Origin: Erythrobacteraceae bacterium CFH 75059
GTDB lineage: Bacteria > Pseudomonadota > Alphaproteobacteria > Sphingomonadales > Sphingomonadaceae
Assembly (NCBI GenBank): GCA_004331795.1
Contig: SJSR01000001.1
Span: forward strand, 372,001 to 436,000
Length of the DNA: 64,000 nucleotides
Reading direction: 5' to 3'
Position numbers and translations under genes: made by a program. The notes below the pieces were generated by a model. It ran no database searches. It had not been told where the DNA came from and saw nothing but the letters and a program-made list of their open reading frames with translations. Within the stretch, counting starts at the first letter, position 1; every line of letters begins with the position of its first letter. Below are positions 1 to 64,000 of this stretch, piece after piece.

Positions 1-539
1 TGCGCGAAGGAGCGGACGGGAGCAGCCGCGTGCCGGGACTGCCACGCGCCCGACGACAGCCCCAGCCCGCTTGGCGTGTCGTCGATCGGGCCGGAGCGGT
101 CGTCCGGCGCCTCGATGCTCGCCATCGGGCCGCGCGCGGCCCCGCCGGCAGGCCCGGACGACGGCAGCGGGACGGGGCCGTCCGCCCAGGCCGCGGACGC
201 CGCCGCCGGCACTGCGCCGGGCAACGTCCCCGTCGCGGCGAGAAACGCCGCCACCAGCGCGCCCGCCACCTGAAACATGGCCACGCCGCCAAGCGCGCGG
301 ACGAACGGCGCCTTGCGCGTCTTGTGCCGGAAGGCGTAGCGCCCGGCATAGGCGCCGGGCGTTCCGCCGAGCAGCGCGAGGGTGAGCAGCGTGCTTTCGC
401 TGATCCGCCACGCCCCCGCCTCGGCCCGCGCCTTGTCGATGCCGAAGGCGGCGAAGGCGGCGAAATTGAGCGCGATGAGCCAGTAGGTCGCCAGCTCGAG
501 CGGCTGGAACGGCAGGGCGGCGAGAAGATCCGGCGGCAT
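1..539 (-). CDS. DUF1294 family membrane protein, cut by the window edge
   Basis: ATG at 539 reads leftwards without a stop to base 1, so the C-terminus lies outside the window. The first 80 or so residues carry the DUF1294 pattern: an N-terminal hydrophobic segment ending in FGIDKARAE, then WRISESTLLTLALLGG, then a glycine-rich stretch and FRHKTRKAPF. The DK, WRI.E and RHKT residues are the conserved core of this family of small membrane proteins, whose function is not established. After about residue 105 the protein becomes Ala/Pro/Ser-rich, so the tail is longer than in typical members (about 90-150 aa). Some relatives carry an N-terminal cold-shock domain; this one does not. The family call is firm, the function unknown. 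Confidence 0.75.
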   Translation of the reverse strand, partial: MPPDLLAALPFQPLELATYWLIALNFAAFAAFGIDKARAEAGAWRISESTLLTLALLGGTPGAYAGRYAFRHKTRKAPFVRALGGVAMFQVAGALVAAFLAATGTLPGAVPAAASAAWADGPVPLPSSGPAGGAARGPMASIEAPDDRSGPIDDTPSGLGLSSGAWQSRHAAAPVRSFA

Positions 540-697
540 GGCGCGAACGATGACGCGTCCCCGTTAACATCGCGTTTTCACCCGCCCCGGCCGAGACATG
601 GACCGCCTGTGACACGGTCCTGGGTTGAAATGCCGGAGGGGAGCGTGGGTCGCAGGTTCCACGGTCGGCGACAGGTGCTGGCGGTCTTCATCAGGCA

Positions 698-728
698 TGT
701 CCTAGCGCGTCAGGCGCGGTGTAGGACA
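698..728. promoter_or_regulatory. Inverted repeat in the leader of the restriction endonuclease gene
   Basis: Seven bases (TGTCCTA, 698-704) are repeated in inverted form (TAGGACA, 722-728) around a 17-base spacer. The spacer holds a smaller GCGC/GCGC stem (705-708 and 714-717). The element ends 33 bases before the proposed endonuclease start. It could be an operator for a dyad-binding regulator or a leader hairpin. No controller (C) protein is encoded nearby, so the assignment as regulatory is inference. The rest of 540-761 shows no gene. Confidence 0.35.
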
Positions 729-761
729 GTTAAGAGCTTTTCAGGATCACTTAGCTGAAGG

Positions 762-1505
762 ATGAGACTTGGCCCACGCGCCCGCATGCAGCATAGACCT
801 GATATGTTCCTCACATCGACTTACGATCTTCCTCATGTTTTACCGCCTGCCGCCCGGCAGCATTGGGACTTTATGGAATCGAACTCCGCTGCCGCAGTCA
901 TGCAAGCCGTGTGTCCCAACGAATGGGCGGATATTGTGGAGGTATTATCGACCTACCGTCTTGACCCTAACTCATGGCTGAAGGCCGGGGGCAACCGAGG
1001 CGACATTGCGGAGGAAATCGATGGTGAGTTTGGCAAGCGCGGCTGGGTGGAAGCGAGGCTTGATCTAGAGACCAAGGGCATCCTCTACCGCAAGAGCGGC
1101 GACAGGATTGGCGAATTGCCCGCTGTGAAGCAGGAGGGCTATCTCGTCGACAACTTCAAAAATCGCGTTGTCCTTGACGTAGAATGGAACGCCAAAGATG
1201 GAAACTTAGACCGGGATCTTGCCTCCTACAGATCATGGTTTGAGGCAGGCGTTATATCGTCTGCTGTAATCATAACGAAGGACAGGCTGAAGCTTCTGTC
1301 CTTGGCGCGAAAGCTATGGGCGCAGCATCAAGCAACGCTGCCCGAAGAGAAACGTAACGCGAAGCTACCCATTGATCTGACCACCTCGACCGTCACTGCA
1401 TTCGATAAAGCACAGATGCGAGTAAAGCGTGGAGTGATGGGGACTTGCCCTGTGTTGATCGTCGCTGCGACTGACGCGACGTGGAACGGCAAACCTTTTT
1501 TGTAA
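762..1505 (+). CDS. BglII/BstYI family type II restriction endonuclease
   Basis: Predicted to cleave unmodified DNA at a short palindrome, as partner of the methyltransferase at 1515-2168. The sequence follows the BglII/BstYI pattern: an N-terminal NSAAAVMQAV...EWADI segment, a KAGGNRGDIAEEID loop, GKRGWVEAR, then the catalytic strand VDNFKNRVVLDVEWNAKD and RDLASYRSWFEAGVISSAVIITK. Counted from the first ATG, the likely metal ligands are D130, D139 and E141, matching the D-x8-E-x-Q spacing of BglII with a D-x8-D-x-E variant. Length (247 aa) fits the family. The start is uncertain: GAAGG lies directly against ATG 762, and ATGs at 786 and 804 are alternatives. Local GC is low (50% in 1201-1260 by count), which suggests recent acquisition. 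Recognition site unknown; RGATCY or AGATCT would be family guesses. Confidence 0.8.
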   Translation: MRLGPRARMQHRPDMFLTSTYDLPHVLPPAARQHWDFMESNSAAAVMQAVCPNEWADIVEVLSTYRLDPNSWLKAGGNRGDIAEEIDGEFGKRGWVEARLDLETKGILYRKSGDRIGELPAVKQEGYLVDNFKNRVVLDVEWNAKDGNLDRDLASYRSWFEAGVISSAVIITKDRLKLLSLARKLWAQHQATLPEEKRNAKLPIDLTTSTVTAFDKAQMRVKRGVMGTCPVLIVAATDATWNGKPFL

Positions 1506-1514
1506 TGATATGAT

Positions 1515-2168
1515 CTACTCGGCCGCCACCCCAGCTGCGCTGTTATAGCTGTACGTGTTCCAGTCAGGCTTGTAGCTATCGTCTGCCTGATTGCCCCAAA
1601 CTGTCCAGCCGGCACGGGTGCCGCGGCTGAACAGCTCAATGCGCGGGCCCCAGCTACAAGACTCGATGATGGCATATTGCTCGTCAGGCTTTCGTGAGTG
1701 CTCGCGCTTCCGGGTCTGCATCATGTTGACTTGGCTGCGACCGGGTTGAAGCGTACGGGCGCTCTTGCCATGAACACCGAACAGCAAGAGTTCGGTGACG
1801 TTGCGGAAGTAGAACCCAACACCTCGCCCATCCGAGCCGCCATCCTTACGGACCTTATGCCAGACGATGTTGGACACATAGCGAAAGCCCCAAGCTTCCA
1901 TCACCCGTAAGCCCTCGGGCAGCAGCGCATTGGGTACCCAGAGGTATAAGTGCGCAGGATCGGCAGCGATTTCTGCCACTGGCAGCGCGCAGATCTCGGG
2001 CAACTCCATCGTTCCGTAGCGGTTCAGGCGCTTATGCTCCGGCGCGACCTTGCCGGTGCGGTTCTGGAACTGCCATGGGGGATCGGCAAGGATTGTCCCG
2101 AACCGCTGCCCTCTTGCGGTGCTCAGCAGATCGAGACGCGCATCAATAATGAATTGCGATGAGAACAT
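1515..2168 (-). CDS. MT-A70 family DNA (adenine-N6) methyltransferase
   Basis: A 217-aa S-adenosylmethionine-dependent methyltransferase expected to protect host DNA from the endonuclease encoded next to it. It has the DPPW catalytic tetrad at residues 29-32 (TILADPPWQF), the LYLWVPNALLPEGL segment, NIVWHKV and RNVTELLLFGV of MT-A70 enzymes. The C-terminal RIELFSRGTRAGWTVWGNQ closes the SAM site. It converges on the endonuclease gene with only 9 bases between stop codons (TAA at 1503-1505, TAG on the minus strand at 1515-1517). A GGATCT sequence (2173-2178) sits just upstream of its start codon. MT-A70 members methylate adenine in DNA or RNA; pairing with a nuclease argues for DNA here. Confidence 0.85.
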   Translation of the reverse strand: MFSSQFIIDARLDLLSTARGQRFGTILADPPWQFQNRTGKVAPEHKRLNRYGTMELPEICALPVAEIAADPAHLYLWVPNALLPEGLRVMEAWGFRYVSNIVWHKVRKDGGSDGRGVGFYFRNVTELLLFGVHGKSARTLQPGRSQVNMMQTRKREHSRKPDEQYAIIESCSWGPRIELFSRGTRAGWTVWGNQADDSYKPDWNTYSYNSAAGVAAE

Positions 2169-2293
2169 AACAGGATCTCACCGCAGTTTCAGCGGCGCGT
2201 CAAGTGCTCTCGTCGAATTGCCGCAATCGCTGTGGATCCCCTCAAATTCGGGAGTGACGGAATTCCGATCAAGATGGAAAGCTGACAGGGAGA

Positions 2294-3373
2294 TCACTCC
2301 GCCGCCACCCCCAGCACTCTGCCCGCGCCCGCATCCCCGAACAGCCCCGGCCCCTCGTGCTCGGCGGCCTCGTCGTTGGCGCCTTCGCCGCGCTTGGCGG
2401 CCTGGCGCTTGTCGAAGCTCGACCACACGTCGTTCCAGTTGCCGCGCGTCGCCGCCTTGGAATATTCGGTCGCGCGGGTTTCGAAGAAGTTGGCGTGCTC
2501 CACCCCGTTGAGCAGCGGGGTGAGCCAGGGCAACGGGTGCTCATCCACCATGTAGATCGCCGGCAGGCCGAGCTGCCCCAGCCGCCAGTCGGCGATGTAG
2601 CGGATATACTTCTTGATCTCCTTGGCGGTCATGCCGGGGACCGGACCCTGCTCGAAGGCGAGGTCGATGAAGGCGTCCTCGAGCCGGACGGTCTTCTGGC
2701 ACATGTCCATGATGTCCTCCTTGACGCTGCGGGTGAGGCACCCGCGCTCGGCGCAGAAGGCGTGGAACAGGCGCGTGATCCCCTCGCAGTGCAGGCTCTC
2801 GTCGCGGACCGACCAGCTGACGATCTGCCCCATCCCCTTCATCTTGTTGAAGCGCGGGAAGTTCATCAGCATGGCGAAGGACGCGAACAGCTGCAGCCCT
2901 TCGGTAAAGCCGCCGAACATGGCCAGCGTGCGGGCGATGTCCTCGTCATTGTCGACGCCGAATTCCTGCAGGTAATCGTGCTTGGCCTTCATCTCCTCGT
3001 ATTCGAGGAACATGCCGTATTCGCTTTCCGGCATGCCGATCGTGTCGAGCAGGTGCGAATAGGCGGCGATGTGGACCGTCTCCATGTTGGAGAACGCGGC
3101 CAGCATCATCTTGATCTCGGTCGGCTTGAACACCCGGCCGTATTTCTCGTGATAGCAGTCCTGCACCTCGACATCGGCCTGGGTGAAGAAGCGGAAGATC
3201 TGCGTCAGCAGGTTGCGTTCGTGATCGGTCAGCTTCTGCGCCCAGTCGCGGCAATCCTCGCCCAGCGGCACTTCCTCGGGCATCCAGTGGATCTGCTGCT
3301 GCCGTTTCCAGAACTCGTAGGCCCAGGGGTATTCGAAGGGCTTGTAGGTCTTGCGGGCTTCGAGAAGGGACAC
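2294..3373 (-). CDS. nrdB: Ribonucleoside-diphosphate reductase class Ia, beta subunit
   Basis: Supplies the diiron-tyrosyl radical used by NrdA to reduce ribonucleotides for DNA synthesis. Metal and radical residues are visible: D67 (QADVEVQD), E98 and H101 (NMETVH), the radical Y105 (HIAAYS), then EGLQLF and RDESLHCEG for the second carboxylate-histidine set. It is therefore a Tyr-radical Ia enzyme, not a Mn/Fe Ic enzyme with Phe. The 359-aa frame starts at GTG 3373, preceded by AGGAG at good spacing; the much longer open frame upstream is spurious. The N-terminus begins directly with the ferritin-like domain, so there is no ATP-cone here. The C-terminal tail ends GLFGDAGAGRVLGVAAE, the part that docks on NrdA. 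nrdA lies 2.5 kb upstream on the same strand with unrelated genes between. Confidence 0.95.
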   Translation of the reverse strand: MSLLEARKTYKPFEYPWAYEFWKRQQQIHWMPEEVPLGEDCRDWAQKLTDHERNLLTQIFRFFTQADVEVQDCYHEKYGRVFKPTEIKMMLAAFSNMETVHIAAYSHLLDTIGMPESEYGMFLEYEEMKAKHDYLQEFGVDNDEDIARTLAMFGGFTEGLQLFASFAMLMNFPRFNKMKGMGQIVSWSVRDESLHCEGITRLFHAFCAERGCLTRSVKEDIMDMCQKTVRLEDAFIDLAFEQGPVPGMTAKEIKKYIRYIADWRLGQLGLPAIYMVDEHPLPWLTPLLNGVEHANFFETRATEYSKAATRGNWNDVWSSFDKRQAAKRGEGANDEAAEHEGPGLFGDAGAGRVLGVAAE

Positions 3374-3526
3374 GGGCCTGGCTCCTGACGGACGTGCGGG
3401 GTGGAACCGTCCAATATAGGAGCGCGCCGGATTCGGCCAATGGAGCCGTGCCCGCGCGGCTGGGGATAACCTTCCGCGGAACGGGGTGCGGGACGCGCCG
3501 TTGACCCGGGGCAAAGGAGAACCGCG

Positions 3527-3754
3527 ATGGGCGAATACGCACCCGACGACAGCCGCAATGTGACGCTGGGCACCCCGAACAACCCGATCGAACCGGAGCG
3601 CACCGGCCCGCGCGAGGACGCGGCGCGCGAGGCGGTGGCCGAGGGCGAAGCGGAAAAGGGCGATCGCTGGGCAGAGGCGAACCCGTCGTCGGGCGACGGC
3701 GCTCCTGCCAGCGGCAACGCCGCCGAGGTGGCCAGCCGGCCCCGCGATCAGTAG
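3527..3754 (+). CDS. Small hydrophilic protein of unknown function
   Basis: A 75-aa acidic, Pro/Glu/Ala/Gly-rich protein with no hydrophobic segment, predicted to be disordered. The start is well supported: AAGGAGA ends 6 bases before ATG. It is divergent from nrdB and its last 7 bases overlap the end of the convergent acyltransferase gene. The design (strong Shine-Dalgarno site, very low complexity) matches the 129-aa gene at 4947, which suggests a similar class of stress or hydrophilin-like proteins, but no family is recognised. Confidence 0.65.
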   Translation: MGEYAPDDSRNVTLGTPNNPIEPERTGPREDAAREAVAEGEAEKGDRWAEANPSSGDGAPASGNAAEVASRPRDQ

Positions 3755-4800
3755 GCGCGCAGGGGCACGGCGCCGCGCGGGCGGGTGATCTGCCGCGCCC
3801 AGTCGGTGAACCGCTGCTCGAAATGGAAGGTGGACAGGTGCGCCGCCGCCCATGTGGCCAGGGCGAGCAGCGGCCGCTTGAGGTATTTCTCCAGCGTGTC
3901 GCCGCTCCCCAGCCAGGTCGCGCCGAGCATCAGGTGGAACACGTAGAGCGCGTAGCTGATCTGCGCGATGTAGGCGGCCGGTGCCGAGGTCAGGACCGGC
4001 CCGAGCCAGCGCGGGACGCGCAGCAGGGTGACGCCGACGAGCAGCGCCACGGCATAGGGCCGCGCATAGGCGAGAGGCGTCTCGATGAACCAGACGCACA
4101 GCACCGCCGCCACCACCGCGGCCCAGAACGGCACCGCCGCCAGCGCCCGGCGGGCCGCATCGCCCAGCAGGCCGTAACAGACGAGCGCCAGCACGGCCCC
4201 CGCAAGGATCTCGTCCACCCGGTGCCAGGTGACGATGCTGATCGTTTCCCCGGCGGCGATCCGCGCGCCGGTGACCGCGGCCGCAAGCAGCGGCAGGACG
4301 AACAGGCTGCGCCGCCCGCCGACTGCGACGAGCAGGGCGATGCCGCCATAGAAGTGCATTTCGACCGCGAGACTCCACAGGTGCTCGCCGCCGGGAAACA
4401 GCCGCGCCGGCGGCAGATTGCCGAAGAACAGCAGATTGGCGACGAGATGCTGCGGCGTGGCGGCAGGGCTGTCCTGCACCCAGGCGGCCATGAACAGGAT
4501 CGCGACCGCCAACCAGGCGAGCGGCACGATCCGCAGGACGCGCCGGATCAGGAAGGCGCGCGGCTCGGGCCGCTTGATCATGAACCCGGTGATGAGGAAG
4601 CCCGACAAGGTGAAGAACAGGGCCATGCCGCCCGCCCCTGCGGCCGCGTTGGCGCCTTGAAGAAAGGGGTCGAGCGGCAGCCAGTGGGCGGCGATGACCA
4701 GCAGGATCGACAGCGCGCGCCAGCCGTCCAGCACCGCCAGCCGCTCGCCCCCGCCGCCGATGGCGGGGGCCGTAGCGGGAACGGAAACAGGTGCGATCAT
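3748..4800 (-). CDS. Acyltransferase family 3 (OafA/YrhL-type) integral membrane protein
   Basis: A 350-aa multi-pass membrane protein of the Acyl_transf_3 family, which O-acylates sugars on cell-surface polysaccharides, lipids or exported molecules. Family marks are LDGWRALSILLVIAAHW with H39 as the likely catalytic histidine, FFTLSGFLITGFMI, the RRVLRIVPLAW arginine cluster, and HLWSLAVEMHFYGGIALL. About ten hydrophobic segments follow. The gene stands alone between the two ribonucleotide reductase genes, with no polysaccharide cluster nearby, so the acceptor cannot be inferred. Its 3' end overlaps the small gene at 3527-3754 tail to tail. Confidence 0.9.
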   Translation of the reverse strand: MIAPVSVPATAPAIGGGGERLAVLDGWRALSILLVIAAHWLPLDPFLQGANAAAGAGGMALFFTLSGFLITGFMIKRPEPRAFLIRRVLRIVPLAWLAVAILFMAAWVQDSPAATPQHLVANLLFFGNLPPARLFPGGEHLWSLAVEMHFYGGIALLVAVGGRRSLFVLPLLAAAVTGARIAAGETISIVTWHRVDEILAGAVLALVCYGLLGDAARRALAAVPFWAAVVAAVLCVWFIETPLAYARPYAVALLVGVTLLRVPRWLGPVLTSAPAAYIAQISYALYVFHLMLGATWLGSGDTLEKYLKRPLLALATWAAAHLSTFHFEQRFTDWARQITRPRGAVPLRAY

Positions 4801-4946
4801 TGCGGTTTGTTAACGTAACCCGGCGGGGGTGGGAAGAGCCTGACACACACTGTGCTGCGCCGGCACAGGTTGCGCCGCGCTGAACCCCACACGCCACCGC
4901 GGAACTCCTGCCCGCATCGACCGCTTGGCCAGCGAAGGAGAGCCGC

Positions 4947-5336
4947 ATGACCCGTTCCGATCCCGACACACGCACCACACCCGCCACGCAGAAGCAGCAT
5001 GCGGGCGGGCAGTCACAAACCCTGGGCACGATGACGCAGAGCCAGGGCTTCACATCGCCTGAGGCGGGCACTGCCCGCGGCGAGGCGGCCACCGGACCTT
5101 CGGGCCACGACATTCCGCAGGAGCAGGCGGGCTATGGCAGCTCGCACGGGACCCAAGCTGCGTCAGGCGGCGGCGATGCGCAGGCACCCGAGGACAAGAC
5201 CGCGTCGGCTTGGCTTGAGGACGACGCTGACGACGCCGAAGCGGCGCTGGGCGGCAAGGCGGTGCCGGGCGAGATCTCCAGCCGCCCGGACGAGCAGGCC
5301 CGCGCCGACGCAAACCCGCAGCTTTACGAAGGCTGA
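4947..5336 (+). CDS. Small disordered hydrophilic protein of unknown function
   Basis: A 129-aa protein rich in Gln, Thr, Gly, Ala and acidic residues with no transmembrane or signal sequence and no recognised domain. AAGGAG ends 6 bases before the ATG, the same arrangement as the 75-aa gene at 3527, and the coding frame ends just before a strong bidirectional terminator hairpin (5344-5387). The composition suggests an intrinsically disordered, hydrophilin-like protein; that is inference only. It is divergent from the acyltransferase gene. Confidence 0.65.
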   Translation: MTRSDPDTRTTPATQKQHAGGQSQTLGTMTQSQGFTSPEAGTARGEAATGPSGHDIPQEQAGYGSSHGTQAASGGGDAQAPEDKTASAWLEDDADDAEAALGGKAVPGEISSRPDEQARADANPQLYEG

Positions 5337-5343
5337 TCCGGCC

Positions 5344-5387
5344 GGGCGCGGCGGCCGGCTGCCGTGGCGAGACCGGCCGCCGCGCCC
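5344..5387. terminator. Bidirectional terminator hairpin, perfect 15-bp stem
   Basis: GGGCGCGGCGGCCGG (5344-5358) pairs exactly with its inverse complement at 5373-5387 around a 14-base loop. It lies between two convergent genes (stops at 5336 and 5410). There is no clear U-tract on either side, so termination efficiency is uncertain, but position and stem strength fit a shared terminator. Confidence 0.6.
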
Positions 5388-5409
5388 CGAATGCAACCGC
5401 CGCCGGGCG

Positions 5410-5784
5410 TCAGCCGTCCTCGGGTTCGGCGATCTGCACACCCAGCGGGGTCTGCTGGTGCTGGACGACGTCCCAGACCTCGTGCTCGAGCCGGCGCAGC
5501 GTGCTGGTGCACAGCGCATGATAGGACCGCTCGCCCTTCTTCGCCCTGACGCGATAGGCAATGACGATCAGCCCCTCCTGTGGGCGTTCCACGCGGCGGT
5601 CGAGAAACTCGGCCTCGTCCCAGCGCGGCGTCGCCTTGACCGCCTCGCGAGCCTGCGCCCCGTCGAGCAGCCACGGATCGTGGGGCAGAGCCATCACGAC
5701 CGCGTCAGACACCTTGCGGTCATAGGCCTCGGCCGGTCCCGTCCACAGCTCCTGCTCGAACTCCCAGATGCGGCTATCATCCAT
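5410..5784 (-). CDS. SnoaL/DUF4440-like protein of unknown function
   Basis: A 124-aa soluble protein. The ATG at 5784 (MDDSRIWEFEQELW) is chosen because AGGAGA precedes it at normal spacing; an upstream ATG at 5814 lacks this. The fold-level pattern (N-terminal helix FEQELWTGPAEAY, a segment around residue 35-60 with PW and W residues, then VIAYRVRAKKGERSYHALCTSTLRRLEHEVWDVVQHQQTPLG) resembles DUF4440/NTF2-like small proteins. It lies just downstream of nrdA on the same strand (about 100 bases) and may be co-transcribed. No catalytic role can be assigned. Confidence 0.65.
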   Translation of the reverse strand: MDDSRIWEFEQELWTGPAEAYDRKVSDAVVMALPHDPWLLDGAQAREAVKATPRWDEAEFLDRRVERPQEGLIVIAYRVRAKKGERSYHALCTSTLRRLEHEVWDVVQHQQTPLGVQIAEPEDG

Positions 5785-5884
5785 GCGCGTGCTCTCCTGC
5801 TTGAGCAGGCTCAACGCGCGAACAAGTCTTTGGGTTCAGGCCCGACGCCCTGCCCGGCCAGGCGGCGGGGGAGGCCACCACCCC

Positions 5885-7840
5885 TTACTGGCAGGCCAAG
5901 CACTCCTCGTAATCCGTCTGCCCACCTTCCGCCGCCAGCTCGTAGCGCGGCGCTTCCGGGGTGTTGTCCGCCTCCACCCCGCCAGCGAAGCCGGCCCGCT
6001 GCACCGACTTCGAGCGCAGGTAGTACAGCGACTTGATGCCCTTCTCCCACGCTTGGAAATGGAGCATCATCAGGTCCCACTTGTCGACATCGGCGGGGAT
6101 GAACAGGTTCAGCGACTGCGCCTGGTCGATATAGGGCGTGCGGTCGGCGGCGAATTCGAGCAGCCAGCGCTGGTCGATTTCGAACGAGGTCTTGAACACC
6201 GCCTTTTCCTCGGTTGTCAGGAAGTCGAGGTGCTGCACGCTGCCGCCCCGCTCGAGGATCGAATTCCAGACGTTGGTCGAGTCCTTCGACTTCTCCCGCA
6301 GGAGCCGCTCGAGATACGGGTTCTTGACGATGAAGCTGCCCGACAGCGTCTTGTGTGTGTAGATGTTCGCCGGAATCGGTTCGATGCAGGCCGAGGTGCC
6401 GCCGCAGATGATCGAGATGGACGCGGTCGGCGCGATCGCCATCTTGCAGGAAAACCGCTCCATCGCGCCCATGTCGGCCGCGTCGGGGCACGGGCCCCGC
6501 TCCTGCGCGAGCAGCAGCGAGGCCTCTTCGGCCTTGGCGGCGATGTGGCGGAACATCTTGAGGTTCCACACCTTCGCCATGGGCGATTCGAAGCCGATGT
6601 TCTTCGACTGCAGGAAGGAGTGGAAGCCCATCACCCCCAGCCCGACGCTGCGCTCGCGGCTGGCCGAATACTTGGCCCGCGCCATCTCGTCGGGCGCGCG
6701 GTCGATGTAGTCCTGCAGCACATTGTCGAGGAAGCGCATCACGTCCTCGATGAACCGCTTGTCGCCCTCCCACGCATCCCAGGTCTCGAGGTTGAGCGAC
6801 GACAGGCAGCACACCGCCGTCCGGTCGTTGCCGAGGTGATCGCGGCCCGTCGGCAGGGTGATTTCCGAGCACAGGTTCGAGGTCGACACCTTGAGGCCCA
6901 GATCGCGGTGATGCTTGGGCATCATCCGGTTCACCGTGTCGGAGAACACGATGTAGGGCTCGCCCGTGGCGAGGCGGGTCTCCACCAGCTTCTGGAACAG
7001 CGAGCGCGCGTCCACCGTCTTGCGCACGCTGCCGTCCTTGGGCGAGACGAGGTCGAACTCCGTTCCCGACCGCACGGCTTCCATGAAAGCGTCGGTCAGC
7101 AGCACGCCGTGGTGGAGGTTCAGCGCCTTGCGGTTGAAGTCGCCCGACGGCTTGCGGATCTCGAGGAACTCCTCGATCTCGGGATGCGAGATGTCGAGAT
7201 AGCAGGCCGCCGACCCGCGCCGCAGGCTCCCCTGGCTGATCGCGAGCGTCAGCGAGTCCATGACCCGGATGAAGGGGATGATGCCGCTCGTCTTGCCGTT
7301 GAGGCCGACCGGCTCGCCGATGCCGCGCACCTCGCCCCAATAGGTGCCGATGCCCCCGCCCCGGCTGGCGAGCCAGACGTTCTCGTTCCAGGTGCCGACA
7401 ATCCCCTCGAGGCTGTCCGACACCGAATTGAGGTAGCACGAGATCGGCAGGCCCCTGTTCGTGCCCGCGTTCGACAGGACGGGCGTCGCCGGCATGAACC
7501 ACAGCCGCGAAATGTACTCGTAGAGCCGCTGCGCATGCGCGGCGTCGTCGGCGTAGGCGTCGGCCACCCGGGCGAACAGGTCCTGAAACGATTCGCCGGG
7601 AAGGAGATAGCGGTCGGTCAGCGTCTCCTTGCCGAAGTCCGTCAGCAACGCATCGCGGGCCGGATCGGTGCGCACGTCGAAGCGGCGCGGATTGACCGCC
7701 TTGCTGTCATCGCCTTCGGCCGGAGCGGTCGGCATGGCCGCGGCCGGTGCCGCCGCCTCGTGGCTTTGTGCGGAAGCGGAACCGGCGCTGTGCCCGCTGT
7801 CGTGGCTGGCGGTGGCGGGATCGTCGCTTCTGAAGTCCAT
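5885..7840 (-). CDS. nrdA: Ribonucleoside-diphosphate reductase class Ia, alpha subunit, without ATP-cone
   Basis: Catalytic subunit that reduces ribonucleoside diphosphates with the radical supplied by NrdB. With ATG 7840 (AGGA upstream) it has 651 aa. Key residues: C135 (PISCYLN) and C344 (redox pair), N322/C324/E326 in SNLCSEITLP, and the C-terminal swinging pair C647/C650 in ECLACQ. Residues 1-45 are Ala/Ser/His-rich and look disordered, and the conserved core begins near residue 50. The N-terminal ATP-cone that gives dATP feedback inhibition in E. coli NrdA (761 aa) is absent. NrdB has none either, so overall activity control must be different. The specificity-site region (SRGGGIGTYWGEVRGIGEP) is intact. 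Confidence 0.95.
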   Translation of the reverse strand: MDFRSDDPATASHDSGHSAGSASAQSHEAAAPAAAMPTAPAEGDDSKAVNPRRFDVRTDPARDALLTDFGKETLTDRYLLPGESFQDLFARVADAYADDAAHAQRLYEYISRLWFMPATPVLSNAGTNRGLPISCYLNSVSDSLEGIVGTWNENVWLASRGGGIGTYWGEVRGIGEPVGLNGKTSGIIPFIRVMDSLTLAISQGSLRRGSAACYLDISHPEIEEFLEIRKPSGDFNRKALNLHHGVLLTDAFMEAVRSGTEFDLVSPKDGSVRKTVDARSLFQKLVETRLATGEPYIVFSDTVNRMMPKHHRDLGLKVSTSNLCSEITLPTGRDHLGNDRTAVCCLSSLNLETWDAWEGDKRFIEDVMRFLDNVLQDYIDRAPDEMARAKYSASRERSVGLGVMGFHSFLQSKNIGFESPMAKVWNLKMFRHIAAKAEEASLLLAQERGPCPDAADMGAMERFSCKMAIAPTASISIICGGTSACIEPIPANIYTHKTLSGSFIVKNPYLERLLREKSKDSTNVWNSILERGGSVQHLDFLTTEEKAVFKTSFEIDQRWLLEFAADRTPYIDQAQSLNLFIPADVDKWDLMMLHFQAWEKGIKSLYYLRSKSVQRAGFAGGVEADNTPEAPRYELAAEGGQTDYEECLACQ

Positions 7841-8189
7841 GTCGGCATTCCTGCTCGCTGCGGTTGGGTTTTCGCCTTTCCGGCGCCGGTCGTCGTCCGG
7901 CCGCAGGCAGCGCCCCCGGTCGGTCCGCCACAATGGTGAAATGGTCCCCGCTGCGCAAGCGCCAGCCTCTGTTGCGGTCCCTGTCCGAGCAGGGCCGCCG
8001 GCGGTCTGTCCGCCCCGGCGACTCGCCGCTTTTCAGCGCCTTTCGCGAGGGCGCGCCGCTATGCGAGAAATCCGTGGATAGTGGTAAAAAGTGCGTGAGC
8101 GCCCGGCCTTGGTCGGTGGCGCGCATCGCGGGCCGCCGACGCGGCGCCGACCGCCGCGGCGCGCAGCGCACCGCGGCGGCGGCTTGGAC
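7841..8189. other. Gene-free stretch upstream of nrdA
   Basis: No convincing gene on either strand. It should hold the nrdA promoter. The only AT-richer patch is 8060-8092; on the minus strand it reads TTTACC, 17 bases, CGCATA, a weak -35/-10 candidate. A sequence resembling a DnaA box (7 of 9 bases, 8073-8081) sits in the same patch. I could not find a convincing pair of NrdR boxes. A terminator-like hairpin of the DUF892 gene occupies 8151-8179. Confidence 0.4.
8151..8179 (-). terminator. GC-rich hairpin downstream of the DUF892 gene
   Basis: CCGCCGCGG (8151-8159) pairs with CCGCGGCGG (8171-8179). After one mismatch an inner GCG/CGC stem closes a three-base loop. It begins 11 bases past the DUF892 stop codon in the direction of transcription. 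There is no U-tract. Confidence 0.45.
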
Positions 8190-8723
8190 TCAGGCGTCTT
8201 CGTCTTCGTCCTCGTCCTCGCTCTCCGCCTCCTTGGCGCGCAGGTTGACGCTGCGCTCGGCGAGGTCGGTCATGTTCTGGTCGGCGTCGTAGATCTGCGC
8301 CACAATCTCGTCGAGCTTCTGCGCATGATCGTCCATGCCCAGCGCCTCGGCGAAGGCCTTGGCCGATCCCAGCCCGGCCAGCCCGTAATGGCACATCCGC
8401 TGGTACTGGGTGATGATCACGACGTCGCGCACGTCGCTGTCCTCGATGTCGGCATCGATCGCGTGCTTGTGCGCTTCCTTGACGAGACCTTCCATGCCCT
8501 TGCAGTGCTCGGGCTCGTCCTCGCCGAGTTCCTCGAGCAGCGACTTGATCGTCTCCGTGTGCTTCTCGATGCCCTCGCTCGCCTTTTCGAGCCGCTTGCG
8601 CAGGGTGTCGTCGCCGGCCACCTTCGCCATTTCCTTCACCGCCTTGCGCATCTGGTCGTTGGCGGACCAGTTGTCGGCGAGCTCGTCGATGTAGATGTCT
8701 TCCAGGTTCTCGGGAGTGGACAT
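8190..8723 (-). CDS. DUF892 (YciE/YciF-like) ferritin-like protein
   Basis: A 177-aa, almost entirely helical protein with the DUF892 pattern: LEDIYIDELADNWSANDQM at the N-terminus, KASEGIEKHTETIKSLLEEL, HCKGMEGLVKEAHK, then DVVIITQYQRMCHYGLAGLGSAKAFAEALG. The regularly placed Glu and His residues (EKH, EEL, QYQRMCHYG) match the ferritin-like four-helix bundle, which binds a dimetal centre in solved YciF-type structures. Members are usually stress-induced. The C-terminus is an Asp/Glu run (EDEDEDEDA). Single gene with a downstream hairpin; the physiological role is not known. Confidence 0.85.
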   Translation of the reverse strand: MSTPENLEDIYIDELADNWSANDQMRKAVKEMAKVAGDDTLRKRLEKASEGIEKHTETIKSLLEELGEDEPEHCKGMEGLVKEAHKHAIDADIEDSDVRDVVIITQYQRMCHYGLAGLGSAKAFAEALGMDDHAQKLDEIVAQIYDADQNMTDLAERSVNLRAKEAESEDEDEDEDA

Positions 8724-8872
8724 TCTGGATTCCTCACCTTCTCAGCCAGGCCGCGCACCACCGCGCGTCCTGCGGGAAGAGAACGCAGCGGGGGCAGCAT
8801 TGTGTCCGTGCGCCAAGACATTGTTTTTCCGGCGCGCGCCGGGCCGGGCGCGACGTGCGGTTATCCGCCGGA

Positions 8873-10456
8873 TCAGGGCACCAGCACCGTGTCGCGCGGC
8901 TCGGCGTCGGTCAGCGGCCAGTCGCGGACGAAATGCAGGCCGCGGCTTTCGCGCCGCCGCAGCGCCGAACGCACGATCAGGTCGGCGCACTGGTGCAGGT
9001 TGCGCAGCTCGATGAGATCGGTCGTAACCCGGAAGCTGCCGTAATAGTCCTCGATCTCCTGCCCGAGCAGGCGGATCCGGTTCGCCGCACGCTCCAGCCG
9101 CTTGGTCGTGCGCACGATGCCGACATAGTTCCACATGAACCGGCGGATCTCCGTCCAGTTCTGCTTGATTACGACCTCCTCGTCCGAGTCGGTGACCCGG
9201 CTCTCGTCCCAGGGGCGGATGGGCGGCGGCGCGGGCAGCGTGCCCCAGTGCGCGGCGATGTCGCGGGCGGCGGCTTCCCCAAACACGAAGCATTCCAGCA
9301 GGCTGTTGGAGGCGAGGCGATTGGCCCCGTGCAGCCCGCTCTCGGTGCACTCGCCCGCGGCCCACAGCCCCGGCAGGTCGGTGCGCGCATCGCGATCGAC
9401 CACCACCCCGCCGCAGGTGTAGTGCTGCGCGGGGACGACGGGGATCGGCTGGCGCGTGATGTCGATCCCGAGGCCGAGCAGGCGGTCGTGGATCGTGGGG
9501 AAATGCGCGCGGATGAAGGCCGCCGGACGGTGGCTGATGTCCAGATGGACGAAGTCCAGCCCGAACCGCTTGATCTGGTCGTCGATGGCCCGCGCCACCA
9601 CGTCGCGCGGCGCCAGTTCCAGCCGCTCGGGATCGTAGTCGGCCATGAACCGGTGGCCCGTCACCGGGTGGAGCAGGCGGCCGCCCTCGCCGCGCACCGC
9701 TTCGGTGATGAGGAAGTTCTTGACCTCCAGATGGTACAGGCAGGTCGGGTGGAACTGCATCATCTCCATGTTCGAGACCCGGCAGCCCGCCCGCCAGCCC
9801 ATGGCGATGCCGTCACCCGTGGCGCCCCGCGGCGCGGTCGAAAACTGGTACACCCGCCCTGCCCCGCCGGTGGCGAGCACGGTGGCGGGGGCGACGTGGG
9901 CCTCCACCCGGCCGCTCTCCGCGGCCAGCGCATAGACGCCCCACACCCGCCCCTCGCCCGAGAACCGCTGCGCATGGCGGCCGGTGATGAGGTCGATGCA
10001 GGTCTGCCCCTGCGCGAGGGTGATGTTCGGCTGCGCCCGCGCGGCGCGCAGCAGCGCGTCCTGGATGGCCCAGCCGGTCGCATCGTTCACATGGACGATC
10101 CGGCGGTGGGAGTGGCCGCCCTCGCGCGTCAGGTGCAGGTTCGCCCCTTCGGCGTTGAACGGCACGCCAAGGTCCCGCAGGCGGGCGATGGACCGGGGCG
10201 CCTGCTCGACCACCCATTCCACGATCTCGCGATCGTTCAGACCGGCGCCCGCGACCATCGTGTCGCGCACGTGGTTTTCGAACGTGTCGCCCGCGTCCAG
10301 CACCGCCGCCACGCCGCCCTGCGCCCAGGCCGTGGACCCGCTGTCCAGCGCGCCCTTGGCCAGCACCAGCACGCGCCGGGTCTCGGCCAGGGCCAGAGCC
10401 GCGGTGAGGCCGGCCGCGCCCGAGCCGATGACGATCACGTCGTGTGCCGCTTGCAT
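8873..10456 (-). CDS. nadB: L-aspartate oxidase
   Basis: Oxidises L-aspartate to iminoaspartate, the first step of de novo NAD synthesis, using FAD in the cytoplasm. The dinucleotide-binding motif VIGSGAAGLTAALALAE starts at residue 9. The succinate dehydrogenase/fumarate reductase superfamily features follow: STAWAQGGVAAV, HSHRRIVHVNDATG, QFHPTCL, TEAVRGEGG, AQHYTCGGVVVD and HGANRLASNSLLECFVFGE. The helical C-terminal domain contains RFMWNYVGIVR. The 527-aa length is normal. nadA and nadC, common neighbours, are not in this window. Confidence 0.95.
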   Translation of the reverse strand: MQAAHDVIVIGSGAAGLTAALALAETRRVLVLAKGALDSGSTAWAQGGVAAVLDAGDTFENHVRDTMVAGAGLNDREIVEWVVEQAPRSIARLRDLGVPFNAEGANLHLTREGGHSHRRIVHVNDATGWAIQDALLRAARAQPNITLAQGQTCIDLITGRHAQRFSGEGRVWGVYALAAESGRVEAHVAPATVLATGGAGRVYQFSTAPRGATGDGIAMGWRAGCRVSNMEMMQFHPTCLYHLEVKNFLITEAVRGEGGRLLHPVTGHRFMADYDPERLELAPRDVVARAIDDQIKRFGLDFVHLDISHRPAAFIRAHFPTIHDRLLGLGIDITRQPIPVVPAQHYTCGGVVVDRDARTDLPGLWAAGECTESGLHGANRLASNSLLECFVFGEAAARDIAAHWGTLPAPPPIRPWDESRVTDSDEEVVIKQNWTEIRRFMWNYVGIVRTTKRLERAANRIRLLGQEIEDYYGSFRVTTDLIELRNLHQCADLIVRSALRRRESRGLHFVRDWPLTDAEPRDTVLVP

Positions 10457-10523
10457 GGCTGCGCCATGGCGCCGGCGGGAGCAGGTGGCAAGCCGCGCCG
10501 GCCGGCCGGCGGAGTCGACGCGG

Positions 10524-11618
10524 TCAGGGAACGATGGTGGTGAACAGGTAGACGGCGAAGATCACGAGGTGCACCATGCCGTGCAGCACCGTCGTGCGCC
10601 CGGTGCTCAGACTGACCGCGGTGACGAACAGCGACAGCGCGAGCAGGGTCATCGCCTTGCTGCTCACGCCCAGCGCCAGCGGGAGGTCGAACACCAGCGA
10701 CACCATGGCGACGGTCGGGATCGTCAGGCCGATCGTCGCCAGTGCCGAGCCGAAGGCGAGATTGACGCTCGTCTGCAGGCGGTTGCGGCGGGCGGCGCGG
10801 ACCGCCGATGTCCCTTCGGGCGCCAGCACCACACCGGCGATGAGCACCGCGACCAGCGCCAGCGGCAGCCCTGCCCCCACCACCGCCCGTTCGATGGGCG
10901 AGGCCAGCGCCTGCGCTAGCAGGATCACCGCCGTCAGCGCGGCGATGAGCGCGACGAACGCCGCCACCGCGAGCCGGCCGGACGGAGGCGGCGCCGACTT
11001 CACCGTGATGTCTTCCTCGGCGGGAAGGAAATAGGTGCGGTGCCGCAGCGTCTGCACCATGACGAAGGTGATGTAGAGCACGAAGGTGACGACGGACACG
11101 AACACCAGCTGCGACGGAGCGTAGGAGGCGCCCGGCTCGCTGACGGTGTAGTTGGGCAGGATCAGCACCAGCACGGCCAGCGCCGCCAGGGTCGAGAGGC
11201 CCGCGCTGACCCCCTCGCGGGTGAACCGCTGCTCCCGGTGACGCAGGCCGCCGACAAAGAAGCACGCGCCGAGCATACCGGTCAGGATGATCATGATCGC
11301 CGCCACCACCGTGTCGCGGGCGAGCGTGGACGCATCCGCCACGTTGGAGAGCATCAGCGACACGATCAGCGAGCTTTCGATCACCGTCACCGCCAGCGCC
11401 AGCACCAGCGTGCCGAACGGCTCGCCGATCCGCAGCGCGATGACCTCGGCATGGTGGACCGCGGCGATGACCGACCCGATCAGCACGGCCGCGAGCACCG
11501 CCACGCTCGCCGAGCCCGACTGCGCCAGCCCGGCCAGCGAGGCGGCGATGCCGACGATGGGGGTCAGCAGGCTCCAGGACGGCAGCCGGACCTGCGGCTT
11601 CTTGCTGCCGTCAGGCAT
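10524..11618 (-). CDS. chaA: ChaA-type calcium:proton antiporter
   Basis: A 364-aa inner-membrane cation/proton exchanger of the Ca2+/cation antiporter superfamily. Both alpha repeats are visible: HHAEVIALRIGEPFGTLVLALAVTVIE in the first half and LAPEGTSAVRAARRNRLQTSVNLAFGSALATIGLTIP in the second, each with the conserved acidic residue needed for ion exchange. About eleven hydrophobic segments. An ABC transporter ATPase gene ends 8 bases inside the start of this gene (11611-11618), so the two are probably translated together. E. coli ChaA exchanges Ca2+ or Na+ for H+; the ion here is not determined. Confidence 0.85.
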   Translation of the reverse strand: MPDGSKKPQVRLPSWSLLTPIVGIAASLAGLAQSGSASVAVLAAVLIGSVIAAVHHAEVIALRIGEPFGTLVLALAVTVIESSLIVSLMLSNVADASTLARDTVVAAIMIILTGMLGACFFVGGLRHREQRFTREGVSAGLSTLAALAVLVLILPNYTVSEPGASYAPSQLVFVSVVTFVLYITFVMVQTLRHRTYFLPAEEDITVKSAPPPSGRLAVAAFVALIAALTAVILLAQALASPIERAVVGAGLPLALVAVLIAGVVLAPEGTSAVRAARRNRLQTSVNLAFGSALATIGLTIPTVAMVSLVFDLPLALGVSSKAMTLLALSLFVTAVSLSTGRTTVLHGMVHLVIFAVYLFTTIVP

Positions 11619-12561
11619 CGCGCGGCGCGCTGTCCTGCGTCAGCTGGACGAACACGTCCTCGAGGTCGGCTTCGCGGGTGGTCACGTCCTCGATGCCGTA
11701 GCCGGCCTGCTGAATGATGGCGAGCACCTGCCCGGCGGTCGCGACGTCGCGGTCGTAGGTGACCTCCAGCATGCGTGGCTGCGGCGTCTCGACACGGCGG
11801 AACGCGTCGTGGGGCGGCAGCGTCGACACCTCGCGGTCGAGCGACACGCGGACGATCTTTTCCCGCGCCATCTCCACCAGCTCGCGGGTCGGCTTGCTGG
11901 TGATGAGTTCGCCGTGGTTGATGATGGCGATGTGATCGCACAACGCTTCGGCTTCTTCGAGGTAGTGGGTGGTGAGGACCACCGTCACCCCGTCGCGGTT
12001 GAGCGCCGTGACCAGCTCCCACAGCTGCCGGCGCAGGTCCACGTCCACCCCGGCGGTTGGCTCGTCAAGCACGAGAATGGGCGGGGAATGGACCATCGCC
12101 TTGGCGATGAGCAGCCGGCGCTTCATCCCGCCCGACAGGGTGCGGGCGTAGGCGTCCCGCTTGTCGGCGAGCCGCACCGCCTCGAGCAGCGCGGCGCTGC
12201 GCCGGTCGCGGGCCGGGATCCCGTAGAACCCGGCCTGGTTCTCCAGCACCTCGTAGGGCGTGAAGAACGGGTCGAAGACGATCTCCTGCGGCACGATCCC
12301 GATCGAGCGCTTGGCGTTGCGCGGGTGCTCGTCGATGTCGAAGCCCCAGATGCTCGCCCGGCCGCCGGTCTTGACCACCAGCCCGGCAAGGATGTTGATG
12401 AGGGTCGATTTGCCCGCTCCGTTTGGGCCGAGCAGCCCGAAGATCTGCCCCTGGGGTACGTCGAAACTTACACCCTTGAGCGCGTGCTTGCCTGGTTCGC
12501 CGCGCACGCCGGCATAGCGTTTTTCAAGGGCCTCGATGCGAATGGCAGGAGTTGTGGTCAT
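11611..12561 (-). CDS. YadG/DrrA-type ABC transporter ATP-binding protein
   Basis: A 316-aa nucleotide-binding subunit with Walker A GPNGAGKST, signature LSGGMKRRL and Walker B ILVLDEPTAGVD. The switch sequence is LTTHYLEEAEALCDH. It belongs to the ABC-2 type exporter ATPases (multidrug or polysaccharide export group) and has the typical 80-residue C-terminal extension ending in the TREADLEDVFVQLTQ motif of that group. The expected ABC-2 permease (YadH-like) is missing: downstream is a cation antiporter overlapping by 8 bases, and upstream is an opposite-strand gene. Either the permease is encoded elsewhere or this ATPase has changed partner. Confidence 0.9.
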   Translation of the reverse strand: MTTTPAIRIEALEKRYAGVRGEPGKHALKGVSFDVPQGQIFGLLGPNGAGKSTLINILAGLVVKTGGRASIWGFDIDEHPRNAKRSIGIVPQEIVFDPFFTPYEVLENQAGFYGIPARDRRSAALLEAVRLADKRDAYARTLSGGMKRRLLIAKAMVHSPPILVLDEPTAGVDVDLRRQLWELVTALNRDGVTVVLTTHYLEEAEALCDHIAIINHGELITSKPTRELVEMAREKIVRVSLDREVSTLPPHDAFRRVETPQPRMLEVTYDRDVATAGQVLAIIQQAGYGIEDVTTREADLEDVFVQLTQDSAPRDA

Positions 12562-12671
12562 GCGCAGCCTCTAGGCCCAAACCGCAGGCGGGGGAAAGAG
12601 GCGGGGAGGCGGTCGACCCGCCACGTCCCGGTTGCGCGCGAACGCGCACCGCTTTATCTGCCCGCCAGCCC

Positions 12672-12935
12672 ATGACCATGCCCGCGCCGCCCGAGATCAT
12701 CCGAACGCCCACGCGCTATGTCAGCTGCGACGGTGCGTCCGCCATCCGCGGCGGGCCGACCTTCGCCGCATCGGCGCTGGGGCACCCCAAGGTCTACCTG
12801 ACCATCGACGAGCACGGCTATGTCGACTGCGGCTATTGCGACCGGCGGTTCGTGCTGGAAGGCGGTCCGGCGGACGGCGCGGACCACAGCCGGCTGCCCG
12901 ACATCGCGGAAGGAGCCGATCCGGGCCACCGCTGA
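12672..12935 (+). CDS. Zinc-finger (zf-CHCC, NDUFS6-like) protein
   Basis: An 87-aa protein with the zf-CHCC arrangement: C19, H38 (LGHP), C53 and C56 (VDCGYC) in the first two thirds. The mitochondrial relative NDUFS6 is a zinc-binding accessory subunit of respiratory complex I, and alphaproteobacterial members are thought to do the same. Start at ATG 12672 or 12678; the longer frame upstream is low-complexity and not supported. No complex I genes are nearby. Confidence 0.85.
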   Translation: MTMPAPPEIIRTPTRYVSCDGASAIRGGPTFAASALGHPKVYLTIDEHGYVDCGYCDRRFVLEGGPADGADHSRLPDIAEGADPGHR

Positions 12936-13010
12936 CGCGGGCGGTGTCCGGCCACGCTTGGTTCAGGCGGCGCAGTGCATATATCCGGGCACGTCCATAG
13001 GAGCGTCGCC

Positions 13011-13436
13011 ATGCCGAACATCCGCGCCATCCTGTTGTCCGCCGCAGCCGCAGCCGGTCTCGTTGCGCCTGCCTTCGCCGGAGAGCGTGCGCCGACCCGC
13101 GCCGAGCGCGGGCAGGAGCAGCTCGCCCGCCTGCTGGAGGGACGCGTCGCCGGGGAACCGCAGCGATGCGTCCGCACCTTCCCGAACCGCAACCTGCAGA
13201 TCATCGAGGGCACCGCCATCGTCATCCGCGACGGCAACACCGTGTGGGTCAACACCACGCGCGATCCCGCCGCGCTGAACGACAACGACGCCCTGCTGAT
13301 CCGCAACTTCGGCACGGTGGGACAGCTGTGCCGGCTTGATCCGGTGACCACCTTCGACCGGATCACCGGCTTCTACACCGGCAACATCTTCCTGACGGAT
13401 TTCGTGCCGTACCGCCGCGAGCAGCCGACGCCCTGA
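13011..13436 (+). CDS. Exported protein of unknown function
   Basis: A 141-aa protein with a signal peptide (MPNIRAILLSAAAAAGLVAPAFA-type, cleavage expected after AFA). AGGAG precedes the ATG at 13011. The mature part has two cysteines (QRCVRTF and GQLCRLD), which could form a disulphide in the periplasm. It also has an internal segment of beta-type sequence (LQIIEGTAIVIRDGNTVWVNTT). Similar short secreted proteins are common in sphingomonads, but I recognise no named family. It is followed by a hairpin shared with the convergent OmpA-type gene. Confidence 0.75.
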   Translation: MPNIRAILLSAAAAAGLVAPAFAGERAPTRAERGQEQLARLLEGRVAGEPQRCVRTFPNRNLQIIEGTAIVIRDGNTVWVNTTRDPAALNDNDALLIRNFGTVGQLCRLDPVTTFDRITGFYTGNIFLTDFVPYRREQPTP

Positions 13437-13469
13437 CCGGAACGTCGCGCTGACGGGGTGAAGGCTGAC

Positions 13470-13498
13470 GGGCCGGCCAGGTGCGCCCTGGCCAGCCC
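13470..13498. terminator. Shared terminator hairpin between convergent genes
   Basis: GGGCCGGCCAGG (13470-13481) pairs with 13487-13498 with a single mismatch around a five-base loop. It lies between the stop codons at 13436 and 13516 of two convergent genes. There is no obvious U-tract. Confidence 0.5.
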
Positions 13499-13515
13499 GC
13501 CCCCTCGCCGCAAGC

Positions 13516-14070
13516 TCAGTTCTGCTGGTCGCCGAACTCGATCCGCACTCGGCGGTTCTGCGCTTCACGCACATTGTCGCCGGTGTCCACCCGTGGGGAC
13601 GACTGTCCGTGCGCCTCGAGCTGGATCTCGCCGGCCGGGACGCCGCGGCTCACCAGATGGTCGCGCACCGCCGCGGCCCGCCGTTCGGACAGCTGCTGGT
13701 TGTACGGGCGGGTGCCGACGGTGTCGGTGAACCCGGCGACGGTCAGCCCCGCGCCCGGGGTCTGCCGGTAGGCTTCGGCGATCCGGTCGAGCTGCTGGCG
13801 GGCATCGGCGGTGAGTTCCGCCTGGTCGAAGGCGAAGAACACCCGCGTCGTGTCCTGGTTGCCCGCCATTGTCCCGGCCGCGGTGCCCTGACCGGCCATG
13901 CCCTGCTGTCCGGCCGTGGTGTTCGCCATCGGGCCGGTGTCGAGGTTCGCGCCGTCCTGATAGGCCCCATCCATCGTCGCCGTTTCGGTGGTCTGCTGCC
14001 GGCCGTCATTGCCGCACGCGGCGAGCAGCGCCGCTGCACCCGCCATGGTGATCATTCCCGCAATCTTCAT
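13516..14070 (-). CDS. OmpA-family outer-membrane lipoprotein
   Basis: A 184-aa lipoprotein with the lipobox LLAAC near residue 18, a Gln/Thr/Gly-rich linker to about residue 70 and a C-terminal OmpA-like domain that binds peptidoglycan. Domain marks: VFFAFDQAELTADARQQLDRIA, GFTDTVGTRPYNQQLSERRA, VRDHLVSRGVP and QNRRVRIEF. The ATG at 14070 is preceded by GGAG; a TTG four codons upstream is less likely. The role is probably anchoring outer membrane to peptidoglycan, as in Pal-like proteins, but it is not part of a tol-pal cluster. Confidence 0.85.
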   Translation of the reverse strand: MKIAGMITMAGAAALLAACGNDGRQQTTETATMDGAYQDGANLDTGPMANTTAGQQGMAGQGTAAGTMAGNQDTTRVFFAFDQAELTADARQQLDRIAEAYRQTPGAGLTVAGFTDTVGTRPYNQQLSERRAAAVRDHLVSRGVPAGEIQLEAHGQSSPRVDTGDNVREAQNRRVRIEFGDQQN

Positions 14071-14197
14071 CGTAATCTCCAATCGCCCCCAATGGACTTC
14101 TGCGTTGCGGGCGCGCCGCGCGCCCGCTTCTGTCGATGAGCTTCTGAATACAAGCTTGTGCTTGGATCAGCCCATGTATTCAGGCCAACGCGCCACC

Positions 14198-14938
14198 TCA
14201 CGATTGGTTCAGACCGGCCGAGGATTGCGCCGGCGGCGATGCAGGAGCGGCATGGAACACGGCCGCGCTGAGGCACAGATCCGCAACCGGGCAGGCCACG
14301 CAGCGGGGTCGTCGCGCCGTGCACAGGCGCTTGCCGTGCTGGATGAGCCAGAAATGGCCGTCGGCCTGCGCCCAGGCGGGCACCCGTTCCTCGAGCTGGC
14401 GGGCGGTTCCTTCGGCCGTCGAGGCTGCGGCCAGCCCGATCCGGTTCGCGACCCGGTGGACGTGCGTGTCGACGGCGATGACCGGCTGGCCGAAGGCGAA
14501 CGACAGCACGATGTCCGCACATTTTCTGCCGATGCCCGGCAGCGCCATCAACGCCTCGCGGCTGTCCGGCACAACTCCGCCATGCTGCTCCAGCAGGGCG
14601 GCGCAGAAGGCCCGGACGTGGCGCGCTTTCGTGTTGTAGAGGCCGCACGGACGGATGGCCTGCGCAATCTGCGCCTCGGAAAGGCGCAGCATGGCCGCGG
14701 GCGTCCGGGCCAGCGCGAACAGATTGCGCGTCGCGGCGCCCGTGTTGCGGTCGAGCGATTGCGCGCTCAGCATGCAGGAGACGGCGGAGCGGAACGCATC
14801 GGGCTGCTCCTTCGGCCCCTTTGCGCCCCGCACGCGGCCGGGATGGTGCGCGGCCAGGCGCCGCATGACCTCTTCCACCTTGTCGGGAAGCAGCAGCGCA
14901 GGCAGATTCCGTCGCACGGTGCCGGAACGCACGCCCAT
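14198..14938 (-). CDS. nth: Endonuclease III family DNA glycosylase/AP lyase
   Basis: Base-excision repair enzyme that removes oxidised pyrimidines and cleaves the abasic site. The helix-hairpin-helix LPGIGRKCADIV carries the catalytic lysine, and VDTHVHRV carries the catalytic aspartate. Four cysteines for the [4Fe-4S] cluster are spaced C-x6-C-x2-C-x5-C in CTARRPRCVACPVADLC. The start is uncertain: ATG 14938 (GGGAGG very close upstream) is chosen because starts at 14980 or 14989 would overlap the divergent glyoxalase start. The tail after the cluster is Ala/Ser-rich and about 25 aa long. Confidence 0.9.
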   Translation of the reverse strand: MGVRSGTVRRNLPALLLPDKVEEVMRRLAAHHPGRVRGAKGPKEQPDAFRSAVSCMLSAQSLDRNTGAATRNLFALARTPAAMLRLSEAQIAQAIRPCGLYNTKARHVRAFCAALLEQHGGVVPDSREALMALPGIGRKCADIVLSFAFGQPVIAVDTHVHRVANRIGLAAASTAEGTARQLEERVPAWAQADGHFWLIQHGKRLCTARRPRCVACPVADLCLSAAVFHAAPASPPAQSSAGLNQS

Positions 14939-14978
14939 GGCCTCCCGTTGCACGACCAGGGGAAGGAGACGCAGCGCC

Positions 14979-15467
14979 ATGTCCGCCAATCCGCACGGCT
15001 ACACGTTCAACCACACGATGATCCGGGTGAAGGATCCCCGCGCAAGCCTCGCCTTTTACCGCGACCTTCTGGGCATGACCCTGCTGCGGCAGATCGACGT
15101 CGAGGAGGGCGCGTTCTCCCTCTACTTCCTTGCCTTCATGGATGAAGGCGACAAACTCCCCGAGGACGAGGCGGATCTGCGCGAGTACGTGTTCAGCCGC
15201 CCGGGTGTGCTGGAGCTGACCCACAACTGGGGCACCGAGGATGAGGACGGGCCTGTCTACCACTCGGGCAATGGCGAGCCGCGCGGCTACGGCCACATCG
15301 GCCTTGCCGTGCCGGACGTGGAGGCCGCCTGCCGCCGGTTCGCGGATGCGGGCGTGCGCTTCATCAAGCGACCCGAGGAAGGCCGCATGAAGCACATCGC
15401 CTTCATCGCCGATCCGGACGGCTACTGGATCGAGATCCTCAGCGCACGCGCGATGGCCGGGCGGTGA
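14979..15467 (+). CDS. gloA: Lactoylglutathione lyase (glyoxalase I)
   Basis: Converts the methylglyoxal-glutathione hemithioacetal to S-lactoylglutathione in methylglyoxal detoxification. A 162-aa VOC-fold protein with the four metal ligands in order: H12 (NHTMIRV), Glu in LELTHNWGTE, His in GYGHIGLAV, Glu in YWIEIL. GGAAGGAGA precedes the ATG. The DPRASLAFYRDLLGM segment is typical. Divergent from nth. Confidence 0.93.
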   Translation: MSANPHGYTFNHTMIRVKDPRASLAFYRDLLGMTLLRQIDVEEGAFSLYFLAFMDEGDKLPEDEADLREYVFSRPGVLELTHNWGTEDEDGPVYHSGNGEPRGYGHIGLAVPDVEAACRRFADAGVRFIKRPEEGRMKHIAFIADPDGYWIEILSARAMAGR

Positions 15468-15531
15468 GCCGGACTTGGCCTTCCCCGCCTGCCTGCCGCC
15501 ACGGCGGGCGGACCTGTCGCGGCCTGCGGTG

Positions 15532-16230
15532 ATGCGGCTCGTCCACCGCGAGCGTCACGCGGTGCAGCGGATCGGCTGGCTTCGCGCGGCCGTGCTTGGC
15601 GCCAATGACGGGCTGGTGTCCACCGCCAGCCTCATCGTGGGCGTGGCGGCGGCCGGCGTCGGACGGGGCGAGATCCTGATCGCCGGGCTTGCCGGCCTCG
15701 TCGCCGGAGCCATGTCGATGGCGGCGGGCGAGTATGTCTCGGTGAGCTCGCAGGCCGACGCCGAAAAGGCCGACCTCGAACGCGAGCGCGGCGAACTGGC
15801 CGCCATGCCGGAGGCGGAGCTGGAGGAACTGGCCGGCATCTATGCCGCGCGCGGGCTGGATCACGACCTTGCCATGCAGGTGGCGCAGCAGCTGACGGCG
15901 CGGGACGCGCTCGGCGCCCATGCCCGCGACGAACTCGGCATCACCGACGTGGCGAGCGCCCGGCCCGTGCAGGCGGCATTCGTGTCGGCCGCCACCTTCT
16001 CGGCCGGAGCCGCGCTGCCGGTGCTGGTGGCGGCCGCGGTGCCGGCGGCCGTCGTGCTGCCGGCGGTCGCGCTGAGCGCGCTGGTGGGCTTGGGCGCGCT
16101 CGGCGGGCTCGGCGCTGCGGCAGGCGGCGCTGCGCCCCTGAAGGCGATCCTGCGGGTCGTCTTCTGGAGCGCGGCGGCAATGGCGGTGACGGCGGGCGTG
16201 GGGCGGGTGTTCGGAGTCGCCGTGACCTGA
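15532..16230 (+). CDS. VIT family (CCC1/VIT1) membrane transporter
   Basis: A 232-aa membrane protein related to vacuolar iron transporters, which export Fe2+ or Mn2+ from the cytoplasm. Seen: RAAVLGANDGLVSTASLIVGVAAA (TM1), GLAGLVAGAMSMAAGEYVSVSSQ (TM2), then a Glu-rich cytoplasmic metal-binding helix pair (ERERGELAAMPEAELEELA, residues about 80-110). Three further hydrophobic segments follow. ATG 15532 is preferred; a TTG at 15475 would extend the frame. The gene starts shortly after gloA on the same strand. Confidence 0.88.
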   Translation: MRLVHRERHAVQRIGWLRAAVLGANDGLVSTASLIVGVAAAGVGRGEILIAGLAGLVAGAMSMAAGEYVSVSSQADAEKADLERERGELAAMPEAELEELAGIYAARGLDHDLAMQVAQQLTARDALGAHARDELGITDVASARPVQAAFVSAATFSAGAALPVLVAAAVPAAVVLPAVALSALVGLGALGGLGAAAGGAAPLKAILRVVFWSAAAMAVTAGVGRVFGVAVT

Positions 16231-16243
16231 TCCGCGGATCGGC

Positions 16244-16747
16244 TCAGGCCGGCGATGCCGTAGCCGCGACCGGCGCGGGCGCGCACCCGCCCGTCTGGCG
16301 CAGGGCCGGAAGACCCGCGGCGAACAGCTCCTTCATCTGCCGGACCGCCGCCGCCGCGTTCACCCCGACGAGGCAGCGCACATCCTGCGCGTCGCTGCGC
16401 AGCGATTGCGGCAGGTCGCCGCCCGCGTCGAGGCAGGCCATGCCCCATTCGCCGAACAGCCGCGCATCGGTGTCGACGAGGTCGACAAGCTGCAGGTCGC
16501 GGTGGCGCAGGTCGGCGCAGATCCGCTCGAACGTGGTCTCCACCATCGCCACCGGCCCCTCGAGGATCTGGACGAACACGCCGTCGACGAGCAGGAGGCT
16601 GCCGGTGATCGCGACCTTGCTGTTGGCGGCTGCCGATGACCGGGCGAGGGCGTGCAGGTCAAGAGGGGGCGCACCCGCGGCCGGAGGTGCCATCCGGCTC
16701 GTGTAGAGCAGGCGGCACAGGCGGGCGCGGACAGGATGATCGCTCAT
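16244..16747 (-). CDS. BLUF-domain blue-light photoreceptor
   Basis: A 167-aa protein that should bind FAD and sense blue light. All residues of the photocycle are present and in register with AppA: Y15 (LLYTSR), N42 (AAANSKVAITG), Q60 (FVQILEG), W101 and M103 (FGEWGM). The BLUF core covers about residues 8-105, and a 60-aa helical tail follows with no known output domain. The gene is translationally coupled (ATGA overlap, 16744-16747) to the upstream MHYT-GGDEF-EAL gene. The simplest reading is that it controls that cyclic-di-GMP enzyme by direct contact, as short BLUF proteins do with EAL partners elsewhere. That interaction is inference. Confidence 0.9.
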   Translation of the reverse strand: MSDHPVRARLCRLLYTSRMAPPAAGAPPLDLHALARSSAAANSKVAITGSLLLVDGVFVQILEGPVAMVETTFERICADLRHRDLQLVDLVDTDARLFGEWGMACLDAGGDLPQSLRSDAQDVRCLVGVNAAAAVRQMKELFAAGLPALRQTGGCAPAPVAATASPA

Positions 16748-18774
16748 GCGGCCGCTCCGACCGCCTGCCGGGCCATGGCGGCGAGGGCGCTGGAGGACAC
16801 CGGACGGCTGATCAGGAACCCTTGCGAGTTGTGGCACCCCTGCCCCGCCATGAAGGCGAGCTGCTCGTCCGTCTCGATGCCCTCGGCGGTGATCTTGAGA
16901 TCGAGGGTGACGCCCAGTTGCACGATGGCGCGCACGATCGAGGCGCTGCTGGCGTCGTCCGGCAGGCGGCGGACGAAGGAACGATCGATCTTGATCCGGC
17001 TGATGGGGTAGCGGTGCAGGTAGCTCAGCGACGAGTAGCCGGTGCCGAAGTCGTCGAGCGAGATGCGCACGCCGAGCTCCCGCAGGCGGGTGAGCGTCGC
17101 CATGACGACATCGTCATCCTCGAGCAGGGCGGTTTCGGTGATCTCCAGTTCGAGCCGGGACGGCGCAAGGCCCGCCTCCTCGAGCGCCTGTGTCACGAGG
17201 CTCGGCAGGCGCGGATCGAACAGCTGCACGGGAGAAATGTTGACCGACAGGTTGACGTGCGACGGCCACCCGGCCGCGTCGCGGCATGCCTGCTTCAGGA
17301 CGCCTGCGCCGATGCGGGTGACGAGGCCCAGATCTTCCGCAATCGGGATGAATTCGGCTGGCGACACCTCGCCGCGCTGCGCGCAGGTCCAGCGCAGCAG
17401 GGCCTCGGCGCCGGTGACAGAGCCGGTGCGCGTGTCGGTGATGGGCTGGTAGACCACATCGAACTCCTCGCGCATGCAAGCCCGGCGCAGATCCGCCTCG
17501 ATCATGCGGCGCCTGTTCAGCGCCTCGCTCATCGCCGGCTCGAACACGCAGAACCGGCCCTTGCCCTCGCTCTTCGCCGTGTAGAGCGCCACGTCGGCCT
17601 TCTGCACGAGGGCGGACGGGTCCGATCCGTGCAGGGGCGCAAGGCAGACGCCGACGCTCGCGCCGATGTCCGCGATGTGACCGTCGACAAGGAAGGGGCG
17701 CGCCATGATCTCGACGATGCGGTCGGCAAGCGCCCGAGCGGCAGCGGCATCGGCGACGTTGGGAGCGATCACGGCGAACTCGTCACCGCCGAGGCGCGCG
17801 ATCAGATCCCCGTCGCGAATCGCCTTCCTGAGCCTCTGGGCAACGCGCCGCAGCACCTTGTCGCCGACCGGATGGCCAAGCGTGTCATTGACCGCCTTGA
17901 ACCGATCAAGGTCGATCAGCAGCAGCGCGAAGGGACGGGCGAATGCACGCATCCGGCGGCACTCCTGCTCGAGCGCCTCGGTGAAGGCCCGCCGGTTGGC
18001 GACAGCCGTGAGCTCGTCGTGCATGGCGATGTGGTGCAGCCTGGCCTGCGAATGGCTGACCGCCTTGCGCTCGACCACGTAGGTGGACAGGCCCACGCCG
18101 ACGATGAGCAGCGCCACCAGCGCGATGGCCGCAGCCATGGCGGCGAAGGCGTCGCGGTCGACAAGCGCGCTCACGCCGGGAATGGGCTGCACCGTGAAGG
18201 CGGCCATGCCGGTGAAGTGCAGGACGAGGATCGCCGCCGCGAGCAGCAGGGCGGCCTGCCGCGTCGCACCCCGCCCGCCCGTGAGGCGGCCGAGCGCCGC
18301 CACGCACAAGGCGACACAGAGGATGATCGACGCCGCCACATGGCCGGGCAGCCAGGTGACGACCCCTTCCACCCGGTAGGCGAACATGCCGACGTAATGC
18401 ATCGCCGCAATGGCGAGGCCGATGATGCTGCCCCCGCCCACGACCGCGACCGCCGGCCGGCGGGAGGTGGCCAGCAGCAGGCCCGCGCCGATCCCCGCGA
18501 CCGCGATCAGCGCCGAGAAGATCGTCAGCGGACCATCGAACGTCACCGGCACGTTGGCGCGGTGACCGAGCATCGCGACGAAGTGGGTGGCCCAGGTCGC
18601 CGCGCCGGCGGTCAGGGCCGCAAGAAGACACCAGTAAAGGCGGGTCGCCCGCGGCGCGGTGACGCAGCGGTGAAACAGACGGGACGCGACGCACGCACCG
18701 GCAAGGCACATGGCGGCAGCAAGGACGACCAGCCAAACGACATGGTCCTGCGTCACGCAGGAAAGGACTCGCAT
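16744..18774 (-). CDS. Membrane MHYT-GGDEF-EAL cyclic-di-GMP enzyme
   Basis: A 676-aa protein. Residues 1-240 hold seven hydrophobic segments with three MHYT-type motifs: ATHFVAML (62-69), MHYVGM (125-130) and LHFTGM (185-190). This domain is proposed to bind copper and sense O2, CO or NO. The GGDEF motif is intact at 329-333, and RDGD at 320-323 is a candidate inhibitory I-site five residues before it. The EAL domain has EAL at 457-459 and DDFGTGYSSL, so it looks able to hydrolyse c-di-GMP. Both activities may be present. Its last bases overlap the BLUF gene, so gas and blue-light inputs may converge on one c-di-GMP switch. Confidence 0.93.
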   Translation of the reverse strand: MRVLSCVTQDHVVWLVVLAAAMCLAGACVASRLFHRCVTAPRATRLYWCLLAALTAGAATWATHFVAMLGHRANVPVTFDGPLTIFSALIAVAGIGAGLLLATSRRPAVAVVGGGSIIGLAIAAMHYVGMFAYRVEGVVTWLPGHVAASIILCVALCVAALGRLTGGRGATRQAALLLAAAILVLHFTGMAAFTVQPIPGVSALVDRDAFAAMAAAIALVALLIVGVGLSTYVVERKAVSHSQARLHHIAMHDELTAVANRRAFTEALEQECRRMRAFARPFALLLIDLDRFKAVNDTLGHPVGDKVLRRVAQRLRKAIRDGDLIARLGGDEFAVIAPNVADAAAARALADRIVEIMARPFLVDGHIADIGASVGVCLAPLHGSDPSALVQKADVALYTAKSEGKGRFCVFEPAMSEALNRRRMIEADLRRACMREEFDVVYQPITDTRTGSVTGAEALLRWTCAQRGEVSPAEFIPIAEDLGLVTRIGAGVLKQACRDAAGWPSHVNLSVNISPVQLFDPRLPSLVTQALEEAGLAPSRLELEITETALLEDDDVVMATLTRLRELGVRISLDDFGTGYSSLSYLHRYPISRIKIDRSFVRRLPDDASSASIVRAIVQLGVTLDLKITAEGIETDEQLAFMAGQGCHNSQGFLISRPVSSSALAAMARQAVGAAA

Positions 18775-18848
18775 CGCCCGGCTCCTTCACGCGGGGCAGG
18801 CAGCCCCGCAGAATGTGCGTCGATGCCAAAACATGCGTGAAAACAGTG

Positions 18849-19088
18849 TTAAATCGCGCCCGTGGATGTTGCGGATGGCGGCTGGGGCGACGTGAAGAAG
18901 CGGCGGTAATGCGCGTCCCGCTCCACCTTGGCCATCCCTTGTGTCTCCTCCACGAAGCGGTTGCGCTCCCTGCGGGTGGCGAAGACCCAGATGCAGATGC
19001 TGTCGGCGGAATGGTAGATCGCCTTCCGCTCGTCATCGACGGCGCAGAGTTCGGGCGGGATGGCGGCGGAGATGCAGAAGGCGGTCAT
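18849..19088 (-). CDS. Small protein of unknown function
   Basis: A 79-aa frame with plausible protein character: SADSICIWVFATRRERNRFVEETQGMAKVERDAHYRRFF, mixed charged and aromatic residues and three cysteines. No signal peptide or known domain. No good Shine-Dalgarno site is visible before the ATG at 19088. It lies between guaA and the MHYT-GGDEF-EAL gene, all on the same strand. It might be a small regulator, but it could also be a chance frame. Confidence 0.5.
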   Translation of the reverse strand: MTAFCISAAIPPELCAVDDERKAIYHSADSICIWVFATRRERNRFVEETQGMAKVERDAHYRRFFTSPQPPSATSTGAI

Positions 19089-19206
19089 GGCTCAGCCCCT
19101 GCGCCGGATGCGTCCTGCTTCAGGAGCCGTGAAGGCCGCGCGAACCCGCCGCTCGCGGCAGTGGTGCAGAAGGCACCGCGCAGAACACGATGCGGGAGAC
19201 CTGAAT

Positions 19207-20769
19207 TCATTCCCACTCGATCGTCCCTGGCGGCTTGCTGGTGTAGTCGTACACCACCCGGTTGATGCCGCGCACCTCGTTGACGATGCGCGTTGCGACA
19301 TTCGCCAGGAATTCGCCGGGGAAGTGGTACACGTCGGCGGTCATCCCGTCGGTGCTGGTCACGGCGCGCAGGCCGCACACGCTGTCATAGGTGCGCCCGT
19401 CGCCCATCACGCCCACGGTCTTGACCGGCAGCAGCACGGCGAAGGCCTGCCAGATGGCATCATACAGCCCGTGGCGGCGGATTTCCTCGAGATAGATGGC
19501 GTCGGCCCGGCGAAGGATGTCGCAGCGTTCCTTCGTCACCTCGCCAGGGATGCGGATGGCAAGGCCCGGGCCGGGAAACGGGTGGCGCTTCACGAAGGCG
19601 TCCGGCAGCCCCAGCTCGCGGCCGAGATCGCGCACCTCGTCCTTGAACAGTTCGCGCAGGGGCTCGACGAGCTTCATGTTCATGCGTTCGGGCAGGCCGC
19701 CGACATTGTGGTGGCTCTTGATGGTGACCGACGGCCCGCCGGTGTGGCTGACGCTCTCGATCACGTCGGGATAGAGCGTGCCTTGTGCCAGGAACTCCGC
19801 CCCGCCGATCTTTCTGGCCTCTTCCTCGAACACGTCGATGAAGGTCTTGCCGATGAACTTGCGCTTGGCTTCCGGGTCGGTCACGCCGGCGAGGCCGGTG
19901 AGGAACCGCTCTTCCGCGTTCACATGGACCAGCGGGATGTTGTAGTGACCCCGGAACAGCTCCACGACCTGCTCCGCCTCGCCGCTGCGCAGCAGCCCGT
20001 GGTCGACGAACACGCAGGTCAGCTGGTCCCCGATCGCCTCGTGGATCAGGACGGCGGCCACCGCGCTGTCGACGCCGCCCGACAGGCCGCAGATGACGCG
20101 GCCCGAACCAACCTGTGCGCGGATCTCGGCGATCTTGGTTTCGCGGAACTCGGCCATGGTCCAGTCACCAGCAAGGCCGCAGACATGGCGGGCGAAATTG
20201 GCGATCAGGCGGCCGCCATCGGGCGTGTGGACGACCTCTGGATGGAACTGCACCCCGAAGAAGCGGCGTTCCGCGTTGCAGATGACGGCGTGCGGCGCCC
20301 CTTCGCTCGACGCGACGGCGCGAAATCCCGGCGGCAGCGCGATCACCTTGTCGCCGTGGCTCATCCACACCTGATGGCGGGTGCCCGCCTCCCACAGCCC
20401 GTCGAACAAGGGGCAATCCGCGTCGATGTCGAGGAACGCGCGGCCGAACTCGCCCGTGGCGCCGCTCTGCACCGCGCCGCCGAGCTGCTGCGCCATGGCC
20501 TGCTGCCCGTAGCAGATGCCAAGGACCGGCACCCCCGCCTCGAAGAATGCCGCCGGGGCGGACGGCGCATCGTCTTCTGTCACCGATCTGGGGCCGCCGC
20601 TGAGGATGATGCCCTTGGGGCCGAGCCGCTCGAACGCCTCGGCCGCCCGCGTGTACGGCGCGATCTCCGAATACACCCCCGCCTCGCGCACGCGGCGGGC
20701 GATGAGCTGGGTCACCTGGCTGCCGAAATCGACGATGAGGATGGAGTCGGGGGTGTGTTCGGGCGTCAT
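19207..20769 (-). CDS. guaA: GMP synthase (glutamine-hydrolysing)
   Basis: Makes GMP from XMP, glutamine and ATP. A 520-aa protein with an N-terminal class I amidotransferase domain: C86 nucleophile in GICYGQ, plus the FHPEV histidine-glutamate pair. The ATP pyrophosphatase P-loop is GLSGGVDSA, and the C-terminal dimerisation domain ends in [11 protein letters not shown], the standard terminus. ATG 20769 is chosen because the GuaA family begins with this stretch ([14 protein letters not shown]). It is divergent from gyrB. Confidence 0.97.
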
Positions 20770-20866
20770 GGCACGGCGCTTTGACGGGTGCGCGCGCGGC
20801 TGTCCAGCGCGGCGCGGCGCGGCGGCCACGGGCCGGGGAAAACCGCCCGCCCGCCGGTCCGAATGA

Positions 20867-23431
<2,565 letters not shown>

Positions 23432-23516
23432 GCAGACCACAATGCGGGAACAATGCTGCTGCTCGCCGGTCATCGTGCGGGCGGGGCCGGTGGCGGCCTG
23501 AGCGGAGAAGGACGGC

Positions 23517-24662
23517 ATGCTGCACACCCGAGATCGCGACGCCACGGAGCGCGGGGCGTTTCTCGTGCTGCTGGCGATTGTCACGCTGGCGCTGATCACG
23601 GTGGTGCGGCCGTTCGCGTCGGCCCTGCTGTTCGCGGCGCTGGCGGCGGTGATGTTCCAGCCGCTCTACAACCGCATCCTGCTGCGCCGTCCCGACCAGC
23701 GCAACGGCGCCGCCGTGGCGACCCTGCTCATCATCACCTTCGCCGTGGTCATCCCGCTGATGATCATCGGCAGCATCGTGCTGCGCCAGGCGACGCAGAT
23801 CGTGCTGGCCTTCCGCGACGGTCGCATCGATCCGGCCGCCTGGCTGGTGCAGCTGCGCGAAAGCCTGCCGGCCGGCATCCGCACCCAGATGGCGCAGGCC
23901 GGATGGGACAATGTGGAAAATCTCCAGACGCAGGCGCAGGAGTTCCTCAGCGAGAGCGCCGGGGTTCTCGCCACCTATGCCCTGTCGATCGGCGGAAGCG
24001 CGCTCGGCTTCGTGCTGTCCTTCGCCGTCGGGCTCTACGTGCTCTACTTCCTGCTGCGCGACGGACGCCGCATCGGGCGGGCGGTCATCGCGGCCCTGCC
24101 GCTGGAACGGGACATCGCCGACCTGCTGGCCGAACGGTTCCTCTCGATCGTGCGGGCGACGATCAAGGGCACGGTGATCGTCGGGATGGTCCAGGGCGCG
24201 CTGGGTGCCATCACTTTCTGGCTCGTCGGCCTGCCGTCGGCGGTGCTGTTTGGTGTGCTGATGGCGATCATGTCGCTGGTGCCGGCGGTCGGACCGGCGA
24301 TCGTGTGGCTTCCCGCAGCGATCTGGCTGCTCGCGAGCGGCGACTGGTGGCAGGGGCTGGTGGTCATCGGCTCGGGCGTGGGGGTCATCGGTCTGGCCGA
24401 CAATCTCCTGCGCCCGGTCCTCGTCGGTCGCGACACGGGCATTCCCGACTGGATCGTGCTGGTCACGACGCTCGGCGGCATCGCCACCATGGGACTGTCG
24501 GGCATCGTCGTCGGGCCGCTGATCGCCGGGCTGTTCCTCGCCTGCTGGTCGATCCTGCAGGAGCAGCGGGAGAACGCCCTTGCGGACGATCTCCCCGCCC
24601 CTTCACCGGAAGTCCGCGACGTGGCGGTCGGCCCTCAGCCTGCCGTCGGCCCGCGCGGCTGA
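23517..24662 (+). CDS. AI-2E/PerM family permease
   Basis: A 381-aa membrane protein with eight predicted transmembrane segments in the AI-2E transporter arrangement. A loop region (residues about 90-145) follows the first three segments. Then come VLYFLLRDGRRIGRAV, the ATIKGTVIVGMVQGALGAITFWLVGLP core and GIPDWIVLVTTLGGI...VVGPLIAGLF near the end. GAGAAGGA precedes the ATG. Members have been linked to autoinducer-2 export or Na+/H+ antiport; the substrate here is unknown. It follows gyrB by 85 bases on the same strand. Confidence 0.88.
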   Translation: MLHTRDRDATERGAFLVLLAIVTLALITVVRPFASALLFAALAAVMFQPLYNRILLRRPDQRNGAAVATLLIITFAVVIPLMIIGSIVLRQATQIVLAFRDGRIDPAAWLVQLRESLPAGIRTQMAQAGWDNVENLQTQAQEFLSESAGVLATYALSIGGSALGFVLSFAVGLYVLYFLLRDGRRIGRAVIAALPLERDIADLLAERFLSIVRATIKGTVIVGMVQGALGAITFWLVGLPSAVLFGVLMAIMSLVPAVGPAIVWLPAAIWLLASGDWWQGLVVIGSGVGVIGLADNLLRPVLVGRDTGIPDWIVLVTTLGGIATMGLSGIVVGPLIAGLFLACWSILQEQRENALADDLPAPSPEVRDVAVGPQPAVGPRG

Positions 24663-24666
24663 ACGG

Positions 24667-25308
24667 TCACGGTTCGACTCGGCGGCTGACCGGCATGGTC
24701 GGTCCGTCGGCGGGTCGTTCGGCCGGCGGAAGGTCGCGCAGATCGATGTCCCGCGCTCCGTCGCGCGTGTCCTGCGACGCGGGCGCCGCATCGCGCAGCA
24801 TCTCGTCGACAAGCCCCTCGTAATGGTTCAGCGCCCGGCGCATCTCCTCGGTCGTCGGGTCGCCGCTGAGGGCAATGGTGTGCGCCTCGCGGAACTGGCG
24901 GGCAACATCGGCATGGTCCACGGTGAGATCCTCATACAGGCGGTCGAAATCGGCCATCGGGTAGCCGCGGGTGCGCAGCATGTCGGTGACGAGAAGATCG
25001 CCCCGCACGACCGCCTCGCGCGGGCTGTCGACGAACATGGTCTTGATCTCCCGCCACTGCTCGCCGAACCGCTGCTGTTCGTCGCGGTGCAGCGGGCGGA
25101 TGTCGAAGCTGCGCACCCGCTCCTCCCGTTCGCGCAGGGCAGCCTCGGCGCCGCGGCCGCCCTGCTCCTTGGCGATCCGGTCATACTCGTCGCCATAGTG
25201 GCTGCGCAGATCGTCGGTGCGCTTCTTGCGGGTCAAGGCCCAGACCACGAGTGCGAGCAGCAGCACGCCCGCGATGATCAGCACGATGGTCAACTGGTCA
25301 TTTTGCAT
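24667..25308 (-). CDS. Membrane-anchored protein of unknown function
   Basis: A 213-aa protein with one N-terminal transmembrane segment (residues about 6-25, LTIVLIIAGVLLLALVVWAL). A positively charged RKKR stop and a soluble, charged, mostly helical part follow. Visible in that part: SHYGDEYDRIAKEQGGRGAE, REREERVRSFDIRPL, FGEQWREIKTMFVDSPREAV, and DMLRTRGYP. The tail is Pro/Asp-rich. Similar proteins are common in alphaproteobacteria with no assigned role. AGGGGAA precedes ATG 25308. It converges on the AI-2E permease gene with 4 bases between stops. Confidence 0.75.
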   Translation of the reverse strand: MQNDQLTIVLIIAGVLLLALVVWALTRKKRTDDLRSHYGDEYDRIAKEQGGRGAEAALREREERVRSFDIRPLHRDEQQRFGEQWREIKTMFVDSPREAVVRGDLLVTDMLRTRGYPMADFDRLYEDLTVDHADVARQFREAHTIALSGDPTTEEMRRALNHYEGLVDEMLRDAAPASQDTRDGARDIDLRDLPPAERPADGPTMPVSRRVEP

Positions 25309-25399
25309 TGACTTGTTCCCCTGCGGACGCTTCGCCCTGCGGCAACAACGTGAACGCGCCGGTGCGAGTTCCGGCCGGCGCCCGGCAGGAGACGACCGC

Positions 25400-26179
25400 A
25401 TGCAGCTGAAAGGCAAGGTGGCGCTGGTGACAGGCGCGGGATCGGGCATCGGTCAGGCCATCGCCCACGCGTTCGCCCGCCAAGGCGCCCGCGTCGGCGT
25501 CGCGGACATCGACGCCGACGCCGCCGCGCGCACTGCCGCCGCCATCACATCCGGCGGCGGCGAGGCGATCGCGCTGACGATGGACGTCACCGACGAGAAG
25601 GCGGTGGACGAGGGCACAAACAGGCTCGCAGCCCGGTTCGGCGGTCTCGACATCGCCGTCGCCAATGCCGGCATCCAGATCGTGCACCCGGTGGAAGAGT
25701 TTCCGCTCGACGAGTTCCGCCGGGTCGTCGACATCCATCTGACTGGCGCCTTTCTCACTACACGGGCGGCCGTCCGGCACATGTACCCGGCCGGGTCTGG
25801 CTCGCTCATCTACATGGGATCGGTGCACAGCCACGATGCCTCGCCGCTGAAGTCGGCCTATGTCGCGGCAAAGCACGGCATTCTCGGGCTGGCGCGGGTG
25901 ATGGCGAAGGAAGGCGCGCCCCACGGGGTGCGCTCGAACGTCATCTGTCCGGGGTTCGTCCGCACCCCCCTCGTCGACAAGCAGATCCCCGAGCAGGCGC
26001 GCGATCTCGGCATCTCGGAGGAGCGCGTCGTGAAGGAGGTGATGCTCGGCCGCACGGTGACGGGCGAGTTCACCACCCTTGAGGACGTGGCGGACACGGC
26101 CGTGTTTCTCGCCGGCTTCGGCAGCCGGGCACTTACCGGCCAATCCTTGCTGGTCAGTAACGGCTGGGTGATGAAGTAG
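25400..26179 (+). CDS. Short-chain dehydrogenase, probably 3-hydroxybutyrate dehydrogenase
   Basis: A 259-aa classical SDR: cofactor motif TGAGSGIG at residues about 12-19, NAGIQ, catalytic Ser in GSVHS, and YVAAK with the catalytic Tyr and Lys. The C-terminal region CPGFVRTPLVDKQIPEQ and the EERVVKEVMLGRTVTGEF stretch match D-3-hydroxybutyrate dehydrogenases, which oxidise 3-hydroxybutyrate from polyhydroxybutyrate breakdown to acetoacetate with NAD+. The substrate is inferred from these segments. GGAG precedes the ATG. Single gene, convergent with the glycosyltransferase. Confidence 0.88.
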   Translation: MQLKGKVALVTGAGSGIGQAIAHAFARQGARVGVADIDADAAARTAAAITSGGGEAIALTMDVTDEKAVDEGTNRLAARFGGLDIAVANAGIQIVHPVEEFPLDEFRRVVDIHLTGAFLTTRAAVRHMYPAGSGSLIYMGSVHSHDASPLKSAYVAAKHGILGLARVMAKEGAPHGVRSNVICPGFVRTPLVDKQIPEQARDLGISEERVVKEVMLGRTVTGEFTTLEDVADTAVFLAGFGSRALTGQSLLVSNGWVMK

Positions 26180-26192
26180 CGCGCGGCTGCTC

Positions 26193-27344
26193 TCACCCGT
26201 GCCGGGCGCTTCCGGCAAGCACCGCCTCGATGCGGTCGGCCGCGCCCTGGGCGGAGAAGCGGATCGCCGCCCGCCGCGCCCCTTCAGCACCCAGCGCGCC
26301 GGCGAGTTCCGCATCGCTCAAGAGTTCGTCGAGGGCGGCGGCCAGGGTTTCCGCATCGGCGCGGACAGGGATCGTGCCGGCGCCAATGATTTCGCGCACC
26401 AGTTCCCAGCCTGTCTCGCCGGCGGCTACCACCGGCCTTCCGCTGCCCAGCAGCGTGCCCAGAGGCGCCGATCGCCCGCCCTCTCCCTCGTCACCGGTGC
26501 GCAGCAGCAGGTGGACAGCGGCATGGCGGGTCAGCGCCGCGTGCACCGCGGGCGCCACCGCCACCACGCCGTCCTCGGCCGGCTGGCCGCGGCCTTCGTC
26601 CTCGCCCGCAACCACCAGCACCACGTCGTCATGGCTGCGGCGAAGCCGGGCGGCCACGCGCACCAGCAGCGTGGCCGCGGCAGCGCCATGGCAGGCGCCG
26701 TGGCACAGCACCACCCGTCGACCCGACAGCGCGCTGCCGACGGGCGCGCTCGTCATGGCCGGTTCGGAAGCCGGAGGGCGCAGCACGGTGACCTCCCTCG
26801 GGCAGGCCGCGAAGCTGCGCAACGCCGCCGCCGCCGTCGCGGAGCCAGCCGATACGACTGCCGCCGCGGAGAGGATCCGCCTTCCCAGCCGCGCCTCGCC
26901 GCGCGCGGCGAGCGCCATTGCGCGCGGCGCGGCGCCGCGGCTTTCCCGGCGCCGCCACGGCCAATGCTGCGGCGCAGGCAGATGGAGCCAGACCGGCGTG
27001 CCGGTGAGGCGGGCCAGAAGAACCGGTACGAGCACCTGCACCGGCCCTGCACCGCTCACGATCAGCGCGTCCGGGCGCCGATGCCGCAGCAGCCGCCCCA
27101 GCGCGAGGAGGGCCGACACGAGCGCCAGCACCCCGACGAGCCGGCCCTGCAGGGTCGGTTTGCGTGCGCCTTCCTCCCCGTCAGCGGCGGCCAGCCGGGC
27201 GGTGCGGTGTCCGCGCCGCTCCAGCTCGGCGAGGATCGCGGCGCTCTGCGGCAGGCCCCCGAAGAGCACCACGTCCCGCGGCTTCAGCGCTGACGATGCC
27301 AAGGGCGCCTCGCCGACGCCAAGGGGCGGATTGTTCAGCAGCAC
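26193..27344 (-). CDS. Glycosyltransferase, GT4-like
   Basis: A 383-aa protein with a two-domain GT-B look. The N-terminal half has a hydrophobic stretch around VGVLALVSALLALGRLL and PDALIVSGAGPVQVLVPVLLARLTGTPVWLHL, typical of membrane-associated GT4 enzymes. The C-terminal half has RRVVLCHGACHGAAAATLLVRV, VVLVVAGEDEG and APLGTLLGSGRPVVAAGETGWEL, the nucleotide-sugar binding region. Starts at GTG 27344 with GGAG eight bases upstream. Very Ala/Arg-rich. Donor and acceptor sugars cannot be inferred, and there is no polysaccharide cluster around it. Confidence 0.65.
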   Translation of the reverse strand: MLLNNPPLGVGEAPLASSALKPRDVVLFGGLPQSAAILAELERRGHRTARLAAADGEEGARKPTLQGRLVGVLALVSALLALGRLLRHRRPDALIVSGAGPVQVLVPVLLARLTGTPVWLHLPAPQHWPWRRRESRGAAPRAMALAARGEARLGRRILSAAAVVSAGSATAAAALRSFAACPREVTVLRPPASEPAMTSAPVGSALSGRRVVLCHGACHGAAAATLLVRVAARLRRSHDDVVLVVAGEDEGRGQPAEDGVVAVAPAVHAALTRHAAVHLLLRTGDEGEGGRSAPLGTLLGSGRPVVAAGETGWELVREIIGAGTIPVRADAETLAAALDELLSDAELAGALGAEGARRAAIRFSAQGAADRIEAVLAGSARHG

Positions 27345-27573
27345 ACCGTCGTCTCCGTCTGCGCCTGCCGTCCGGCGGGCCTTCGCGACCGCGGCGCACC
27401 GGCGCGAACGCCGCGGACGCGATGGTGTCCGCAGCAGGCCGCAGCGACGGGTCGGATGAGCAGGCGCGATGCCCGCGGCAAGAGCCGGTGGTTAACGGGC
27501 TTTGGCGCACCGGTTCAACGATTCGTGTGCCGGCCCGAACCGATTTGCGACGAGCCGAAGCGCGCGCAACACC

Positions 27574-28101
27574 TCATCCCGCAGCGAGGGCAGCAAGCAG
27601 TTCGCCAAGCGCCCAGAAACCGAACAGCACCGCCGGCAGCAGCAGCACGCCGGTCACCGCTCCGCCCACAAGGACCGGCCTGCCGACCCAGCGTCGCGAG
27701 CCGGCCTGCGCAAGGACGGTTGCGCCCGCAGGCAGGGTCAGCGTGACCGCACTGATCAGGCCGGGCACATAGGCGCCTTGGATCGCCGCCAGAGCGATGT
27801 GCGGAACCAGCGCGTTGCTGGCCGTCATCGCGGCGATCATGCAGACCAGAAACGAGAGGCGGACCGTTGGCGCGGCCGCCCATCGCCACAGCACGACGGC
27901 AGGAAAGGCGGCGAACCCGACCAGCCCGGCCCGGACCGCAGCGATGCTCGGCAACGGCAGCGGCAGCGGAGAGGCATCCTGCAGCTGGGCCAGGGTGAAC
28001 GGCATCCGGCCGAGCATCAGCCATTCCTCCGCCGTGTGGACGAGGATGGCGATGCCGAGGATCAGCGCCAGGCGGCGTCGCTCCGCAGTGGCGAGGCTCA
28101 C
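27574..28101 (-). CDS. HXXEE-family membrane protein
   Basis: A 175-aa protein with four to five hydrophobic segments and the HTAEEW motif (H-x-x-E-E) in the first one, which defines the HXXEE family. ASNALVPHI in the middle and a Gly/Pro-rich second half agree. The family's function is unknown; the conserved His and Glu residues could bind metal. The start is GTG 28101 overlapping the TGA of the upstream carboxyltransferase gene (GTGA), so its translation is coupled to leucine catabolism. Confidence 0.8.
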
Positions 28102-29705
28102 ATCCTGAAGACGCCGAAGCGCGGCCGGTCGGGGATCGGCGCCTCGAGACAGGCCGACAGGGCCAGCCCCAGCACGTCGCGCGTCTGCGCCGGGTCGATG
28201 ACCCCGTCGTCCCACAGGCGCGCGGTGGCGTAGTAGGGGTTGCCTTCGTCCTCGTACTTCTGCCGGATGGGGGCCTTGAACGCCTCTGCCTCCTCCGGGG
28301 TCCAGCGGTCGGCGTCGCGGTGGACGGTGGCGAGCACGGAGGCCGCTTGTTCCCCGCCCATCACCGAGATGCGGGCATTGGGCCAGGTGAACAGGAAACG
28401 CGGGGAATAGGCGCGCCCGCACATGCCGTAGTTGCCGGCACCGAAGCTGCCGCCGATGACCACGGTGATCTTGGGCACCTGCGCCGTCGCCACCGCCGTC
28501 ACCAGCTTGGCGCCATGCTTGGCAATGCCTTCGGCCTCGTAGCGGCCGCCGACCATGAAGCCGGAGATGTTCTGGAGGAACAGCAGCGGCACGCGTCGCT
28601 GGCAGGCCAGCTCGATGAAATGCGCGCCCTTCTGCGCGGATTCGGAGAACAGCACGCCGTTGTTGGCAAGGATCGCCACCGGCATCCCCCAGACGTGAGC
28701 GAACCCGCACACCAGCGTGGTCCCGTAATGCTGCTTGAACTCGTGGAACTCGGACGCGTCGACCAGCCGCGCGATCACCTCGCGCACCTCGTAGGGCGCC
28801 CGCACGTCCTCGGGGACGAGGGCATAGAGGTCATCGGGGTCGAAGCGGGGCGGGCGCGGGTTTCTCAGCGTGATGTCGGCAGCCGCGCCAGTGTTCGCCC
28901 CGAGATGCGAGACGATGTCGCGCACGATCGTCAGCGCGTGCTCGTCGTCTTCCGCCAGATGGTCGACCACGCCCGACTTCCTCGCATGCAGGTCGCCGCC
29001 GCCAAGGTCTTCCGCGCTGATCTCCTCTCCGGTGGCGGCCTTTACCAGCGGCGGTCCGGCAAGGAAGATGGTGCCTTGCTCGCGCACGATCACCGTCTCG
29101 TCCGACATCGCCGGGACATAGGCGCCGCCCGCGGTGCACGATCCCATGACGCAGGCGATCTGCGGAATGCCGAGCGAGGACATCTGCGCCTGGTTGAAGA
29201 AGATGCGCCCGAAATGGTCGCGGTCGGGAAACACCTCGGCCTGGTAGGGAAGGTTCGCACCCCCGCTGTCGACCAGATAGATGCACGGCAGGCGGTTTTC
29301 CTGGGCGATCTCCTGCGCCCGCAGGTGCTTCTTGACGGTCATCGGATAGTAGGCGCCGCCCTTCACCGTCGGATCGTTGGCGGCGATCATCACCTGGCGG
29401 CCCGACACCCGGCCGATGCCGGCGATCATGGAGGCGCCGCTGACGTCCCCTTCATACATCCCGTAGGCGGCGAGCTGTCCGATCTCGAGGAATGGCGAGC
29501 CGGGGTCGAGCAGCCGTTCCACCCGGTCGCGCGGCAGCAGCTTGCCCCGCGCGACATGCCGTTCGCGGTGCTTTTCCGGCCCGCCCAGCGCCGCCTGCGC
29601 GACGCGCGCGCGCAGTTCCTCGGCCAGCGCCCGGTTGTGGGCGGAACGCGCCTTCGCTTCGGGGCTGTCGCGGTCGAGTGTCGACGTGAGGGTCGGAGCG
29701 GTCAT
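28098..29705 (-). CDS. mccB: Methylcrotonyl-CoA carboxylase, carboxyltransferase (beta) subunit
   Basis: Transfers carboxyl from biotin to 3-methylcrotonyl-CoA to give 3-methylglutaconyl-CoA in leucine degradation. At 535 aa it has the crotonase-like N-domain ([48 protein letters not shown]). The C-domain has [25 protein letters not shown] and [20 protein letters not shown]. These segments are characteristic of MccB rather than PccB. The biotinylated alpha subunit (mccA) and hydroxymethylglutaryl-CoA lyase usually found beside it are not in this window. The upstream ivd gene belongs to the same pathway. Confidence 0.93.
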
Positions 29706-29706
29706 G

Positions 29707-30111
29707 CTAGAGAAAACCTCTGGTAGATAGCTCCTTGCGGCATGTCATGTTGGCGATTTGTGGACCAATGACAGAGAGCTTTTCGTCACTGTATGCGGAA
29801 CAGGGTTTAGCAGGCGGCAAAACATCTGCTGCACAGAACGCGCACGTGCTCTCATTTTCATCGATACTACGAGGCGATGCACCGACATTTGCCATCTTTG
29901 TGTCACGTCCTGGCAAAAACCAAATCGCTCTTAAAACGTAGCCGAGCGAAAGGAGCAAAACTCCAAGCCCCAAACCTAAATGAGTTATCGCGAGGCTCAG
30001 AAGTATACTTTTCGACGTTTCAGCCACGCTTACGAACACAGCCGCTAACGCGCCCCCACCTATCAATATCCAGCCCAGAGATGTGGCTGTCGAACCATCA
30101 GGTCTTTCCAT
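29707..30111 (-). CDS. Small membrane protein with cysteine-rich tail, low GC
   Basis: A 134-aa protein with two transmembrane segments ([18 protein letters not shown] and [20 protein letters not shown]). A cytoplasmic or periplasmic tail holds [15 protein letters not shown] and a further cysteine near the end (MTCRK). The CxxC...C pattern could be a zinc ribbon. ATG 30111 has GGAG seven to eight bases upstream. GC is far lower than its neighbours (52% in 29761-29820; 43% in the noncoding 30121-30180). Its stop lies 1 base before the mccB start. It looks like an acquired gene inside the leucine operon. I recognise no family. Confidence 0.6.
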
Positions 30112-30286
30112 AAAAGATCTCCAATCGTGCCTAGTTGTCTTCTTAAAAGTTCCATTCCGGTTATCCGACTTCCCTGTATTCCGAATAAAATCCTCGGAGG
30201 CAAGGACAGGACGAAAAGGAAGAATACTTTGGACCGCTAAATACCCAAAACGCTGCCTCAACGTCTCCATGGAACTCCCGCGAATG

Positions 30287-30634
30287 CTACGCCCCGAGAG
30301 TATTATCCCGCGGTCCCTCCGCCCGCTCGAGCAGCTCGTCCACCTGTTCCTCGATCCGTGGCGCGGCGCGCTCCATGCGGTTGATGATCGCGACGTTGCG
30401 GCGCGACAGGAGGAAACGGTAGACGCCGAACAGGTTGACCAGCAGGAGGATGCCGTTCTGCACCGCCAGCGGCAGGCCGTCGGGCGCGGTGAGGCCGGCA
30501 TACACCCACAGCACGGCCACGATCGAGAACAGCACGAAGCCCGCGCCCGTCACCTTGCGCCCGAGATCGGACGCCACCATCGCGGCGGCGATGATTGTGC
30601 CGATCGCCGCCGTCCATTCGAGCGGCCCGTCCAT
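30287..30634 (-). CDS. Small three-segment membrane protein (CBU_0592/PQ-loop-like)
   Basis: A 115-aa membrane protein: three hydrophobic segments (WTAAIGTIIAAAMVASDL, GFVLFSIVAVLWVYAGLTAP, LPLAVQNGILLLVNLFGVY) followed by RFLLSR and an acidic cytoplasmic tail. The QNGILLLVNLFGVYRFL stretch resembles small proteins of the CBU_0592 type with a PQ-loop-like fold. The family is tentative. Its ATG shares one base with the TGA of the isovaleryl-CoA dehydrogenase gene (TGATG at 30634), so it is translated with it. Confidence 0.7.
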   Translation of the reverse strand: MDGPLEWTAAIGTIIAAAMVASDLGRKVTGAGFVLFSIVAVLWVYAGLTAPDGLPLAVQNGILLLVNLFGVYRFLLSRRNVAIINRMERAAPRIEEQVDELLERAEGPRDNTLGA

Positions 30635-31803
30635 CAACCCGCCGCGCCGATGAGTTCGCGGCCGATCAGCATTCGGCGGATCTCGTTGGTGCCGGCGCCG
30701 ATGTCGAGCAGCTTGGCATCGCGCAGATAGCGTTCAACCGGCCAGTCGGTCGTGTACCCGGCCCCGCCCAATGCCTGCACCGCCTCGCCCGAGACGCGGA
30801 AGGCATTCTCGCTGGCGAGCAGGATGGCCCCTGCCGCATCGAAGCGGGTCGTCTGGTCGGCATCGCACGCCCGCGCGACGGCGTAGGTGTAGGACCGCGC
30901 CGACTGGAGCGCGACATACATGTCGGCGACCTTGGCCTGCATGAGCTGGAACGAGCCGATCGGCTTGCCGAACTGCTGCCGCTCGCGCAGATAGGGGATC
31001 ACCGTGTCGAGACACGCCTGCATGATGCCAAGCTGAAGGCCCGCAAGGACGACACGTTCATAGTCGAGCCCGCTCATCAGCACGCCGACGCCGCCGTTTT
31101 CCGGCCCCATGACGTTTGCGTCCGGCACGCGGCAGTCCTCGAACACGAGTTCGGATGTCGGGCTGCCGCGCATGCCCATCTTCTCGATGTGCTGTCCGAT
31201 GGAGAAGCCCGGCATGCCGCGCTCGATGAGGAAGGTGGTGATGCCGCGGCTGTTCGCCTGCGGATCGGTCTTGGCGTAGACCACCAGCACGTCGGCGTGG
31301 GCACCGTTGGTGATCCAGAACTTGGTGCCGTTCAGCACCCAGCCGCCATCGGTCCGCTCGGCCCGCAGCTTCATCGACACGACGTCGGACCCGGCGCCCG
31401 CCTCCGACATCGCCAGCGCGCCGACATGCTCGCCGCTGATGAGCCGGGGGAGGTATTTCGCCTTCTGTTCGGCGCTGCCCCAGCGGGCGATCTGGTTGAC
31501 GCACAGGTTGGAGTGAGCGCCGTAGCTCAGCCCCACCGAGGCGGAGGCGCGGCTGATCTCCTCCACCGCGATCACATGTTCCAGATAGCCGAGACCAAGA
31601 CCGCCGTCCGCCTCGGGCACGGTGATCCCGTGCAGGCCCAGCGCACCCATCTGCGTCCACAGCTCCGCACGGGGAAAGCGATCATCGCGGTCCACCGCCG
31701 CGGCCAGCGGCGCTACCTGCTCGTCGGCGAAGCGGGCGGCGCTGTCGCGGATCATCTCCGCCGTCTCGCCAAGCTGGAAATCGAACCGGGGGGTCGCGCG
31801 CAT
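30634..31803 (-). CDS. ivd: Isovaleryl-CoA dehydrogenase
   Basis: FAD enzyme that oxidises isovaleryl-CoA to 3-methylcrotonyl-CoA, the substrate of the carboxylase encoded downstream. A 389-aa acyl-CoA dehydrogenase fold with [13 protein letters not shown] and [12 protein letters not shown]249 in [10 protein letters not shown] is the catalytic base at the position specific to isovaleryl-CoA dehydrogenases. The C-terminal [26 protein letters not shown] is also conserved. GGAG precedes the ATG. The pairing with mccB makes leucine catabolism the clear context. Confidence 0.93.
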
Positions 31804-31817
31804 CGCTCACTCCTGCG

Positions 31818-31838
31818 GACCCGCGGTTCGTGCGGGTC
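31818..31838 (-). terminator. Short hairpin between DUF2147 and ivd
   Basis: GACCCGC (31818-31824) pairs with GCGGGTC (31832-31838) around a seven-base loop. It lies in the gap between the stop of the DUF2147 gene (31905) and the ivd start (31803), both on the minus strand. It could end the lgt-midA operon or sit in the ivd leader. No U-tract. Confidence 0.3.
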
Positions 31839-31904
31839 ATCCGAGCGGCGGCGATAGCGAAGCCCCGGTGCCGAAGCAATCGTGCCCCGCCGGCTGCGGC
31901 CGCC

Positions 31905-32327
31905 TCAGCGTGCCTGCCGCCACAGCTGTGTCTGGCAGATCGGCCCGATGCAGCCTTTCACCTCCAGCGTGCGGGCATCCCGCCGGCGCAGCACCGAGCG
32001 ATAGCTGCGGCCCGTCTTGGGATCGTAGATGCGCCCCCGCCAGACGTTCGCGTCCGCCACGAAGCCGGTGAGGACCGGCATGCCGAGCAGGCGCCGCCCG
32101 CGCAGCCTGGGATCGGGGTTGTTGACGTCGCGCTGGTCCGTCCCGCCGGGCGGAGCGACGAGGAAGCGCACGATCGTCCCGCACAGGGCCGGCCCGCACG
32201 GCGCGACCTCGACGATCCCGTCGCCGTCCTGCGTCACCCAGCGGCCGGTGATCGGCTCGGCGGCGGATGCGGGTGAGGCCGCGAGCAGGGCGGCGGCTGC
32301 AGCGGCACGGGCGACGAGACGGTTCAT
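31905..32327 (-). CDS. DUF2147 exported protein
   Basis: A 140-aa protein with a signal peptide (MNRLVARAAAAAALLAASPASA, cut before AEPITG). The compact DUF2147 domain has ITGRWVTQDGDGIVEVAPCG, LCGTIVRFL, DVNNPDPRLRGRRLLGMPVL, WRGRIYDPKTGRSY and LEVKGCIGPICQTQ. The cysteines likely form disulphides in the periplasm. The family is widespread, small and beta-rich, with no settled function. Its ATG overlaps the TGA of midA (ATGA, 32324-32327), so it is the third cistron of a lgt-midA-DUF2147 operon. Confidence 0.88.
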   Translation of the reverse strand: MNRLVARAAAAAALLAASPASAAEPITGRWVTQDGDGIVEVAPCGPALCGTIVRFLVAPPGGTDQRDVNNPDPRLRGRRLLGMPVLTGFVADANVWRGRIYDPKTGRSYRSVLRRRDARTLEVKGCIGPICQTQLWRQAR

Positions 32328-33394
32328 GCGGCAAGCTCCTCCTGAAAACCGGCCGGCACCGGCCAACCGGGCGCGACCAGCGCCATCACCTTGAACAGCG
32401 TTCCCATGGCCTCGGGATGGGCGAGGCGCCGGCGGTCGGCGGCGATCGCCTCGGCGCGCGCGGGCGCCGCCGCCGACAACGCGCGCGCGCGTGCCCCGAT
32501 GCCGAGACTTTCAAGGAACACTCCCTGTGTCGTTGCATGGACGGCGCCGATCCCGAGCCGGCGGGCAAGCTGCGCCAGGGCCGCGAAGTCGACATGGGCG
32601 GTGAGGTCGGCCGCGCCGGGATGGGCGAGCGGGTCGACGCGCCGGTGCGCCCGGACGGCCTGAAGCGTCGATCCGGTTCGCGCATCAAGGTGGCCGTAGT
32701 CGACAAGCAGCGCCGCGCCCCCGCTCCGGCACAGGCCCTGCGCCACCTCGGCGATGAGCGCCGCGGCCGCCGGACAGGTCTCGATCACCGTGCCGACCGG
32801 CGCATCCGCGCGCTCGGCCGGCAGGGCCGCGTCCATCGGCTGCGCCCCGGCCGCGAAGGTGAAATCCTGCCTGTCGTCCAGCGTCACGACGACCTCGCGC
32901 CACCCCTCGGCCGTGCGGACCAGCTGCCGCACCGGCAGGGCGTCGAGGAACTCGTTGGCGACCAGCAGCATCGGGGCCGACCCGTCGAGATCGGCAAGGT
33001 GGCCATGCACGCGCGCCTGCGGCACGGCCTGCCGCTGAAGGGCAGCCAGGGCGGGCGAGCCTTCGACGAAGTGCACCTCCGGCACGAGGCCGTGGCGCGC
33101 CATCGCCCTCAGCGCATCCGCGGCCAGCGTGCCGCGCCCCGGCCCCAGCTCCACATAGCGGATCGGCACCGGAGAGCCGGCCCGCCTCCACAGGTCCGTG
33201 CACCACAAGCCGACCAGCTCGCCGAACATCTGGCTGATCTCGGGCGCCGTGACGAAGTCGCCCGGCGCGCCCAGCGGATCGCGGCTCGCATAGTACAGCG
33301 CGTTGCTCTCGCCCATCCAGCGCGCGACCGGAACGGGGCCGGTGTCCCGGATGAGGCGGCGGAACCGCTCCGCGGGATCCGTTTGCGGCGTCAC
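32324..33394 (-). CDS. MidA/NDUFAF7 family SAM-dependent methyltransferase
   Basis: A 356-aa class I methyltransferase of the MidA family. The mitochondrial homologue NDUFAF7 symmetrically dimethylates an arginine of the complex I NDUFS2 subunit. Visible: GDFVTAPEISQMFGELVGLW, the SAM motif YVELGPGRGTLAADALRA, LVANEFLDALPV and LVDYGH. GTG 33394 is the start, overlapping the lgt stop as GTGA. The much longer open frame on this strand upstream is lgt in another frame. Confidence 0.9.
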   Translation of the reverse strand: MTPQTDPAERFRRLIRDTGPVPVARWMGESNALYYASRDPLGAPGDFVTAPEISQMFGELVGLWCTDLWRRAGSPVPIRYVELGPGRGTLAADALRAMARHGLVPEVHFVEGSPALAALQRQAVPQARVHGHLADLDGSAPMLLVANEFLDALPVRQLVRTAEGWREVVVTLDDRQDFTFAAGAQPMDAALPAERADAPVGTVIETCPAAAALIAEVAQGLCRSGGAALLVDYGHLDARTGSTLQAVRAHRRVDPLAHPGAADLTAHVDFAALAQLARRLGIGAVHATTQGVFLESLGIGARARALSAAAPARAEAIAADRRRLAHPEAMGTLFKVMALVAPGWPVPAGFQEELAA

Positions 33395-34299
33395 GGCCGG
33401 AGGGGCGCATTCTCCCGCGGGAGCACGCCGGGCGACTGGCCGCTGGCCTCGGGGGGGCGCCGCAGGGCGCGCGCGATCAGCACCGCGCCGCCGAGGATCA
33501 GCGGCACTGACAGCCACTGCCCCATCGACAGGCCGGTCAGGCGGGTGAACTCGGCCAGCTGCGAGTCCGGCTCGCGGAAGAACTCGTTGACGAACCGCGC
33601 CGCCGCGATCCCCACGGTGAACACCCCGACCAGAAGGCCGGGACGGTAGCGGGCGCGGGTGCGCCAGAACAGCCACAGCATGACCACGATCATCAGCGCG
33701 CCTTCCAAGCCCGCCTGGTAAAGCTGGGACGGATGGCGGCCGACCTGCAGCGGATCGGTCGGAAACACCATCGCCCACGGCACGTCGGTCTGGCGGCCGT
33801 ACAGCTCGCCATTGATGAAGTTCGCCAGCCGGCCGAGCAGCATGCCGAAGGGCACGTTGACTGCGATGTAGTCGCACACCCGCCAGAAGGACAGCCCGCC
33901 GCGATGACAGACCCAGGCAATCGCCGCCAGCACGCCGATCACGCCGCCATGGAAGCTCATGCCGCCCTCCCACAGCTTCAGCAGCTCGAGCGGCTGGCTC
34001 CACAGGCTGGGGATGCCGGTCGCACCGCCGGTGTAGAACGTCGCGTAGCCAAGCCGTCCGCCGGCGATGATGCCCACCGTGCACCAGAAGAACAGGTCGT
34101 CGGCGTGCGCCTGCGCCATGGGCGCGCCCGGCGCCTTGATCATGCGGCTCAGGTGCCAGTAGCCCAGCAGAATGCCGACGAGGTAGGCCAGCGAGTAGTA
34201 CCGCAGGGTGAAGATCCCGAGGTCGATGCCGGGCCGCAGGCCGAGGTCGGACCACTGGATCGGTGCGGCGGCCGCGGCGTCGGCCAGTAGTGACAGCAA
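33391..34299 (-). CDS. lgt: Prolipoprotein diacylglyceryl transferase
   Basis: Inner-membrane enzyme that moves diacylglycerol from phosphatidylglycerol to the lipobox cysteine of prolipoproteins, including the several lipoproteins encoded in this window. A 302-aa protein with seven hydrophobic segments. The first conserved patch is GGMSFHGGVIGVL and the Lgt signature GRLANFINGELYGR follows, with its essential Arg and Asn. HPSQLYQAGLEG comes next. The C-terminus is slightly extended and Pro-rich. First gene of the lgt-midA-DUF2147 operon. Confidence 0.96.
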   Translation of the reverse strand: MLSLLADAAAAAPIQWSDLGLRPGIDLGIFTLRYYSLAYLVGILLGYWHLSRMIKAPGAPMAQAHADDLFFWCTVGIIAGGRLGYATFYTGGATGIPSLWSQPLELLKLWEGGMSFHGGVIGVLAAIAWVCHRGGLSFWRVCDYIAVNVPFGMLLGRLANFINGELYGRQTDVPWAMVFPTDPLQVGRHPSQLYQAGLEGALMIVVMLWLFWRTRARYRPGLLVGVFTVGIAAARFVNEFFREPDSQLAEFTRLTGLSMGQWLSVPLILGGAVLIARALRRPPEASGQSPGVLPRENAPLRP

Positions 34300-34450
34300 G
34301 GGGCTTTTTCCTTAGGCTTGGCGACAAACAACGCCCCCAAGGGGCATTTTCCGGCCAGTCTTGGCATAGCCGCGGCTGCGAAGGAAGCCCGCTCGACCGG
34401 GTGCGGGGACGTCATGGCCCGCGCCGCACAGCAATTGGAGAGAGACGCCG

Positions 34451-36144
<1,694 letters not shown>

Positions 36145-36148
<4 letters not shown>

Positions 36149-38898
36149 ACCGGGGCCACGTTCTCCGGCCACGCGACATCATCGATCACGACCAGCTGGC
36201 CGCGTCCCTTGCTGAAGCGGCCGCCGGACCCTCGCCACGGGCGGGGGTCACGACGCTGCTGCGCGCGGCGCTGCGACACGGGCGGGCCGAACTGGCCAGC
36301 CGCCTGCTGGCGCAGCCGCTGTCGGGCCACGAGATCACCCGGAGTTACACTCACCTGATCGACCGGCTGGTGCAGGCGATCGTCACCCACACGGTCGCCC
36401 GCACCTTCCCTCTCCACAACCCGACCTCGGCCGAGCGGCTGGCGGTTGTGGCCGTGGGCGGATACGGGCGGGCGGAGATGGCGCCGCATTCGGACGTGGA
36501 TGTCGCCTTCATCACCCCGACGCGCCGCACGCCGTGGTGCGAGCAGGTGATCGAGACGGTGCTCCACCACCTGTGGGACCTGGGACTGAAGGTCGGCCAT
36601 GCAAGCCGCTCGGTCAGCGAGACCGTGCACATCGCGCGCCAGGATCTCACCGTGCGGACGGCGCTGCTCGAAAGCCGGCTGGTGTGCGGCGACGACGATG
36701 TGTTCGCCCAGGTGGAGGAAAGGCTGCGCCGCGAGGTCATGGACGGCACCGCGGCTGAATTTGTCGCCGCCAAACTTGCGGAACGCGAGGCGCGTCATCA
36801 ACGGCTCGGCAACAGCCGCTACGTCGTGGAGCCCAACGTCAAGGACGGCAAGGGCGGGCTGCGCGACCTCCAGGCGCTGTACTGGATCGGCAAGTACTGC
36901 CACCGCGTCAACTCGGCGTTCGAACTGGTGGCGGCGGGGCTGTTCACGCCGGGCGAATACCGGAGCTTCCGGCGCGCGGAGTCGTTCCTGCTGGCGGTCC
37001 GCTGCCACCTGCACGATCTCGCCGGACGCGCTGAGGAGCGAGTCGGCTTCGCCGCGCAGCGCCAGATCGCCGCCAGGATGGGCTTCGCCGACCGGCCGGG
37101 GCGCAGCGCGACCGAACTGTTCATGCAGACCTATTTCCGCCACGCGCGGCGGGTCGGCAGCCTGACGGGGGTGTTTCTGGCTCATCTCGACGAGGAGATG
37201 AACCGCTCGCGCCGCCGGACCGGACTTCTGGCGGCGTTCCGGGCCCGGCCACGCCCGCTCGGCGGCTACCGCGTCTTTGGCGGGCGCATCGCCGCTCCGG
37301 CCGACGACTGGTTCCGCAAGGATCCGCGACGGTTGGTGGAGATCTTCCACCTGGCGGAACGCAATCGGCTGGAGATCCACCCGCACACGCTTCGTCTGCT
37401 GACCCGCGACGCGGTGCTGATCCGCAGCGCGCTGCGGCATGACCCGCGTGCCAACGCCCTGTTCCTGGAGTTGCTGACGGGACGGAACGATCCCGAGACC
37501 ACGCTGCGCTGGATGAACGACACCGGCGTGCTGGGGCGGTTCCTGCCGGATTTCGGCCGCATCACCGCGCAGATGCAGTTCGACATGTATCATCACTACA
37601 CCGTGGACGAGCACACCATCCGCGCCATCGGCCTGCTGTCCCGGCTGGAGAAGGGCGAGCTTGCCGCCGACCACCCGCACGAGACACGGCTGTTCGGGGA
37701 GGTGACGCAGCGCCGCGTCACCTATGTCGCGGTGTTGCTGCACGACATCGCCAAGGGCCGCGGCGGCGATCATTCGATCCTGGGCGCCGAGGTGGCGGAA
37801 CGGCTGTGTCCGCGCCTCGGCCTGTCGACGGGCGAAACCGCGCAGGTCGCCTGGCTCGTGCGCCACCATCTCCTGCTCAGCCACACCGCGTTCCGGCGGG
37901 ACACGAGCGACCCCCAGACGGTGGAGGACTTCGCCGGCCGGGTCGCCAGCCTCGAACGTCTGCGGCATCTTGCCGTCCTCACCGCGGTGGACATCCACGC
38001 CGTCGGCCCCGCACGGTGGAACAGCTGGAAGGCGCAGCTCCTCGCCAGCCTCTACGAGGCGACGGAGGAACGCCTGCGGCTTGGCCATCTGCGCCATTCC
38101 CGGGCGGAGCGGATCGCCGCGCGCCGGCGCGCCACCCGCGAGTGTCTCGGCGATGACGCGGTTCTCGTCGACCGCTTCGGCGAAGAGCTTGGCGACGCCT
38201 TCTGGATCGCGGAGGCGCCGGAGGTCATCGCCGCCAATCTGCGGCTGCTCGACCGGGCGCAGCGTAGCCCGGACCCGGCCGCCATCGCCTGCCGGGTCGA
38301 TGCCGAACGCGGCGCCACGCTGGTGACGGTGGTGGCGCGCGACGCGCCGGGCCTGTTCTACCGCATCGCCGGCGCCATCCACCTCGCCGGCGGCAACGTC
38401 ATCGATGCGCGCATCCACACCACGGCCGCCGGCTGGGCCATCGACAACTTCCTCGTCCAGTCGCCGCACGGCGCGCTTCTCGACGAGCCGCGGCAGCTCG
38501 AGCGCCTGTCCCGCACCATCACCCATGCGCTGTCCGACCGGCTGCCCCTTGCCGAACTGCTCGCCGCCCGGCCGCTGCCCGACCGGCGGATGAGCGCCTT
38601 CCCCGTCGCCCCCAACGTCCTGTTCGACAACGCCGCCTCGCGCCGCTTCACGGTGGTGGAGGTGATCGCGCGTGACAGCCCTGCCCTGCTCTACCGGCTG
38701 GCGCGCGGGCTGTTCGATGCGGACCTGCGGGTGCATTCGGCGCACATCACCGCCTATGGCGAACGGGTGGCCGACACCTTCTACGTCACCGATGCCCAAG
38801 GCGCGAAGGTCACGTCCGCGTCCCGTCTGCGCGGGATCGAGGCGCGGCTGCTGGCGGCGGCGGGTGATGCAAGCACAACACGGCTGAGCGCCGCATGA
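36145..38898 (+). CDS. glnD: Bifunctional uridylyltransferase/uridylyl-removing enzyme of PII
   Basis: Nitrogen sensor that uridylylates PII proteins when glutamine is low and removes UMP when it is high. The frame has 917 aa (E. coli 890). Nucleotidyltransferase motif GGYGRAEMAPHSDVDV begins at residue 105, with D117 and D119 as metal ligands. The HD domain has H533/D534 in LLHDIAKGRGGDHS. Two ACT domains start near 726 (VTVVARDAPGLFYRIAG) and 835 (VVEVIARDSPALLYRLAR). The start is TTG 36145, overlapping the upstream TGA, with AGGAGG 10 bases before it. The next ATG lies inside the catalytic motif and cannot be the start. Confidence 0.93.
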
Positions 38899-38998
38899 GG
38901 TTCACGCGCACAAGCGGCATTGCGTCTGCCGCCGTTAACGATATCAACTGGTCCATCACCAGCGGGCGAAAAGCCTGCGGCACATCGGGGGAAGAAGC

Positions 38999-41770
38999 AT
39001 GAAGCTGGCTGCGGTATCCTTTCGCGCATTCGCTCTGGCGGGAGCGGGCATCGGCCTGATCGCGGCGCCTGCCGCGGCGCAGGACACCCGGACCGACACC
39101 GCGCAGCGGCAGCAGACCACGCCGGGCAGCACGACGCCCTCCCCTCTGGAGAGCGGCTCGGTGGATCAGGACAACACCAACGTCATCATCGTCACGGCGC
39201 AGGGTCGCGCCCAGGCGCTGGCTGACGTGCCGGTCGCCGTCTCGGCCATCACCGCCTCGACGCTGCAGAACTCGGGCACGACCGACATCCGCGAGCTGAA
39301 CCAGGTCGCGCCATCGCTGCTGGTCTCCTCCACCAGCAACGAGGCGAACGGGTCGGCCCGCATCCGCGGGATCGGCACGGTGGGTGACAATCCGGGTCTG
39401 GAAAGCTCGGTTGCGGTCTTCATCGACGGTGTCTACCGGTCCCGTTCGGGCAGCGCGCTGTCGGAACTCGGCCCGCTCGACCGGATCGAGATCCTGCGCG
39501 GGCCGCAGGGCACGCTGGGCGGACGCAACTCCTCGGCGGGTCTGATCAGCATCTACACCGCGCCGCCGACCTTCGACTTCAACGGCTACGGCGCCTTCAC
39601 CTACGGCAATTTTGACGCCATCCGCGTCGAGGCGGGCGTGAACGCCCCGTTCGGGGAAACGGTTGCCGCGCGCGTCGACGGCGTCTACTTCAAGCGCGAC
39701 GGGTTCTACACCGACCTCGTCAACAACACCGACATCAACAACCGTGACCGCATCTTCGTGCGGGGCCAGCTGCTGTTCGAACCGACGGACGACGTCCGGT
39801 TCCGGCTGATTGGCGACTATGCCAAGCGGAACGAGGCCTGCTGCGCGGCGACCTTCGTGCAGCCGGAATTCGCGCCGCTCGCGCGGGTGGCGCCGGGGCT
39901 GAACAGCTTCGTGCGGCCGGAAGGCGGCGCGCCGCTGACGAGCACGTCGAACCCGATCATCCCGGTGCTGCTGGCGCTGGGGCAGGACCGCCGGGCGCTG
40001 ACGCAGTCGACCTTCAACCGCAACCTGTACCTCACGCCGGGCCGCTCCTACGAGGGGGAGACCAAGGATTATGGCGTCTCGGGTGAACTGACCTGGAGCT
40101 TCGGCGGCGCCACGCTGACCTCCATCACCGGCTATCGCGAGTACGACAACTTCCAGGGATCGGACACCGACTACACGACGGTGGATCTGCTCTACCGCGC
40201 CCCCAACCGCTTCGGCGGCGCGCGGCAGTTCAAGACCTTCACACAGGAGCTGCGGCTGTCGGGTTCGCTGTTTGACGACCGGCTCGACTGGCTCGTGGGC
40301 GGCTATTACGCCAACGAACGCCTCCAGGTGCGCGACAACCTGCGCTTCGGGCGGCAGTACGGCACCTTCGCCTCTTGCCGGATCGCGCTCGCCATCAACC
40401 CCGCGCTCGTGAACCCGGCGGCGCCCAACTGCCTCGGCGCCAACGTCGCCGCGCTCACCGCCGCGAACGGGGGTGCCGGCGCCTTCGGACCGGCCACGCC
40501 GCTGATCATCGCCGGGATCAACAATCTGGCTCAGGTCAACGACCGCGGGTCCAATGGCGACATCTACAACCAGCGCTCGGAAAACTTCGCGCTGTTCACC
40601 CACAACATCTTCTCGATCACCGACACGGTCGATCTGACGCTCGGCCTGCGCTACACCAACGAGACGAAGACGCTCGACGCGCTGATCACCAACGACAACA
40701 CCTTCTGCCCCGCCAACCGGGCGCTGCTGGGATCGCTGCTGACCAACCCGGCGCTCGGCGCGCTGACGCAGGGGATCGTCGGCCTGACCTGTCAGGGCAA
40801 TTCCACCTCCGAGCTGAACAACCGGACGCTGGCCGACCGGCGGAGCGAGGACGAGTTCACCGGCACCGCCATCCTGTCGTGGAAACCGACGCCGGACCTG
40901 CTGACCTACGCATCCTATTCGCGCGGCTACAAGGCGGGCGGGTTCAACCTCGACCGCTCGGCGCTGGCCAACCCGCCCTTCTTCAATCCGGCGGCGATCA
41001 ATGTCGCGGCGCTCCAGTTCGACCAGGAAACGGTCAACGCCTACGAGATCGGCCTCAAATACGCGACGCGGCCGCTCAGCATCAGCCTGGCGGCGTTCCG
41101 GCAGGAATTCTCCAACTTCCAGCTGAACACCTTCAACGGCTCGGTGTTCGTGGTGCAGAACGTCAACGCCTGCGGCACCGCGCTGGGCGGCGCCGACCGG
41201 GACGCCAGCGCGACGACCGGCGCCTGTTCGCCGGACGACGTGCGCGCAGGGGTCATCGCCCAGGGCGTCGAGGCGGAGATCGCTCTCAACCCCGTGCGCG
41301 ATCTGGCGGTGTCGCTGGGCTTCACCTATTCGGACACGAAGTACCGCAACGACCTGATCGGCAACGCCACCGGCGCGCCGCTCGATCCGGCGCTCCGGCT
41401 GCTGCCGGGCGACAACCTGTCCAATGCGCCGGAGATCACCGCCACCTCGTCGATCACCTTCACGCCGGAAATCGTGCCCGGCGGCGCACGCGGGCTGTTC
41501 TTCCTCAACGCGCGCATGACCAGCGACTACAACACCGGTTCCGACCTGCTGTTCGGCAAGGAGCAGGACGGCTTCGTCGTGGTGAACGGCCGCGTCGGCA
41601 TCACCAACATCGCCGGCCGCTTCGCGATCGAGGGCTGGGTGCAGAATCTGTTCAACACGGACTACACTCAGGTCGCGTTCAACACGCCGTTCGTGGCGCC
41701 GCAGCAGACGTTCTCCGCCTTCCTCGCCGAACCGCGGACTTACGGCATCACCGTGCGCGCCGAGTTCTGA
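38999..41770 (+). CDS. TonB-dependent outer-membrane receptor
   Basis: A 923-aa receptor. It has a signal peptide (LIAAPAAAQ cleavage), a Gln/Thr-rich spacer and a TonB-box region around residue 60 (NVIIVTAQGRAQALADVPVA). The plug follows with LQNSGTTDIRELNQVAPSL, RIRGIGTVGDNPGLESSVAV and RIEILRGPQGTLGGRNSSAGLI. A long beta-barrel then ends in the terminal aromatic of YGITVRAEF. GGGGAAGAA precedes the ATG. The family imports siderophores, vitamins or glycans, or pollutants in sphingomonads. No transport or catabolic genes are adjacent, so no ligand can be named. A hairpin follows the stop. Confidence 0.95.
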   Translation: MKLAAVSFRAFALAGAGIGLIAAPAAAQDTRTDTAQRQQTTPGSTTPSPLESGSVDQDNTNVIIVTAQGRAQALADVPVAVSAITASTLQNSGTTDIRELNQVAPSLLVSSTSNEANGSARIRGIGTVGDNPGLESSVAVFIDGVYRSRSGSALSELGPLDRIEILRGPQGTLGGRNSSAGLISIYTAPPTFDFNGYGAFTYGNFDAIRVEAGVNAPFGETVAARVDGVYFKRDGFYTDLVNNTDINNRDRIFVRGQLLFEPTDDVRFRLIGDYAKRNEACCAATFVQPEFAPLARVAPGLNSFVRPEGGAPLTSTSNPIIPVLLALGQDRRALTQSTFNRNLYLTPGRSYEGETKDYGVSGELTWSFGGATLTSITGYREYDNFQGSDTDYTTVDLLYRAPNRFGGARQFKTFTQELRLSGSLFDDRLDWLVGGYYANERLQVRDNLRFGRQYGTFASCRIALAINPALVNPAAPNCLGANVAALTAANGGAGAFGPATPLIIAGINNLAQVNDRGSNGDIYNQRSENFALFTHNIFSITDTVDLTLGLRYTNETKTLDALITNDNTFCPANRALLGSLLTNPALGALTQGIVGLTCQGNSTSELNNRTLADRRSEDEFTGTAILSWKPTPDLLTYASYSRGYKAGGFNLDRSALANPPFFNPAAINVAALQFDQETVNAYEIGLKYATRPLSISLAAFRQEFSNFQLNTFNGSVFVVQNVNACGTALGGADRDASATTGACSPDDVRAGVIAQGVEAEIALNPVRDLAVSLGFTYSDTKYRNDLIGNATGAPLDPALRLLPGDNLSNAPEITATSSITFTPEIVPGGARGLFFLNARMTSDYNTGSDLLFGKEQDGFVVVNGRVGITNIAGRFAIEGWVQNLFNTDYTQVAFNTPFVAPQQTFSAFLAEPRTYGITVRAEF

Positions 41771-41787
41771 GACGCCGAGCAGTCAGG

Positions 41788-41818
41788 CTGCGGTCCGGAC
41801 GTTGCGCCCGGACCGCGG
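41788..41818. terminator. Shared terminator hairpin between receptor and HAD genes
   Basis: GCGGTCCGG (41790-41798) pairs with CCGGACCGC (41808-41816), extendable by one wobble and one GC pair, around a nine-base loop. It lies between the stop codons of two convergent genes (41770 and 41820). No clear U-tract. Confidence 0.55.
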
Positions 41819-41819
41819 C

Positions 41820-42500
41820 TCAGCTCTGTGCCGGGCGCAGCTGCGCCGCCACCGCGTGAAGGTCGGGCGCAATGAGGGTGCACAGGGCGCGGATGTCGGC
41901 CGCGGGTTCCAGCAGGTCCGGGACCATCACGGTCACCGCTCCCGCCGCAGCGGCCGATCGGACCCCGTTGTGCGAATCTTCCAGGGCCAGGCACTGCTGC
42001 GGCTGTGCCCCCAGACGGGCGGCGGCCTCGAGGTAGGGTGCCGGATGCGGCTTGCCTGAGGCGGTGTCGCCATGCGCCACGACCGCCGCGAACCGGCCGG
42101 CGAGGCCGAACGCGGCGAGGTTGCGCTCCACACAGCGGTGGGCGGACGAGGTGACGAGGCCGCACGCCAGCCCCAGGCGCGCGGCGGAATCGAGCAGCTC
42201 GGTGGCGCCGGCCTTCAGCCGCAGGCCTGTCTCGACAAGGCCATCCATGTGCACATGGCACCGGTCGTGGAAGGCTTCCGGATCGACCGCGGAGCCGAAC
42301 TCGTCGCGAATGAGCTGCCAGTTCGTCTCGCGCGGGTTGCCGAGCAGGCGGACATAGAAGTCGCGGGTGACGCGCAGCCCCCGTTCCTTGCCCGCGGCCT
42401 CCATGGCGCGGAAGAACAGGCGTTCGGTGTCGAACAGCAGCCCGTCCATGTCGAACAGCACCGCCGCGACGGTGCGGCCGGCAAACCGCGCCTCAGCCAT
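41820..42500 (-). CDS. HAD superfamily phosphatase (beta-phosphoglucomutase/Gph-like)
   Basis: A 226-aa hydrolase with all four HAD motifs: nucleophile DMDG in VLFDMDGLLFDTE, the Ser/Thr motif in GLVTSSAHR, lysine in ASGKPHPAPYLEAA and the acidic ALEDSHNGVRSA. The helical cap between motifs I and II marks subfamily IA, as in phosphoglycolate or sugar phosphatases. ATG 42500 lies 8 bases inside the upstream yggS gene (ATGGCTGA overlap), so the pair is co-translated. Substrate not determined. Confidence 0.88.
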   Translation of the reverse strand: MAEARFAGRTVAAVLFDMDGLLFDTERLFFRAMEAAGKERGLRVTRDFYVRLLGNPRETNWQLIRDEFGSAVDPEAFHDRCHVHMDGLVETGLRLKAGATELLDSAARLGLACGLVTSSAHRCVERNLAAFGLAGRFAAVVAHGDTASGKPHPAPYLEAAARLGAQPQQCLALEDSHNGVRSAAAAGAVTVMVPDLLEPAADIRALCTLIAPDLHAVAAQLRPAQS

Positions 42501-43158
42501 CCCGCTCGCCGAACAGCGCGGTGCCCACACGGACATGCGTCGCCCCGAGCAGGATCGCGGTGTCGAAGTCGCCACTCATCCCCATCGACCGCCCCGGCAG
42601 GCCGATGTCGGCAGCCAGCTTGTCCAGCAGGGCGAAAAAGGGCGCCGGCTCGACGCCGAGGGGCGGCAGGCACATCAACCCGGCGAGCGGAAGGTCAGCG
42701 CGGCGGGACTCCTCCACAAGAGCAGGCAGCGCCGCCAGCGGGCAGCCGCCCTTCTGCGCCTCCCCGGCGATGTTCACCTGCACGAAGCACGGCACCCGGC
42801 GGCCCGTGCGGTCGGAGGCGCGTGCGAGGGCGGCAACGAGGCTCGGCCGGTCGAGCGAATGGATGGTGTCGAACAGACGCACGGCGTCCTCGGCCTTGTT
42901 CGACTGAAGCTGGCCGACGAGGTGGAGCCGCACATCGGGACACTCGTCCCGCAGAGCCGGCCACTTGGCGGCTGCCTCGCTCACCCGGTTCTCGCCGAAA
43001 TCGCGCTGCCCCGCCCGCAGCAGCGGCCGGATGGCGTCGGCAGGCCGGGTCTTGCTGACCGCGATCAGCGTCACCTCCGCCGGGTCGCGCGAGGCGATGC
43101 GGCAGGCGCGGGCGATCCGGTCCTGTATGGTGGCGAGCGCCTGGCTTGGGTCGGGCAT
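42493..43158 (-). CDS. yggS: YggS/PROSC family PLP homeostasis protein
   Basis: A 221-aa PLP-binding single-domain TIM-barrel protein that controls vitamin B6 and amino-acid pools rather than catalysing a known reaction. PLP lysine in AVSKTRP (around K35). Further marks are FGENRVSEAAAKW, LHLVGQLQSNKA, SLDR, QVNIAGEAQKGG, LMCLPP and MGMSGDFDTAILLGATHVRVG. ATG 43158 is used; a GTG one codon upstream is possible. In many bacteria yggS lies in the division or pilus regions; here it pairs with a HAD phosphatase. Confidence 0.93.
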   Translation of the reverse strand: MPDPSQALATIQDRIARACRIASRDPAEVTLIAVSKTRPADAIRPLLRAGQRDFGENRVSEAAAKWPALRDECPDVRLHLVGQLQSNKAEDAVRLFDTIHSLDRPSLVAALARASDRTGRRVPCFVQVNIAGEAQKGGCPLAALPALVEESRRADLPLAGLMCLPPLGVEPAPFFALLDKLAADIGLPGRSMGMSGDFDTAILLGATHVRVGTALFGERDG

Positions 43159-43180
43159 CACGCGCCGCTATAGCGTTGCC

Positions 43181-43738
43181 GTGCCTGACGACCAGCCCCT
43201 TCCCCGTGTCTGGCTGCTGACCGATGCGCGGAACGACGCGGTGCTGGACCAGGCGATCAGCGCCCTGCCGCCCGGCAGCGGAGTGGTTTTCCGCCATTAC
43301 CACCTCTCCGGCCACGAACGGCAGGACCGCTTCGCCGGGATCGCCGCAGCCGCACGCGCGGCGGGTCATCGCGTGGTCCTGTCCGCCTCCGCCGACGAGG
43401 CAGCGGCATGGGGTGCGGATGGCGCCTACGGCCCGCTGGAGAGACTGGCGCCGTCCGCCGGCCTGCTTCGGCTTGCCGCCGCCCACGACAGGCGCGAGTT
43501 GCTCGCGGCGGCCGCGGCCCGTGTCGACGGGATCTTCCTTTCGCCCGTGTTCCCCACCCGGTCGCACCCCGGTGCTCCTGCGCTCGGGCCGGACGGCTTC
43601 AAGGAGCTGGCGTCGCTCACCCGGGTGCCGGTGATCGCGCTTGGCGGCATGACGGCCGCGAGGGCGCGGGCGATGGGCTGGCCGCGCTGGGGCGCCATTG
43701 ACGGGCTTGCCGCGAAGGTGCGGTCGCGAAGCGGTTGA
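43181..43738 (+). CDS. Thiamine phosphate synthase/TenI-like protein
   Basis: A 185-aa TIM-barrel protein shorter than ThiE (about 210). Visible: PRVWLLTDARNDAVLDQAI, SGVVFRHYHLSG, HRVVLSASADEAAAWGADG, the phosphate-binding GIFLSPVFPTRSHPGAPALGP and VIALGGMTAARARAMG. These match the ThiE/TenI superfamily, but the pyrophosphate-binding signature of true ThiE is not clear, so it may be a TenI-type paralogue. Start GTG 43181, only 22 bases from the divergent yggS start. The next gene, ftsK, is on the same strand. Confidence 0.8.
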   Translation: MPDDQPLPRVWLLTDARNDAVLDQAISALPPGSGVVFRHYHLSGHERQDRFAGIAAAARAAGHRVVLSASADEAAAWGADGAYGPLERLAPSAGLLRLAAAHDRRELLAAAAARVDGIFLSPVFPTRSHPGAPALGPDGFKELASLTRVPVIALGGMTAARARAMGWPRWGAIDGLAAKVRSRSG

Positions 43739-43803
43739 CGCGGCGGCGCGGCCCGCCGCATGATGCGGGCCGGATCCCACAGAGCGGGCAGGGGCAGCAT
43801 CAC

Positions 43804-46158
43804 ATGGCATCGCGGGCGCAGACACGGGTCGCACCTGGCTGGCGCGTCGCGGTCCGCAGCTCGGCCGCCCGCGCGGGGCGGATCCTGGGCGCGGCGGTCC
43901 TGCTGCTGCTCGGCGCATCCCTGCTGCTGGCGCTGCTCACCTACACGCAGACCGATCCCAGCCCCTCCACCGCCGCCAGCGGCACGGACATCGGCAACTG
44001 GCTGGGCCGGCCCGGGGCGTGGTGGGCGGACCGGTTGTATCTCATTCTGGGCTGGACGGCGCTCGTCGTGCCGCTGATCCTGTTTCAGGGCGCGGCGGCG
44101 CTCTGGCACGAGCGGGACCGCGAGCGCGGCTCGTGGCGGCAGCAGATCGCCCGCGCGGCGCTGCTGCTGCTCGCGGGCGCCGTGTGCCTTGGCACGGCGC
44201 TGACGCTGCTGCTGGGCAGCGGCGTGCAGGGACTGCCGGCAGGAGCGGGAGGTCTTGGCGGACTGCTCGGTGCGCAGGTGGTGCAGGCTCTCGCCGCCAC
44301 AGCCGGCCCGGCGTCGGGAGGCTGGCTGACGGTGCTGATCGCGCTGGCGGCGCTGGCGGGGGGTGGCGCCGTGCTGGCGCGGCTGATGGGGGTTGGCAGG
44401 GAGCATGCGGTGCGTCTCGCGCGGGCCTTGCCGCTGCCGCCGGGCCGTGCCGCGCCGGGCGAGGCGGCGGCCGCCGCGGACAGCGCCGCCGTCCCCGCAG
44501 CGGATCCGGCGCCGCCCGTTCCGGAAGGCGACACGCCTGCACCGGCGCCGGCCGAAGCGGCGCCGCGCCGCACGCCGACGATTGCCGACCCGCATGCCGC
44601 CGTGCGTCCAGCCCCGCCCCGGCCCCAGCAGGGCGACATGTTCACCGACTTCGCCCTGCCGCCGCTCGACCTGCTCGCCGCGCCCACGGACGAGAAGGTG
44701 CAGCCGCTCGACAAGCTGGCGCTCGAACGCAACGCCCGTCTGCTCGAGACGGTGCTGGACGACTTCAACGTCAAGGGCGAAATCACCGCGGTCCGCACGG
44801 GGCCGGTGGTGACCATGTACGAGCTGGAACCGGCGCCCGGCATCAAGGCGAGCCGGGTTGTCGGCCTGGCCGAGGACATCGCCCGCAACATGAGCGCCAT
44901 TTCCGCGCGCGTGTCGACCATTCCGGGCAAGACGGTGATGGGCATCGAACTGCCCAATGCGCAGCGGCAGACGATCTCCTACCGCGAGCTGGTCGCTTCC
45001 GCGAGCTTTGCCGAGGCCAAGGGTGCCCTGCCGATCATCCTCGGCAAGGACATCGCCGGCGAGCCGATCGTCGCAGATCTCGCCGCCATGCCGCACCTGC
45101 TGGTGGCCGGCACGACCGGATCGGGCAAGTCGGTGGGGCTGAACGCGATCCTGCTGTCGCTCCTTTACCGCTTCTCCCCCGCCGAATGCCGGCTGATCCT
45201 CGTCGATCCCAAAGTGCTCGAGCTCAAGGTGTATGACGACATCCCGCACCTCCTGTCGCCGGTGGTGACAGAGCCGGCAAAATCCGTTCGGGCGCTCAAA
45301 TGGGCGGTCGAGGAGATGGAGCGGCGCTACCGCATGATGTCCTCCGTCAACTCGCGCAACATCGGCGGCTTCAACGAAAAGGTGCGGGCTGCCGCGGCGC
45401 GGGGCAAGCCGCTGGGGCGGCGGGTGCAGACCGGCTTCGACCCGGAAACGGGCGAGGAGCTGTTCGAGGAAGAGCAGCTCGACTACCAGCCGCTGCCCCT
45501 CATCGTCCTGATCGTCGACGAGCTTGCCGATCTCATGGTGACGGTCGGCAAGGAGATCGAGGTGCTGATCCAGCGCCTGTCGCAGAAGTCGCGCGCGGCT
45601 GGCATCCACCTCATCATGGCGACGCAGCGCCCCTCCGTCGACGTCATCACCGGCGTCATCAAGGCCAACCTCCCGACCCGCATCTCCTTCAAGGTGACCA
45701 GCCGCATCGACAGCCGCACGATCCTGGGCGAGCAGGGCGCGGAACAGCTGCTGGGCAAGGGCGACATGCTCTACAAGCCCAACACCGGGGCGACGCTGCG
45801 CGTCCACGGCCCGTTCGTCAGCGACGAGGAGGTGGAGCGGGTCGCCGACCACTGGCGCGCGCAGGGCAAGCCGGCCTATGTCGACGCCGTCACCGAGGAG
45901 CCCGAGGACGGCGGCTTCGCCTTCGGCGACGATGTCACCGCGTCGGACGATCCCGAGGAGCGCAAGTACCGGCAGGCCTGCCAGATCGTGTTCGAGGCGC
46001 AGAAAGCTTCCGGCTCCTGGCTGCAGCGCCAGATGGGCGTCGGATACAACACGGCGGCCAAGTGGATCGAGCGGATGGAGAGCGAAGGGCTGGTGAGCGC
46101 GGCCGACCATGTCGGGCGGCGCGAGGTGTTCCGCGACCGCGACGGCAATGCTCTGTGA
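43804..46158 (+). CDS. ftsK: FtsK/SpoIIIE DNA translocase
   Basis: Septal DNA pump that clears chromosomes and activates dif recombination. A 784-aa protein: membrane domain of four segments in residues 1-185, a short Pro/Ala linker (about 220-290), then the motor with Walker A GTTGSGKS at 436-443. LILVDPKVLELKVYDDIPHL and the Walker B LIVLIVDELADLM follow, with QRLSQKSRAAGIHLIMATQRP. The C-terminal winged-helix gamma domain (QMGVGYNTAAKWIERMESEG) reads KOPS sequences. ATG 43804 is chosen over an upstream in-frame ATG at 43735, which would overlap the previous gene. The linker is much shorter than in E. coli FtsK. Confidence 0.95.
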   Translation: MASRAQTRVAPGWRVAVRSSAARAGRILGAAVLLLLGASLLLALLTYTQTDPSPSTAASGTDIGNWLGRPGAWWADRLYLILGWTALVVPLILFQGAAALWHERDRERGSWRQQIARAALLLLAGAVCLGTALTLLLGSGVQGLPAGAGGLGGLLGAQVVQALAATAGPASGGWLTVLIALAALAGGGAVLARLMGVGREHAVRLARALPLPPGRAAPGEAAAAADSAAVPAADPAPPVPEGDTPAPAPAEAAPRRTPTIADPHAAVRPAPPRPQQGDMFTDFALPPLDLLAAPTDEKVQPLDKLALERNARLLETVLDDFNVKGEITAVRTGPVVTMYELEPAPGIKASRVVGLAEDIARNMSAISARVSTIPGKTVMGIELPNAQRQTISYRELVASASFAEAKGALPIILGKDIAGEPIVADLAAMPHLLVAGTTGSGKSVGLNAILLSLLYRFSPAECRLILVDPKVLELKVYDDIPHLLSPVVTEPAKSVRALKWAVEEMERRYRMMSSVNSRNIGGFNEKVRAAAARGKPLGRRVQTGFDPETGEELFEEEQLDYQPLPLIVLIVDELADLMVTVGKEIEVLIQRLSQKSRAAGIHLIMATQRPSVDVITGVIKANLPTRISFKVTSRIDSRTILGEQGAEQLLGKGDMLYKPNTGATLRVHGPFVSDEEVERVADHWRAQGKPAYVDAVTEEPEDGGFAFGDDVTASDDPEERKYRQACQIVFEAQKASGSWLQRQMGVGYNTAAKWIERMESEGLVSAADHVGRREVFRDRDGNAL

Positions 46159-46179
46159 CGCGGTGAGGCACGCAGGATC

Positions 46180-47742
46180 ATGAACATCGCCGGCGCGGCG
46201 AGCGCCTCCGCCACCCCGGAGCGGGCGGAGCAGCGGCGCGCGCGCCACCCGCGCCGGTGGCAGTTCGGCCCGGTCGGACGCGCGCTGGCCAGACTTCGGC
46301 GGCACTGGCGCGACCACGGGCTCAAGGATCTCGATCATTCGGGCGTGGTTCTGAAGATCAAGGGCGAGGCGGCGCTGACGTGGCGGTATGCTTTCATGAC
46401 CGCCATGTCGGCCGGCATCGCCATTCTCGGAATGCTGCTGTCCTCGCCCGCCGTGGTGATCGGCGCCATGCTGCTGTCCCCGCTGATGGGACCGATGCTC
46501 GGCGCGGGCTTTGCCCTTGCCATCGGCAACCAGCCGTGGCTGCGGCGCAGTGTCACGGCCCTCGTGGCGGGGATGCTGGTCGCCATCGCCTTTTCCGCCC
46601 TGCTCGTGTTCGCCTCGCCGCTGCAGACGGTGACGAGCGAGATCGCCGCCCGCACCCGGCCGAACCTGTTCGACCTGCTCGTCGCCCTGTTTTCCGCCCT
46701 CGCCGGCAGCTACGCGATGATCCGCGGGCGCGAGGGCGCCATCGTCGGCGTGGCGATTGCCGTGGCGGTGATGCCTCCGCTCGGCGCGGTCGGCTTCGGG
46801 CTCGCAACGATGAACTGGACGGTGTTCAGCGGCGCGCTGCTGCTGTTCTTCACCAACGCGATGACCATCACCCTGACGGCCGCGATCATGGCCCGCATCT
46901 ACGGCTTCGGCTCGCACCTGTCGGGACGGTCGAGCACCCTTCAGAACATTTTCATCGCCCTCGCCTTTCTCGCGCTCGCTGTGCCGCTGGGGCTGACCCT
47001 CAGACAGATCGCCTTCGAGGCCAACAGCCAGCGGATCATCCAGAACGCCATCGCCGACCAGTTCGACAGCCCCGCCCGGATCAACGCGCTGGAGGTGGAG
47101 TGGGACAGCCAGCCGCTGACCGTGCGGGCGGTCGTGCTGACACCTGAATACCGCGCCCGTGTGGAGCAGGCGGTGCGGGCGCGGCTCGAACAGCTGTTCG
47201 ACCGCCCCGTTCGCGTCTCGATCGAGCAGCTGCGCGTCGGCACCGGCAGCACAGCCGTCGAACCCGCCGCGCCCGGGGCCGCGAACCGCGCTGCCGCGGC
47301 CGAGCGCGAGGTGGCCCGGCTGACGGAGCAGATCGCCCTCATCGCCGGCGCGCCGCGCGCGGAGGTCATGCTCGATCGCGTCGGCCAGCGTGCCTTCGTT
47401 CCCGGACGGGCGCTGGCCGGTGTCGACCTCAGGGGGTGGCGGCAGCTCGAGCGCCGGGCGCAGGACGCCTGGCCCGACTGGGAGATCACCGTCCGCCCGC
47501 CGCCCGCCCAGCTGCCGGCGCTGTCCGGCGCCGACGGAGGAGACGCCGACACGAATGCCGAGGCGCTGGCGGTGATCGCGTGGGGCGCCCGGCGCACCGG
47601 GCTGGCGGTGGTGCTCACCGGGCGGGGAGCGGCCCTCGCCGCGGCGGCGGAGCGCCTGCGGGACGAGGGCGTGGCGGTCTCCGAACGGACCGGCAGCGAG
47701 GCGGACCGGATCGTGGCCGAGTGGGAGGTGCCCGAAGGCTGA
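46180..47742 (+). CDS. DUF389 membrane protein with extended soluble tail
   Basis: A 520-aa protein. The DUF389 core (residues about 65-290) has six hydrophobic segments with AILGMLLSSPAVVIGAMLLSPLMGPMLGAGFAL, SYAMIRGREGAIVGVAIAVAVMPPLGAVGFGL and FFTNAMTITLTAAIMARIYGFG. The C-terminal 220 residues are soluble: an EANSQRIIQNAIADQF helix, a segment with repeated Arg/Glu helices, and RAEVMLDRVGQRAFVPGR. The family is proposed to be transporter-like but has no established function. Separate from ftsK by 21 bases and probably co-transcribed. Confidence 0.85.
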   Translation: MNIAGAASASATPERAEQRRARHPRRWQFGPVGRALARLRRHWRDHGLKDLDHSGVVLKIKGEAALTWRYAFMTAMSAGIAILGMLLSSPAVVIGAMLLSPLMGPMLGAGFALAIGNQPWLRRSVTALVAGMLVAIAFSALLVFASPLQTVTSEIAARTRPNLFDLLVALFSALAGSYAMIRGREGAIVGVAIAVAVMPPLGAVGFGLATMNWTVFSGALLLFFTNAMTITLTAAIMARIYGFGSHLSGRSSTLQNIFIALAFLALAVPLGLTLRQIAFEANSQRIIQNAIADQFDSPARINALEVEWDSQPLTVRAVVLTPEYRARVEQAVRARLEQLFDRPVRVSIEQLRVGTGSTAVEPAAPGAANRAAAAEREVARLTEQIALIAGAPRAEVMLDRVGQRAFVPGRALAGVDLRGWRQLERRAQDAWPDWEITVRPPPAQLPALSGADGGDADTNAEALAVIAWGARRTGLAVVLTGRGAALAAAAERLRDEGVAVSERTGSEADRIVAEWEVPEG

Positions 47743-47822
47743 GCCGGAGCACGAGGCCGCTTGCTCCACGACTGGGCGCGCTGTAGGGCGCCTGCCAGTC
47801 GTCAAAGGATTGCTCCTTCGCC

Positions 47823-48938
47823 ATGCGCATCGGTTGCCCCAGGGAAATCAAGAACCACGAGTACCGGGTCGGCCTGACCCCGGAGAGCGTGCACGAACTG
47901 GCCGATCGCGGGCACGAAGTGTGGGTGGAGACCGGCGCGGGGCTGGGCATCGGGGCCAGCGACGCCGCCTACCGTGACGCCGGCGCGCGCGTGGTGGACG
48001 GGCCGGAGCCGATCTTCGCCGAGTGCGAGATGGTGGTGAAGGTCAAGGAGCCGCAGCCCGAGGAGCGGGCGCGCCTGCGTCGCGGGCAGGTGCTCTACAC
48101 CTACCTCCATCTTGCTCCCGACCCGGAGCAGACGGACGATCTCATCCGCTCGGGCGTCACCGCCATCGCCTACGAAACCGTGACCGGACCGAACCGGACC
48201 CTGCCGCTGCTCAAGCCGATGAGCCAGGTGGCCGGCCGGATGAGCGTTCAGGCGGGTGCCACCGCACTGGAAAAGGCGCAGGGCGGGCGCGGCGTGCTGC
48301 TGGGCGGGGTGCCCGGTGTTCTTCCCGGCAAGGTGTGCGTCATCGGCGGCGGGGTGGTGGGCTTCAACGCGGCGCAGATGGCCGTGGGCCTCGGCGCGGA
48401 TGTCACCATTCTCGACCGCGATCCCGAAGTGCTGGAGCGGCTTGGCATCCATTTCGAGAGCCGGGCCAAGACACGCTTCTCGTCCAAGGCGAATCTCGAG
48501 GACGAGGTGGTGCAGGCCGATCTCGTGATCGGCGCGGTGCTGATCCCCGGCGCCGCGGCGCCCAAGCTCATCACCCGCGACATGCTGGGCCGGATGAAGC
48601 AGGGCGCGGTGCTGGTCGATGTGGCCATCGATCAGGGTGGCTGCTTCGAGACAAGCCGCCCCACGACTCACGCCGAGCCGACCTATGTCGTGGACGGGGT
48701 GGTGCATTACTGCGTCGCCAACATGCCGGGCGCCGTGGCGCGCACGAGCACCTACGCCCTCAACAACGTCACCTTGCCCCATGCGCTGCGGATCGCGGAG
48801 CTTGGATGGAAGCGGGCGCTTGCCGAGAACCCGCATCTCGCCGCGGGCCTCAACGTGCATGACGGGCACGTGACCTACGAGGCGGTGGCGCAGGAACTCG
48901 GCCACGCCTACCGCCCCGTGGACGAGGTGCTTGGCTGA
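47823..48938 (+). CDS. ald: Alanine dehydrogenase
   Basis: NAD-dependent oxidative deamination of L-alanine to pyruvate and ammonia, or the reverse. A 371-aa protein with [20 protein letters not shown] at the N-terminus. Further marks are the substrate-binding lysine in VVKVKEPQP and histidine in YTYLHLAPD, the Rossmann motif [15 protein letters not shown], and [18 protein letters not shown] with [12 protein letters not shown]. The length and these segments separate it from pyridine nucleotide transhydrogenase alpha. A hairpin follows its stop codon. Confidence 0.96.
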
Positions 48939-48949
48939 GGAACCGGACG

Positions 48950-48987
48950 CAGGCGGCACCGTCGCCGCCTGGCATGCCGGTTGTTTT
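48950..48987 (+). terminator. Terminator hairpin after ald
   Basis: CAGGCGGC (48950-48957) pairs with GCCGCCTG (48964-48971) around a six-base loop, 12 bases past the ald stop. A T-rich tract (TTGTTTT, 48981-48987) follows ten bases further on. This is closer to a classical intrinsic terminator than the other hairpins here. Confidence 0.5.
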
Positions 48988-49023
48988 ACCTTCTCCTAAC
49001 CGGCGCCTGTCTATGGCTCCCCG

Positions 49024-50757
49024 ATGGTCCGGTTGTTCCTGTGCATCGCGGCGGCGCTTGCCGTTCTGACGGGCTCTGCGGCCATGGCTGCACCCCAGGG
49101 CAAGAACAGCGTGGCGGCGTGCTGGACCAGCCTGCCACCCGCGCCCGCTCTGGCGGAGGCGCTCGCGTCGGCCAAATGGTCGTGCCGGAGGCGGATCTCG
49201 CATCTGACCGGGGAGCGGATCGCGGTGCGCTTCCCCCCCGCCACCGAGACAGGCGCACCGATCCGCCACTTCCGCGCCGGTCTGGGAAGTTTCGACCGCA
49301 TCACCCTTGTCGGCGAGGACGCCGACGGCACCCTGCTCACGAGCGCGCACAGCTTCGATTCGGTTCAGCCGCTGTCGGGGCAGCCGCTCTTTGCCCTTCC
49401 CTTCCCGCAGCCCGCCGAAGCGGCCGCGTTCTACGCGGTGATCGAACGGCCGCGCACCGGGCACATCCTCCACGCCATCGGCGCCACCGCCAACCCGCCC
49501 GGCAGCGAACGGGGTGAGCGCCTTGCGGTCACCGCGCTGGCGCTGCTGCTGGGCATGCTGCTGGTGCCGCCGCTCCTCGACGTGGCGGTGTTCCGGGTGC
49601 TGCGCCGCGGCGTGTTCCTGCAGCACGCTCTCGTCACGCTGTGCGTGGCCGGTCTGCTGTTCGTCTGGTCCGGACTGGTGTTCGAGATCGTCGATCTCAG
49701 CATGGCCGGCTGGTACCGGCTGCTGATGGTGATGCTCGGCCTGTGCGGGGTCAGCGCATGCCTGTTCAAGCGCTCCTTTGCCCTTGCCTCGCGCACGAAC
49801 CGCCGGGTGCCCGTCGCCTTGGCCGCCGGCGCCATCTACGCGGCGGTGATGACGGCGCTGTTCGCGGCGGGCGCGCTCGACACCCTCCTGCCCACCGGCA
49901 CCTTCGGCTACACGCTGCTGCCCGTCCTGCTGCTGCTCGGCACCGTCATGGGCATCGAGTTCCGCAAGGGCACCGGCACGGCGCGGATGCAGGTCGCCGG
50001 CTGGGCCCCGCTGCTGCTCTTCTTCGCCGTCCAGATGATCGCCGACCTGTTCTCGTACCGTCTTCCGGCCGACGGCCTCGTGTTCCTCGGCATGGGCGTC
50101 TTCATCGAGACGGTCATGTCGACCATCGCCATCAGCCTCCTGTTCCTTGCCATCCGGCGCGAGCGCGACGTGGCGCAGGCCCGCGCGCAGGTCATGGGCA
50201 ATCTGGCCGAGCGGGACCATCTCACCGGCCTGCTCAACCGCCGCGCCATCGACACCCGCTTCACCGGCCTGCGCAGCTGCGGCTACGACACGCTGGCGCT
50301 CATCGACATCGACCATTTCAAGGCCATCAACGATGTCAGCGGCCATTCGGTCGGCGATCAGGTGCTGGAGATCACCGCCCGCGTGCTGGCCAGCGACCCT
50401 GACAACATCGCCGTGCGCATGGGCGGGGAGGAGTTCCTGCTGCTGCTGCGCGGAGAGGATGCCGCCGCCCGGGCGGAGAAGCTCAGGCGGATGCTCTCGG
50501 TCCGGGTTGCGCGCGAGGTGGACGGGCTGGAACAGATCGTCACCGCGAGCATGGGGCTTCTGGTCCTGCCGTCCGACGCGCACGAACCCCTGTCGTTCTC
50601 GTCGGCCTATTCCCGCGCCGACCTGCTGCTCTATCAAGCCAAGCGCGAAGGCCGGAACCGCACCGTGACGGCGGTGTGGCGCCTGCTCGACCAGCGGCAG
50701 GACGGCTACGGCGAGCTTCCGGAACAGGACGGAACCGCTCCGGCCGCGGCCGCCTGA
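49024..50757 (+). CDS. Membrane GGDEF diguanylate cyclase
   Basis: A 577-aa protein. It has a signal-like first helix (residues 1-22) and a periplasmic region to about residue 165 with a beta-rich 7TMR-DISM-type look (SFDRITLVGEDADGTLL). Seven hydrophobic segments follow to about 380. The GGDEF domain has RDHLTGLLNRRAIDTRF, IDIDHFKAINDVSGHSVGD and the active variant MGGEEF. The RxxD inhibitory site is not present (DPDN occupies that place), so product inhibition by that route is unlikely. There is no EAL domain. Starts at ATG 49024, downstream of ald. Confidence 0.9.
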   Translation: MVRLFLCIAAALAVLTGSAAMAAPQGKNSVAACWTSLPPAPALAEALASAKWSCRRRISHLTGERIAVRFPPATETGAPIRHFRAGLGSFDRITLVGEDADGTLLTSAHSFDSVQPLSGQPLFALPFPQPAEAAAFYAVIERPRTGHILHAIGATANPPGSERGERLAVTALALLLGMLLVPPLLDVAVFRVLRRGVFLQHALVTLCVAGLLFVWSGLVFEIVDLSMAGWYRLLMVMLGLCGVSACLFKRSFALASRTNRRVPVALAAGAIYAAVMTALFAAGALDTLLPTGTFGYTLLPVLLLLGTVMGIEFRKGTGTARMQVAGWAPLLLFFAVQMIADLFSYRLPADGLVFLGMGVFIETVMSTIAISLLFLAIRRERDVAQARAQVMGNLAERDHLTGLLNRRAIDTRFTGLRSCGYDTLALIDIDHFKAINDVSGHSVGDQVLEITARVLASDPDNIAVRMGGEEFLLLLRGEDAAARAEKLRRMLSVRVAREVDGLEQIVTASMGLLVLPSDAHEPLSFSSAYSRADLLLYQAKREGRNRTVTAVWRLLDQRQDGYGELPEQDGTAPAAAA

Positions 50758-50760
50758 GGA

Positions 50761-51204
50761 TCAGCTCCCGCCGCCGCCGTTGCCGGAACCCGGACCGGTT
50801 GCGGCGCGAAACGGCGCGGCAACGTCGTCACGCACACGCATCGGCCGGCCGCTGCTGCGCTCGATCAGGGCCCAGGTGCTGCGCGCTGCGACAAGCACCG
50901 GTCCGCCCGGCCGCCGGAACTCGACGCAGCGGTCGAACCGCGCCCCCCGCGGCGGGTCGGGGATGAAGGTGCGCGCCTCCACCGTCTCCCCTGTGCCGAT
51001 GTTGCCGCGATAGTCGATCTCGTGCCGCGTCACGACCCACAGGAGGTCGCGCACATGCTCGGGCGCGGCGACCGCCTGCCAGTGGGCGGTGGCGATCTCC
51101 TGCACCCAGAGCAGCCAGACGGTGTTGTTGACATGCCCGAGCTCGTCGATGTCCGCGGCGGCGGCGGTGAACGTCATCGCGAAGGCGGGCCGATCCCGGT
51201 CCAC
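50761..51204 (-). CDS. 4-hydroxybenzoyl-CoA thioesterase-like (hot-dog) protein
   Basis: A 147-aa hot-dog fold acyl-CoA thioesterase of the 4HBT/YbgC type: DIDELGHVNNTVWLLWVQE with the conserved Asp and GHVNN, TRHEIDYRGNIGTGETVEART and LVAARSTWALIERSSGRP. The C-terminus is Gly-rich. Its GTG start (51204) directly follows the TAG of the oligopeptidase gene (TAGGTG); ATG 51177 is an alternative that would lose nine residues before the active-site loop. The physiological substrate is unknown. Confidence 0.85.
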   Translation of the reverse strand: MDRDRPAFAMTFTAAAADIDELGHVNNTVWLLWVQEIATAHWQAVAAPEHVRDLLWVVTRHEIDYRGNIGTGETVEARTFIPDPPRGARFDRCVEFRRPGGPVLVAARSTWALIERSSGRPMRVRDDVAAPFRAATGPGSGNGGGGS

Positions 51205-53469
51205 CTACGGTGCCAGACCCAGCTGCCAGAGGATGAACGCGTATTCCTCCGCCGTTTCGCGCAGGGCGGTGAACCGGCCCGACTTGCCGCCGTGTCCGGC
51301 GCCCATGTTGGTCTTGAGCAGCAGGATGTTGTCGTCGGTCTTGGTCGCACGCAGCCGCGCCGCCCACTTCGCCGGCTCCCAGTAGGTCACCCGCGGGTCG
51401 TTGAGCCCCGCCGTGATGAGGAGCGGCGGGTAGTCCTGCGCCCGGACGTTGTCGTAGGGGGAATAGGCGCGGAGCGTTTCGAACGCGGCCCGGTCGGTGA
51501 TCGGGTCGCCCCATTCGGGCCACTCTCCGGGAGTGAGCGGCAAGGTGCCGTCCAGCATGGTGTTCAGGACGTCGACGAACGGCACATGGGCCACCACCGC
51601 GCCCCACAGGTCGGGATCGGAATTGATCACCGCTCCCATCACCGTGCCCCCGGCCGAACCGCCCGAGGCGCTGATCCGCCCCGGCGTGGTATAGCCGGCG
51701 GCGATCAGCCCGCGCGCGGCGTCGACGAAGTCGGTGAAGGTGTTGGTGCGCTGTGCAAGCTTGCCGGCAAGGTACCAGTTGCGTCCCAGATCATCGCCGC
51801 CCCGCACATGGGCGATGGCAAAGGCCATGCCCCGGTCGAGCAGGCTGAGCCGGCTGGTGGAAAAGCCCGGCGGCACGGCGATGCCGTAGGAGCCGTACGC
51901 ATACAGGTGCAGCGGCCCGCCCGGACCGCCGTTCAGCGCATCGCGGTCGCGCCGGTAGACGATCGACACCGGCACCCGTGTTCCGTCGCGGGCGGTGATG
52001 TCCACCCGCTCCGTGGCGTAAAGCGCCGGATCATACCCGCTCGGAATCTCCTGCCGCTTCAGCAGTTCCAGCCGCCCGTCCGCGACATGGTAGTCGAACA
52101 CCGACCCCGGAGTGACCATCGACTGGTAGGACAGCCGCAGCCGGTCGGTGGCGTATTCGGGATTGCTGGACAGGCCGGCGACGAAGCTCGCCTCGGGGAA
52201 GGCGATGGGAGTCGCCGCGGCCGGATCGGAGTAGGACCGCACCTCGATCTGGTCGAGACCCTGCCGCCGCCCTTCCGTGACGAAGAAGTCGCGGAACAGC
52301 GACACTTCGGTGAGATAGAAGCTGTCCGAGCCGGGGATCAGCGTTTGCCACGCGCCCGGCTGCGCGAGCGGCGCCGTGGCGAGGCGGAAGTTCACATGCT
52401 CGTCATTCGTGAGGACGAAGACGGTGCCCTCGCGAACATCGACGCTGTACTCCACCCCCTTCTGCCGCGGCCGCACCAGCACCTGCGGCCCGGTCGGATC
52501 GTCGGCGCGCACAAGCCGCACCTCGCTCGTCTCGTTGTCGCCCGTGCTGATGATCAGCCAGTCTTCCTGCGCCGACAGGTCGCTGTCGACCCGGAACCCC
52601 TCGTCGGCTTCCTTGTACAGCTCGATGTCCGCGTCGACCGGCGTGCCGAGCCGGTGCAGCCGGGCATTGTCGACCCGCCATTCGGGCGTCGCCAGCCCGT
52701 ATACCAGCGCCGTGTCGTTCGCCACCCACACCGGTCCGGTCAGCGTTCCGGGAATGGCATCCGGGAGGAGCTCGCCCGTTTCCAGATCCTTGATCCGGAT
52801 GGTGAACCGCTCCGACCCGTCGTCGTCATAGGAGTAGGCGAGATAACGGCCGTTGCGGCTGACCGTCGCCGCGCCGAGGCGGAAATACTCCTTGCCTTCG
52901 GCGAGCTGGTTCTCGTCCAGGATGAGCGTGGCGCGCGCCTCCGCCCCGGCCGCACCAGCAGGCCGGCGGTAATGCTTGCGGTACTGCGCGCCCGTGTCGA
53001 AGGCCGACCAGTACACCCAGTCGCCGTCCTTCTGCGGCACGGTGCTGTCGTCCTCCTTGATGCGCCCGCGCATCTCGGCAAACAGCGTCTCCACCAGCGT
53101 TTCCCGCGGCGCCATGACCGCCTCGAAATAGGCGTTCTCCGCCTCGAGATAGGCGAGCACGTCGGCGTCGTCGATGGTCGGGTAGGACTGGTCGCGCAAC
53201 CAGTGATACGGATCGTCCAGGGTTTCCCCATGCACGGTGACACGGTGCGGCCGCCGTTCGGCGACCGGCGGCGTGGGCCTGGCCGCCGCGGCCCATCTGG
53301 GCTGGGGGTCCGCAGCGGGGTTCGGGCTGGCGTTGGCGGCCGCAGCTTCGGCCAGAGCGTCAGGGGTGTCGGACACGCGGACTTCCTGTGATTGCGGGAT
53401 ATGGGCGCAGGCGCCAAGCATGGCGGCGCCACATGCGGCGAGAAGGGGGATCAGACCTCGTGACCGCAC
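51205..53469 (-). CDS. S9 family oligopeptidase (oligopeptidase B-like), predicted lipoprotein
   Basis: A 754-aa serine peptidase. The N-terminus has an export signal with lipobox-like LGAC at residues 18-21 and an Ala/Pro linker to about residue 65. A beta-propeller follows and then the catalytic domain: Ser in SGGSAGGTVMGAV, Asp in LNDPRVTYWEP, His in GAGHGGKSGRF. DDPYHWLRDQSYPTIDDADV marks the start of the core. Oligopeptidase B normally is cytoplasmic, so the lipoprotein signal is a variant, as seen in other sphingomonads. The start is GTG 53469. Divergent from aminopeptidase P. Confidence 0.92.
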   Translation of the reverse strand: MRSRGLIPLLAACGAAMLGACAHIPQSQEVRVSDTPDALAEAAAANASPNPAADPQPRWAAAARPTPPVAERRPHRVTVHGETLDDPYHWLRDQSYPTIDDADVLAYLEAENAYFEAVMAPRETLVETLFAEMRGRIKEDDSTVPQKDGDWVYWSAFDTGAQYRKHYRRPAGAAGAEARATLILDENQLAEGKEYFRLGAATVSRNGRYLAYSYDDDGSERFTIRIKDLETGELLPDAIPGTLTGPVWVANDTALVYGLATPEWRVDNARLHRLGTPVDADIELYKEADEGFRVDSDLSAQEDWLIISTGDNETSEVRLVRADDPTGPQVLVRPRQKGVEYSVDVREGTVFVLTNDEHVNFRLATAPLAQPGAWQTLIPGSDSFYLTEVSLFRDFFVTEGRRQGLDQIEVRSYSDPAAATPIAFPEASFVAGLSSNPEYATDRLRLSYQSMVTPGSVFDYHVADGRLELLKRQEIPSGYDPALYATERVDITARDGTRVPVSIVYRRDRDALNGGPGGPLHLYAYGSYGIAVPPGFSTSRLSLLDRGMAFAIAHVRGGDDLGRNWYLAGKLAQRTNTFTDFVDAARGLIAAGYTTPGRISASGGSAGGTVMGAVINSDPDLWGAVVAHVPFVDVLNTMLDGTLPLTPGEWPEWGDPITDRAAFETLRAYSPYDNVRAQDYPPLLITAGLNDPRVTYWEPAKWAARLRATKTDDNILLLKTNMGAGHGGKSGRFTALRETAEEYAFILWQLGLAP

Positions 53470-53585
53470 GCGGCGTTCTCCTGCTGGTGGCGCGGTGGCG
53501 CGGGTGGAAAGACGGGCAGCGTCGTCCTATGGTGCCCGCGGACCGCCGGCAAGCCCGTCCGTCCGCAGCGCAAGGAACCCGCCTC

Positions 53586-55415
53586 ATGCTCCAGCATACC
53601 CTCGAAGCCCGCCTGAGCGCCCTGCGCGAGGAACTCGTCGCGCGCGGCCTCGACGGATTCGTGGTGCCGATCAGCGACGAACACATGAGCGAGTATGTGG
53701 GCGACTACGCGCAGAGGCTGGCCTGGCTGACGGGCTTTGGCGGCTCGGCCGGCAGCGCGGTGGTGCTCTCGCGCGGCTACGAGGGGCGCGGGGCGGCCGT
53801 GTTCGTCGACGGCCGTTACACGCTGCAGGTCCGCGATCAGGTTCCCGCCGCCCTCTACGAACATGTCGGGGTGCCTCAGTCCTCTGTGGCGCAGTGGCTG
53901 GCAGACCACGCGCCGGACGGGGCGCGGATCGGCTACGACCCGTGGCTGCACACCGCCGCGTTCGTGCGCACGCTGACGGATGCGCTGCGCGGCAGGGGCG
54001 GCGTCGCCGTCGCGGTCGACGACAATCCCGTCGATGCGATCTGGCCCGACCAGCCCCTGCGGTCCGCCGCTCCGGTCATGCTGCACGCCCATGCCGACGC
54101 GGGCGAGGACAGCGCGTCCAAGCGCGCCCGGATTGCCGACGCGCTGAGCACGGCGGGGGAAGATTCGGCGGTCATCGCGGCGCTGGACAGCGTCGCCTGG
54201 CTCTTCAACATCCGCGGCACGGACGTCGCGCACTCTCCGCTGGCCCTGGCCTTCGCGCTGGCGCACGCGGACGGCACGGCCGACCTGTTCCTTGCGGCCG
54301 AAAAGCAGACCCCCGACCTCGCGGCCCATCTCGGCAATGCCGTCCGCCTTCACGATCGCGACGCCTTCGTGCCGGCGCTGGGGGCACTCGGCGGGAAGCG
54401 TGTGCGGGTGGATCCGGAACGCTCGGTCGCCGCGATCACCCAGGCGCTGGAGAGCGCCGGAGCGACCGTTGTGGCCGCGACCGACCCGACCGTGCTGCCA
54501 AAGGCGATCAAGAACCGGGTGGAGCAGGACGGCCATCGCGCCGCACAGGTCCGCGACGGCGCGGCGGTGGCGCGCTTCCTGCACTGGCTCAGTGTCACCG
54601 CGCCCCGCGGCGAGGTCGACGAGCTGTCCGCGGCGGCACGGCTGCACGCCTTCCGCGAAGACACCGGACTGCTGGTCGACACCTCCTTCGACACGATATC
54701 GGGCGCGGGGCCGAACGGCGCGGTGGTGCATTACCGCGCGACGGAGGAGACAAACCGCCTGCTCGAGCCGGGGAGCCTCTATCTGGTCGATTCCGGCGGT
54801 CAGTATCGCGACGGCACCACCGACATCACCCGCACGGTGTGGATCGACACGCTGGAAGGGACGGCACCCACGGCCGAGATGCGCGACCGCTTCACCCGCG
54901 TGCTCAAGGGGCACATCGCCCTTGCCGCCGCCGTCTTCCCCGAAGGGACGAGCGGCGGGCAGCTCGACGTGCTCGCGCGCCAGCACCTGTGGGCCGCGGG
55001 CCTCGACTACGCGCACGGCACCGGCCACGGCGTCGGCAGCTTCCTGTGCGTGCACGAGGGTCCGGCGCGGATCGCCAAGCCGCAAGGAGGCCAGGCCGGC
55101 ACGGCGCATCCGCTGCATGCGGGCATGATCCTGTCGAACGAACCGGGCTTCTACAAGGAAGGCGCATGGGGCATCCGGATCGAGAACCTCGTGCTGGTGG
55201 AGCCGCGTGCCCTGCCGGGTGCGGAAACGGGATTCCTGGGCTTCGAGACGCTGACCTTCGCCCCCATCGACCGGCGGCTCGTCGAGCCCGGCCTGCTCAG
55301 CGAGGCCGAACGGACCTGGCTCGACGACTATCACGCACAGGTGCTCCGCCGCATTGGGCCGCAGCTCGACGGGGACGTGCTGGCCTGGCTCGAGGAGCAG
55401 TGCGCGCCGCTCTGA
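53586..55415 (+). CDS. Xaa-Pro aminopeptidase (M24B family)
   Basis: Removes N-terminal residues next to proline. A 609-aa protein of the long form, with two N-terminal creatinase-like domains (DGFVVPISDEHMSEYVGDYA at the start and a second module from about residue 160). The dinuclear metal site has Asp in LVDSGGQY, Asp in GTTDITRT, His in GTGHGVGSFL, Glu in SNEPGFY and Glu in IRIENL. AAGGAA precedes ATG 53586. Divergent from the S9 peptidase by 116 bases; the two may serve in peptide breakdown together. Confidence 0.93.
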   Translation: MLQHTLEARLSALREELVARGLDGFVVPISDEHMSEYVGDYAQRLAWLTGFGGSAGSAVVLSRGYEGRGAAVFVDGRYTLQVRDQVPAALYEHVGVPQSSVAQWLADHAPDGARIGYDPWLHTAAFVRTLTDALRGRGGVAVAVDDNPVDAIWPDQPLRSAAPVMLHAHADAGEDSASKRARIADALSTAGEDSAVIAALDSVAWLFNIRGTDVAHSPLALAFALAHADGTADLFLAAEKQTPDLAAHLGNAVRLHDRDAFVPALGALGGKRVRVDPERSVAAITQALESAGATVVAATDPTVLPKAIKNRVEQDGHRAAQVRDGAAVARFLHWLSVTAPRGEVDELSAAARLHAFREDTGLLVDTSFDTISGAGPNGAVVHYRATEETNRLLEPGSLYLVDSGGQYRDGTTDITRTVWIDTLEGTAPTAEMRDRFTRVLKGHIALAAAVFPEGTSGGQLDVLARQHLWAAGLDYAHGTGHGVGSFLCVHEGPARIAKPQGGQAGTAHPLHAGMILSNEPGFYKEGAWGIRIENLVLVEPRALPGAETGFLGFETLTFAPIDRRLVEPGLLSEAERTWLDDYHAQVLRRIGPQLDGDVLAWLEEQCAPL

Positions 55416-55605
55416 AAGCGACGGCGGTCGGGGGAGAACGGCCCGCCGGCACGGGCTTGCGGCCGGCTGTCGATGCGGTTCAGCGACTCGCAAGGCGCGG
55501 GCGTCCAGATTGACCTTTCGCGGGCGCAGCGGCCCACGGCCGGCCAGGCGCCCATCCGTTCTCAGTCCGCGGCGCCCGTGCGTCCGGCGAAACAGGATAA
55601 CCCCT

Positions 55606-56091
55606 ATGCACCGCTTCACCTTCTTCCTTGCCGCTGGCTCACTTGCCGCCGCCGCCAGCACCGTCGCCGCCGCACAGCCGGCCGAGCGCGCGCCGCAGAC
55701 CCGGGAGGCCGCGATTGCGCAGGCCGAGCGTGCGTTCGCCGCACTGGATGCGAATGGCGATGGCGTTGTCGATGCCCGCGACATGGAGACGCGCCGGCAG
55801 CAGATGTTCGCGCGTCTCGACACCAACGGGGACGGCGTCGTCAGCCGGGCCGAATGGGATGCCGCTGCCGCGCAGCGTGCGCAGCGCGGCGGCGACCGGC
55901 GCGCCGGCGCCGGTCCGCGCGGCCGCTGGGCGCAGCGCGAGGGCGCGACGGGCCTGACCCGCGAACAGTTCGTGGCCGCGGCCACCGCCCGCTTCGACCG
56001 CGCCGACGCAAACCGCGACGGCACGGTGAGCGCGGACGAGCGCCGCGCCGTCCGCGAGGCGTTCCGCACGGAGCGGCGCAGCGGCAACTGA
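55606..56091 (+). CDS. Exported EF-hand calcium-binding protein
   Basis: A 161-aa protein with a signal peptide (residues 1-22, STVAAAQ cleavage). Three EF-hand-type loops are seen: DANGDGVVDARD (48-59), DTNGDGVVSRAE (72-83) and DANRDGTVSADE (134-145). Each has Asp at the first loop position and Asp or Glu at the twelfth. The region between loops two and three is Arg/Gly-rich. Such small periplasmic EF-hand proteins are common in sphingomonads; the role is unknown. No good Shine-Dalgarno sequence is visible; AGGATAA lies 8 bases upstream. Confidence 0.85.
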   Translation: MHRFTFFLAAGSLAAAASTVAAAQPAERAPQTREAAIAQAERAFAALDANGDGVVDARDMETRRQQMFARLDTNGDGVVSRAEWDAAAAQRAQRGGDRRAGAGPRGRWAQREGATGLTREQFVAAATARFDRADANRDGTVSADERRAVREAFRTERRSGN

Positions 56092-56235
56092 ACGGGCCGG
56101 TAGGGCGCAGGCGCGGCGCGTGCCTTCGCCCGCGCTCCGACGGCCGCGCCCCCTGGTTCCCGTCTGCCGCGAACGCGCCCGCACGCCGGGCGCGATCCGG
56201 CTCCGCACCCTCTTCCAAATTCCCCGCCCCGCTTT

Positions 56236-58071
56236 ATGGCGGGAGCCGTGGCCGAGACAGCTCCCTTCGTCCTGCTCGACGACGCGCGCGATGATCCGGC
56301 GGCGGAGGCACGGCTCTATGAGCATCCGGCGGAGGTCTTCGTCGCCCGGCGCCCCGCGGATGTCGGCCCCGTTCTCGCCGCGGCTCAGGACGCCCTGCAG
56401 TCGCGGGGCGGAACGCTGGCGGGCTGTCTTGCCTATGAAGCCGGGCTGGCGCTGGAGCCGCGGCTGGCCCCTCTCGTCGCCGGGCGCAGCGGGAGTGCCG
56501 GGCCGCTCGTCTGGCTGGCCCGTTTCGACCGGTGCGAAACCATCAAGGGCGCGGATGTTGCCGCGCGTCTCGCCGCCCGCAGCGACGCAGCGGTGCGGGC
56601 ACCCGGCATCGGTCCGCTGGACCCGGCGGTCGGCCCCGGCACCTACGCCGCACAGGTGGCGCGCCTCCAGCGGGCGATCGCCGACGGCGACATCTACCAG
56701 GCGAACCTCACCTTCGCGCTCGAAGGCGGGTACGAGGGCGATCCGGTGGCGCTGTACGCGGCCTTGCGCCCGCTTGCCGGAGCAGGGCACGGCGCGCTGA
56801 TCCACGACGGCGGCCACTGGCTGCTGTCCTTCTCGCCGGAACTGTTCGTGGCGCTCACATCCGGCACGCTGACGGCGCGGCCGATGAAGGGCACGCGGCC
56901 ACGCGGCGCCGACGCGGCGCACGACCGGGCGCTGCGCGAGGCGCTCGCCGGCTCGGCCAAGGACCGGGCCGAGAACCTGATGATCGTCGATCTGATGCGC
57001 AACGATCTGGCGCGCATCGCGCAGCCGGGCAGCGTGCAGGTGGCCGAGCCGTTCCGCATCGAGAGTTTCCCCACCGTTCACCAGATGGTGACGGAGGTGA
57101 CGGCGATGCTTGCCGACGGCGTCACGGGGCTGGACGTGCTGAAAGCGCTGTTCCCGTCCGGCTCGATCACCGGCGCGCCGAAGATGCGGGCCATCGAACT
57201 CCTCGCCGATGTCGAGAGCGCGCCCCGCGGTCCCTATTGCGGGGCGATCGGCCGCTGGGAGGCCGGTGGCGACATGGCGTGGAACGTGGCCATCCGGACG
57301 CTGCGCCTCACGCCGGTCGAGAACGCGCGCGGCACGGCCGTGCTCGGCGTCGGCTCCGCCATCGTCGCTGACAGCGACCCGATGACCGAATGGCGCGAAT
57401 GCCTGACCAAGGGCGCCTTCGTGCGCGCCGGCGGCCCTGAAACGGGCGTGGCCCGCTTCGATCTTCTGGAGACGATGCGCGCCGACGGGACGGGCCGCAT
57501 CGAGCTGCTCGCGCTGCACCTGCAGCGGCTCGAGGCGAGCGCCCGGGAACTGGGCGCCGCCATCGACCTGCACGAGATCCGCAACCTCGTGCAGGCGGCG
57601 TGCTTCCGCATCGAGCGCCCATCCGTGGTGCGCCTTCGCCTTTCGCGCAGCGGCAAGGTGGCGGTCGAGACGCGCCCCCTGCCCGCCGCATGGCCGGAGC
57701 CGGCCGGCTGCATCCTGCTGCCGCTTCCGGTCGATCCGGGCGACTGGCGCCTGCGCCACAAGACGAGCGACCGCCACTTCTACGACGAGGCAAGCGCGGC
57801 CGCAGCGTCGGCCGGGGCGCAGGAGGCTCTGCTCGTCGCACCCGGCGGCGAAGTGACGGAAGGCGCGATCACCAGCGTGTTCGTGCCCGACGGCGCGGGA
57901 CGGCTCGTCACCCCGCCGCTGGCGCTCGGCCTGCTGCCGGGCGTGCTGCGCCGTTCGCTGCTCGACAGCGGCAAGGCTCGCGAAGGCGTGGTCCGGCCGG
58001 CCGATCTGGCGAACGGGTTCTTTGTCGGCAATGCGGTCCGCGGCCTTGTGCCGGCGCGGCTTCAGCCGTGA
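56236..58071 (+). CDS. pabB: PabB-PabC fusion: aminodeoxychorismate synthase plus lyase
   Basis: Makes 4-aminobenzoate for folate. A 611-aa fusion. Residues about 1-385 are aminodeoxychorismate synthase component I (GDIYQANLTFALEGGYEGDP, RPMKGTRPRGADAA, LMIVDLMRNDLARIA, SGSITGAPKMRAIE, YCGAIGRW). The remainder is the PLP-dependent aminodeoxychorismate lyase (FDLLETMRADGTG, the PLP-lysine region HKTSDRHFYDEA, GEVTEGAITSVFV). The amidotransferase PabA is not nearby. Its TGA overlaps the GTG of the pseudouridine synthase (58068-58071). Confidence 0.94.
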   Translation: MAGAVAETAPFVLLDDARDDPAAEARLYEHPAEVFVARRPADVGPVLAAAQDALQSRGGTLAGCLAYEAGLALEPRLAPLVAGRSGSAGPLVWLARFDRCETIKGADVAARLAARSDAAVRAPGIGPLDPAVGPGTYAAQVARLQRAIADGDIYQANLTFALEGGYEGDPVALYAALRPLAGAGHGALIHDGGHWLLSFSPELFVALTSGTLTARPMKGTRPRGADAAHDRALREALAGSAKDRAENLMIVDLMRNDLARIAQPGSVQVAEPFRIESFPTVHQMVTEVTAMLADGVTGLDVLKALFPSGSITGAPKMRAIELLADVESAPRGPYCGAIGRWEAGGDMAWNVAIRTLRLTPVENARGTAVLGVGSAIVADSDPMTEWRECLTKGAFVRAGGPETGVARFDLLETMRADGTGRIELLALHLQRLEASARELGAAIDLHEIRNLVQAACFRIERPSVVRLRLSRSGKVAVETRPLPAAWPEPAGCILLPLPVDPGDWRLRHKTSDRHFYDEASAAAASAGAQEALLVAPGGEVTEGAITSVFVPDGAGRLVTPPLALGLLPGVLRRSLLDSGKAREGVVRPADLANGFFVGNAVRGLVPARLQP

Positions 58072-58733
58072 CCCCGCATCCGCCGATCCTGTTCGAGGAT
58101 GCCGAGGCGCTGGTCATCGACAAACCCGGCGGCTTGCCGATCGAACGGCCGCGCCGGGGCGGCGCCGCCCTTGAAGACCATTACGATGCCCTTCGGCTCG
58201 GCTTCGCGCGCGCGCCCGTCCCCGTGCACCGGCTGGACACCGACACGTCCGGATGCCTGCTGCTCGCACGTCATCCGCGGGCGCTCGCCCGGTTTGCCCG
58301 CGCCTTCGCGGAGCGACGGGTGGACAAGACCTATGTGGGCATCCTTGCAGGCACGCTTGCCGGTGAGGAGGGGACGATCGCACTCGCTCTCGCCAAGATC
58401 AGCAGCGCCGGCAAGGGCTGGCGCATGATCGCGGCCCGCAGGGGCAAGCCGGCGCTCACCCACTGGGAGCGGCTGGCGACGGCCGGCGGCCTGTCGCTGG
58501 TGCGCTTTCGGCCGGTGACCGGACGCACGCACCAGATCCGGGTCCACGCGGCGGAAGGGCTCGGCCTGCCCCTGCTGGGCGATCCGGTCTACGGCGCGCC
58601 CGATCCGCGCACCGGACGGACGATGCTTCACGCCGAACAGCTGGCGCTGCCGAGGGCGGGCAAGCCCGGGATCGAGGCGAAGGCTCCATGGCCGCCCGAC
58701 TTCGCCCGGTTCGGCTTTGCCGAGTCCGGATGA
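58068..58733 (+). CDS. RluA-family pseudouridine synthase
   Basis: A 221-aa enzyme that isomerises uridine in rRNA or tRNA. Catalytic Asp in HRLDTDTSGCLLLAR. Further marks are VIDKPGGLPIERP, KTYVGILAGTLAGEEGTI, FRPVTGRTHQIRVHAAEGLGLPLLGDPVYG and HAEQLALP. There is no S4 domain. Start GTG 58068, coupled to pabB by GTGA; its own stop overlaps the arfB start by ATGA. The target uridine is unknown. Confidence 0.9.
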   Translation: MTPHPPILFEDAEALVIDKPGGLPIERPRRGGAALEDHYDALRLGFARAPVPVHRLDTDTSGCLLLARHPRALARFARAFAERRVDKTYVGILAGTLAGEEGTIALALAKISSAGKGWRMIAARRGKPALTHWERLATAGGLSLVRFRPVTGRTHQIRVHAAEGLGLPLLGDPVYGAPDPRTGRTMLHAEQLALPRAGKPGIEAKAPWPPDFARFGFAESG

Positions 58734-59140
58734 GCGACGATGCCCTGATCGCCCGCGCCCTCAGGCTGGCGGAGGAGGTGTTCCTGGCCGGATCGGGGCC
58801 CGGCGGGCAGAACGCCAACAAGGTCGCGACCAGCGTGCAGTTGCGGGTCAGCGCCTACGATCTCCGGCTCGCGCCGCCCGTCTTCGCCCGGCTGCGGGCG
58901 ATTGCCGGCCACCGGATGACCGGCAGCGGAGACATCCTCGTGACCGCGAGCGCCCACCGCACGCAGGAGGCGAACCGGACAGAGGCGCGCGCCAAGCTGG
59001 CGGCTCTCCTCGAGGAAGCGCAGCGCCGGCCCACCCGGCGTGCCAAATCGCGCCTCAACCGGGTGGGCAAGACGAAACGGCTGGCCGGCAAGAAGGCCCG
59101 CGGTGCGGTGAAGGCAGGGCGGGGGAAGGTCGAGTGGTGA
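58730..59140 (+). CDS. arfB: Alternative ribosome-rescue factor B (YaeJ-like)
   Basis: A 136-aa class I release-factor-like peptidyl-tRNA hydrolase that frees ribosomes stalled on mRNAs lacking a stop codon. GGQ in GSGPGGQNANKV near residue 30. The C-terminal tail is strongly basic (RRAKSRLNRVGKTKRLAGKK, then GRGKVEW), as needed to enter the empty mRNA channel. ATG 58730 overlaps the previous stop (ATGA). This completes a three-gene translationally coupled row pabBC-rlu-arfB. Confidence 0.92.
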   Translation: MSDDALIARALRLAEEVFLAGSGPGGQNANKVATSVQLRVSAYDLRLAPPVFARLRAIAGHRMTGSGDILVTASAHRTQEANRTEARAKLAALLEEAQRRPTRRAKSRLNRVGKTKRLAGKKARGAVKAGRGKVEW

Positions 59141-59308
59141 CACTTGGGCCCCGCCCCGGCTGCGCCGCTCCCGGCCCCGTGTCGCCCGTGTGGCCCGCCG
59201 CTCCCTTGACTCCCCGCCCCAAATGCACCAAAGCGCGCGCCAATCCGGCGGCGCGGTTTGCGTCGCCTGTTCGTCTGGGCCACGCGCCCCAGCCTTCAGG
59301 ATAGAGCC

Positions 59309-59476
59309 ATGGCGAAGCCCGCAACCGTCAAGATCCGTCTCGTCTCCACGGCCGACACCGGATTCTTCTACGTCACCAAGAAGAACCCGCGCAACATCAC
59401 CGAGAAGATGACCTTCCGCAAATACGATCCGGTCGTGCGCAAGCACGTCGAGTTCAAGGAAGCCAAGATCAAGTGA
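59309..59476 (+). CDS. rpmG: 50S ribosomal protein L33
   Basis: A 55-aa ribosomal protein. [23 protein letters not shown]-like [24 protein letters not shown] are characteristic. It has no cysteines, so it is the zinc-independent (C-) form. Upstream, 59141-59308, is a GC-rich noncoding gap of 168 bases that should hold its promoter; I see no clear motif. Confidence 0.97.
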
Positions 59477-59556
59477 CATCGTGCGGGCGCGGGCTGAACG
59501 CGGGCGTGCGTCCGGGTTCACTCGCTGTTCAATGCCCCCGCCCTAGTCATCGGCGC

Positions 59557-60219
59557 ATGATGACGACGCACTTCCTGAACACGTCGCGGGTTCTGCCGCT
59601 GGCCGCCGCTCTCGCGGTCGCTGTTCCGGCGGCGCATGTGCTGCTGCCCGCACCGGCCACCGCCCAGACGGCGAACCCGGTGAACGAGGCCGCGGCGGCG
59701 CTGCGGGCCATCTCGACCATGCGCGCCGACTTCACGCAGACGGACCGCAGCGGCCAGACGCTGCGCGGCGTGCTGTCGCTCAAGCGGCCGGGCAAGATCC
59801 GCTTCGAGTACGCACCCGGCACGAACATGCTCGTGGTGTCGAATGGCCAGTCGCTCTACATGGTCGACTATGATGTCGCGCAGGTGCAGCGCTGGCCGAT
59901 CAGCAATTCGCCGCTGGGCGCGCTGCTCGATCCCAGCCGCGACGTGTCGCGCTATGGACGGGCGGTGGACACCGGCAACCCCAATGTCCTGTCGATCGAG
60001 GTGCGCGACCCGCGCCGGCCCGAATTCGGCGTCATCACCCTCATCTTCGTGCGCGATGCGGCAGCGCCGGGTGGACTGCGTTTGACTCACTGGGTCGCGC
60101 TCGACGCGCAGAACAACCGCACGACGGTGCGGCTGTCGAACCAGCGCTTCGGCATGGCGATTGCCGACAGCACCTTCACCTTCCGCGACCCGAGGCGAGG
60201 CGCCGCGCGCGGCTCGTAA
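59557..60219 (+). CDS. lolA: LolA-like outer-membrane lipoprotein carrier
   Basis: Periplasmic chaperone that carries lipoproteins from LolCDE to the outer membrane. A 220-aa protein with a signal peptide (residues 1-37, LLPAPATAQ cleavage). The LolA fold is marked by ALRAISTMRADFTQTDRSGQ, LRGVLSLKRPGKIRFEYAPG, VSNGQSLYMVDYDVAQVQRWP and LTHWVALDAQNNRTTVRLSN. Either ATG 59557 or 59560 is the start. The LolB domain-like docking loop is not separable by eye. The protein works with Lgt (33391) on the same lipoproteins. Confidence 0.9.
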   Translation: MMTTHFLNTSRVLPLAAALAVAVPAAHVLLPAPATAQTANPVNEAAAALRAISTMRADFTQTDRSGQTLRGVLSLKRPGKIRFEYAPGTNMLVVSNGQSLYMVDYDVAQVQRWPISNSPLGALLDPSRDVSRYGRAVDTGNPNVLSIEVRDPRRPEFGVITLIFVRDAAAPGGLRLTHWVALDAQNNRTTVRLSNQRFGMAIADSTFTFRDPRRGAARGS

Positions 60220-60303
60220 GCTCCACGCCTCGGCCCGTCGCAAATGCGCGGAAATCTGCCGGTATTCAGTTGTCAGCAAGGGTTTCTGGAGTAGTCGGAA
60301 AGC

Positions 60304-60386
60304 CGGCGAGACGGTCGCAGTTGACGGGTTCCCCCCTGTTGCCCCGACTGCAGCAGCACCGTCTCGCTGCAAGCGTGACGAACGCT
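60304..60386. ncRNA. Candidate structured RNA between lolA and xthA
   Basis: Nested inverted repeats. The outer GCGAGACGGT (60306-60315) pairs exactly with ACCGTCTCGC (60358-60367), with two more outer pairs (one GU) to 60304/60369. The inner GCAGTTG (60317-60323) pairs with CGACTGC (60345-60351) with one wobble, and GGG/CCC (60326-60328, 60342-60344) extends it. A second hairpin AGCGT/ACGCT lies at 60372-60386, followed at once by the terminator hairpin at 60391. Three successive stems in a 276-base gap fit a small RNA or structured leader; strand and promoter are unresolved. Confidence 0.4.
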
Positions 60387-60390
60387 GAAC

Positions 60391-60429
60391 ATGGACCCCC
60401 GTCCCACCGCCCCCGGGACGGGGGTCCAT
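60391..60429. terminator. Perfect 15-bp hairpin, likely terminator
   Basis: ATGGACCCCCGTCCC (60391-60405) pairs exactly with its inverse complement (60415-60429) around a nine-base loop. It follows the candidate structured RNA and lies 172 bases after the lolA stop. No U-tract follows on the plus strand (TAACGTG), so it could be an mRNA-stabilising hairpin or an interspersed palindrome instead. Confidence 0.5.
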
Positions 60430-60495
60430 AACGTGTCGGGCCGGGAAAACCGCGATCGCCTTGCCGCGCTGCGCAGCCCCGCCTAGAGCCGGGCG

Positions 60496-61284
60496 ATGCT
60501 GTCGGTCGCCACCTGGAACATCAATTCCGTGCGTCTCCGTCTGCCGCTGGTGGAGCGTTTCCTGCGCGAACAGGCGCCCGACATCCTGTGCCTGCAGGAG
60601 ATCAAGTGCCAGGCGCACCAGTTCCCGTACGAGGCGCTGGCGGCGCTCGGCTACCCCCATGCCGTCGTCCACGGCCAGAAAGGCTACCATGGCGTCGCCA
60701 CGATCAGCCGCCATCCCCTGCGCGAGGTGTCGCGCCACGACTGGCAGGACAATGGCGAGGCACGCCATGTCGGCGTGGAGGTCGCGCCGTCCGGGCTGGT
60801 GGTGGAGAATGTCTACGTTCCGGCAGGCGGCGATCTGCCGGACCGCGCGCGCAATCCCAAGTTCGGCCAGAAGCTCGACTTCCTCGACCGCATGGCGCGC
60901 TGGGCCGACCGGATCGACCGGCCGACGCTGATCGTCGGCGACTTCAACGTCGCCCCGCTGGAGTGCGACGTGTGGAGCCACAAGCAGTTGCTCGGCGTCG
61001 TGAGCCACACCCCGGTCGAGGTGGAGGCGCTGACCAGATTCATGGACGCGCATGGCTGGGCCGATCTCGGCCGCCAGCACGTGCCCGCGCCTGAGCGCTA
61101 CTACAGCTGGTGGAGCTACCGGGCGCTCGACTGGCGCAGGAGCGACCGGGGCCGCCGGCTCGACCACATGTGGGCCAGTCCGCAGCTCGCAGCGCAGGCG
61201 ACGGGCCACCGTGTCCTCGAGGAGGCGCGGGACTGGCCGCAGCCTTCCGACCATGTGCCGTTGATCACGGCGTTCGCGCTGTGA
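60496..61284 (+). CDS. xthA: Exodeoxyribonuclease III
   Basis: AP endonuclease and 3'-5' exonuclease of base-excision repair; it can act after the Nth glycosylase encoded at 14198. A 262-aa EEP-fold protein with ATWNINSVRLRLPLV, the metal-binding Glu in LCLQEIKCQ, GYHGVATISRHP, NVYVPAGGDLPD, DFNVAPLE and the catalytic SDHVPLITAF. Its TGA overlaps the GTG of ribA (61281-61284). Confidence 0.95.
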   Translation: MLSVATWNINSVRLRLPLVERFLREQAPDILCLQEIKCQAHQFPYEALAALGYPHAVVHGQKGYHGVATISRHPLREVSRHDWQDNGEARHVGVEVAPSGLVVENVYVPAGGDLPDRARNPKFGQKLDFLDRMARWADRIDRPTLIVGDFNVAPLECDVWSHKQLLGVVSHTPVEVEALTRFMDAHGWADLGRQHVPAPERYYSWWSYRALDWRRSDRGRRLDHMWASPQLAAQATGHRVLEEARDWPQPSDHVPLITAFAL

Positions 61285-62351
61285 CCGGGCCGGGCGCGCC
61301 TTCCGCACGGCGCGCGGCGCAGGCGATCGACGCCGTGCGCCACGGCTGGCCGGTGCGGCTCGGGGGCGGACCGCAGCTGCTGCCGGTGGAAACAGCCTCC
61401 GCTCCCGCAGTCAAGGCGCCGACCCTGCTCCTGTCCGCCGGCCGCGCCGTGACCCTGAAGCTTGCCAACCAGAAGGAGGCGGCCGATCCGCGCCAGCCGG
61501 TGCTGATCCGGGGGGCTGAGCCGTTTGACCTCGCCAGCGCGCGCAGCGTCGCCGATCCCGCGCGCGACCTGCTCGATCCGCTGCGCGGCCCGTTCCGGGC
61601 CATGCCGCTCGACTGGCCGGACGAGGCCGTTGCCGCGCTCGAGCTTGCCCGCCGGGCCGGCGTGCTGCCCGCCTTTCTGGTCGCACCCGAACCGGGTGAC
61701 GAGCCGGTGTGCGCCAGCCTTGCCGATCTGGACGCCTGGTCCGATCCGCAGCGGCTGCTGATCGCCACCCGCGCCCGCCTGCCGCTGGCCCGCGCCGCCG
61801 AGGCCGAGTTGCTCGTCTTCCGCAAGCCGGACGACCTGCGCGAGCATGCCGCGCTGATCGTGGGGCGGCAGTCGGCCGACACGGTGCCGCTCGTCCGGCT
61901 CCACTCGGAGTGCCTGACCGGCGACGTGTTCGGCTCGCTGAAATGCGACTGCGGACCCCAGCTCGATCACGCGCTCGACCGGATGGCGGCGGAGGCGGAC
62001 GAAGGGCGCTGGGGCATTCTGCTCTACCTGCGGCAGGAAGGACGCGGCATCGGTCTCGTCAACAAGCTGCGCGCCTACCGCCTTCAGGATCAGGGCTTCG
62101 ACACCGTGGATGCCAACGAGCGACTCGGCCTGCCGGACGAATCACGCGATTTCGCCACCGCGGCGGCCATGCTGCGCCTGATGGAGGTGCGCGCGGTCCG
62201 CCTCCTGACCAACAATCCGGCCAAGGTCGCGGCGCTGACGGAGGCCGGCATCACCGTCGAGGAACGCGTTCCGCACCAGACGGGCAGCAACGCGCACAAC
62301 CTGCGCTACCTCAGGACGAAGCGCGACCGGGCGGGTCATCTGCTGGGCTGA
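61281..62351 (+). CDS. ribA: GTP cyclohydrolase II with a degenerate N-terminal domain
   Basis: First committed step of riboflavin synthesis. A 356-aa protein. The C-terminal 200 residues are RibA: zinc cysteines in HSECLTGDVFGSLKCDCGPQ, LRQEGRGIGLVNKLRAYRLQD and LTNNPAKVAALTEAGI. The first 150 residues (VRHGWPVRLGGGP, LLLSAGRAVTLKLANQ, WPDEAVAALELARRAGVLPAF) lie where RibBA proteins carry DHBP synthase. The catalytic DHBP synthase motifs are not recognisable, so this is a reduced or unrelated domain. Start GTG 61281. The 3' end overlaps the convergent psd gene by 41 bases. Confidence 0.92.
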   Translation: MTGPGAPSARRAAQAIDAVRHGWPVRLGGGPQLLPVETASAPAVKAPTLLLSAGRAVTLKLANQKEAADPRQPVLIRGAEPFDLASARSVADPARDLLDPLRGPFRAMPLDWPDEAVAALELARRAGVLPAFLVAPEPGDEPVCASLADLDAWSDPQRLLIATRARLPLARAAEAELLVFRKPDDLREHAALIVGRQSADTVPLVRLHSECLTGDVFGSLKCDCGPQLDHALDRMAAEADEGRWGILLYLRQEGRGIGLVNKLRAYRLQDQGFDTVDANERLGLPDESRDFATAAAMLRLMEVRAVRLLTNNPAKVAALTEAGITVEERVPHQTGSNAHNLRYLRTKRDRAGHLLG

Positions 62352-63207
62352 CGGCGGCGTCGAGCCGTTCGCCGATCGCCTCGCCCATCCTGAGCACCGA
62401 CAGTTCGCCAAGTTCGTCCCGCCAGCGGATCCGTCCCGGCTCGAACAGGAGCACGACGGTCGAGCCAAGGAGGAAACGTCCCATTTCCGCCCCCGCCTCC
62501 AGCCGGACGCTGTCGGGGCCCAATGCGGGATAATGCCGCGTCAGCGGCTTGCCATCGCCCCCGCGCGCCAGCCCGCCCCACACCGTCTTGATGCTGGCGA
62601 CGATCATGGCGCCGACCATGACCACCGCCACGCTGCCCAGGTCGGTGTCGAACACGCAGACGAGCCGCTCGTTGCGCGCGAACAGGCCGCGCACGCCCCG
62701 CGCGGTCGCCGTGTTCACGGAAAACAGCCGCCCCGGCACGTGCCGGGTCCAGCGCAGGGTTCCGCTCACCGGCATGTGCACGCGGTGGTAGTCGCGCGGG
62801 CTGAGATAGATGGTGGCGAACTCCCCGCCGGCGAAGCGGCGCGCAGCGTCCGCATCGCCGCCGAGCAGTTCGGCGGCGGTGAACTCCCGTCCTTTCGCCT
62901 GAAGGATGCGGCCCCCGGTGATGCGGCCAAGCTGGCTCACCGCCCCGTCGGCCGGGCTGAGCACGAACCGCGCCGGGTCCGCCAGCGGGCGGGCGCCCGG
63001 CTTCAGCGCGCGCGTGAAGAAGTCGTTGAAGGACCGGTAATCCTCCATGCCCCGCTCCGCCTCCTCCATGTCGACGTCGTAGGCGCGGATGAAGCGGCGG
63101 ATGAGCTGATGGCGCACACGCGCGTTGCTGCTGGCGGCGAAGCGGCCGGCGATGCGGGTGAGTGCGCGCTGCGGCGCGACGTGCTGGAGCCAGACGAACA
63201 GCGACAT
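62311..63207 (-). CDS. psd: Phosphatidylserine decarboxylase proenzyme
   Basis: Makes phosphatidylethanolamine in the inner membrane. A 298-aa proenzyme with FNDFFTRALKPGARPL, FVLSPADGAVSQLG, LSPRDYHRVHMPVSG, and the LGST self-cleavage site (FLLGSTVVLLFEPG) where Ser becomes the pyruvoyl group. About 30 hydrophilic residues follow the WRDELGELSVLRMGEAIG stretch. ATG 63207 overlaps the stop of a possible tiny upstream gene (TGATG). Its end overlaps ribA antisense by 41 bases. Confidence 0.94.
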   Translation of the reverse strand: MSLFVWLQHVAPQRALTRIAGRFAASSNARVRHQLIRRFIRAYDVDMEEAERGMEDYRSFNDFFTRALKPGARPLADPARFVLSPADGAVSQLGRITGGRILQAKGREFTAAELLGGDADAARRFAGGEFATIYLSPRDYHRVHMPVSGTLRWTRHVPGRLFSVNTATARGVRGLFARNERLVCVFDTDLGSVAVVMVGAMIVASIKTVWGGLARGGDGKPLTRHYPALGPDSVRLEAGAEMGRFLLGSTVVLLFEPGRIRWRDELGELSVLRMGEAIGERLDAAVSPADDPPGRASS

Positions 63208-63401
63208 CAGCCCCTCGTCCCGCCCGGCGGCGGCGGGTCGCAGGCGCAGGAGCCGCGGCCGCTCGCCGCCTGCAGCCCGACACCGGAGCGCAGCGCGCCG
63301 CATTGCGGGCAGAAGCGCCGTGCCCGTCCCGGCGCCGCCCTGCCCGCGACCTGCCGTCTCGTGGGGCGGCCGGGACCGGACACGGATTGGTCTGCCCTCA
63401 T
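63207..63401 (-). CDS. Possible zinc-ribbon-like microprotein upstream of psd
   Basis: A 64-aa frame on the minus strand. It has a basic Pro/Arg/Gly-rich N-terminal half, then RRFCPQCGALRSGVG and GRGSCACDPPPP, a four-cysteine pattern (C-x2-C ... C-x-C) like a treble-clef zinc ribbon. Its TGA shares a base with the psd ATG, which suggests coupling. No Shine-Dalgarno sequence precedes the ATG at 63401, and composition is typical of chance GC-rich frames, so it is tentative. The rest of the 304-base gap 63208-63511 shows no other gene. Confidence 0.35.
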   Translation of the reverse strand: MRADQSVSGPGRPTRRQVAGRAAPGRARRFCPQCGALRSGVGLQAASGRGSCACDPPPPGGTRG

Positions 63402-63511
63402 GGGGATGTTCAAGACAGCAAGGCGCCGCCGGGTCAAGCGCCAAGGAGACCACCCGATTGCGCGGCCGGCGGCCAGCGTCTATCTGCGCAGCGTTCAACG
63501 GAGATCACGCG

Positions 63512-63853
63512 ATGCAGCCTCGCCATGCCCTGCTTGCCCTCGCGCCGCTGGCGCTGACCCTTGCTGCCTGCGGCGAGTTCGAGAACGCGTCCGCCGAAGC
63601 GCAGGCGGACACGGTGGAGATCCCGGCCGACGAGCCGCTCGCCAACGTGGCGGAGGAACCGGTGGCCGATCCGGCCGCCGGCACCGATGTTCCGGCCGCC
63701 GACGTCATCGCCAGCGATGCCGAAGGAGGCGCGGGCACGCTCGGCCCGGACATCGCCGACCAGGCGCCGCCCGCCACCCCCGGCGCGTCGCCAGCGGCCC
63801 CGGCCGGCGCCGCCGCGACGCCCTCGCCCGCCGCACCCGCCACGCCGCGCTGA
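63512..63853 (+). CDS. Small Ala/Pro-rich lipoprotein
   Basis: A 113-aa protein with a lipoprotein signal (LALAPLALTLAACGEF; cleavage before the cysteine at about residue 20). An acidic, Ala/Pro-rich, apparently unstructured mature part follows (AAPAGAAATPSPAAPATP). GGAGA precedes the ATG. It has no recognised domain and is likely an outer-membrane-anchored low-complexity lipoprotein of unknown role. It should be a substrate of Lgt and LolA. Confidence 0.75.
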   Translation: MQPRHALLALAPLALTLAACGEFENASAEAQADTVEIPADEPLANVAEEPVADPAAGTDVPAADVIASDAEGGAGTLGPDIADQAPPATPGASPAAPAGAAATPSPAAPATPR

Positions 63854-63859
63854 TCCTGC

Positions 63860-64000
63860 GTGACGGCGTCACGCTGGCGCAACTGGATCGGGCCGGTTCA
63901 GCGATCCTCGGACCAGGCCACGGAATCGCTGCTGGCGCGGTGGCTCGCCACGTTCGACCGTCCGCCCGTTGCCGGTTCATGGCTGCCGCAGGGGCTGCAT
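63860..64000 (+). CDS. MaoC/FAS1-like acyl dehydratase, N-terminal part only
   Basis: Open frame from GTG 63860 to the window edge (47 codons). The start TASRWRNWIGPVQRSSDQATES, followed by LLARWLATFDRPP and WLPQGLH, matches the N-terminal WIG...T(L)DR...PLP..WH pattern. That pattern belongs to FAS1-like dehydratase domains in mesaconyl-C4-CoA hydratases and related acyl-CoA hydratases. Too short for more than a family guess. It begins 7 bases after the preceding lipoprotein gene. Confidence 0.5.
   Translation, partial: MTASRWRNWIGPVQRSSDQATESLLARWLATFDRPPVAGSWLPQGLH

Follow-up and report, generated by a model that had tools for sequence, protein, structure and literature searches.

A short BLUF photoreceptor gene recurs directly behind a membrane MHYT-GGDEF-EAL gene in several alphaproteobacterial families

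Architecture of the locus and its two proteins

The window, a 64,000-nucleotide stretch of the genome of Erythrobacteraceae bacterium CFH 75059 (2.26 Mb, 17 contigs), contains two overlapping genes on the minus strand, of which a large enzyme gene is read first and a short BLUF gene second (Table 1). A VIT1-family gene lies downstream on the opposite strand (15475-16230), and guaA lies upstream on the same strand as the pair (19207-20829). The GC content of the pair is close to that of the window (70.1% versus 69.5%), so that base composition gives no sign of recent transfer. Across positions 16100-19300, no sigma-70-like site was found by the promoter scan, and the terminator scan returned one terminator-like site, equal to the number in shuffled sequences. 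An open reading frame of 79 aa upstream of the enzyme gene (18849-19088, minus strand) was considered as a third operon member and dropped; it has no NCBIfam match, and among all fetched loci it occurs in the window's own only.

Table 1 Coordinates of the genes, domains and junction of the BLUF/MHYT-GGDEF-EAL pair in the window.
Feature	Position	Strand	Details and basis
MHYT-GGDEF-EAL membrane protein	16744..18774	-	676 aa; Pfam, structure model
7-helix membrane MHYT domain	18070..18774	-	approximately residues 1-235; H64, H126, H186; Pfam and model helices
GGDEF domain	17557..18027	-	residues 250-406; Pfam
EAL domain	16801..17496	-	residues 427-658; Pfam; catalytic residues kept in 21/21 partners
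ATGA start/stop overlap (putative translational coupling)	16744..16747	-	BLUF ATG overlaps enzyme TGA
Short BLUF photoreceptor	16244..16747	-	167 aa; Pfam BLUF, AlphaFold2 model, Foldseek
BLUF domain	16436..16720	-	residues 10-104; Pfam; flavin pocket Y15, N42, Q60, W101, M103
BLUF C-terminal helices	16295..16408	-	residues 114-127 and 131-151; AlphaFold2 model

The first-pass annotation had described a short BLUF receptor with its five photocycle residues, an ATGA overlap with the neighboring gene, and a membrane protein with an MHYT domain and intact GGDEF and EAL motifs, and all of these assignments are borne out. The BLUF protein matches the Pfam BLUF model at 77.3 bits (cut-off 25), and its AlphaFold2 model (mean pLDDT 90.2) displays the usual core followed by two C-terminal helices. 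OaPAC, PixD, BlrB and BlrP1 are among the best Foldseek matches of this model, and profile, photocycle residues and fold all agree with the BLUF family. Y15, N42, Q60, W101 and M103 do not vary across the 32 rows of an alignment comprising 20 MHYT-paired, 11 otherwise paired and one orphan BLUF. By analogy with known BLUF proteins, the C-terminal helices are likely the docking and output element; their sequence shows little conservation between Erythrobacteraceae members and those from Rhizobiaceae or Thermaurantiacus.

The enzyme contains an EAL domain (239 bits), a GGDEF domain (164 bits) and an MHYT domain (88 bits, in two stretches), all above the curated Pfam cut-offs and arranged in the NbdA/MucR-type order. 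The GGDEF motif (residues 329-333) and the EAL motif (457-459) are present, and so are an RxxD I-site (R320, D323) and the other catalytic residues checked. The MHYT histidines are H64, H126 and H186, with MHYV instead of MHYT as the second motif. In the enzyme model (mean pLDDT 87.2), seven long helices form the N-terminal part, and the last one extends to residue 251, into the GGDEF domain; the arrangement of the domains is unsure because of a pTM of 0.54. Helices 2, 4 and 6 each carry one of the three histidines close to the C-terminal end, which places all three on one face; this face should be periplasmic since the GGDEF-EAL part must be cytoplasmic. The GGDEF-EAL part is closest to PA0575 and MorA of P. 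aeruginosa. Among the 25 NCBIfam models listed for the enzyme, only that for the GGDEF domain exceeds its cut-off, with all equivalogs far under theirs.

Recurrence and inheritance of the pair

BLUF family matches occur at 45 places in 59 related genomes. A GGDEF-EAL gene is located directly upstream at nine of the first 31 BLUF loci (L001-L031, a few of which contain two or three BLUFs), the window included, against an estimated chance of about three per thousand that a random gene has a GGDEF neighbor, given about seven GGDEF genes among about two thousand genes. The N-terminus of this neighbor is an MHYT domain in four of the nine (the window, L038, L041 and L042), and L039 is cut by a contig end. 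MHYT matches occur at 19 places in 17 of the same 59 genomes, and four of these places adjoin a BLUF; a purpose-built MHYT profile did not recover two marginal ones among the 19. The window genome itself holds one more BLUF, with no EAL gene adjoining, as well as seven GGDEF matches and five PilZ matches, the latter in four open frames.

A scan of named genomes (84,980 species; four paired BLUF queries, restricted to two short peptide patterns, with the best 80 of 131 confirmed matches kept) and further searches together yielded 161 distinct BLUFs. No EAL gene lies directly upstream of 119 of them; the other 42 comprise 20 with an MHYT-GGDEF-EAL gene, 21 with a GGDEF-EAL gene lacking an MHYT match and one fusion, proportions that are not a census because selection was mainly by similarity. 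L066 was reassigned to the MHYT group, its MHYT part being located just upstream in a different frame, and L053 was removed, leaving 21 MHYT-type pairs and 19 others. At L053, a HisKA_7TM-PAS-GGDEF-EAL gene stands beside a BLUF gene, and a natural swap of sensor domains was considered; the locus was rejected as an assembly chimera and excluded from the trees and from the count of 21. Its BLUF, in a MAG labelled Halieaceae, is nearly identical to that of Qipengyuania flava, and from the conserved GGDEF motif onward 13 of 14 100-bp windows are 96-100% identical to Q. flava, with the remaining one at 85%.

The BLUF gene directly follows an MHYT-GGDEF-EAL gene at 21 distinct loci. A 22nd pair resides on plasmid pCME4A9I of Croceicoccus marinus (BLUF 44.7% and enzyme 61.7% identical, residues 1-662 covered). 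The survey of gene pairs in related genomes proposed in the first-pass annotation therefore finds the pair to recur, in Sphingomonadales, Rhizobiaceae, Aurantimonadaceae, Methylobacteriaceae and Acetobacteraceae. Host genera named in the records include Qipengyuania, Alteriqipengyuania, Citromicrobium, Thermaurantiacus and Croceicoccus, together with Plastoroseomonas, Methylobacterium, Rhizobium, Aliirhizobium and Aurantimonas.

Searches with a profile of the paired-BLUF clade (17 rows, comprising 16 paired members and the orphan L046) give at least 143 bits in 11 of 298 genomes of the family, and the next match scores 119. An MHYT-GGDEF-EAL gene is located upstream in all 11, the window genome included, and in G136 its MHYT part is interrupted by an in-frame stop; seven of the 11 supplied profile rows, and G113, G274, G060 and G083 did not. 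The following 10 matches (119-101 bits, nine family genomes) all have a GGDEF-EAL upstream or fused. More than 140 bits is reached by the window genome only in a class-wide sample of 385 genomes, where the next match scores 101, and by two genomes, the window genome and G169, in a phylum-wide sample of 398. The latter sample contains another MHYT pair in G1041, at 126 bits, where the match crosses one TGA. The module is uncommon yet scattered across several families.

The BLUF tree comprises 89 rows: 41 paired or fused BLUFs and 48 unpaired ones, of which 45 are a random draw from the other unpaired BLUFs and three, L046 among them, were picked. In this tree, a single clade with a support of 96/93 consists of L046 and the 21 MHYT-paired BLUFs. 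The partner tree comprises 48 GGDEF-EAL rows, namely the 21 partners, nine MHYT-GGDEF-EAL proteins without a BLUF and 18 other BLUF partners; here the 21 MHYT-type partners form one clade (99/95), apart from the nine BLUF-less ones. BLUFs paired or fused with an MHYT-free GGDEF-EAL fall elsewhere in the BLUF tree in 19 of 20 cases, and that of L060 adjoins the MHYT-paired clade, so that pairing with GGDEF-EAL arose, or persisted, in at least two lineages. The distances among BLUFs correlate with those among their partners (r 0.83, a value equalled in none of 5000 permutations), and this correlation could be explained by vertical inheritance and shared ancestry alone. The motif FE[RK]ICxDxRH of the paired-BLUF clade also occurs in the unpaired BLUF of L077 and is not clade-specific.

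The surroundings of the pair differ from locus to locus. No common neighbor is found within 5 kb (E 1e-10) in 62 of 66 pairwise comparisons of 12 loci, and the conserved unit is therefore the pair itself; the other four comparisons involve two pairs of close relatives and the single matches L051-L057 and window-L047 (31%). A BLUF start at -4 (ATGA or GTGA) is possible in 10 of the 21 MHYT-type pairs and at -1 in one, and in the remaining 10 the nearest ATG or GTG ranges from 8 bp inside to 19 bp past the stop.

G001, a sister species and the only other genome of the genus examined, retains the order OmpA, EndoIII, glyoxalase, VIT1, guaA, gyrB but has neither gene of the pair at this locus. The gap between the VIT1 and guaA open frames measures 40 bp in G001 and 2,976 bp in the window, where it accommodates the pair and the 79-aa open frame. 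Here the two genes were gained or lost together. In genome G075 of the same family, the L186 locus encodes GGDEF, EAL and BLUF in one 715-aa open frame with the BLUF last. As a member of the MHYT-free group, this fusion supports EAL-BLUF coupling in general and the present clade less. That the BLUF and the MHYT-GGDEF-EAL protein are functionally coupled, as judged from genes and genomes, is well supported by the conserved adjacency, the matching clades, the joint absence in the sister species and the GGDEF-EAL-BLUF fusion.

Relation to known light- and gas-responsive proteins

Control of an EAL domain by BLUF is known from PapB-PapA and BlrP1, and PapB-PapA, BlrP1 and BldP are listed as light-activated (PMC8846402). 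In Rhodopseudomonas palustris, PapB is likewise a short BLUF protein and regulates the EAL protein PapA in trans (PMC8846402), as the present BLUF probably does with its partner. By description, the two systems are set apart by the partner, which in PapA is a solo EAL protein (PMC8846402) and here a membrane MHYT-GGDEF-EAL protein. The present pair shares with PapB-PapA the separate short BLUF and an EAL-containing partner; because this partner is an MHYT-GGDEF-EAL and not a solo EAL protein, the pair is classed not as PapB-PapA but as a system that would work in a similar way. The fusions of the BlrP1, BldP and YcgF type also couple BLUF to EAL, and the BLUF described here matches BlrP1 in sequence and fold. 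BlrP1 is a single polypeptide with an N-terminal BLUF (chain residues 10-104 of 413), whereas here the EAL gene precedes a separate BLUF gene; in the related fusion L186 the BLUF also comes after EAL.

On the enzyme side, NbdA and MucR of P. aeruginosa, YkoW/DgcW of B. subtilis and CdgB of Azospirillum have an MHYT-(PAS)-GGDEF-EAL architecture, with that of DgcW similar (PMC11347149). The MHYT motifs of CdgB (64-67, 125-128 and 187-190) are in nearly the same positions as those of the present enzyme; CdgB has both enzyme activities, and its membrane localization depends on MHYT (PMC9683572). MucR and NbdA are linked with NO (PMC11347149). The available accounts of NbdA, MucR, YkoW/DgcW and CdgB mention no BLUF partner, which by description sets these proteins apart from the present enzyme. 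The MHYT domain of the present clade may add gas sensing, by analogy with CoxC of Afipia, which is to our knowledge the only protein with direct evidence of an MHYT response to gas or copper. CoxC, an MHYT-LytTR protein, needs copper and responds to CO; it shares the MHYT sensor domain with the present enzyme but has a DNA-binding output, with neither c-di-GMP nor light involved (PMC11347149). PYP operons, as here, place a small blue-light receptor beside GGDEF/EAL genes, but the photoreceptor belongs to a different family and MHYT is not mentioned in the available text (PMC12826048).

Proposed light control of c-di-GMP turnover

The pair probably constitutes one light-regulated c-di-GMP unit, in which BLUF docks on the EAL module and blue light alters, and probably raises, phosphodiesterase activity; the proposal follows from the genomic pattern and from the analogy with PapB-PapA and BlrP1. 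The short BLUF protein would bind flavin, absorb blue light and use its pair of C-terminal helices to dock on the GGDEF-EAL region of the partner enzyme. Light would then alter EAL activity, most likely toward greater c-di-GMP breakdown, as in PapB-PapA, BlrP1 and BldP. The MHYT domain would anchor the complex and supply a second input, probably a copper-bound gas as in CoxC, and the GGDEF domain would produce c-di-GMP under other conditions or tune the EAL domain.

None of the 39 BLUF-paired proteins compared departs at the EAL catalytic positions checked; they comprise the 21 MHYT-type partners and 18 others (17 separate genes and the fusion, with two cut ones excluded). D331, E332 and F333 of GGDEF are kept in 21 of 21 MHYT-type partners, one of which has A for the second G. 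Among the 18 MHYT-free partners, the first GGDEF glycine is altered in four and the glutamate in three. An EAL domain intact throughout, with a GGDEF domain degenerate in four MHYT-free partners, points to EAL as the constant partner of BLUF. The MHYT histidines, which are located on membrane helices as in NbdA/MucR-type proteins, occur in every one of the 19 partners compared; the two excluded are those with an interrupted MHYT part, by a stop in L054 and by the frame change in L066. The dN/dS ratio is 0.17-0.49 for BLUF (nine of 10 comparisons, with one saturated) and 0.10-0.23 for the partner (eight comparisons), and is higher for BLUF in all eight comparisons giving both values. BLUF tolerates more change than the partner enzyme. 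Ratios below 0.5 in both genes and the structural match of BLUF to OaPAC, PixD, BlrB and BlrP1 favor the proposed unit; the faster change in BLUF, its variable C-terminal helices, the two interrupted MHYT parts, the orphan L046 and the many collected BLUFs that have no EAL gene directly upstream count against it.

The retention of the GGDEF residues would also fit a BLUF that targets the GGDEF (cyclase) domain or the linker helix, with light mainly altering the synthesis of c-di-GMP and not its breakdown. The I-site residues, R in 16 and D in 18 of the 21 MHYT-type partners, are consistent with such an arrangement, and CdgB, an MHYT-PAS-GGDEF-EAL protein, provides a precedent for dual activity (PMC9683572). 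We regard this as unlikely, however, as the BLUF-linked c-di-GMP enzymes that the review lists are phosphodiesterases or regulators of one (PMC8846402), and in MHYT-free pairs the EAL residues are intact even where GGDEF is degenerate.

The two genes might also be merely co-transcribed, with BLUF directed at another target such as a transcription factor and sharing only a regulon with the enzyme. The short BLUF BlsA affects iron metabolism through Fur (PMC5955987), most collected BLUFs (119 of 161) lack an EAL gene immediately upstream, and Alteraurantiacibacter buctensis carries the orphan clade member L046, with no EAL match in its 12-kb locus. The coinciding BLUF and partner clades, the flanks that vary between most loci and the fusion L186 argue against this, and mere co-transcription appears quite improbable. 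That BLUF in this lineage is mainly a redox or temperature sensor and not a light sensor is very improbable given the invariant photocycle residues, even though the window genome contains no type-II reaction-centre match, and hence no obvious photosynthetic use of light, and BlsA integrates temperature too (PMC6712483).

The first-pass annotation envisaged a joint input of blue light and O2/NO/CO into c-di-GMP, and a fuller version of the light-regulated unit along this line is put forward tentatively, and with some doubt. The module could act as a coincidence detector in several alphaproteobacterial families, with the MHYT domain sensing a copper-bound diatomic gas on the periplasmic side and the separate BLUF subunit sensing blue light in the cytoplasm; the two inputs together would decide whether the enzyme makes or breaks c-di-GMP. 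Such a module would bring c-di-GMP under both light and gas control at a single membrane enzyme whose light sensor is a subunit of its own, and could be of use in optogenetics.

The pairing of BLUF with MHYT had been called not commonly described in the first-pass annotation. This agrees with the literature searched, where the available text contains no description of a BLUF-MHYT-GGDEF-EAL pair; the pairing is, at the same time, a conserved module and not peculiar to this genome. The review PMC8846402 treats the BLUF and MHYT domains separately in its available sections, and those of PMC2654016 and PMC4844311 describe no BLUF-MHYT pair. An article on a BLUF protein of a deep-sea bacterium (PMC8805636) contains no mention of EAL, c-di-GMP, GGDEF, operon or adjacent. 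The two genes form a conserved module that would act most like PapB-PapA but with a membrane MHYT-GGDEF-EAL partner. Their joint occurrence suggests light control of a familiar type of enzyme, in a form of which no description was found in the literature searched.

The pair is open to testing in Q. flava, a species used for blue-light and c-di-GMP work. The module is carried by the type strain, Q. flava DSM 16421 (L052). Q. flava strain 21-3 has a LOV kinase that responds to blue light and activates a cyclase, promoting the formation of zero-valent sulfur (PMC12172448, PMC10267684). The passages on BLUF in PMC12172448 mention no Q. flava BLUF, and MHYT is absent from its main text. If strain 21-3 also has the pair, it would possess a second blue-light arm, predicted to lower c-di-GMP.

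Variants of the pairing

In the natural fusion L186, the BLUF domain is located at the C-terminus, an order of domains opposite to that of BlrP1, a known BLUF-EAL fusion in which it is N-terminal. The separate MHYT gene at L190 encodes at least 357 aa. The MHYT-GGDEF-EAL/BLUF pair can be plasmid-borne, being carried in Croceicoccus marinus by the 762-kb plasmid pCME4A9I (L210). The orphan BLUF of Alteraurantiacibacter buctensis (L046) belongs to the MHYT-paired clade; its residues 56-58 differ, and the same positions are variable in a few paired members too. L053 (CAJWWA010000057.1) is likely a MAG assembly chimera joined within the GGDEF motif, and the sequence downstream of the joint is almost identical to that of Qipengyuania flava.

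Coordinates of the variant loci and other features
Feature	Location	Strand or context
L186, GGDEF-EAL-BLUF natural fusion	G075:C3:205000-211000	
L190, GGDEF-EAL/BLUF pair with an MHYT gene of its own after it	G118:C1:3950000-3956000	same strand
L043, second BLUF gene of the window genome	G000:C1:652762-653034	
ORF, 79 aa	window 18849-19088	(-), between guaA and the MHYT gene
L045, two consecutive BLUF genes	G004:C3:568000-582000	

Second BLUF gene and upstream ORF

No EAL gene was found adjoining L043, the product of which clusters in the BLUF tree with the BLUF of the sister species, G001. The 79-aa ORF has no match in NCBIfam and none in the other loci fetched.

Tandem BLUF genes

The BLUFs of L045, with a CxxC motif in an N-terminal extension, share a very long branch in the BLUF tree. 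Adjacent BLUF genes are also present at L007 (three, in G055) and L010 (two, in G003).
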